Assembly: GCA_013152435.1 (NCBI GenBank)
Contig: JAADGJ010000009.1
Span: forward strand, 1 to 32,543
Reading direction: 5' to 3'
Origin: Chloroflexota bacterium
GTDB lineage: Bacteria; Chloroflexota; Anaerolineae; DUEN01
Length of the DNA stretch: 32,543 bases
The translations under genes and the position numbers were made by a program. A model generated the notes under the pieces. The model was not told the DNA's origin. It saw only the letters and a list, made by a program, of their open reading frames with translations, and did no database searches. Below, in pieces: positions 1-32,543 of this stretch (position 1 is the first letter of the stretch; each line of letters opens with the position of its first letter).

Positions 1-1
1 C

Positions 2-1489
2 TGCGCCCGAGACCATATGGGGGTCAAACCGCTCTACTACTACTACCAGCCCGGCCGCATCTTCGCCTTCGCCTCCGAGATCAAGGCCCTGCTCCAGATC
101 CCCAGCATCCCCCGCTGCCTGAACGAGATCCGCGTGGGGGATTACCTGGCGCCCTTGCTGGAGGACAAGGCCATCACCTTCTATCAGGACATCCTGCGGC
201 TGCCCCCGGGGCACAGCATGACGATCCGCCAGGAGGGATGCCAGCTTCAGACGTATTGGCAATTGGACCCCACGCGAGAGCTCCGGCTCGGTTCTGACGA
301 GGAGTACGCGGAGGCCTATCGAGAGATCCTCACGGAGGCGGTGCGCTGCCGATTGCGCAGCGCCTTCCCCGTGGGGTCCATGCTGAGCGGGGGGCTGGAC
401 TCCTCATCGGTCACCTGCATCGCCCAACGGCTGCTCGCTCAAGAGGGGAAACAGCCGCTCCACACCTTTTCAGCGGTATTTGAGGAGGTACCTGAAAGCG
501 ACGAAAGCGCCTTCATCCAGGCCGTACTGGCCCAGGCAAGCGTCCATCCCCATTTCATACACGGGGACCGCCTAAGCCCTCTGGCGGACCTGGACCGGGT
601 TTTCTGGCATGAGGATGAGGCCTTCTACGCCTTCAATCTGTTTCTCAGCTGGGAGACATGGAAGGTCGCTCAGGAGCAGGGGGTTCGTATCCTGTTGGAC
701 GGCTTCGTAGGGGATAGCACGGTACCGGATGGGCTCACATTCCTCATAGAGCTCTCGGCTAGGGGCAAATGGATCGCTCTGGCCAGGGAGATCAGAGCCC
801 TCGCCAGGCGTTATCACACCCCATCGTGGGGGCCATTTCGACATTACCTGTGGAATCACGGCATCAAGCCTCGAATTCTCTCCCCGCTTCGCCGGATTTG
901 GCAGCGAGAAGAAGAGATAGAATGGAATGAGACGATCCGGCCCGCCTTCGCACGACGTATCGGACTGAAGGATCGGATCCGAGCTTTACAAGCGCCTTGG
1001 CTGAAGCCACTGAAATCGATGAAAGCGTACCATTATCACGGTCTCACCTCCGGTGAGATCCCCTTCGCCCTGGAGGTGTATAATAAGGGGGCCGCAGCCT
1101 TTCCCATCGAAGTGCGGTTCCCCTTCACCGATCGGAGGCTGATCGAGTTCGCCTTATCCCTTCCGCCAGAACAGATGCTACGCGCCGGATGGACCCGGGC
1201 GATCGTGCGCCACGCGCTGGGTGGGATCCTCCCCGAGAAGGTGCGCTGGCGGCGGGGGAAGGGGAATCTCGGCCCCAACTTTGAGCGAGCGTTGCTCAAG
1301 TTCGAGAGGAAACGGCTGGACGATGTGATCCTGCGAGATTCGAGGACCATCGAGCCATTTGTAAATATCGCCGCATTGCGCGAAACTTATAAGCGATACA
1401 TCGATCGCAGGGCTGGCGATGAGGTGTTGCCCATCTGGCTAGCGACCACATTAGCCTTGTGGCTCCGCTCCGCGGAGATCGAGTCATGA
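2..1489 (+). CDS. Lasso peptide cyclase (asparagine synthetase-like), 5'-truncated
   Basis: The reading frame is open from the window edge, so the N-terminus is missing. The first visible residues (ARDHMGVKPLYYYY) match the end of the class II glutamine amidotransferase domain of asparagine synthetases. The ATP-pyrophosphatase loop SGGLDSSS lies near 385-408, followed by the alpha-helical synthetase domain. Lasso cyclases (C proteins) of this family adenylate an Asp or Glu side chain of the precursor and close the macrolactam ring with the core N-terminus. The lasso call rests on the precursor 30 bp downstream, whose leader fits the lasso consensus. True asparagine synthetase is unlikely in this context. 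Whether the amidotransferase cysteine is present cannot be judged. The leader-binding (B1) and peptidase (B2) genes are not seen and would be expected upstream. Confidence 0.9.
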   Translation, partial: CARDHMGVKPLYYYYQPGRIFAFASEIKALLQIPSIPRCLNEIRVGDYLAPLLEDKAITFYQDILRLPPGHSMTIRQEGCQLQTYWQLDPTRELRLGSDEEYAEAYREILTEAVRCRLRSAFPVGSMLSGGLDSSSVTCIAQRLLAQEGKQPLHTFSAVFEEVPESDESAFIQAVLAQASVHPHFIHGDRLSPLADLDRVFWHEDEAFYAFNLFLSWETWKVAQEQGVRILLDGFVGDSTVPDGLTFLIELSARGKWIALAREIRALARRYHTPSWGPFRHYLWNHGIKPRILSPLRRIWQREEEIEWNETIRPAFARRIGLKDRIRALQAPWLKPLKSMKAYHYHGLTSGEIPFALEVYNKGAAAFPIEVRFPFTDRRLIEFALSLPPEQMLRAGWTRAIVRHALGGILPEKVRWRRGKGNLGPNFERALLKFERKRLDDVILRDSRTIEPFVNIAALRETYKRYIDRRAGDEVLPIWLATTLALWLRSAEIES

Positions 1490-1519
1490 TCTCACAAGCA
1501 CGCAAAGGACTTTCGACTC

Positions 1520-1708
1520 ATGGACGACAAGAAGACCTACGAGACCCCGAAGCTGAAAACCTATGGTGATGTGACGAAGATCACCCTAGGCCCCAACGCG
1601 GGCTGGCTGGACTGGATCATCGGTGCCGTCACAACGGGCACCCCAGGTAGTGGAGGATACTCCTGCAAAGGGAAACCCTGGCCCCAGATCCATCCCTGTT
1701 CCTCCTGA
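1520..1708 (+). CDS. Lasso peptide precursor
   Basis: This 62-residue peptide follows the cyclase by 30 bp, with an AAAGGA ribosome site at 1504-1509. Residues 7-22 fit the lasso leader consensus YxxPxLxxxGxxxxxT exactly (Tyr7, Pro10, Leu12, Gly16, Thr22). Thr at the penultimate leader position puts cleavage after Leu23, so the core starts at Gly24. Asp31 is core position 8, giving a predicted Gly1-Asp8 eight-residue macrolactam (GPNAGWLD). The core is 39 residues, long for the class, and its tail is Gly/Thr/Pro-rich. It has cysteines at core positions 26 and 37, which could form a disulfide, and ends in Ser-Ser. Ring and cleavage site are inferred from family rules. The precursor call itself is strong because cyclase and exporter flank it. 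Confidence 0.9.
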   Translation: MDDKKTYETPKLKTYGDVTKITLGPNAGWLDWIIGAVTTGTPGSGGYSCKGKPWPQIHPCSS

Positions 1709-2017
1709 CCCATCCAATGGGACGGGAGGCTAGCCTACACTTAACCGTGAGCACAGGGCAAAGGGAGAGCCCACCTCCGCCGATGGAGGCAGCGCTGCTC
1801 TCCTAGGGTAATGCCGCGCTCACGCGCTATACTCTCCATGGAGTGAACCAGGCCTGTGATCACCGCGGCTGCACTGGAGATAGCGCCGCACCGAAATGTG
1901 GGCCTGGTGACTACGGCCAAGGTCTGAGCTGCCCACAGAGGGTACAGATCGCATAAGGGGACGGGAAGGCTGATCCGGGCTGAAACATATCTGGCAACGA
2001 ATCAAGTCTGAGGTATC
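1709..2017 (+). other. Gap between precursor and exporter
   Basis: No convincing gene. It contains a 5-bp hairpin, CCTCC at 1774-1778 pairing with GGAGG at 1785-1789, without a T-tract. It could act as an attenuator or mRNA stabiliser letting the precursor be made in excess of the exporter, but this is weak. An in-frame stop at 2009-2011 precedes the exporter start. Confidence 0.3.
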
Positions 2018-3871
2018 TTGAGATCGCTCAGAGACAGATCGCGCGATCTAAAAGCGCGGTGCTCGTATCTGCTGCAGACATTGCACCTGGTCTGGAACGC
2101 GGCCCGGGGATGGACCGCCGCGTGGGCGGTCCTGCTGGTCCTGCAAGGGCTGCTACCCGTCGCGACGGTATATTTGACGCGTCTGCTGGTGGACAGCCTG
2201 GTGGCAGCCGTCAACGCTGGCGGCTCATGGGAAACGATCCGGCCCGCGTTGCTCTACATCGGCGTGATGGCCGGCGTCGCCCTGCTCACCGAGCTACTCT
2301 ATGGGATCAGTGATTGGATCCACACCGCTCAGTCGGAGTTCATACAGGACTACATCACAGGGCTGATTCACGACAAATCCGCGTCCGTAGATCTGGCCTT
2401 TTATGAGTCGTCCGAATACTACGATCACTTGCACCGCGCTCGCAGCGACGCCACCAGTCGCCCTCTGGCGCTGTTGGAAAGCAGCGGGAGCCTGCTCCAA
2501 AATGGCATCACCTTCCTAGCGATGGCCGCGGTTCTGATCCCCTACAGCCCATGGCTGCCCCTGGTCCTGCTGATCAGCACACTGCCGGCCCTTTACGTGG
2601 TATTTCGCTTTAACCGCCGTTATCACCACTGGTGGGAGAGGACCACCCCCGATCGAAGATGGACTCAGTACTACGACACAATGCTCACCCATAGCGCCGT
2701 GGCTGCGGAACTTCGGCTCTTCGATCTGGGGGGACATTTCCAGTCAGCCTACCAAGCCCTGCGCCGACGGCTACGGTCCGAGCGTCTGAAGTTAACCCAG
2801 GAGCAAACCCTCGCACGACTGGCGGCCGGAGCCATCGCCCTGGTCATCTCCGGCATCGCCATGGCCTGGATGGCCTGGCGGGCATTGCAAGGGGTCGTCA
2901 CCCTGGGCGATCTGGCCCTCTTCTACCAGGCTTTCACCCGAGGGCAGAGTCTGATGCGCTCCCTCCTGAGCAACCTGGGACAGATCTACAACAGCACCCT
3001 GTTCCTGGGCAATCTCTTCGAGTTTCTGAGGCTGCAACCGCAGATCCTGGATCCTCCCCGCCCAGCCTCCGCCCCCTCGACCTTGCGGGAGGGGATCGCC
3101 TTCCGCCACGTCACTTTCCGATATCCGGGGAGCGAACGTCCCGCCCTACAAGACTTTAACCTCACCATCCCGGCCGGACAGATCGTGGCGATCGTCGGCG
3201 CCAACGGGGCGGGCAAGAGCACGCTGGTGAAGCTCCTCTGCCGATTCTACGATCCGGACGCGGGGCATATCGAGCTGGACCGGGTGGACATCCGGGATAT
3301 CCCGCTTCGCCATCTCCGCCGGCTGATCACCGTCATGTTCCAGTTCCCCGTCTTCTATCACGCCACCGCCGGCCAAAACATCGCCATGGGCGACCTTCAA
3401 GCCACGCCAAGCGCGGAGGAGATCGAGGCCGCCGCCCGACAGGCGGGAGCGCATGAGATCATCGCCCGGCTTCCCCGCGGGTACGACACGCTGTTGGGGA
3501 AGTGGTTCGCCGACGGCGAGGATCTCAGCGCCGGCGAATGGCAGCGGGTCGCCCTGGCTCGCGCCTATCTGCGGAAGGCCCCTATTATCGTCCTGGACGA
3601 GCCAACGAGCTTCATGGACTCCTGGTCCGAGGCCGACTGGTTCGACCGGTTCCGCGAGCTGGCCCGAGGCCGCACCTCCATCATCATCACCCACCGCTTC
3701 ACGGTGGCCATGCGCGCCGACGTGATCCATGTCATGGACAAGGGGCGAATCGTGGAATCGGGGACACATGAGGAGCTATTGGCTTTGAACGGCCTGTACG
3801 CGGAGTCCTGGACGGCGCAGATGCAGGCGAGTTCCCATTCCCTCTCCGCGGAGCCTCATTCGGGATGCTAG
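2018..3871 (+). CDS. ABC exporter, fused membrane and ATPase domains (lasso peptide export)
   Basis: A 617-residue half-transporter of the type I exporter fold. The N-terminal half (about residues 30-310) holds the membrane helices, and the C-terminal half is the nucleotide-binding domain. Walker A is GANGAGKST near residue 393, the signature is LSAGE near 503 (variant of LSGGQ), Walker B is IIVLDEPTS near 523 and the switch His is in IITHR near 557. The D-loop reads SFMD rather than SALD. Exporters of this kind (D proteins) in lasso clusters secrete the mature peptide and give the producer immunity. The start is TTG at 2018 with AGG at 2011-2013; a stop lies just upstream in frame, so no longer start exists. 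It is followed closely by the nucleotidyltransferase gene. Confidence 0.9.
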   Translation: MRSLRDRSRDLKARCSYLLQTLHLVWNAARGWTAAWAVLLVLQGLLPVATVYLTRLLVDSLVAAVNAGGSWETIRPALLYIGVMAGVALLTELLYGISDWIHTAQSEFIQDYITGLIHDKSASVDLAFYESSEYYDHLHRARSDATSRPLALLESSGSLLQNGITFLAMAAVLIPYSPWLPLVLLISTLPALYVVFRFNRRYHHWWERTTPDRRWTQYYDTMLTHSAVAAELRLFDLGGHFQSAYQALRRRLRSERLKLTQEQTLARLAAGAIALVISGIAMAWMAWRALQGVVTLGDLALFYQAFTRGQSLMRSLLSNLGQIYNSTLFLGNLFEFLRLQPQILDPPRPASAPSTLREGIAFRHVTFRYPGSERPALQDFNLTIPAGQIVAIVGANGAGKSTLVKLLCRFYDPDAGHIELDRVDIRDIPLRHLRRLITVMFQFPVFYHATAGQNIAMGDLQATPSAEEIEAAARQAGAHEIIARLPRGYDTLLGKWFADGEDLSAGEWQRVALARAYLRKAPIIVLDEPTSFMDSWSEADWFDRFRELARGRTSIIITHRFTVAMRADVIHVMDKGRIVESGTHEELLALNGLYAESWTAQMQASSHSLSAEPHSGC

Positions 3872-3902
3872 CGCGATGAACGATCCTGGAGGCAGAGCCC
3901 CC

Positions 3903-5153
3903 ATGAGCCGCAACGGAGCACAGGAGCTGCTGATTCATCTGCTCCGATCGAGCCAGGGACAAACGAGCACATGCGAGCAGTGTGAAATCCCCACCGCAGA
4001 CTGGGGGCGGATGATCGAGTTGGCGATCCGCACAGGCGTGGCGCCCCTGATCTATCATCACGTGCGCGCGCTCCCAGACCAGGACATCCCCTCTGATGCC
4101 ATCGCCGCCCTTCGCGAGCTGTACAACATCAACGCGCTCCGAAACCTCCGGATTTACAGGCAACTCCATTCCATCCTGCGAGCTCTACACGACGCCGGGA
4201 TCGCCGTGGCGATCTTGAAGGGGGCCTACCTGGCGCAGTTCGCCTACGACAACATCGCCCACCGCTCTATGGCCGACATCGACATCCTGGTGAGACAAGC
4301 GGATGTGACGGCGGCCGAGCGATGTCTCCAAGGCCTGGGATATCGTGTGGACGAGGGAAAGCCGGATGATATCCAGACCCACAGCCAGGTAGCCTATCGG
4401 GCGCCTGACGAAGACGTCGGCGTTGAGATCCATTGGGACATCCGCCCGGCCATAGGCGCGTTCCGCGTGGACATGGACGGGGTGTGGCAGAGGATGCAGC
4501 CGATCACCATCGCCGGCACAGAGGCTCTGGCGCTCCAGCAGGAAGACCTGCTGCTGCATCTATGCCTGCACGCGTCCAGCCACCACCTGTTCAAGTTCTA
4601 CGGGCTACGCTCCCTATGCGACATCGCGGCTGTGGTTCGACGTCATCGGGATCAAATCGACTGGGAGGCATTGCAAGCGCGAGCCCACCAATGGGAAGGG
4701 GCGAACGGCGTCTACCTGACCCTGCGGCTGGCGAGGGATCTTCTGCACGTCCACATCCCCTCCCAGGTGCTCGGGGGCCTGGTCTCCGAGGATTTCGACG
4801 AGCGCTATATCCTCTGGGCCCAACAACGTATCTTTCTGGCAGTCGACGACGCCAGCGGCCCGTGGTCTGACAATCTCGGGCAGTTCTGGGGGTCCCGGCG
4901 GATCCCGAGCAAAGTACTGGCCCTGCTGCAGGGGCTATTCCCACCTCGCCAGCGCCTGGCACAGATGTACTCCGTGCCGCCCGAGTCAAAGCGAGTCTAT
5001 CTCTACTACCCGGTGCGCCTGATGGGCCTCCTGCTCCGCCTCCCCTACACCCTCTGGCGATTGCGCCGGCGCGATGTGGAGGAAGTGGCCTGGATGGAAC
5101 GGGAGGCTGGACGGATCGCGCTGATGAAGTGGCTGATCCCCGCACGAGAGTAG
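3903..5153 (+). CDS. Nucleotidyltransferase family protein (NTP_transf_5-like) of the lasso cluster
   Basis: The protein carries the hallmarks of the NTP_transf_5 family (PF14907): a conserved LKGAYLA segment followed by RSMADIDILV, whose paired Asp residues belong to the metal-binding site of the polymerase-beta-like nucleotidyltransferase fold. Homologues occur in some lasso clusters, for example paeninodin- and pseudomycoidin-type, alongside a kinase acting on the C-terminal Ser. There the nucleotidyltransferase homologue has been linked to further decoration of the phosphorylated peptide. Here the precursor also ends in Ser-Ser, but no kinase is visible. I chose ATG at 3903 because GGAGG at 3888-3892 sits 10 nt upstream. 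ATG at 3876, 4 nt after the exporter stop, is possible but has no clear ribosome site. It ends the operon before a strong terminator. Confidence 0.8.
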   Translation: MSRNGAQELLIHLLRSSQGQTSTCEQCEIPTADWGRMIELAIRTGVAPLIYHHVRALPDQDIPSDAIAALRELYNINALRNLRIYRQLHSILRALHDAGIAVAILKGAYLAQFAYDNIAHRSMADIDILVRQADVTAAERCLQGLGYRVDEGKPDDIQTHSQVAYRAPDEDVGVEIHWDIRPAIGAFRVDMDGVWQRMQPITIAGTEALALQQEDLLLHLCLHASSHHLFKFYGLRSLCDIAAVVRRHRDQIDWEALQARAHQWEGANGVYLTLRLARDLLHVHIPSQVLGGLVSEDFDERYILWAQQRIFLAVDDASGPWSDNLGQFWGSRRIPSKVLALLQGLFPPRQRLAQMYSVPPESKRVYLYYPVRLMGLLLRLPYTLWRLRRRDVEEVAWMEREAGRIALMKWLIPARE

Positions 5154-5232
5154 CCTGTCATCCTCCCCTGCCGCCCCTCACGGGGCCGGACTATGCTCCT
5201 CCGCCGTTCTATCAGCGTCGATGCCATAACAA

Positions 5233-5267
5233 AAAAGGGCCATCCCTGGATGAGGGATGGCCCTTTT
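5233..5267. terminator. Bidirectional rho-independent terminator
   Basis: Perfect 14-bp stem (5233-5246 with 5254-5267) around a 7-nt loop, flanked by A-tract on the left and T-tract on the right. It lies between two convergent units, the lasso operon on plus and the cohesin gene on minus, so it serves both. Confidence 0.93.
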
Positions 5268-5288
5268 CGCTTGTGAAGCTCCAACGCG

Positions 5289-6629
5289 CTATTTCAGGAA
5301 GATGAAGGGAAGATAGAGCCGCTCCTTCCACTCCTCGGTAGGCGTGGGAGAGGGCGTCGACGTGGGCGTCGATGTAGGTGTCGGTGTGTCAGTCGGCGAG
5401 AGCGGGGTCGGCGTCTGCGTCGGCGTAGGCGTCCAGGTGGGAGTGCTGGTCGCCGTCGGCGTGGGCGTGGCCAGCTGCTCGCCGAAGTTCACGATGTGCA
5501 GCCCTCCCGCGACCACATCCACCACGACCTCGTCCGGGCTCGTGCTGACATATCCCTCCGGTTGCATCTCCCGCACCGTGTACCGCCCGGGTGGCACGTT
5601 ATCGAACTGATACCACCCGCTCGGATTGGTCGTACGCGCTACCGTAGGAGTGAGGAGCCCCTCCAGGCTCAGATACACGCCCGGCACTCCCGTGGTCTCC
5701 TCCACCGGCGGATAGGGGTTACGACGCCCGTCGCCGTCCTTATCGATGAACACCCATCCGGCCACCTGTCCCGCCTCCGGCGTCGGTGTAGCTGTGGGCG
5801 TGTTCGTGGGCGTGGGCGTGATCGTCGGGGTGGGCGTATTGGTCGGCGTGGGCGTGATCGTCGGGGTGGGCGTATTGGTCGGCGTCGGTGTGGCCGTGGG
5901 CGTGTTCGTAGGCGTCGGCGTATTCGTCGGCGTAGGCGACGGCGTGGGCGTGGGTGTGTTCGTGGGCGTCGGCGTGACCGTCGGCGTGGGCGTGGGTGTC
6001 GGCGTGATCGTGGGCGTCGGCGTGACCGTAGGTGTAGGCGTGTTCGTCGGCGTGGCCGTGGGCGTGTCTGTGGACGTCGGCGTGGGCGTCGGCGTCGGGC
6101 CAATGGTGATATCGGACCCCGACGTCACCAGCGGCACCGCCGAGCCCTGATATGAAACCCGGGTCTCACAATCCGTGTTGCTATAGAACACCACTTGCGT
6201 TAGCGGGGTATTCGCGATCGCGTTGAAGGTGATGAAGGCGATCCGGAAAGTCCCCGTCTGTCCCCCGGAGAACGTGCCCGAGGATAGAAAGATGGTGCCT
6301 TGCACGTTATCCACCTGGATGGGGCTGACGATGGGGATGTTGAAGACGCTCGTGTCGTAGTCGGCAGACGCCACCTGCAGATAGGTCGGGTCGAACTGGA
6401 TACAGGCCTGGGCCCCGTCCACGGGCTGCGTCCCGGCCCGCAACTCCACATCCAGGCTGAAGCTATCCGGCGCCCCGGGGGACGACACCGTCGAGGGCAC
6501 CAGAGCCAGCTCGACAGAGGCCTGTGCGCTGACCAACACACCGATGAAGGCCAACGCGATGATCCCGATCAGCCCAATGGCCATCCATCCAATACCACGC
6601 TGATAAGGCCACTTGCTGAGTATATGCAT
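5289..6629 (-). CDS. Exported cohesin-domain / SdrD-B-like / Thr-Pro repeat protein
   Basis: 446 residues. A hydrophobic segment near residues 16-35 acts as signal or anchor. Residues about 35-175 resemble a cohesin domain (beta-sandwich with [10 protein letters not shown] and [16 protein letters not shown]). A Thr-Pro repeat spans about 178-283. Residues about 287-383 look like an SdrD-B/SpaA-type surface domain, with [15 protein letters not shown] and [16 protein letters not shown] second Thr-Pro linker is followed by the C-terminal tail [12 protein letters not shown]. Proteins ending in a 'YLPL'-type tail are familiar to me from Chloroflexota; whether the tail anchors or sorts the protein is unknown. 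The start is ATG at 6629 with GAGGAGG upstream. It is the second gene of a unit, 34 bp after the dockerin gene, so the two products may bind each other outside the cell. Confidence 0.85.
5337..5470 (-). repeat. Thr-Pro linker repeat, C-terminal block
   Basis: Low-complexity stretch encoding TPTPT-like sequence before the C-terminal tail of the cohesin protein. On the plus strand it reads as GTCGGCGTGGGC-like repeats. Confidence 0.85.
5782..6100 (-). repeat. Thr-Pro linker repeat, central block
   Basis: About 105 codons of near-continuous Thr-Pro with Asn, Ala, Ile and Val substitutions, built from a degenerate 6- to 18-bp unit. Likely an extended, possibly glycosylated spacer between the cohesin and SdrD-B-like domains. 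It generates long spurious frames on both strands. Confidence 0.88.
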
Positions 6630-6663
6630 GAGTGTTCCCTCCTCTTACACACACGGTCGGAAA

Positions 6664-7533
6664 CTACTGTAGTCCTGCTCGCCGACAGTCCCCCTGGACA
6701 TTGAAATTCATAGCCAGCAACGAGAAATCCAGGATATCCACGACGCCATCGTCATTAAAATCGGCCAGAGGGTTGAACCCTGACTGCCCACTTCGCTTGC
6801 TAAAAGCGGAAGCCAACAGGGAGAAATCCAGGATATTGATCCAATCATCCCCGTTCGCATCCCCCTCCAGCAACGAGAGCGCGGCCATCTGGGCAGTCCC
6901 CCCGGCCATAATCTGCACACCGTTCGCCAGGTCGGTTAAGCTGTGCGGGTTGCGCACACACACCGTATAGGTCCCCGGGGTCAAATCCGTCAGGGTGAAC
7001 CGCCCCTGCTCATCCGTGGCTACCGCCGTCGTGAAGCTCGAGACGGTCTCCCCCTGCGGGTAAAAGCGCAGCGTCAACGTCAGGACGTACCGGCTGGATG
7101 GAGCACTGCCATGCCCCTGAAGGGAGATCGTGCCCGAGATCATCCCTCGCGCGGCCGTGCCGCTGAGGTTCACGGACTGAATCAGCCCCTCCGACCAGGT
7201 CACGCTCTGATCCATCGGGTTCCCATTCACGGTAAAGGTGATCGTCCTTCCCGATTCCGGGGGAGGACCGCCTCCGGGATCCCAGGATGGATCGCCCGGG
7301 ATGTCTATAACATACACGGACTGCCCTGAATCGGTGACCACCACGCTCTGAGCCACGGCCGTGCCACTGATCCAGGCCACCACCGGGCTCCCCGGCGCGA
7401 CATCGGCCCCGTTCACCTGCACGCGTCCGTATACAGTAACCGGCACGGGCGGCACCGCGCTCACCACGGCCGCCAACGCCAGCGACAGTCCCAGACTAAA
7501 AAGCAACGCGATCCAAACTCTCTTGTAGGACAC
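6664..7533 (-). CDS. Exported dockerin type I domain protein
   Basis: 289 residues from a GTG start at 7533, chosen because a clean signal peptide follows directly (SYKRVWIALLFSLGLSLALA, cleavage near VVSA) and a G-rich ribosome site precedes it. The open frame extends 60 codons further upstream but that part has no recognisable character. The mid-section is beta-rich: a segment near residues 30-140, then a carboxypeptidase-regulatory-like fold (TDEQGRFTLTDLTPGTYTV). The C-terminus has two Ca-binding dockerin repeats, GDANGDDWINILDFSLLA and ADFNDDGVVDILDFSLLA, giving a complete dockerin module. It is the first gene of a minus-strand pair with the cohesin protein. Cohesin-dockerin binding is established for cellulosomes; here it is inferred, and no catalytic domain is present. 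Confidence 0.87.
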   Translation of the reverse strand: MSYKRVWIALLFSLGLSLALAAVVSAVPPVPVTVYGRVQVNGADVAPGSPVVAWISGTAVAQSVVVTDSGQSVYVIDIPGDPSWDPGGGPPPESGRTITFTVNGNPMDQSVTWSEGLIQSVNLSGTAARGMISGTISLQGHGSAPSSRYVLTLTLRFYPQGETVSSFTTAVATDEQGRFTLTDLTPGTYTVCVRNPHSLTDLANGVQIMAGGTAQMAALSLLEGDANGDDWINILDFSLLASAFSKRSGQSGFNPLADFNDDGVVDILDFSLLAMNFNVQGDCRRAGLQ

Positions 7534-7666
7534 GGATTTTCCCCCCCCATGACGCCATCCTATTCGCCCATTTCCGCTTCTCGCGCAAAAGACGTCTCTC
7601 TGCCACTCGCCAGTATACGCGTTCGCGCGCATGGGTGTCAATGGTACGGGAAACCCGGTCGCCTCT

Positions 7667-7672
7667 ATTATA
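7667..7672 (-). promoter_or_regulatory. Candidate -10 box of the dockerin/cohesin unit
   Basis: On the minus strand the sequence reads TATAAT, a perfect -10, about 130 nt upstream of the GTG at 7533. No good -35 at 16-18 bp spacing is seen; TTTACA lies 21 bp upstream, too far. Moderate support only. Confidence 0.4.
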
Positions 7673-8068
7673 CACCAAACGATCTCATTCCGTTGTAAAG
7701 AATGTGAAACCATAGCAAACCAGAAATTTTGCCACCCATCTCCTCGTCATCTATCCCCTTATCCACAGCAAGCGTGGGGGGAAACTTTGGCAGCGGGAGA
7801 TCCCTTCGCACACCCCTGAGAGCCGGGTGGGGGCTTCTTCAAAGCCAGTGACGGAAATCGGGAGGATAGGAACGCCCCGCTGGGTGCCCACGCAAGCCAT
7901 CCCCCTGGTCGTCAACCGAGGGAGAACGGACCTCATCCCCCACCCTCTTTCTCCTGAGCTCGGGAGAAGGAGGCTCACCGGTGGGTGGTAGGGCACGCCT
8001 GGCCGCGCCGTGTGCTGGGTGTCACGTATGCTAACTTGAACAGGCTCTGTATCGATACCCGAGGTGGA

Positions 8069-8097
8069 TTGACCGTTTCATACCGCTCGCCTATAAT
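8069..8097 (+). promoter_or_regulatory. Sigma70-type promoter upstream of the two-component genes
   Basis: TTGACC at 8069-8074, a 17-bp spacer, then a perfect TATAAT at 8092-8097. This is one of the best promoters in the window. Expected transcript start is near 8104, leaving about 415 nt before the kinase gene. Confidence 0.75.
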
Positions 8098-8124
8098 GAA
8101 GCTGATGCTCACATGATCGATATC

Positions 8125-8169
8125 GCACACGAGCTGACACGACCAGGGGGTTGTGGAAGTTCCGTGTGC
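8125..8169 (+). other. Structured leader hairpin downstream of the promoter
   Basis: GCACACG at 8125-8131 pairs perfectly with CGTGTGC at 8163-8169. Inside, ACGACC can pair with GGTTGT (one G-U) around an AGGG loop. It starts about 20 nt after the predicted transcript start. It could be the 5' end of a small RNA or a regulatory leader; no known riboswitch class was recognised. Confidence 0.35.
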
Positions 8170-8518
8170 ACTTCGCGCCAAGGCCTATAAGGTATCCACT
8201 CCCTTGCCTCCCGCCTCCCTCCTCCCGCCTCTAAGCCCAAGGACCAGCCCACGGAGAGGGAAGCCCCAGGGGGCGAGGGAACGAGCAGACCGTGCATCAG
8301 ACAGGCCGCGGCGTGCTGATGAGATCGGAGGCGTCAGGCCCGCGCGCAAGGCCGTGCGGGCGTGATACGTACGAGGATGGCAAAGCAACGAATCTCGCCT
8401 CTTCACGTTATCCATAGTAAGGAAGATCTCTCCAAGCGCCGCCGAATGGAGCCGGGCGGTGAGGGAACAGATCGCGCCATCTCATAACTCATCGGCTCAC
8501 TGACCGGGAAACCAGGGA

Positions 8519-10378
8519 ATGAGGACTGTGAGAGAACTGTGGGACAAGGTCGTCCACGTCTGGGAACACCTGAATACAGCGATCAAGCTGCTCATCGTCA
8601 TCGATATCCTGGCGATCTGCCTTCTGGTCGTCTTCTTCGCCACCATCCGGACGACGATCATCCAACAGATGCGTGCTAACATCGACGTCAATTTGCACTA
8701 CCACTTTAACACGCTGCATACGATCCTCGCTCGCGAGGGGCGATATCTATGCGCGGAAGCCCACGCGCTCGCCGGGCTTGAGGATATCACGGACGCGTTG
8801 AACACCCGCGACGTTCGGCACCTACGTCGTACCATCGCCTCTATCCGAAACACGCACAACCTGGATGTCGTCTACATCGCGACGGACGCGGGCGACGTAC
8901 TGCTCAGCGCTGCCCCTCACGGGTTCGACTTCGCCACCGCCATCACCCAAAGCGCGGTCCAAAAGGGCGGGCTGGATGATCACGCCTATCGGTTCCTGAT
9001 CTCCGGCGGCGAGGTCTGGATGACATGCACGGCACCCCATATCCGCTCCGACGGGCAGACGGACGCCCTCCTGTTGCTGGCCCGGGCCATCGACCATGAC
9101 TATCTCCGGGATGTCAGCACCTCGCTGGGATCCGACATCTTCATCACGGATGGCCAATTGTTGGTCAGCTCGCTTCCGCCGGAGGATCACGATCGTCTCC
9201 TCCTCGCCGGGTACATCCTCGACAGCGCAGGGATCACGGAACAACGCTTCCAGGACGCGAGGATCAACGGCGCCACGTATCGCCTGCTGATGGCGCCCTT
9301 GCGGTCGACGGACTCCCCGGCCCTGACCATAGGCCTGCTGCAACCGATCGGCCTCATCGAGAACACCTCCCAGCAGGCCACCCTCCGAATCATCGTCCTG
9401 GGGATCCTGCTCATCGGCATGCCCTTTGTGCTGACCCAATTCCTGGTTCGGGCGATCTTCAAGCCCCTGCGGTCACTGATGAGGGCTGCCGAGGCCATCG
9501 CCGCGGGACATCTGGACCAGCCCATCCAGGTTGAAGGGACCGCGGAGGTCCAGGCGCTGGCCACGAGCTTCAACCAGATGCGTATCCGACTACAGGCGTA
9601 CATGGAAGAGCAACGTCGCTGGAACGAGGAGTTGGACGCTCAGGTGCGCGCACGCACTCGGGAGCTGGAACAGCTGTTCCGGATCCGCGATCAGCTGGTG
9701 GCCAAGCTCATCTTCGCCCAGGAGGAGGAACGGCAACGCATCGCCCGGGATCTGCACGATGAGACCAGCCAGGCGCTGGCCAGCCTGGTTGTCGCCCTGG
9801 GCACGGAGGGCCGCCTCACCCATGATGAGAAGACACGTCAGCGGCTGGAGCAGGTGAAGCGGCTCGCCATCGCGGCGCTCGAGGGGGTCAAGCGCATCGT
9901 GCTGGACCTGCGCCCCCGGCTCCTAGATGATTTCGGCCTGCTGCCGGCCATCCAATGGTACGCAGAGGAGCGCCTGTACCAGGAAGGCGTGGATGTCACC
10001 ATCGAGACGGAGGGGAACGAGGCCCGGCTGCCCTCACACATCGAGATCGGAGTCTTCCGGGTCATCCAAGAGGCTGTGAACAACATCGCACGTCACGCGC
10101 ACGCCACCCAGGCGCGGATCCGCATGGCCTGGCAGTCCGATAAGCTCGTGGTGGAGATCGAGGACGACGGATACGGCTTTGACGTACAGAAGCACATGAG
10201 CGATATGAGACGAAACGGTGGATTGGGATTGCTCAGCATGCAAGAGCGCGTGGCGCTGGCAGGCGGAACCTTCACCATCGATTCCGCCCCAGGCATGGGC
10301 ACTCGCATCCGATTCGAAATCCCACTACCCCGATCGGAGGCAAAGGATGTCCAAGATCCGAGTACTGTTGGTAGATGA
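8519..10378 (+). CDS. Membrane sensor histidine kinase, NarL/LiaS-type
   Basis: 619 residues. A first membrane helix (about 21-43), an extracytoplasmic sensing region of about 240 residues (possibly Cache-like), a second helix (about 291-313), a HAMP domain (about 314-366), a coiled coil, a HisKA_3 dimerisation domain with the phospho-accepting His413 in RIARDLHDE, and an HATPase_c domain with the N-box NIARHAHA and the glycine-rich GYGFD and GLGLLSM motifs. It autophosphorylates on His and passes phosphate to the response regulator encoded by the overlapping next gene. ATG at 8519 sits very close to AGGGA at 8514-8518; GTG at 8528 gives better spacing and may be the real start. Ligand is unknown. 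The position upstream of the cytochrome island suggests redox or acceptor sensing, which is inference. Confidence 0.92.
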   Translation: MRTVRELWDKVVHVWEHLNTAIKLLIVIDILAICLLVVFFATIRTTIIQQMRANIDVNLHYHFNTLHTILAREGRYLCAEAHALAGLEDITDALNTRDVRHLRRTIASIRNTHNLDVVYIATDAGDVLLSAAPHGFDFATAITQSAVQKGGLDDHAYRFLISGGEVWMTCTAPHIRSDGQTDALLLLARAIDHDYLRDVSTSLGSDIFITDGQLLVSSLPPEDHDRLLLAGYILDSAGITEQRFQDARINGATYRLLMAPLRSTDSPALTIGLLQPIGLIENTSQQATLRIIVLGILLIGMPFVLTQFLVRAIFKPLRSLMRAAEAIAAGHLDQPIQVEGTAEVQALATSFNQMRIRLQAYMEEQRRWNEELDAQVRARTRELEQLFRIRDQLVAKLIFAQEEERQRIARDLHDETSQALASLVVALGTEGRLTHDEKTRQRLEQVKRLAIAALEGVKRIVLDLRPRLLDDFGLLPAIQWYAEERLYQEGVDVTIETEGNEARLPSHIEIGVFRVIQEAVNNIARHAHATQARIRMAWQSDKLVVEIEDDGYGFDVQKHMSDMRRNGGLGLLSMQERVALAGGTFTIDSAPGMGTRIRFEIPLPRSEAKDVQDPSTVGR

Positions 10379-11000
10379 CCACGCCATCCTGCGAGCCGGC
10401 CTACGGGCACTGCTGGAGACGTATCCGGACATCGAGGTCGTAGGGGAGGCGAGCGATGGCACGGAGGCCGTCACCAAAGTCCGTGAGCTGCACCCGGATG
10501 TGGTGCTGATGGACATCGCCATGCCCGGTATGAACGGGCTCGTGGCCACGCGATATATCCTGGAAGAAACGCCCGAAACGAAGATCCTGATCCTCACCCA
10601 ATACGGGAACAAGGAATACGTGCTCCCCCTGCTCCAGGCGGGCGCCTCTGGATACGTGCTCAAGCAGGCAGCCGACACGGACCTGATCTCCGCGATCCGG
10701 GCCGTGCAGCAGGGGCAGTCCTTCCTGTACCCACCTATCGCGAAGCTCCTGCTCGACGTATACACCACGCAACGGGACGCGACGGATCCCTACGAACAAC
10801 TCACCCCGCGCGAGCGTGAGGTGCTGATCCACATCGCCGAGGGATACACCAACCGCGAGATCGCCGATATCCTGCACATCAGCCCCAAGACGGTGGATGT
10901 GCACCGCACCCGCCTCATGCGCAAGCTGGGCCTGCACAACGTGGTAGAACTGACCCGATACGCGGTCCGCCGCGGGCTGATCGACCCCACACAGGAGTAG
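10347..11000 (+). CDS. Response regulator, NarL/FixJ (LuxR-type) family
   Basis: 217 residues. The receiver domain has the acidic pair Asp10-Asp11, the phospho-acceptor Asp56 in VVLMDIAMPG and the conserved Lys in GYVLKQA. The C-terminal LuxR-type helix-turn-helix is complete (LTPREREVLIHIAEGYTNREIA, then SPKTVDVHRTRLMRKL, split here by a short linker). The start is ATG at 10347 with GGAGG at 10336-10340, overlapping the kinase gene by 32 bp, so the two are translationally coupled and form a cognate pair. It binds DNA after phosphorylation; its targets are not evident here, but the cytochrome promoters downstream are natural candidates. Confidence 0.95.
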   Translation: MSKIRVLLVDDHAILRAGLRALLETYPDIEVVGEASDGTEAVTKVRELHPDVVLMDIAMPGMNGLVATRYILEETPETKILILTQYGNKEYVLPLLQAGASGYVLKQAADTDLISAIRAVQQGQSFLYPPIAKLLLDVYTTQRDATDPYEQLTPREREVLIHIAEGYTNREIADILHISPKTVDVHRTRLMRKLGLHNVVELTRYAVRRGLIDPTQE

Positions 11001-11404
11001 CTTCAGCCCTCCTTATCCCCCACCCGGCGCTACGGGCATGCGAAGGTCCAGCCCGTAAAGCCCCACGCGCATCAACGCAACGGCATGGATGAGACCCTCA
11101 ACATACCCCTTTTCCCCTGGGAGCGTGTTTGAGAAATCCCGTTGCTCCCGCCACGGGGAGGCGACGCACTCTGAGGATGACCGCCCCCCACGGGACAAAT
11201 ACCGAACATAGCAATAGGACCCGGGGCAGGGGGTAACTCGTGTCCTTCCATCCCCCATTGTAAGGTATTCACCTTATCCACAAAAGTCTCCCCCCCACCT
11301 ACAATTAGTGTAGAATTTCGCGAAGCCCATCGGGCATAACCGAATCAGGGAAGCGCACAAGAGCGAAACGTACTCTCCCAGCAAAGCCGGAGGGCAGATC
11401 ACAA
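11001..11404 (+). other. Intergenic region before the degenerate receiver gene
   Basis: About 400 bp without a convincing gene. It contains a GC-rich element at 11121-11165 that resembles 22939-22980, a DnaA-box match TTATCCACA at 11274-11282, and a weak promoter-like TCCACA (11277-11282), 17 bp, TACAAT (11300-11305) arrangement. Confidence 0.4.
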
Positions 11405-11863
11405 GTGGAGCAGACCCGCATCCTGGTGATAAGTTCTTTTGTGCTGCTCCGCGAGGGGTTGCGTGCTCTCCTGGACGCCTTTCCTTTCTGGCACGTCACC
11501 TGCGAGGCGCCAAGCTGGGAGAAGGTGCGACAGCAAACGATCCAAATGAATCCTGACATCGTGGTCCTGGATGTACCGCAAGTAGACGCGCGGTTTGAGA
11601 CGCTGATTCACAATCTCAAAGCGGCGCCGAAGGCACCTGCTATCGTGGTGCTTAGCCGCCAGGATGATGAGGATTCCCTTATCCGGATCCTGAAGTCCGG
11701 GATACAGGGCTGCTTGTGCGCGACGTCGGATCCTGACGAGCTGATCGCTGCCATCCGAGCGGTCACCACAGGTGCGTCCTTCCTATGCCCGGCGGCTAGT
11801 CGCGTCTTATTGCAGGACTATCGTCGTCAGGCAAGGGGAATACAGCATGACAACGCAGCATAA
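11405..11863 (+). CDS. Stand-alone degenerate receiver-domain protein
   Basis: 152 residues, from GTG at 11405 with GGAGGG at 11389-11394. It aligns by eye with the receiver domain of the regulator at 10347-11000: both have LREGLRALL or LRAGLRALL and a phospho-acceptor-position Asp56 (IVVLD). Key changes are visible. The acidic pair is Ser10-Ser11, and the usual Lys region reads GCLCATSDPDELIAAIRAV. The DNA-binding domain is absent; the protein stops where the linker would begin. It is therefore probably a pseudo-receiver working through protein contact, perhaps modulating the neighbouring system. Its last 17 nt overlap the TPR gene, implying coupled translation. A decayed regulator fragment is the alternative, but the intact ribosome site and coupling argue against that. 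Confidence 0.8.
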   Translation: MEQTRILVISSFVLLREGLRALLDAFPFWHVTCEAPSWEKVRQQTIQMNPDIVVLDVPQVDARFETLIHNLKAAPKAPAIVVLSRQDDEDSLIRILKSGIQGCLCATSDPDELIAAIRAVTTGASFLCPAASRVLLQDYRRQARGIQHDNAA

Positions 11864-12791
11864 CTCACAAAATGCGCCCTCCGCCCAGGGAATCGACCGG
11901 GCGCTATGGGTCGTGACGGCGCTCCTTCTCATCGCCATCGCGAGCTTCGCCGGCTTCTACTACTGGGATCGCTATTATCCTCGCGGCGAGAGCCTGCTGA
12001 CTCGCCGGATCCAACATCTGGAGGAGCTGATCCGGGAGAACCCGGAGAACCCGGGGCTGAGGATCGCCGTCGCGAATCGATATCTGGCCCAAGGGATGAT
12101 CGACTCGGCCATCCAGCAGGCACAGGAGGCGTTGAAGCTTGTTCCAGACTCGGAGGAGGCGCTGATCCTGCTGGGCAAGGCCTACACGCAAAAGGGCGAC
12201 CTGGACGCCGCCATCGAGCAATACGCCAAAGTCGTGGAGCTCAACAAGGACAACGAATTCGCCCACGTCAACCTCCGGCTGGAGACGGCCTATTACGAGC
12301 TGGGCAGTCTCTATCTGGAGCGGGGTGAGCTGGAGCAGGCTCAGGAGGCGTTCCAATCCGCCCTCCAGATCGATCGCACGGACGCGGATGCCCGTTACGG
12401 GCTGGCCATCACCTATCAACGCCTGGGAAAGCACGCCGAGGCGGTCAGCGAATTCCATAAAGCCACGCGCTTCGTCCCTGATTTCGCCGAGGCATACAGG
12501 GGCATGGCGGAGAGCTATCGGGCGCTGGGACAGGCAGCGGGCGCCCAGTATGCGGAGGGCATGGTCGCCTATACGCAGGGAGACTACGAGAAAGCGCTGA
12601 CGATGCTCACCCAGGCGTTGGAGCAGCAGCCCGACCTCACCGACGCATACCTGGGACTGGGGCTGGTCTACGAAAAGCTGGGGCGGTATCAGGAAGGCAT
12701 CGAGGCCGTGCAGAAGTATCTGGATGTCTATCCGGATGACATGGCCGCCCGTTATGCCCTGGGCCGACTGACGCAAGCCGAGGCACGGTAA
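11847..12791 (+). CDS. Membrane-anchored TPR protein
   Basis: 314 residues from ATG at 11847 with AAGGGGA at 11833-11839. One N-terminal membrane helix (about 22-42) is followed by a short linker and an array of tetratricopeptide repeats covering the rest. Typical repeat cores are visible, such as DSAIQQAQEALKLVPDSEEA and AYLGLGLVYEKLGRYQEGIE. TPR arrays mediate protein-protein contacts, so the protein is probably an externally facing scaffold. It sits in one run of genes with the NHL protein and the first cytochromes, 5 bp before the NHL gene, which suggests a role in assembly or organisation of the cytochromes. No catalytic motif is seen. Confidence 0.85.
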   Translation: MTTQHNSQNAPSAQGIDRALWVVTALLLIAIASFAGFYYWDRYYPRGESLLTRRIQHLEELIRENPENPGLRIAVANRYLAQGMIDSAIQQAQEALKLVPDSEEALILLGKAYTQKGDLDAAIEQYAKVVELNKDNEFAHVNLRLETAYYELGSLYLERGELEQAQEAFQSALQIDRTDADARYGLAITYQRLGKHAEAVSEFHKATRFVPDFAEAYRGMAESYRALGQAAGAQYAEGMVAYTQGDYEKALTMLTQALEQQPDLTDAYLGLGLVYEKLGRYQEGIEAVQKYLDVYPDDMAARYALGRLTQAEAR

Positions 12792-12796
12792 TCGAC

Positions 12797-13795
12797 ATGT
12801 TCAAGCGATTCTATCAAGCCTTTCAAGAAATGAACTCACGTACACGCCGGCGGGCGGTCATCCTGGCCGTCCTGATCGTGCTGTTGATGGGTGTGAGCGG
12901 CGTGTGGGCCTATTACGTGCGCACCCGCAAGCCGCTACCTTCGGTCTTGCCGCCTGCGCCGGTCATCGCCCAGACCTTCAAACCCCATTATCTCTTCTCG
13001 ATCTACGGCGTTCAAAAGCCTTATGGCGTGGCCGTCACCCCGAAGGGCGATCGGATTTACGTCACCGAGGGCGGTGGGGAGCGGCTCACGAAGGTCTTTG
13101 ACCGCAGTGGGACTTTCCTGTTCGCGCTGGAGGCGCCCGACTCCTCACCGGGCGATCGGGTCCCTGTGTACGTGGACGTAGCCCCCGATGGGCGGGTATA
13201 CGTCAGCGACCGGCGGCGGCATACCGTCTACATCTATAGCAGCGATGGCACCCTGGAGGGATCGCTTAATCCGCCCGCGGGCGAGGATTCCTGGGCTCCT
13301 TTGGGGCTGAGCTTCACCGGGGGGAAGCTGTACATCACCGATGTGACCCAAGAGCATCATCGGGTGCTGATCTACAGCCCAGACGGGCAATTCCTGGAGG
13401 CCTTCGGGACGGAGGGAAAGGAACGAGGGCAATTCTGGTTCCCCAATGCGGTACAGGTAGATGATGCCGGTCGCATCTATGTCAGCGACAGCAACAACGG
13501 TCGCATCCAGGTATTCGATGAGCAGAAGAACCCCCTGTACGCGATCCGGGGATTTAATCTCCCGCGCGGCATGGCGGCGGACGATCAGGAGCGATTGTTC
13601 ATCGTGGATACCGTGGGGCAACGGGTTCGCGTCTACAGCTTGGCCAGCCAACCCATCCAACTCCTGTATGAGTTTGGTGACCTGGGGATCGGCGACGGGG
13701 AATTCAACTATCCCAACGACATCGCTGCTGATCAAACCGGACGCCTGTACATCACCGACCGGGAGAACGATCGCGTACAGGTGTGGTCCTACTAA
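12797..13795 (+). CDS. Membrane-anchored NHL-repeat beta-propeller protein
   Basis: 332 residues: an N-terminal basic stretch, one membrane helix (about 19-40) and a domain of roughly six NHL repeats. Repeat signatures include PYGVAVTPKGDRIYVTE, PVYVDVAPDGRVYVSDRRRH, NAVQVDDAGRIYVSDSNN, GMAADDQERLFIVDT and NDIAADQTGRLYITDREND. The beta-propeller faces outward and would bind proteins or ligands. NHL proteins often accompany multihaem cytochrome genes in metal-reducing bacteria, where their exact role is unsettled. It starts 5 bp after the TPR gene without a strong ribosome site of its own, so it is probably translated by coupling. It precedes the first cytochrome gene by 142 bp. Confidence 0.87.
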   Translation: MFKRFYQAFQEMNSRTRRRAVILAVLIVLLMGVSGVWAYYVRTRKPLPSVLPPAPVIAQTFKPHYLFSIYGVQKPYGVAVTPKGDRIYVTEGGGERLTKVFDRSGTFLFALEAPDSSPGDRVPVYVDVAPDGRVYVSDRRRHTVYIYSSDGTLEGSLNPPAGEDSWAPLGLSFTGGKLYITDVTQEHHRVLIYSPDGQFLEAFGTEGKERGQFWFPNAVQVDDAGRIYVSDSNNGRIQVFDEQKNPLYAIRGFNLPRGMAADDQERLFIVDTVGQRVRVYSLASQPIQLLYEFGDLGIGDGEFNYPNDIAADQTGRLYITDRENDRVQVWSY

Positions 13796-13937
13796 AGGGC
13801 CCCGAAAACCTTACCCACTTCTGTCATGCGAACCCAAAGCGAGGAGAGGGGGAAAGGAGGTGAGAGCGAAGAGGGACTCGAATGACACTGCAACGACAGC
13901 ACACTTCTCCTAGATTCAGAGAAAGGAGGCACCCTCT

Positions 13938-14837
13938 ATGCGGAAGTGGATTTTACTGATCTTGCTGGCGATCGGGCTGACCGCCCTTTCGACCAGCGTC
14001 GCCTTCGCCGACAATGGCCCACACGTGGGAGACTTCAGCAGCACCACGGATGCATGTGCCGGCTGTCACCGGGCACACCGCGGCCAGGCGCCGAAGCTCT
14101 TGAAGGAAAACTCTCAGGAGGCGCTGTGTCTCTCCTGCCATGGCACCAGCGCTGCGGGCGCATACACGAACGTGGAAGACGGCGTGTATGATGCCGGTGG
14201 CACGGAGGGCACGGAGGGCGCCGGACTGCGCGGCGGCGGGTTCGTGAACGTCAAGATGGACCCGGACATGGATGGCTCCATCGTAAGCGCCGCTGTCACC
14301 TCCAAGCACAACGTGGGCACCGCAGGAACGGTCTGGGGTAATGGCGCCATCGGCTCCGGCGCGGGCAAGACCATCACCCTCCAGTGCGGCAGTTGCCACA
14401 ACCCGCACGGGTTCAGCGGCGCCGACTACTACCGAATCCTGCGCCCCAAGCCCAAGGACTCCGGCGCAAGTGGGAACGTCACCGTGCCCGACGAGACAAG
14501 CAAGAACTACACGGTCTCCTACGACGCCAGCGGCTATCGCAACACGGGTTACCTGACCCAGACCATCAGCGACTGGTGTGCGCAGTGCCACACGCGCTAC
14601 CTGGCCAGCGACGAGGGCGACTCGGGCGATGCGATCTTCAAGTATCGCCACGAGACGGCTGACAACTCGCGCAAGTGCCTGGTGTGCCACGTGGCCCACG
14701 GCACCTCGGCTACCATGGGGGCCTACTCCGGCAGCGTCGAGTGGCCGGATGGGACCGCCGGCGGTGGCAGCACCGACAGCCGATTGCTGCACGTGGACAA
14801 TCGCGGCGTCTGTGTCCAGTGCCACCCGTCACCATAA
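13938..14837 (+). CDS. Hexahaem c-type cytochrome, doubled-CxxCH family
   Basis: 299 residues from ATG at 13938 with AAAGGAGG at 13922-13929. A signal peptide (ILLILLAIGLTALSTSVAFA) ends near residue 24. Six CxxCH motifs: CAGCH, CLSCH, CGSCH, CAQCH, CLVCH and CVQCH. The spacing of CAGCHRAHRG to CLSCH and the CGSCHNPHG segment fit the doubled CXXCH family (PF09699). No membrane anchor is seen after the signal peptide, so it is probably soluble or wall-associated and serves as an electron carrier outside the membrane. The next gene is a close paralogue with one extra haem site. A strong hairpin follows the stop codon. Confidence 0.93.
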   Translation: MRKWILLILLAIGLTALSTSVAFADNGPHVGDFSSTTDACAGCHRAHRGQAPKLLKENSQEALCLSCHGTSAAGAYTNVEDGVYDAGGTEGTEGAGLRGGGFVNVKMDPDMDGSIVSAAVTSKHNVGTAGTVWGNGAIGSGAGKTITLQCGSCHNPHGFSGADYYRILRPKPKDSGASGNVTVPDETSKNYTVSYDASGYRNTGYLTQTISDWCAQCHTRYLASDEGDSGDAIFKYRHETADNSRKCLVCHVAHGTSATMGAYSGSVEWPDGTAGGGSTDSRLLHVDNRGVCVQCHPSP

Positions 14838-14860
14838 TCTCATCGTCTTCCTATCGGGTC

Positions 14861-14896
14861 CGACGAGAGGGGTCCTCCAACGGGCCCCTCTCGTCG
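14861..14896 (+). terminator. Strong intergenic hairpin (attenuator or partial terminator)
   Basis: CGACGAGAGGGG at 14861-14872 pairs perfectly with 14885-14896. With one T-G pair the stem extends to about 15 bp around a 6-nt loop. There is no T-tract, so it may stabilise the upstream message or reduce read-through between the two paralogous cytochrome genes. Confidence 0.55.
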
Positions 14897-14973
14897 CCAT
14901 GTTGCTCAACATCGTCATGGCAGCCTGTCGCGCACCTCGCACGTTCCTTATGTAAGGAGGATCGGTCCCGCCG

Positions 14974-15984
14974 ATGGCACACAAAGCGATGCGAACATGG
15001 GTACTCGTCGGCCTCGCCGCAGCGATGCTTTTGTGGCTGCTCCCAAGCGTCGCTATGGCGGATAACGGTCCACACGTGGGCGACTTCGGCAAGACCACGG
15101 ATGCATGTGCCGGCTGCCATCGGGCACACCGCGGCCAGGCGAAGAAACTCCTGAAGGACGCTTCGCAGCAGGCATTGTGCCTCTCCTGCCATGGTAGCAA
15201 CGCCGCCGGCGCCTACACCAACGTGACGGACGGCGTGTATGATGCCGGTGGCACAGAGGGCACCCCAGGCGCCGGGCTGCGCGGCGGTGGGTTCGCGTAC
15301 GCCGTGATGGATCCGGACATGGATGGGAACATCACAAGCGCCCCCGTCACATCGAAGCACAACGTGGGAGATGCAGGGCTCACCATCTGGGGGCTCGGAA
15401 GCGGAGGCGTGGGACATACAACGTCCTCCTCCAGGGCCACCCTGGAATGCGGCACCTGCCACAACCCGCATGGGTTCAGCGGCGCCGATTACTACCGAAT
15501 CCTGCGAACCGACCTCCCATGTCTGGGTTGTCATCAGATCCACGGTTCCTCATCTCCTATGAGGAGCGCGACCCCGCCTGATGACGCGACGCACAGCCTC
15601 GCCGCGCAGGCGAGCACAGGAATCCCAGACGAGACCCCGAAGAACTATACGATCACCTACAACGCCGCCGGCTATCGCGATGTCAGCTACTTGGACCAGG
15701 CGATCAGCGAGTGGTGCAGCACGTGCCACACGCGCTACATGGCCAGCGACTCGGGGGACACGGGGGATTCCATCTTCCGATATCGTCATGTGACGTCGGA
15801 CAATGAGCGTAAATGTCTGGCCTGCCACGTGGTGCACGGCACATCCGCCACCATGGGAACCTATTCAGGTAGCGTGGAATGGCCGGACGGCACGCCCGGA
15901 GGCGGCAGCGCCGACAGCCGCCTGCTGCACGTGAACAATCGTGGCGTCTGCTATCAATGCCACCCAGCGCCGGGGAGTGACTGA
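14974..15984 (+). CDS. Heptahaem c-type cytochrome, paralogue of the preceding gene
   Basis: 336 residues with a signal peptide ending near MAMADNG-like residues (LLPSVAMA). Seven CxxCH motifs: CAGCH, CLSCH, CGTCH, CLGCH, CSTCH, CLACH and CYQCH. Apart from the signal peptide it matches the upstream hexahaem protein nearly throughout, including GVYDAGGTEG, GLRGGGF, MDPDMDG, FSGADYYRILR and SGSVEWPDGT. The main difference is an insertion of about 30 residues after YYRILR that carries the extra CLGCH. TAAGGAGG at 14953-14960 is 13 nt before ATG 14974; the ATG at 14989 is an alternative. It is likely an extracytoplasmic carrier, and the pair clearly arose by tandem duplication. Confidence 0.93.
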   Translation: MAHKAMRTWVLVGLAAAMLLWLLPSVAMADNGPHVGDFGKTTDACAGCHRAHRGQAKKLLKDASQQALCLSCHGSNAAGAYTNVTDGVYDAGGTEGTPGAGLRGGGFAYAVMDPDMDGNITSAPVTSKHNVGDAGLTIWGLGSGGVGHTTSSSRATLECGTCHNPHGFSGADYYRILRTDLPCLGCHQIHGSSSPMRSATPPDDATHSLAAQASTGIPDETPKNYTITYNAAGYRDVSYLDQAISEWCSTCHTRYMASDSGDTGDSIFRYRHVTSDNERKCLACHVVHGTSATMGTYSGSVEWPDGTPGGGSADSRLLHVNNRGVCYQCHPAPGSD

Positions 15985-16087
15985 GCCCCGTGTGCAGCCG
16001 CAGACACGATCGCTGCGCAGCTTCATCGCCTGATCGTGTGAGAAGGCAGCCACAGCACCCGTTCTTGGATCTCGGGAGACGCTCTTC

Positions 16088-17647
16088 ATGAACGAAGCCC
16101 ACCAACCATCGAAGAAAAGACGACGCCTGATCCCATTCCTCCAGAGAGGACAAGCGGCCGGCATTCGACAGGCTCGTCGATTGAGGATCCCATCCCGCTT
16201 CACCGTTGATCTCACACGACCCGAACACCGACGCAACCTGTTCCTGGGATTCGTCGCTCTCATCCTGGTGGGCTTCGCCTTCCTCTTCAGCGGCTACGAG
16301 GTGTACCACTACACGGAAAGCTCCGAATTTTGCGGCACCGTCTGTCACCCAATGGTCTCGCAATTCGCCCGCTATCAGCGCTCCCCGCACGCCAACGTGG
16401 AATGCGCCAAGTGCCATATCGGCCCGGGAGCCTCGTTCTTCATCAAGTCCAAGATCGATGGGCTCAAACAGGTCTATGCCGTGCTCGCCAACACATACAG
16501 CCGCCCCATCAAGAGCCCGGTCCATGACCTGCGACCGGCGCGTGAGACGTGCGAGGAATGCCACACGCCTACGCTATTCAAAGACAACATCATCAAAACC
16601 ATCCTGCATTACGATAACGACGAGGCAAACACCCCCGTGCAATCCACCTTGATCCTGAAGATGGGCGGATACCAGGAGAGCACGGGCATCAGCCAGGGGA
16701 TTCACTGGCACATCACCAACCCGGTTTATTACATCGCCTCCGATGAACAACGCCAGGTGATCTTGTGGGTGGGTGTGGAACAGAAAGATGGAACGATGAA
16801 GGAGTACTTCGCCCGGGATGTGCTCCTCATGGCTCAGACCTCCTTTGTGGAGGAGGCGAGGAAGAAGGGGCTGGTGCGTGAGATGGACTGCATCGATTGC
16901 CACAACCGCACGGCGCACTACATCCCCACGCCAGAGGAGATGGTGGACGAAGCCATCAGCACAGGGCGCATACCAGCGGACCTGCCTTACATCCGGGCAA
17001 AGGCGGTGGAGGTCCTGAAGCCGCTCTACTCCAGCCTGAACGAGGCCTATGAGGCCATCGACGGATTGATGGACTTCTATCGGGTGGGCTATCCGGCGGT
17101 CTACACCAATCGCCGCAAGGACATTGAGTCCGCCCTCGCCGAGCTGAAGCGGATCTACGCGCAGACGAACTTCCCAGAGATCGGGCTAAACTGGCAGACC
17201 AACCCCAACAACGAGCGACACACGCCGTTTCCCGGCTGCTTCCGCTGCCATGATGGGAAGCACGTGAGCACGGATGAGTCGGGTAAGGCCATCGATACGA
17301 TCGCCGTCAAATGCAATTTGTGTCATACCGTTCCCATCGTCAGTCGCGGCAGCGACCTGCTCGTAGAAGCGCCCGTCATCGTCGGGCCGATTCCGGACTC
17401 CCACTCCGATTTCCGCTGGACAGTGGAGCACCGCTCCATATCCCCGGCGCAACAGGCGGAGTGCTACGTCTGCCACGGGCAGGCCTTCTGCAATAACAAA
17501 GCGTGCCATAACCTCTCCCACCCGCCGGACATGCTGTTTACTCACGCGGATGAATACCGCAGGCGGGGGGATCAGGTTTGCTATACCTGTCATCAGAACA
17601 TCCTGTGCAGCCGTTGCCACCCAGGAGGGATCGTCGAGAACCCGTAA
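16088..17647 (+). CDS. NapC/NrfH-like membrane-anchored decahaem cytochrome c
   Basis: 519 residues: a basic N-terminus, one membrane helix (about 52-72), then an external haem domain. Ten haem sites: CGTVCH (CX3CH) right after the helix, CAKCH, CEECH, CIDCH, CFRCH, CNLCH, CYVCH, CNNKACH (CX4CH), CYTCH and CSRCH. A first haem directly after a single helix, with CHPM and a nearby SPHA segment, is characteristic of NapC/NrfH/NirT quinol dehydrogenases, which take electrons from menaquinol. Those usually have four or five haems, so this is a large C-terminal extension. A related gene lies at 29767-32208, sharing [19 protein letters not shown] and [17 protein letters not shown] at 16074-16078 supports the start. 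Confidence 0.9.
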
Positions 17648-17715
17648 GGACCGCCAGGGACGTCCGGTCCGGGGTTGAGCGATCGCCAGACAGAAGCGTC
17701 AGGAGCCGGCATCCG

Positions 17716-20532
17716 TTGAATCGCAAGCTGCAGATCGGCAGAAACGCATCATGGGGGATGTGGGGATCCATCATCGGGATCCTCCTTCTCCTGTTCTGCG
17801 TCTGGGCAAGCGGCGGGGGCGAGACCACCCCCGTCCACGCGGCCGCGCGCACTCCGACGCTTCTGCCGCCGGTGGGTCCCTCCCATCCCAAGCCCACGGA
17901 CACGCCGACACCGACGCCCTCTTCCACAGCCACCAGTACGCCGACGCCCACGGAAACGCCGTCCCCCACACCGACGGAGACACCGACCGAGCCGCCGACA
18001 CCAACCAGCACGCCGACAGAGACGCCCACGGATACGCCTACGGCGGCCCCACAACCGACGGACACGCCGACCGCATCGCCCACGCCGACGGACACACTGA
18101 CTCCATCGCCGACGCCTACGCCGACGCTTTCGGCCCCGCCGACGCCGACTCCTACGCCGACCGAGACGTGGACGCCAACGCCTACGCCGACTTTCACACC
18201 GACACCGACGGCATCCACTCCGTTGACGCCCTCGTCGACGCCTAGCGATACGCCGACGCCTACGCCTTCGCCGACGCCTACCAGCACACCGGCGGATACC
18301 CCCACGCCCACGAGCACTCCCGCGGCGGGGGATACGCCATCGCCGACACCCAGCGCCACGCCAACGGCGACGCCCACGGTCACACCGACGCCGACGCCCA
18401 GCGCCACCCCAACGGCGACCCTGACCCCTACGCCGACCGAGACGTGGACGCCAACGCCTACGCCGACCTCCACGCCCACGCCTACATCGACGCCGTCGCC
18501 CACGCCGACGAACACACCCACGCCGTCCCCCACGCCCACGGAGACTCCGTCACCGACGCCCACGCCGGTGTTTGACATGGAGCTGATCGCGGCGGCCGAC
18601 ACCTATATCAGCGCCTACTCCCCGGGCTCCAACTATGGAGGCGACACCACCTTCCGCGTCCGCACCCAGGACGCCATGCACGCCCTCCTCTACTTCGACC
18701 TGAGCAGCCTCCCGCCCGGCTCCGTCATCCAGCAGGCGGAACTCCTCCTGTTCCAGGATAGCCGCACCAACCACAACGCCATCACCCTGGAAGCCTACGC
18801 CATGCTCCGCCCCTGGAACGAATACCAGGCCAACTGGAACCAGGCCCAATCCAACGACCCCTGGGGCCAGGCCGGCGCCAGCGCCCCAGACGTCGACCGC
18901 GCCAGCTCCCCCGTCGCTTCCGTCCAGATCAACCAACCCCAGGGCTTCGTCTCCATCAACATCCAACCCCTGGTCCAAAACTGGGTCGACCAACCCACCC
19001 AAAACCACGGCCTCCAACTGCGCGCCACCGGCAGCGGCAAGGTCGCCTACTACTTCGCCTCCCGCGAACACGCCAACCCAGACTACCAGCCCCGCCTGCG
19101 CCTGCGGTATACCATCGTGCCCACCCCGACACCTACGCCGACGCCGACCGCCACGTTTACGGCCACCTTCACGCCCGCGCCGACGGACACACCGACACCA
19201 ACGCCAACGGATACACCTACCCTGACCATGACGCCGACGATGACACCCACGGCCACCATCACCACCACCGCCACCGTCTCGCCCACGCCCACGGCCAGCG
19301 TCTCCGTCACGCCTACCATGACGCCCACACCATCGCCCACGGCCACACCATCGCCAACACCCACCGTCACCCCCACCCCAACACCGGAGGTGACCGTCAT
19401 ACCGGGGCCGGCACCACCACCTCAGCCCACCCCCGGCCCGCCGGCACACAACAACAGCACACCCTATTCCTCCACGACCGACGCCTGCGCGGGGTGCCAC
19501 CGCTTCCACACCGCGAGCGGTCCGGACCTTCGCCGCGCGTGGCCAGAGGAGGCGCTGTGCCTGAGCTGCCATGACGGCACAGGGGCCAGCACGAACATAT
19601 ACGCGCAATTCCAGCAGCCTTATCGACACCCCATCGACGCCACCACCCACGTCCATCAGGCGGGGGAGATCACGCCCGATCGCTTCAGCGGCGCCAATCG
19701 CCACGTGGAGTGCGAAGACTGCCACAACCCGCACGACTCGGCCGTCGGATCCCACGCGGAGGGGAGCAACTACGCCAGCGGCGTCCTCCAGGGCGTGCGG
19801 GGGATCCAGGTGAGCAACGGCCCCGGCGGAACCACGCCCACGTATAGCCTGGCTGATCCCATCACGTACGAGTACGAGCTCTGCTTTAAGTGCCACTCCT
19901 CGTGGAGCTCCGTGGGGACCGGCACGGACACCTCCGTGGAGTTCAACCCGAACAACTATGCCCACCACGCGGTGGAGGCGCCCGGCCGGAATCAACCAGG
20001 CACGGCCAATCCCTACTTCGCCCTGACGTTCACGTCCTCCTGGGGGCCGCGAAGCACGGTCCAATGCAGCGATTGCCATGGCGGGTCCGGAGCAAAAGGG
20101 CCGCACGGCTCCGATCGCCCCTGGATCCTGCGCCGCAACGAAACCGGCCAGGGCTCCTCGGAGGTCTTCTGCTACAATTGCCATCGCCGCGATGTCTACG
20201 GCGACGTGGATCTCAGAAAACCGCCTTACCGATCCTACAGCCGCTTCTCCCATCCCGGCCCCATGCCGCACACCCAGCTGTCCGGCTCCTGGGGGACCAA
20301 CCCATGGGGGATCTGGTGCATGAACTGCCACGGAGGGGATACCCTGGGCGGCCTGCACGGGACCAACCGCGGCGTGGGGAAGTATGGGAGCACGCCGCTG
20401 GGCAAGAGGTTCATGAACGGGGCCTTCATAGAGGGATGGACAGCTGCGGCGGACGGGCAGAGAGGCACCTGCTGGGCCACGTGTCATCCGGGCCCCAAGC
20501 GCTACAGAGCGAACTATAACTACCCGCCATAA
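17716..20532 (+). CDS. Thr-Pro / DNRLRE / octahaem cytochrome fusion protein
   Basis: About 938 residues from TTG at 17716, chosen for AGGAG at 17701-17705; ATG at 17758 is an alternative. A signal peptide ([17 protein letters not shown]) is followed by a roughly 225-codon Thr-Pro linker. A DNRLRE-type beta-sandwich (about residues 287-467) contains [29 protein letters not shown] and VQNWVDQP. A second Thr-Pro linker precedes a cytochrome domain (about 578-938) with seven CxxCH (CAGCH, CLSCH, CEDCH, CFKCH, CSDCH, CYNCH, CMNCH) and a terminal CWATCH. The first pair resembles the doubled-CxxCH proteins upstream. DNRLRE modules occur in wall-associated proteins of Gram-positive bacteria, so the haem domain may be displayed at a distance from the membrane. 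The DNRLRE part has strikingly C-ending codons unlike its surroundings. Confidence 0.88.
17896..18570 (+). repeat. Thr-Pro linker repeat, first block
   Basis: About 225 codons of degenerate TPTPT repeat with Ser, Glu, Asp and Ala substitutions. A 41-bp segment at 18151-18191 recurs exactly at 18427-18467, showing internal duplication. Confidence 0.9.
19120..19395 (+). repeat. Thr-Pro linker repeat, second block
   Basis: Thr-Pro rich linker of about 90 codons, with Met, Ile and Val substitutions, between the DNRLRE and cytochrome domains. Confidence 0.88.
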
Positions 20533-20539
20533 CGCAGAA

Positions 20540-20572
20540 CTCCCAGCCGCGCGCTCTGGACGCGGCCGGGAG
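20540..20572 (+). terminator. Hairpin after the fusion cytochrome gene
   Basis: CTCCC plus GCCGCG (20540-20551) pair with CGCGGC plus GGGAG (20561-20572), with one A-C mismatch and a 9-nt loop. There is no T-tract. It probably marks the 3' end of the first cytochrome block. Confidence 0.5.
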
Positions 20573-20750
20573 CCAGCTCACCTTCACCAAGACTCCCCTC
20601 GGCAACCCCCTCGATGTTTCGCGCCCTCAATTGACCGCGCGAGGCGTGACCGACCTCGTGTGTCCCTTCTCCCGCCCTTAGGCCGTACCCCATTGGCATC
20701 AAGTTAAGCGTGCAGAAGCGTGGCCCCGCATCTCTGGGGTGGATCGGAGG

Positions 20751-20819
20751 GGCGGTAGCCCCTCCGAAGAACTCTATTTCCAGCCCCTCACCTGCCCCGT
20801 GGGGCCGGAGGCTACCGCC
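20751..20819. repeat. Nested inverted repeat
   Basis: GGCGGTAG (20751-20758) pairs with CTACCGCC (20812-20819), and CCTCCG (20761-20766) pairs with CGGAGG (20806-20811), with a 2-nt bulge. Inside lies another perfect hairpin, GCCCC GT GGGGC (20794-20805). It resembles a small dispersed, foldable element. Confidence 0.6.
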
Positions 20820-20864
20820 AAAGCCCCAACCAGGCAGGGAAAAAGCGAGAAAAAGAGTTTTTCT

Positions 20865-20885
20865 GCGGAGGGGCTTCCCCTCCGC
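20865..20885. repeat. 9-3-9 perfect palindromic hairpin
   Basis: GCGGAGGGG, CTT, CCCCTCCGC. It has the same 9-3-9 architecture and GGAGGG/CCCTCC core as the element at 27080-27100. Confidence 0.65.
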
Positions 20886-21193
20886 GCCTCCCCTTTCAGG
20901 TGCGACCGCCCGTGGAGGGAGAAAAAGCGACAGGCCGGGGGCCTCGCCCATGCTGTTCAGCTGATGCGGACAGGACACGGCGGCGTCGTGCCCCCTAACC
21001 AAGACCCAGTTTGGAGAAGAGATCCCTGGGAGAGCGGCGGCCCCTCCGCCACCGCGGGGATGCAGGGTCACGTTTGCGTAATCCGCTGCTTACCTGCGGG
21101 CAGAAATGATCCATGAATCGCCCCTGCCTTGGCAACACCCATAAGGGAGAGCATCGAATTGTGAGTATCGCGTAAAATGTGAAATTGTTCATA

Positions 21194-21222
21194 TTGACAC
21201 CCCTTCCACTTTGAGCTAGAAT
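21194..21222 (+). promoter_or_regulatory. Sigma70-type promoter of the HAO-like cytochrome operon
   Basis: Perfect TTGACA at 21194-21199, 17-bp spacer, TAGAAT at 21217-21222. Predicted start near 21229, giving a leader of about 290 nt before the gene at 21522. The leader has small hairpins, for example GGGG/CCCC around 21380-21395, but no riboswitch I recognise. Confidence 0.8.
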
Positions 21223-21521
21223 GTTCATAGGTTTTATCTTTATCCCTGTGATTTCCTCGCGATGAATCCGGCAAGGGGCCGGCATCGCTCAAACGTCTGC
21301 AAGTCACCTTGGTCAGGATATTGTCATGGAGGAGGACCAGGAGGCCTGCCACAGCATCCTCTTCGCAACCGTCCGACATAGGGGAAAGGACGCCCCTTTG
21401 AAATCCAGGCCGGAGATCATGCACTCAGACATGTTCTCTCCTGGACAGCTCCTATGATGGGTTTCCCAACAACGACGGATTCGCCAACTCAATCTCAAAG
21501 CTCAATGGTGGAGGAACGGAG

Positions 21522-22889
21522 ATGAACAAGATCGCCATCATAGCGGCTAGCCTCACACTGCTGCTATTCCTCGTCCTGATCGTCACCGGGTGTGCGCCCA
21601 TCCTCACGCCTCCCGCGATGCCATCCCCCACACAGGTCACTTCCGCCGAATCCCCCGCGTCACCCCCGGCGGAAGAAGAGGCCGTGGCGGAGGAGAAAGT
21701 CGTCATAGAGGACGACGCCTGCACGGAGTGCCACCGAGAAGTGACGCCAGGGATCGTGCGAGACTACCAGCAGGGCAAGATGTACACGGCCGGCATCCAG
21801 TGCGCGAGCTGCCACGGCTCCAAGCACATGAGCGCCGAGGACGTGGCCCAGGTGAGGATCCCCACGCCTGACGTCTGCGGGGCCTGCCATCCGACCCAGG
21901 TCGCCCAGTTCAAGGAGGGCAAGCACGCCATCGCCTGGGCAGCCATGAACGCCATGCCCACCACTCACATGCAGCCCATGGCGCTGATCGAGGGGAAGAA
22001 AGGATGCGGCAGCTGCCATAAGATCGGCCTGAAGACGGAGGAGGAGATCCAGGCGATGCAAGAGGCCGGCGAGATCCACGGCGTGGCCTCATGTGACTCC
22101 TGCCATACGCGACACGCCTTCTCCGTCGCCGAGGCGCGTCAACCGGAAGCCTGTGCCACCTGCCATATGGGCTTCGACCATCCGCAGTGGGAGATGTGGC
22201 AGACCTCCAAGCACGGCGTGCGGTTCCTGCTCAAGCGCCAGGGGGTGCTGCCGGAGGATGCCGCCGCCCCGAGTTGCCAGGACTGCCACATGCAAGGCGG
22301 CGATCATGAGGTTCGCACGGCGTGGGGCTTCCTGGCGGTACGCCTGCCGCTACCCGAGGATCCCCAATGGGCGGATGATCGGGTGACGATCCTGAAGGCC
22401 CTGGGCGTGCTCGATCCGGAAGGGAATCCAACGGGGCGGCTCGACGTCGTCAAGGCCGCGGACGTGGCGCGCCTGACCGAGGAAGCCTGGCAGGCCGAGC
22501 GCCAGAAGATGCTGGCGACCTGTAGCGAGTGCCACTCTGAGCCCTTCGCGGAAGCTGAGCTGAAGAAGGGCGATGACATGATTCGCGAGGCCGACCGCCT
22601 TATGGCAGAGGCCATCCGAATCGTGGCCAAGCTTTACGAGGATGGTCTCCTGGAGCGGCCCGAGCACTTCGCATACGACTATCCGGACCTGCTGACGTTC
22701 TACGAGGTGAACCATCCCATCGAGCAGGAGCTCTTCAAGATGTTCCTGGAGTATCGGATGCGCACCTTCCAGGGAGCCTTCCACGCGAACCCGGAGTACA
22801 CCTTCTGGTACGGCTGGGCGGAGATGAAGGCGAGCTTGACGGAGATCAGGGCAATGGCCGAGGAACTGCGCGAGAAGGCCGCCCAGTGA
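21522..22889 (+). CDS. Octahaem lipoprotein, hydroxylamine oxidoreductase (HAO)-like
   Basis: 455 residues from ATG at 21522 with GGAGG at 21510-21514. A lipoprotein signal peptide ends at Cys24 (LIVTGC). After an acidic/Pro linker come eight CxxCH motifs: CTECH, CASCH, CGACH, CGSCH, CDSCH, CATCH, CQDCH and CSECH. The spacing and segments such as CASCHGSKHMSAEDV, CGACHPTQVAQFKEGKH and CGSCHKIG fit the HAO family. The C-terminal helical part includes EYTFWYGWAEMK, near where the catalytic cross-linking tyrosine of true HAO lies; whether that Tyr is equivalent cannot be settled by eye. Family members oxidise hydroxylamine or hydrazine, or reduce nitrite or hydroxylamine. A pure electron-carrier role is also possible. 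It is the first gene of a three-gene operon. Confidence 0.85.
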   Translation: MNKIAIIAASLTLLLFLVLIVTGCAPILTPPAMPSPTQVTSAESPASPPAEEEAVAEEKVVIEDDACTECHREVTPGIVRDYQQGKMYTAGIQCASCHGSKHMSAEDVAQVRIPTPDVCGACHPTQVAQFKEGKHAIAWAAMNAMPTTHMQPMALIEGKKGCGSCHKIGLKTEEEIQAMQEAGEIHGVASCDSCHTRHAFSVAEARQPEACATCHMGFDHPQWEMWQTSKHGVRFLLKRQGVLPEDAAAPSCQDCHMQGGDHEVRTAWGFLAVRLPLPEDPQWADDRVTILKALGVLDPEGNPTGRLDVVKAADVARLTEEAWQAERQKMLATCSECHSEPFAEAELKKGDDMIREADRLMAEAIRIVAKLYEDGLLERPEHFAYDYPDLLTFYEVNHPIEQELFKMFLEYRMRTFQGAFHANPEYTFWYGWAEMKASLTEIRAMAEELREKAAQ

Positions 22890-22972
22890 TGAGGAGAGTG
22901 TGAGACCAGAAGGCCAAGCCGAGCGAAGAGTTCTCTCAGAGCGTGTCTAAGGAATTCCGCGGCTCCTATCAC

Positions 22973-23003
22973 GGGGAGGCTCGGATCCCCTCCACGCCTC
23001 CCC
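22973..23003. repeat. Intergenic inverted repeat between cytochrome genes
   Basis: GGGGAGGC (22973-22980) pairs perfectly with GCCTCCCC (22996-23003). The loop contains GGATCCCCTCCACG (22984-22997), which recurs exactly at 27087-27100. Confidence 0.55.
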
Positions 23004-23088
23004 CTACGAAGGATGCCGCGGTAAAGTGCCTCAGGCGCCTGACCGGCGCAAGCATTAGATGCGCTCTCAAGCAAAGGAGGAGGATAAG

Positions 23089-25113
23089 ATGAGAAGATGG
23101 TTCGTTGCGGCATTTGGCCTGCTGCTCATCGGTATACTCGTGGTCGGGTGTGCCCAGGAGGCCACGCCGACAGCGGCGCCTCCCACACCAACGCCCATTC
23201 CACCTACACCAACTCCTGTGCCGCCTACACCGACGCCGGTACCCCCCACACCAACGCCGATACCTCCAACGCCGACGCCGGTACCGCCGACGCCAACGCC
23301 AGTGGCGGCGAAGCCTTTCACCGCCACATTGGAGATACTGGCCATCGCCCCGGTACAGGGGATCACGGTCCCCATCGCCGACACAGGGGAAACCATGGCG
23401 CTCTTCACCACCGGGCTCAAGGTGGTCCCTCCCGGGGTACCCCAATACCTACACGCGGGCGCGGTCGGCCTGGCTGAGGGGACGAGCATCGCCTCCTATG
23501 AGTGGACACTAGCCGCTCCAGAAGGGTCAACGGCCTCGCTGGAGGAGGTGGCCGCCGACGCGGAGAAAGGGATCCCGGAAGGTAGCGCCGTCTTTATCCC
23601 CGATCAAGAGGGAACCTATGTGATCACGGTGACGGTGACGGATAGCGCAGGGAACGTAAGCGCTCCGGCCGAGATCACCATGCAAGCGGCTACCTATGTG
23701 GGAGTCGGCGGTATGGATGGGGAGAAGGCTTCGCCGCCGCAGTGTCGAGTCTGTCACGCTGACCAAACGGCCGCGTGGGAAAAGACGGGGCATGCGACCT
23801 TCTTCCAGCGGAGCCTGGACGAGAACCCCACCGGGTTCTACGGACCCCGGTGCATCTCCTGCCACACCGTCGGATACTATCCGGCAGCGACAGCAGAGAC
23901 TGGAGGCTTCGCGGATGTGGCACAAAAGCTGGGCTGGACCTTCCCCGAGGAGATCGGCGTAGAAGGCACCTACGACGCCCTGCCGCCGGAGTTAAAGAAT
24001 CTGGCCAACATCCAGTGCGAAAATTGTCACGGCCCCGGCAGCGCCCACAACGGGGATGAGGCCAAGATCGACAGCAGCCTGAGCGCGGGCGTCTGTGACC
24101 AATGCCATAACGACGGCCATTACCACGTCAAAGGCGATCAATTGGTCAACGCCAAGCACGCGCAGGCAGGCACGCTGGGTCCTCCCAACGGAAGGGCGCC
24201 GTGCGCGCGATGCCACTCACCGGGCGGGTTCGTGGACTTCATCAACGATGTACCTGAGGAGAAACGCCGCGCGGAGGTGGGCGCGATCGAATGTGCAACC
24301 TGCCATGACCCCCATGGGAATGGGAACCCCTGGCAATTGCGCGTCGTAGACGCCGTGAAGGGCGCCCCCATCGAGATCACCGACGCGGGGCTGTCCGCCA
24401 TCTGCATGGAATGCCACAACGCCCGAGTGACGGCGGAGGAAGTCTTGGCGGAAAAGCCACACTTCCCGCACTACAGCGCGGCCGCGGAAGCCATCATGGG
24501 GCAGGGCGGTTACGATTTCGGCGAGGAGCTCCCGAACTCACCGCACGGGAAGATCATCGGCGTAGCGGCCACCCCAGATCAGTTCGGCGGTTACAAGCCA
24601 GGTCCATGTGTGGCCTGCCATATGGCGGAGACGCCGGGAGGGAATCGTAACACAGAGGAATCCCTGCAGGTGCCCGGCCACAACCTGGTCGGCGCTCACA
24701 GCTTCAACATGGTCAGCCCCGACGGCACCTTCGAACATGTGGCCGTCTGCCAAACCTGTCACGCGGGCATAGAGACCTTCAACTTCCCGGCTGAGGCCGA
24801 TTACGACGGAGACGGCGCTGTGGAAGGTGTGCAGGATGAGATCAAGGGGTTGCTGGATCTGCTGAAGGAGGCGATCGTCGCCAGCGGCATCCCTGCTCTG
24901 GACCACTACCCCTACTTCAAGCTACCCGACGAGGCGACGGAGGAGCAGAAGGCGGCTATCTACAACTATCGCTTCGTCATCGGTGTCGTGCCCGAGGGAG
25001 AAGGGCGCGCGGCAGCAGCTCATAACTTTAAGCGCTCCGTGGCCTTGCTGCAGCTCTCGTATCGAAAGCTGACGGGCCAGGATGTGCCCAACGCCACGCT
25101 ACTGATCGACTAA
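23089..25113 (+). CDS. Nonahaem lipoprotein, cytochrome c554-like
   Basis: 674 residues from ATG at 23089 with AAAGGAGG at 23073-23080. A lipoprotein signal ends in LVVGC. A Pro-Thr linker ([13 protein letters not shown] type, DNA about 23158-23310) precedes an Ig/PKD-like beta domain (residues about 80-205) containing [11 protein letters not shown] and [17 protein letters not shown]. The rest is a cytochrome domain with nine CxxCH: CRVCH, CISCH, CENCH, CDQCH, CARCH, CATCH, CMECH, CVACH and CQTCH. The start ([18 protein letters not shown], then CISCHTVGY) resembles cytochrome c554-type domains (PF13435); in nitrifiers c554 takes electrons from HAO. Position directly after the HAO-like gene fits that partnership, but electron direction is unknown here. 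Confidence 0.88.
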
Positions 25114-25130
25114 CCCAAGACCGGCGAGTT

Positions 25131-25159
25131 CCCACTGCGGGCTCAACGCCCGCAGTGGG
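25131..25159 (+). terminator. Strong hairpin downstream of the nonahaem gene
   Basis: Perfect 12-bp stem, 25131-25142 with 25148-25159, and a TCAAC loop. It is followed by only TTCG, so it is probably a partial terminator or 3' stabiliser between two cytochrome genes. Confidence 0.6.
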
Positions 25160-25213
25160 TTCGCAGTTGACCGGGGGGGCTCCAATCGCATCAGAAAGGA
25201 GGGAGAATCAGAC

Positions 25214-26455
25214 ATGAGGAGACGATGGAGAACGGTGTTGTTCGTAGGCAGTCTCCTGGTACTGGCGCTGGTGCTAGCTGCATGCGCTGCCCAGGCCGGG
25301 CCGCCCGGACCGGAAGGACCGCCCGGGCCACAGGGTCCCGCCGGGCCACAGGGGCCGCCCGGGCCAGAAGGGCCTCCAGGTCCACAGGGGCCGCAGGGAC
25401 CACCAGGGCCTCCGGGACCATCGGGCGCGGAATATGTGGGGGCCGAAACGTGTGGTACCTGCCATCAGGAGATCTATGAGAAGTTCATGCGCTCCGGGCA
25501 TGCCTGGAAGCTGAACCCCGTGGTGAACGGCCAGCCGCCCGACTATCCGTTTACCGAGGTGCCCAACCCGCCGGAGGGCTACACGTGGGATGACATCTCC
25601 TATGTCATCGGCGGCTACAACTGGAAGGCGCGCTTCATCGACAAGGAAGGCTACATCATCACCGGCGATGAAAACGCGACCACCCAGTACAACTTCGCCA
25701 ATCCCATCGTGGGCAAGGAAGCCGGCTGGGTTGCCTATCACCCCGGGGAGGAGAAGCCGTACAACTGCGGCCCCTGCCACACCACCGGGTATAAGCCTGA
25801 GGGCCACCAGGATGACATGCCCGGCATCGTAGGCACGTGGGCCGAGCCTGGCATCAAGTGCGAGGAATGCCACGGCCCAGGCAGCCTCCACGCGGCCAAT
25901 CCGTATGGCGTGCGCCTGGAAGTGGATCGGGATTCCGAACAGTGTGGCGAGTGCCACCTGCGCGGCGATCCGACGGCTGTAGACGCCAAGGGCGGATTCA
26001 TCAAGCACCACGAGCAGTACGAAGAGCTGCTTCAGAGCAAGCACATCGCCCTGGACTGCGTCGTGTGCCATGATCCGCATGAGGGCGTCGTGCAGCTGCG
26101 CAAGGCAGGCGAGCCGACGACGCGAATCCAGTGCGAGAACTGCCACTTCAAGGAGGCCAAGAACCAAAGCGATGTGCACAAGGCCATGAAAGTGGAGTGC
26201 GTCGATTGCCACATGCCGCGTATCGTAAAGAGCGCATGGGGCGACCCGGATAAGTTCACCGGGGACATCCGCACTCACATGATGGCCATCGACCCGGAGC
26301 AGGTGAACCAGTTCACCGAGGACGGCAAGCTGGCCTTGTCGCAGATCTCGCTGGACTTCGCCTGCCGACATTGCCACGTGGAGGGCGGACAGGCAACTCC
26401 CAAGACGGATGAGCAACTACGTGAGCGAGCCATCGGCTATCACGAGGGGCCGTAA
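25214..26455 (+). CDS. Octahaem lipoprotein with collagen-like Gly-X-Y segment
   Basis: 413 residues from ATG at 25214 with AAAGGAGGG at 25196-25204. The lipobox LAAC places lipidated Cys at residue 24. Directly after it come about 14 Gly-X-Y triplets ([12 protein letters not shown] and GPS types), a collagen-like stretch that could trimerise or act as a rigid stalk. The cytochrome domain has eight CxxCH: CGTCH, CGPCH, CEECH, CGECH, CVVCH, CENCH, CVDCH and [25 protein letters not shown] and [11 protein letters not shown] again fit the c554-like family. The stalk would place the haems away from the membrane, in or beyond the cell wall. It is the last gene of the operon starting with the HAO-like protein and is followed by a rho-independent terminator. 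Confidence 0.9.
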
Positions 26456-26474
26456 CCCTCATCCGTAGCACAAG

Positions 26475-26505
26475 GGGCCTCTCCCGCATAGGGGGAGGCC
26501 CTTTT
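26475..26505 (+). terminator. Rho-independent terminator of the HAO-like operon
   Basis: GGGCCTCTCCC (26475-26485) pairs with GGGGGAGGCCC (26491-26501), with one T-G pair and a 5-nt loop, followed by TTTT. It starts 20 nt after the stop codon. Confidence 0.85.
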
Positions 26506-26596
26506 CGTATCCGCCTCCTCTCCACACCAGCTCCCGTCCGTCCCTTTGTGTAAAATCCCACAGCGCCCTACCGATTCAGCATTTTCATATCACTTC

Positions 26597-26605
26597 TGGT
26601 ATAAT
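26597..26605 (+). promoter_or_regulatory. Extended -10 promoter element
   Basis: TGGTATAAT: a TGn extension plus perfect TATAAT (26600-26605). No clear -35, as is common with extended -10 promoters. It has no adjacent gene and lies about 615 nt before the next start codon. Confidence 0.5.
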
Positions 26606-26613
26606 GTGACACA

Positions 26614-26679
26614 GTGATCAGGTGCACAAATGCCCCTGTCTTACAAGCTTCTACCTCAACACACCGCACCTGTGATCAC
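26614..26679 (+). other. Imperfect inverted repeat after the extended -10
   Basis: GTGATCA-GGTGC (26614-26625) pairs with GCACCTGTGATCAC (26666-26679), with a 2-nt bulge. The roughly 40-nt loop is CT-rich. It could be the 5' stem of a small RNA or an operator pair; neither can be decided here. Confidence 0.35.
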
Positions 26680-26970
26680 ACGATGTAAGATCTCGGCCGA
26701 GGACGGATCTCCGACTATCCGATGTCTGAGAATGCGTCTGAAAAACACACCACGAAGGGCATGAAAAGGAGCATATCGAGGCCGCTTCTTACAATTAGCG
26801 TCCTAGAATTCACCATCGCCGGAGTATTTGTCGATCAGTAGAGGTACGACGCCGCCGTGTTCCTACCCAAAATCAGGAGCTTTGGTATCTTTGAGGCTTA
26901 TCAACAGCTTAGGCGGTATCTCTTAGACATACTCTGAGATGTTAAGCTTTGAACATATGACGTGCCCCAT

Positions 26971-26999
26971 TTCACATATAAGTATTCAAATGATACAAT
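26971..26999 (+). promoter_or_regulatory. Sigma70-type promoter of the cytochrome b operon
   Basis: TTCACA at 26971-26976, 17-bp spacer, TACAAT at 26994-26999, preceded by a TGA extension. Predicted start near 27006, giving a leader of about 215 nt before the gene at 27221. Confidence 0.75.
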
Positions 27000-27079
27000 G
27001 AGCCCATCTGGCATGTAAGGAACATTCATCGGCCAGGCGTCCGAGGGCGTCCCTCAACCGTACGCCCCACAGGGGAAGA

Positions 27080-27100
27080 CGTGGAGGGATCCCCTCCACG
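27080..27100. repeat. 9-3-9 perfect palindromic hairpin
   Basis: CGTGGAGGG, ATC, CCCTCCACG. It lies in the leader of the cytochrome b operon and shares GGATCCCCTCCACG exactly with 22984-22997. Confidence 0.65.
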
Positions 27101-27220
27101 GGAGCCCCTCTCTCCTGGCCTGTATCCGTCTTTCTCGGCCTTTTCCACAAGGATCTGGGCTGAGGCCGGGCAGATCAGAGGCGATCGATATCCGATCCAC
27201 CGCATCCCTGGGGAGGAGGC

Positions 27221-28321
27221 ATGCTCGTAAATCCTTGGCGGCGACGATGCAAATACGCAGCGATTCTCTTGCTGGCCCTGATGCTACTGACCCCCTTCAC
27301 CATCGATGCTGCGGGGCAAGGGGGCGATGAGAACGCGGTCTGCCTGGGCTGCCACAGCAACCCAAGCCTCGAGATGGAGCTGCCCAGCGGCGAGAAGCTA
27401 TCCCTGTACGTGGACCCGGAAGTGTTCGGATCCTCCGTCCACGGCCGACTGAAGCAGAAATGCACGGCCTGTCATGAGAACATCTCCGGATATCCCCATC
27501 CACCGCTGTTCGCCGTAGACCGCCGGGACCTGTCCATAGGGCTCTACACCGTCTGCCGGCAGTGCCATGAAAAGCAATATCGTGACACCCTGGATAGCGT
27601 CCACGCCCGCCTGCTGGCCGGTGGGGACCGAAACGCTCCCGTCTGCACTGACTGCCACGGGTATCACGATGTCACCCCGCCCGACGAGCCACGCTCCAAG
27701 ATCGCTCAGACATGCTCAAAATGCCACTCCATCATTTACAACCAATACAAGGAGAGCGTCCACGGCGCAGCGCTCATGGAGGAGAGGAATCCGGACGTGC
27801 CAACATGCGTGGATTGCCACGGAGTGCATCACATGGACGACCCACGCACGGCGGAGTTTCGTCTCAAGTCGCCGCAGATCTGCGCGAACTGCCATACCGA
27901 CCCTGAGCGCATGGACAAATACGGGATCTCCACCGATGTCTTGGATACCTACGTCGCCGATTTCCATGGCACCACGGTAGAGCTGTTCGTCAAACAAGCG
28001 CCCGATCATCCGACGAACAAAGCCGTCTGCTACGATTGCCACGGGATCCACGACATCAAGAAGGTGACGGATCCGGAAGCTACCGTCGTGAAAGAGAACC
28101 TGCTGCGCACGTGTCGGCAATGCCATCCCGACGCGACAGCGAACTTCCCGACAGCCTGGGTAGGACACTATCGCGCCAGCCCTGATCGATATCCGCTGGT
28201 CTACTACGTAAACCTCTTCTACAACATCCTCATTCCCTCGCTGATCGGGTTCTTTCTCATCTACATCCTGCTCGATGCGACCCACCGCATCCTGAAGCGA
28301 TTCGCACGAAGAGGGGCTTAG
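27221..28321 (+). CDS. Nonahaem c-type cytochrome with C-terminal membrane anchor
   Basis: 366 residues from ATG at 27221 with GGGGAGG at 27210-27216. A signal peptide (AAILLLALMLLTPFTIDA) is followed by nine CxxCH: CLGCH, CTACH, CRQCH, CTDCH, CSKCH, CVDCH, CANCH, CYDCH and CRQCH. A C-terminal helix (about 334-354, NILIPSLIGFFLIYILLDA) anchors it with the haems outside. Its stop is 2 nt before the cytochrome b gene, so the two are surely co-translated. A nonahaem c domain next to a FdnI/HydC-type b domain recalls CbcL of Geobacter, where both are fused and serve as a menaquinol oxidoreductase. Here the two parts are separate genes. Role as the first acceptor of the quinol-oxidising complex is inference. 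Confidence 0.9.
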   Translation: MLVNPWRRRCKYAAILLLALMLLTPFTIDAAGQGGDENAVCLGCHSNPSLEMELPSGEKLSLYVDPEVFGSSVHGRLKQKCTACHENISGYPHPPLFAVDRRDLSIGLYTVCRQCHEKQYRDTLDSVHARLLAGGDRNAPVCTDCHGYHDVTPPDEPRSKIAQTCSKCHSIIYNQYKESVHGAALMEERNPDVPTCVDCHGVHHMDDPRTAEFRLKSPQICANCHTDPERMDKYGISTDVLDTYVADFHGTTVELFVKQAPDHPTNKAVCYDCHGIHDIKKVTDPEATVVKENLLRTCRQCHPDATANFPTAWVGHYRASPDRYPLVYYVNLFYNILIPSLIGFFLIYILLDATHRILKRFARRGA

Positions 28322-28323
28322 GT

Positions 28324-29691
28324 ATGGAGCACAGAGAGCAACGGACGTACCAGCGATTCACAGCGACGCAGCGGATAGAGCACTTTGTGCTCATGCTCTC
28401 CTTCACCGCGCTGGCGATCACGGGCCTCCCACAGAAGTACGTGGGACACAATTGGGCGGAGACGATGATCGGATGGATGGGCGGCATCGAGACGGTTCGC
28501 CAGATCCATCACGCGGCCGCCGTCGTGCTGCTGTTGGGCAGCATCTTCCACGTCGTGGCGATCGGCTATCGGCTCTTCGTCCTCCGGGTGCCCCCCGCCA
28601 TCCTGCCCCACCCCAGGGATCTGTTGGACATGATCGATGAGTTTCGCTATCTCCTGGGGCTGGCCAAGAAACCGCCCCCCATGGATCGCTACACCTACCA
28701 CGAAAAGCTCGAATACTGGGGTGTGGTGTGGGGAACCCTCATCATGGCCATCACCGGTTTCATGATGTGGAATCCCATCACCACCACACGCTTCCTACCT
28801 GGGGAGGTCATCCCGGCAGCCAAGGCGGCTCATGGCGGCGAGGCGATCCTGGCCGTCTTGACGATCCTCACATGGCACACATACCACGCCCACATCAAGC
28901 ACTTCAACAAGAGCATCTTCACCGGCAAGCTGACCGAGGAGGAGATGGAGGAAGAGCATCCTCTGGAGCTGGAGCGCATCAAAGCGGGCCAGGTGCCTAC
29001 CCCTCCCGATGAGGAGACGCGACGGCGCCGCGAGCATCTGTACATCCCGGTCGCCGGCATCATGTCGGCGGTGCTCCTCTTCGGCCTCTATGAGTTCGTC
29101 ACCTTCGAGGAGACGGCCATCACCACCCTGCCGCGACGCGTGACGGTGGTAGCCTATGCGCCGGCGACGCCAACCCCCACCGCCACGCCGACCGCGACCG
29201 CCACGCCTACACCGATGCCGAAGCCAACGTTCACTCCCACCTCCTTCCCGGTGCTCCCCGGGGTGCCTATCCCGCACGTCTTAACCCAACGGGAGAACTG
29301 CGTGCTATGCCACGGCCAGGGGGCCATGAAGCCATTCCCTACAGACCACGCGGGCCGGGGGAATGAGACGTGTCTGAAGTGCCATCCATTGACGGGGAAC
29401 GAGCGCGTGTTGCCCACGACGCAACCTGCCTCGGTGCCCAGCTTTCAGACAGCGGTCCTCCCGATCCTCCAGGCCAAATGCGTCGTATGCCACGGCGGGA
29501 TCGCCGGCCTTCACATGACCACCTATGAGGGCCTTATGCAGGGAAGCGAACACGGCCCCGTGATCGTGCCCGGGCAGCCGGACAAAAGCCTGTTGGTGCA
29601 AAAGATGCTGAGCGAGCACCCGACACTGCTGACCGAAGAAGAGCTAGCCATCGTACGAGCCTGGATCGAGGCCGGCGCGCCGAACAACTAG
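28324..29691 (+). CDS. Cytochrome b (FdnI/HydC type) fused to a trihaem cytochrome c domain
   Basis: 455 residues. Four membrane helices of the formate dehydrogenase gamma / hydrogenase cytochrome b fold span about residues 20-195. Candidate haem b ligands are His20, His62 or 63, His76, His170 and His185 or 188. A fifth helix (about 240-258) leads to an external Thr-Pro linker (280-308) and a cytochrome domain with CVLCH, CLKCH and CVVCH. The first two form a dihaem module (IPHVLTQRENCVLCH then DHAGRGNETCLKCH) also found repeated in the next gene. The third, CVVCHGGIAGLHMTTYEGLM followed by PGQPDKSLLV, looks like a PSCyt1-type cytochrome c domain. It probably oxidises menaquinol and passes electrons outward. 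Helix assignments are by eye. Confidence 0.88.
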   Translation: MEHREQRTYQRFTATQRIEHFVLMLSFTALAITGLPQKYVGHNWAETMIGWMGGIETVRQIHHAAAVVLLLGSIFHVVAIGYRLFVLRVPPAILPHPRDLLDMIDEFRYLLGLAKKPPPMDRYTYHEKLEYWGVVWGTLIMAITGFMMWNPITTTRFLPGEVIPAAKAAHGGEAILAVLTILTWHTYHAHIKHFNKSIFTGKLTEEEMEEEHPLELERIKAGQVPTPPDEETRRRREHLYIPVAGIMSAVLLFGLYEFVTFEETAITTLPRRVTVVAYAPATPTPTATPTATATPTPMPKPTFTPTSFPVLPGVPIPHVLTQRENCVLCHGQGAMKPFPTDHAGRGNETCLKCHPLTGNERVLPTTQPASVPSFQTAVLPILQAKCVVCHGGIAGLHMTTYEGLMQGSEHGPVIVPGQPDKSLLVQKMLSEHPTLLTEEELAIVRAWIEAGAPNN

Positions 29692-29766
29692 CCGCCCTCG
29701 CACGGGACTCGACGACCACTTGCAGTGTTTGCTTTCCTATCAAACCAACGTAAACGAGGGAGAAAA

Positions 29767-32208
29767 GTGGGGCAAGCCTTCGCGTGGTTAAAATCGCATC
29801 GCGGATATCTGTACTTATTTAGCAGCATCGCCGCTATCGTGCTCGGTTCACTGGTATTCGCCGGCGGGGTCACGGTCTGGGAGTACACGAACAGCTCCCA
29901 ATTCTGTGGCACCACATGCCATGCTATGCCGCCGGAGTATAAGGCCTATCAGATCTCGCCCCACGCACGCGTCCCCTGCGTGGACTGCCACCTGGGGGTG
30001 GAAAGCGTGCTGACCACGGTCCCGCGCAAGGTCAAGGAGATTCGGCATGTCATCTTCGCGCTGACGAAGAACTACGAGACGCCCATTTATGTAAAGAGCT
30101 TGCGACCCGCCCGATATACCTGTGAGAAATGCCATAACCCGGAGAAGTTCTCCGATGACAGCCTGCGAGTCATTCGGCGGTACGACACCGACGAACAAAA
30201 TAGTGAGACACGCATCTACCTCGTGATGAAAACGGGCGGCGGCAGCAAACGAGAGGGCCTGGGGAGAGGCATCCACTGGCACATCGAAAACGAGGTGTAC
30301 TACATCGCCACGGATGAGCTGAGACAGAAGATCCCCTACGTGCGCCAGGTGGACGATAACGGCGAAGTCACCGAGTACTTCGATGTCTCCGTTGAGCTCC
30401 CGCCCGATTTCGTGGAGCAGAACAGCGAAAAGCTGCATCGCATGGATTGTATCGACTGCCACAACCGCATCTCGCACAAATTCCGGTCCCCTGAGCGAGC
30501 GCTGGACTGGGCGCTATCCCGCCGCCAGATCGACCGCACCATCCCCTACATCAAGCGGAAGGGGGTGGAAGTGCTCAGCGAGCCGTACGCCAACCACGAC
30601 GAGGCGACGGCCGCCATTCAACGGTTGGAGGACTGGTATCGCACCAATTACCCGAAGTGGTACAACAACCCCAAAAACCAGGAGAAGCTGAGGCAGGCCA
30701 TTGCCGAGTTGAAGCGCATCTACGAGGAGACCGTCTTCCCCGAGATGGACGTGGGATGGGAAACCCATCCGGATAATGTCGGGCACACGGATTTCCCCGG
30801 CTGCTTCCGCTGCCACGATGGCAAACATATCAGCGACAAGCAGACGGCCATCCGGCTGGAGTGCAACATCTGCCACTCGATCCCACAGGTGGCAAGACCG
30901 GGGGATCCGCCTCCCAAGATCCCGGTGGAGCGATCCGACGAGCCAAAGTCCCATCAGGATACGCAATGGCTGGCCCGGCACCGCTTCGAGTTCAACGAGA
31001 CATGTGCCAACTGCCATGACATCGCGAACCCCGGGGGCGCGGATAACTCCAGCTTCTGCTCCAACAGCGCATGCCACGGCATAAAGTGGAAGTACGTAGG
31101 GTTGGACGCGCCGGCCCTCCGCGCCCTGCTGGAGCCCTTACGAGAGTCCGGGACCACCGGTGTGCCGCGGGAGATCCCGCATCTGGTGGAGCCACGCACC
31201 AACTGCGAGATCTGCCACGGGTTGGGCAAGGTGCGGCCATATCCACAGAGCCACACAGGCTTCGACCAGACCATGTGCGTGAACTGCCACGCGTTGAAGC
31301 AGGGGCCAGGAGCTCCGGGACCCTCGCCGACGCCCACGCGAGAGGCCCGGCAGGGGATCCCGATCATCCCGCACACACTGGAAGGGCGAGAGGACTGCAC
31401 CCTCTGCCACGCCGTGGAGCATTCGATCATGCCGGCGCCAGCCGATCACGAGGGACGCACGCCGGATACGTGCTCCGCATGCCATAAGGCTGAGGGGGCC
31501 GAGACGCCCACGCCCGAGGGCCAGGAGCCGGCACCCAAACCCACGCCAACAGCCCCCAAGGCGGCCGGCGCGCCGCTGAGCATCCCGCACCCGGTGGAAG
31601 GGCGGGAGGATTGCCTCCTCTGCCACGCCATAGATAGCTCCTTGAAGCCCGCACCGGCCGACCACGAGGGCCGCTCCGCCGACACCTGCCAGATGTGCCA
31701 CAAGGCCGAAGAGGCTGAGGAGGCCGAGGAGGCTCCCACACCTACCCCGGCAGCGCCCGAGGCAACCCGTGCGCCGCTGAGCATCCCGCATCCGGTGGAG
31801 GGGCGGGAGGATTGCCTCCTTTGCCACGCCACAGACAGCGCCCTGAAACCCGCACCGGCCGACCACGAGGGCCGCTCGGCTGATACCTGCCAGATGTGCC
31901 ACAAGGCCGAAGAGGCTGAGGAGGCCCCCACACCAACGAGCCAGGAAGAGACGCCCGGGACGATCGGCGCGCCGCTGAGCATCCCGCACCCGGTGGAGGG
32001 ACGGGAGGATTGCCTCCTCTGCCACGCCATAGATAGCGCCCTGAAGCCCGCACCGGCCGACCACGAGGGCCGCTCGGCCGACACCTGCCAGATGTGCCAT
32101 CAACCGGGCGAGACCTCTTCCGAGGGGAACGAGACGCCCGCCGCGATGCTCACCGTGCCGCCTGACATGCCATGCCAGGCGTGTCACAAGATAGGCGAGG
32201 AAGAGTAA
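29767..32208 (+). CDS. NapC/NrfH-like 19-haem membrane-anchored cytochrome with repeated dihaem modules
   Basis: About 813 residues from GTG at 29767, preferred because GAGGGAG (29756-29762) sits just upstream; GTG at 29725 lacks a ribosome site. One membrane helix (about 16-36) is followed by CGTTCH (CX3CH), as in NapC/NrfH quinol dehydrogenases. Residues to about 440 parallel the decahaem protein at 16088-17647, including [31 protein letters not shown] and a CX4CH site (CSNSACH). The C-terminal half adds five dihaem modules, the last three almost identical, joined by Ala-Glu and Pro-Thr linkers, and ends with CQACH. Total 19 haem sites. Such a protein could take electrons from quinol and carry them far from the membrane as a haem wire. 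A terminator follows. Confidence 0.9.
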   Translation: MGQAFAWLKSHRGYLYLFSSIAAIVLGSLVFAGGVTVWEYTNSSQFCGTTCHAMPPEYKAYQISPHARVPCVDCHLGVESVLTTVPRKVKEIRHVIFALTKNYETPIYVKSLRPARYTCEKCHNPEKFSDDSLRVIRRYDTDEQNSETRIYLVMKTGGGSKREGLGRGIHWHIENEVYYIATDELRQKIPYVRQVDDNGEVTEYFDVSVELPPDFVEQNSEKLHRMDCIDCHNRISHKFRSPERALDWALSRRQIDRTIPYIKRKGVEVLSEPYANHDEATAAIQRLEDWYRTNYPKWYNNPKNQEKLRQAIAELKRIYEETVFPEMDVGWETHPDNVGHTDFPGCFRCHDGKHISDKQTAIRLECNICHSIPQVARPGDPPPKIPVERSDEPKSHQDTQWLARHRFEFNETCANCHDIANPGGADNSSFCSNSACHGIKWKYVGLDAPALRALLEPLRESGTTGVPREIPHLVEPRTNCEICHGLGKVRPYPQSHTGFDQTMCVNCHALKQGPGAPGPSPTPTREARQGIPIIPHTLEGREDCTLCHAVEHSIMPAPADHEGRTPDTCSACHKAEGAETPTPEGQEPAPKPTPTAPKAAGAPLSIPHPVEGREDCLLCHAIDSSLKPAPADHEGRSADTCQMCHKAEEAEEAEEAPTPTPAAPEATRAPLSIPHPVEGREDCLLCHATDSALKPAPADHEGRSADTCQMCHKAEEAEEAPTPTSQEETPGTIGAPLSIPHPVEGREDCLLCHAIDSALKPAPADHEGRSADTCQMCHQPGETSSEGNETPAAMLTVPPDMPCQACHKIGEEE
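31570..32100 (+). repeat. Three near-identical tandem dihaem-module repeats
   Basis: Units begin at 31570, 31771 and 31969 (periods 201 and 198 bp). Each has a conserved core of about 130-160 bp encoding EGREDCLLCHA, then PADHEGRSADTCQMCH. Differences are mostly in the linkers. Two more diverged modules precede them at about 31177-31290 and 31366-31490. Confidence 0.93.
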
Positions 32209-32241
32209 CGACCTACAGCAAAGCGATGAAAGGCATACACG

Positions 32242-32270
32242 AGGCGGGGCCTTGAGAGCCCCGCCTTTGT
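32242..32270 (+). terminator. Rho-independent terminator of the cytochrome b operon
   Basis: AGGCGGGGC (32242-32250) pairs perfectly with GCCCCGCCT (32258-32266), with a 7-nt loop and TTGTGTT following. It begins 33 nt after the stop codon. Confidence 0.82.
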
Positions 32271-32383
32271 GTTCGGCGACCGGGCATCCACATCCCCCGG
32301 CCAGCCAGGCGAGGTTCCCCCCAAAGGCATGGCCAGGCACAGGCAAGGTGAATTCGCCCCGATCGCCGGAGCCGCAGCGCTTG

Positions 32384-32412
32384 TTGATCATTCCCTCCCC
32401 CTATGCTACACT
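32384..32412 (+). promoter_or_regulatory. Candidate promoter for the right-edge gene
   Basis: TTGATC at 32384-32389, 17-bp spacer, TACACT at 32407-32412; each box matches four of six consensus positions. It lies correctly placed upstream of the possible start at 32453. Confidence 0.45.
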
Positions 32413-32452
32413 ACGGATGTGGATCCCGAAGATGTCTGGGGAGAAAGACACC

Positions 32453-32543
32453 ATGTCAAGTCCTGAAATACGTTTACAACAAAAAGGGGGGAAAAGGGGG
32501 CGAATCATCAGGAATCCTCCTGCGGACCAGGCACCCACACGAC
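32453..32543 (+). CDS. Possible N-terminus of a gene cut by the window edge
   Basis: ATG at 32453 is preceded by GGGGAG at about 32438-32443 (9-nt spacing) and by a promoter-like pair. The frame stays open for 30 codons to the window end, giving a basic N-terminus (MSSPEIRLQQKGGKRGRI then RNPPADQAPTR). No family can be recognised. It could be chance, given the short length. Confidence 0.4.
   Translation, partial: MSSPEIRLQQKGGKRGRIIRNPPADQAPTR

Follow-up and report, generated by a model that had tools for sequence, protein, structure and literature searches.

ImcH, the inner-membrane quinol oxidase of extracellular respiration in G. sulfurreducens, has been described as a protein of 495-519 aa with three transmembrane (TM) helices, a CX3CH motif beside the membrane and six CX2CH motifs (PMC6295460). 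A survey of the family published in 2018 reported 6-10 haems among its members, and included a homologue from Anaerolinea thermophila (Chloroflexi) with a single TM helix (PMC6295460). Haem domains tethered within one chain were described for PgcA, an extracellular trihaem cytochrome of G. sulfurreducens with a lipid-attachment signal, whose monohaem domains sit on flexible P/T-rich linkers and exchange electrons while the molecule stretches up to 18 nm; relatives of PgcA carry 3-14 haems (PMC11520253, PMC5732950). Another arrangement is that of the periplasmic dodecahaem cytochrome GSU1996, where four trihaem domains joined by short linkers are packed into a continuous haem wire with gaps of 3-5 Å between haems, and for whose many haems a capacitor role has also been proposed (PMC10138318). 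In the phylum of the organism considered here, Ardenticatena can exchange electrons with electrodes and has been described as monoderm (PMC5808234).

The window, which is the whole stretch of 32,543 nucleotides of Chloroflexota DNA that was analysed, contains an unbroken series of ten genes for multihaem cytochromes between 13938 and 32208, which together encode 87 haem motifs, and the last of these genes encodes an ImcH-like protein with a long haem tail (Table 1). An alternative upstream GTG at 29725 (open frame 29725-32208) would extend the product to 827 aa; a GAGGGAG ribosome-binding site lies 4 bases 5' of the GTG at 29767, which is most likely the true start. The protein holds 19 haem motifs (haem numbers throughout are counts of binding motifs), namely 17 CxxCH, one CGTTCH (CX3CH) and one CSNSACH (CX4CH), laid out as an 8-haem core followed by five dihaem modules, D1 to D5, and a lone CQACH. 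This count bears out a preliminary description of the locus, which had given 19 haems and a tail with five dihaem modules.

Table 1. Features of the ImcH-like gene and its upstream neighbours (positions in the window).
Feature	Coordinates	Strand	Evidence or remark
Membrane-anchored cytochrome with 9 haems, upstream within this gene run	27221..28321	+	haem motifs, Pfam
b561-type cytochrome gene, adjacent; tail of one dihaem module and PSCyt1 monohaem	28324..29691	+	haem motifs, Pfam; hit at 29197-29499
ImcH-like quinol cytochrome with dihaem tail	29767..32208	+	ORF; 813 aa from GTG 29767
Single N-terminal TM helix, residues 12-41	29800..29889	+	AlphaFold2 helix, block pLDDT ~91-97; Pfam Cytochrom_NNT region
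8-haem NapC/NrfH/ImcH-like core	29905..31077	+	CX3CH at 29905 to CX4CH at 31057-31077; PF03264; NrfH 2j7a; L092
Dihaem module D1	31177..31290	+	position conserved in relatives
Dihaem module D2	31369..31485	+	old copy, synonymous equilibrium with D3
Dihaem module D3	31585..31701	+	lineage-specific copy
Disordered linker D3-D4, KAEEAEEAEEAPTPTPAAPEATRAPLS, example of the inter-module tethers	31702..31785	+	linker pLDDT <50; composition
Dihaem module D4	31786..31902	+	lineage-specific copy
Dihaem module D5	31984..32100	+	lineage-specific copy
Final single haem site CQACH	32173..32187	+	haem motif

The N-terminal part of the core matches PF03264 (NapC/NirT; E 3e-11) and resembles the quinol-dehydrogenase region of NrfH (2j7a) in both sequence and fold, although NrfH has four haems, no tail, and NrfA as its partner. 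As in ImcH, the TM helix and the first haems are similar to NapC/NirT, the atypical CX3CH motif (CGTTCH) comes directly after the membrane helix, and CX2CH haems follow. Moreover, the core is 37% identical over 411 aa to the ImcH-like protein L092 of Desulfuromonadaceae, which was judged by the published description of ImcH and carries a CX3CH and six CX2CH motifs within ~530 aa; this protein and two others from Geobacteraceae/Desulfuromonadaceae (L088 and L099) combine a longer N-terminal hydrophobic part with CX3CH and CX2CH haems. In NCBIfam no model names ImcH, and these three proteins gave nothing but sub-threshold matches to NrfH, TorC and similar models. On the other hand, the AlphaFold2 model of the window protein has only one TM helix instead of three, its core of eight haems ends in CX4CH, and the tail brings the total beyond the 6-10 motifs of the family, so that the protein is called an ImcH-like variant and not plain ImcH. 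Its core fits the published description of the G. sulfurreducens protein, on which the comparison with ImcH was based. A second ImcH-like protein, with 10 haems including CX3CH and CX4CH, is encoded in the same gene run at 16088-17647.

Each of the 138 D modules found in the tails of 59 homologues has an extra His ahead of its first CxxCH and another between its two CxxCH motifs, at a haem-haem spacing fixed at 23-28 aa, and the haems of the module are putatively bis-His. The linkers of the same 59 homologues are 11-118 aa long and consist to 80% of P/T/A/E/S/G/Q. An AlphaFold2 model of two modules gave ~90 pLDDT for each module, <50 for the linker and a pTM of 0.40, in agreement with the full-length model, so that the tail resembles a row of beads threaded on a flexible cord; with linkers that are predicted to be disordered and vary so much in length, there is no conserved geometry of the haem chain between modules. 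Hidden Markov model matches over the tail modules were to PF14522, PF14537 and PF02085, that is, to cytochrome c7/class III c3-type domains, which likewise are small domains with bis-His haems, but with a tri- or tetrahaem fold rather than a dihaem bead. A Foldseek and VIA-align search with the two-module model found no match in the PDB, and the dihaem fold is therefore not tied to a known dihaem structure.

These results bear on how electrons might travel along the tail. The preliminary description had called it a haem wire and proposed structure prediction as a check, from which the modules emerge as confident folds and the linkers between them do not. A rigid wire, with modules packed one after the other as the four trihaem domains are in GSU1996, would find some ground in the tandem bis-His dihaem modules and in the repeated multihaem domains that both proteins carry in a single chain. 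However, the GSU1996 linkers are short, whereas those found here vary in length and sequence and are predicted with low confidence, as is the mutual placement of the modules; such packing seems quite improbable. GSU1996 also differs in having no quinol domain. The "reach" ascribed to the repeats in the preliminary description fits better, on the predicted models, with that of a flexible tether. In this regard, the feature that defines PgcA, folded haem domains on flexible P/T-rich linkers, is present by composition and predicted structure, and in both cases the haem number differs between homologues. By analogy with PgcA, tethered diffusion is the likeliest mechanism for the tail. The likeness is one of working and no homology is claimed; the window tail would consist of bis-His dihaem modules, not monohaem domains, and is fused to a membrane quinol oxidase.

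The history of the modules can be followed in their DNA. From D1 to D5 they start 192, 216, 201 and 198 bp apart, and Tandem Repeats Finder (TRF) assigns to the array a period of 201 with 2.7 copies and a score of 817, the highest of the window. The module DNA of D3, D4 and D5 is 91.5-93.8% identical (89.6% for the D3 and D4 units including linkers), with dS of 0.25-0.40, dN of 0.02 and dN/dS of 0.05-0.08. When the same proteins were encoded with random codons drawn from the usage of this window, 78% identity was expected for the D3/D4/D5 pairs and the 90-92% observed in this comparison was reached in 0 of 5000 simulations, while the 71% identity between D2 and D3 is near the random-codon expectation (reached in 514 of 5000). 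This outcome indicates a fairly recent common origin of D3-D5 and an old one for D2. The protein of D1 is only 37-39% identical to the other modules, and by these comparisons D1 and D2 are old. Each of D2-D5 is nearest to another of the four and not to a module of the relatives. Since the synonymous sites of the core are saturated against the genus-mate (G001), the amplification of D3-D5 postdates the split from it, unless conversion reset the copies. It is thus most likely, as far as sequence comparison can tell, that D3-D5 arose by amplification after this split, and the dN/dS values show purifying selection to have kept the copies since then.

Three other explanations have to be weighed at this point. 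Gene conversion of older copies, in a process of concerted evolution, could have produced the likeness of D3-D5 with no duplication after the split, and the genus-mate L002 does show near-identical copies at overlapping positions in a mosaic pattern: the second half of its D2 recurs, together with its linker, as the second half of D3 and the linker there, and D3 and D4 are identical over their first halves. Such a pattern, however, fits a single 234-bp tandem duplication with its two breakpoints inside modules, which makes D3 a chimera, and the differences among D3-D5 of the window are scattered without clear blocks, which leaves conversion as a rather unlikely account. Neutral slippage of repeats with no functional consequence is also of low probability, because the low dN/dS between copies and the haem ligands kept in every one of the 138 modules are opposed to it, for all that tandem and P/T-rich repeats are common in the window. 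As for an artefact of a metagenome-type assembly, in which extra identical copies may hide by collapse, the genome does lie in 149 contigs, but the longest exact repeat is just 42 bp, making collapse of the copies seen unlikely, and the separate genomes of relatives have tails of the same kind; we regard this explanation as extremely improbable.

To place the tail among its relatives, genomes of the class (60 in a first round, 396 in a second) and a species-wide contig collection were searched, the genomes being mostly metagenome assemblies with one per species, and 111 proteins bearing the core were found in genomes and contigs. Their tails hold 0-11 haems, and totals reach 18 in the genus-mate, 12 in another member of the family and 8-19 in unfused homologues. 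By haem spacing, the tails are built from dihaem (D), trihaem (T, with 14/15 aa spacing) and PSCyt1-like monohaem (M) bricks. In a tree built from the core by a quick maximum-likelihood run, whose change counts do not split gain from loss, the 87 proteins require at least 25 changes in the architecture of the tail and at least 18 in D module number, the latter against ~47 (40-53) with shuffled labels, so the make-up of the tail is passed on by descent and yet changes readily. Where two cores are at least 90% identical the architecture is shared in 3 of 3 pairs, and at 80-90% in 6 of 11, and within one genus a single D module (G042) is found beside two (G004 and G073). In multi-D proteins, 90 of 118 modules are closest to the module at the same position of another protein and 12 of 118 to a copy in their own (the window, L002, L126, L135 and L162), which marks amplification as episodic. 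Judged by these module comparisons, ongoing amplification is limited to a few lineages, and its clearest case is the genus of the window.

Several claims of the preliminary description can be assessed with these data. The module starts confirm exactly the 201 and 198 bp that it gave as periods, and of its proposal that haem number may vary between strains by repeat gain or loss, the survey bears out variation among relatives by gain and loss of modules. The high likeness of the last three copies stands, although at 91-94% identity and with the dS given above they are not almost identical; in the same way, their duplication is recent in the sense of being lineage-specific, D2-D5 being mutually closest, but that dS and the unchanged tails of the three closest pairs do not agree with an event as young as strain divergence.

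Young in-frame tandem duplications with 94.9-99.4% identity between copies were observed in several relatives, including an M module in L156 (288 bp, 99.4%), a 162-bp unit in L162 (98.4%) and a 195-bp unit in the b561 gene of L180 (99.4%). The latter gene (frame L180_+1221) encodes five dihaem modules, of which the last two are 99.4% identical over 173 bp and thus very fresh. The b561-type tails of L009 and L011 hold several PSCyt1 monohaem copies, two of which in L009 are 94.5% identical in DNA at a period of 270 bp.

The exchange of bricks also touches on the purpose of the extra haems. That they serve mainly as an electron store and not for reach, in line with the capacitor role proposed for GSU1996, is compatible with all the sequence data; but monohaem PSCyt1 or trihaem bricks substitute for the dihaem ones, and long linkers, unneeded for storage alone, are kept, so that storage as the main role appears unlikely. 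As an initial idea, restriction of the tail to Chloroflexota was considered and dropped, because 13 haems, with tails of other types, were counted in two proteins with the core from Deltaproteobacteria (Myxococcota) and in one from Bacillota. The former two (L051 and L053) have ImcH-like cores and a tail of another kind, in which the haems lie close together. In L165 (frame L165_-2, at least 1252 aa) a 13-haem part is fused N-terminal to the TM helix and the ImcH-like core, for 21 haems in one frame. A search of openly accessible papers found no prior description of multihaem tails in Chloroflexota.

Dihaem modules are not confined to ImcH-like proteins. Besides the neighbouring b561-type gene of the window, octahaem-type cytochromes carry them N-terminally, as do membrane-anchored multihaem cytochromes of relatives. 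Where b561 tails of relatives were readable, D-tailed ImcH-like genes stand beside D-containing b561 genes and M-tailed beside M-tailed ones, a loose pattern from a rough comparison. A stand-alone lipoprotein of L173 (frame L173_-4840) has 15 haems in 431 aa, almost all in dihaem-type modules. It is possible, as a tentative extension, that the dihaem module is an interchangeable Chloroflexota brick, moved among neighbouring ImcH-like, b561 and octahaem-type genes and selectively amplified, which might tune the length of the tail to the thickness of the wall or the distance to the acceptor.

The run of the window also includes lipoprotein-type cytochromes. One with 8 haems (25214-26455) has collagen-like G-P-P/Q repeats just past its lipobox (Pfam Collagen, 1.3e-7), and an octahaem lipoprotein (21522-22889) resembles hydrazine dehydrogenase/HAO, weakly but clearly (NCBIfam E 2e-24, with a score well short of the cut-off). 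A long P/T-repeat protein (17578-20532), whose translation probably begins further downstream than the TTG listed as its start, has a DNRLRE domain and then ~8 haem motifs.

Altogether, the protein is probably an ImcH-like menaquinol oxidase that passes electrons outward through an expandable tethered dihaem tail, with D3-D5 added by amplification in its lineage. In an Anaerolineae-like member of the Chloroflexota, a placement suggested by the relatives of the window, this one-TM oxidase of the ImcH family would take electrons from the quinol pool with its 8-haem core, as suggested by homology. Bis-His dihaem beads on flexible tethers rich in P/T/A/E would then pass them outward through the cell wall, and this may occur by tethered diffusion and collision and not along a rigid wire, as the anatomy of the tail and the precedent of PgcA suggest. 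Comparison of the relatives shows how such a tail lengthens and shortens, by in-frame tandem duplication and by loss of whole modules.

Such a protein joins two known ideas that were formerly separate, the quinol oxidase of extracellular respiration and the tethered haem domains. If true, a single protein could bring electrons out of the quinol pool and across the wall in a cell without an outer membrane. Homologues with 0-11 tail haems on otherwise similar cores offer a ready natural length series, which could show whether haem number and tether length set the reach or the rate of electron transfer in tethered cytochromes. Moreover, in-frame duplication of haem modules among close relatives makes the growth of a multihaem protein something that can be watched in sequence.
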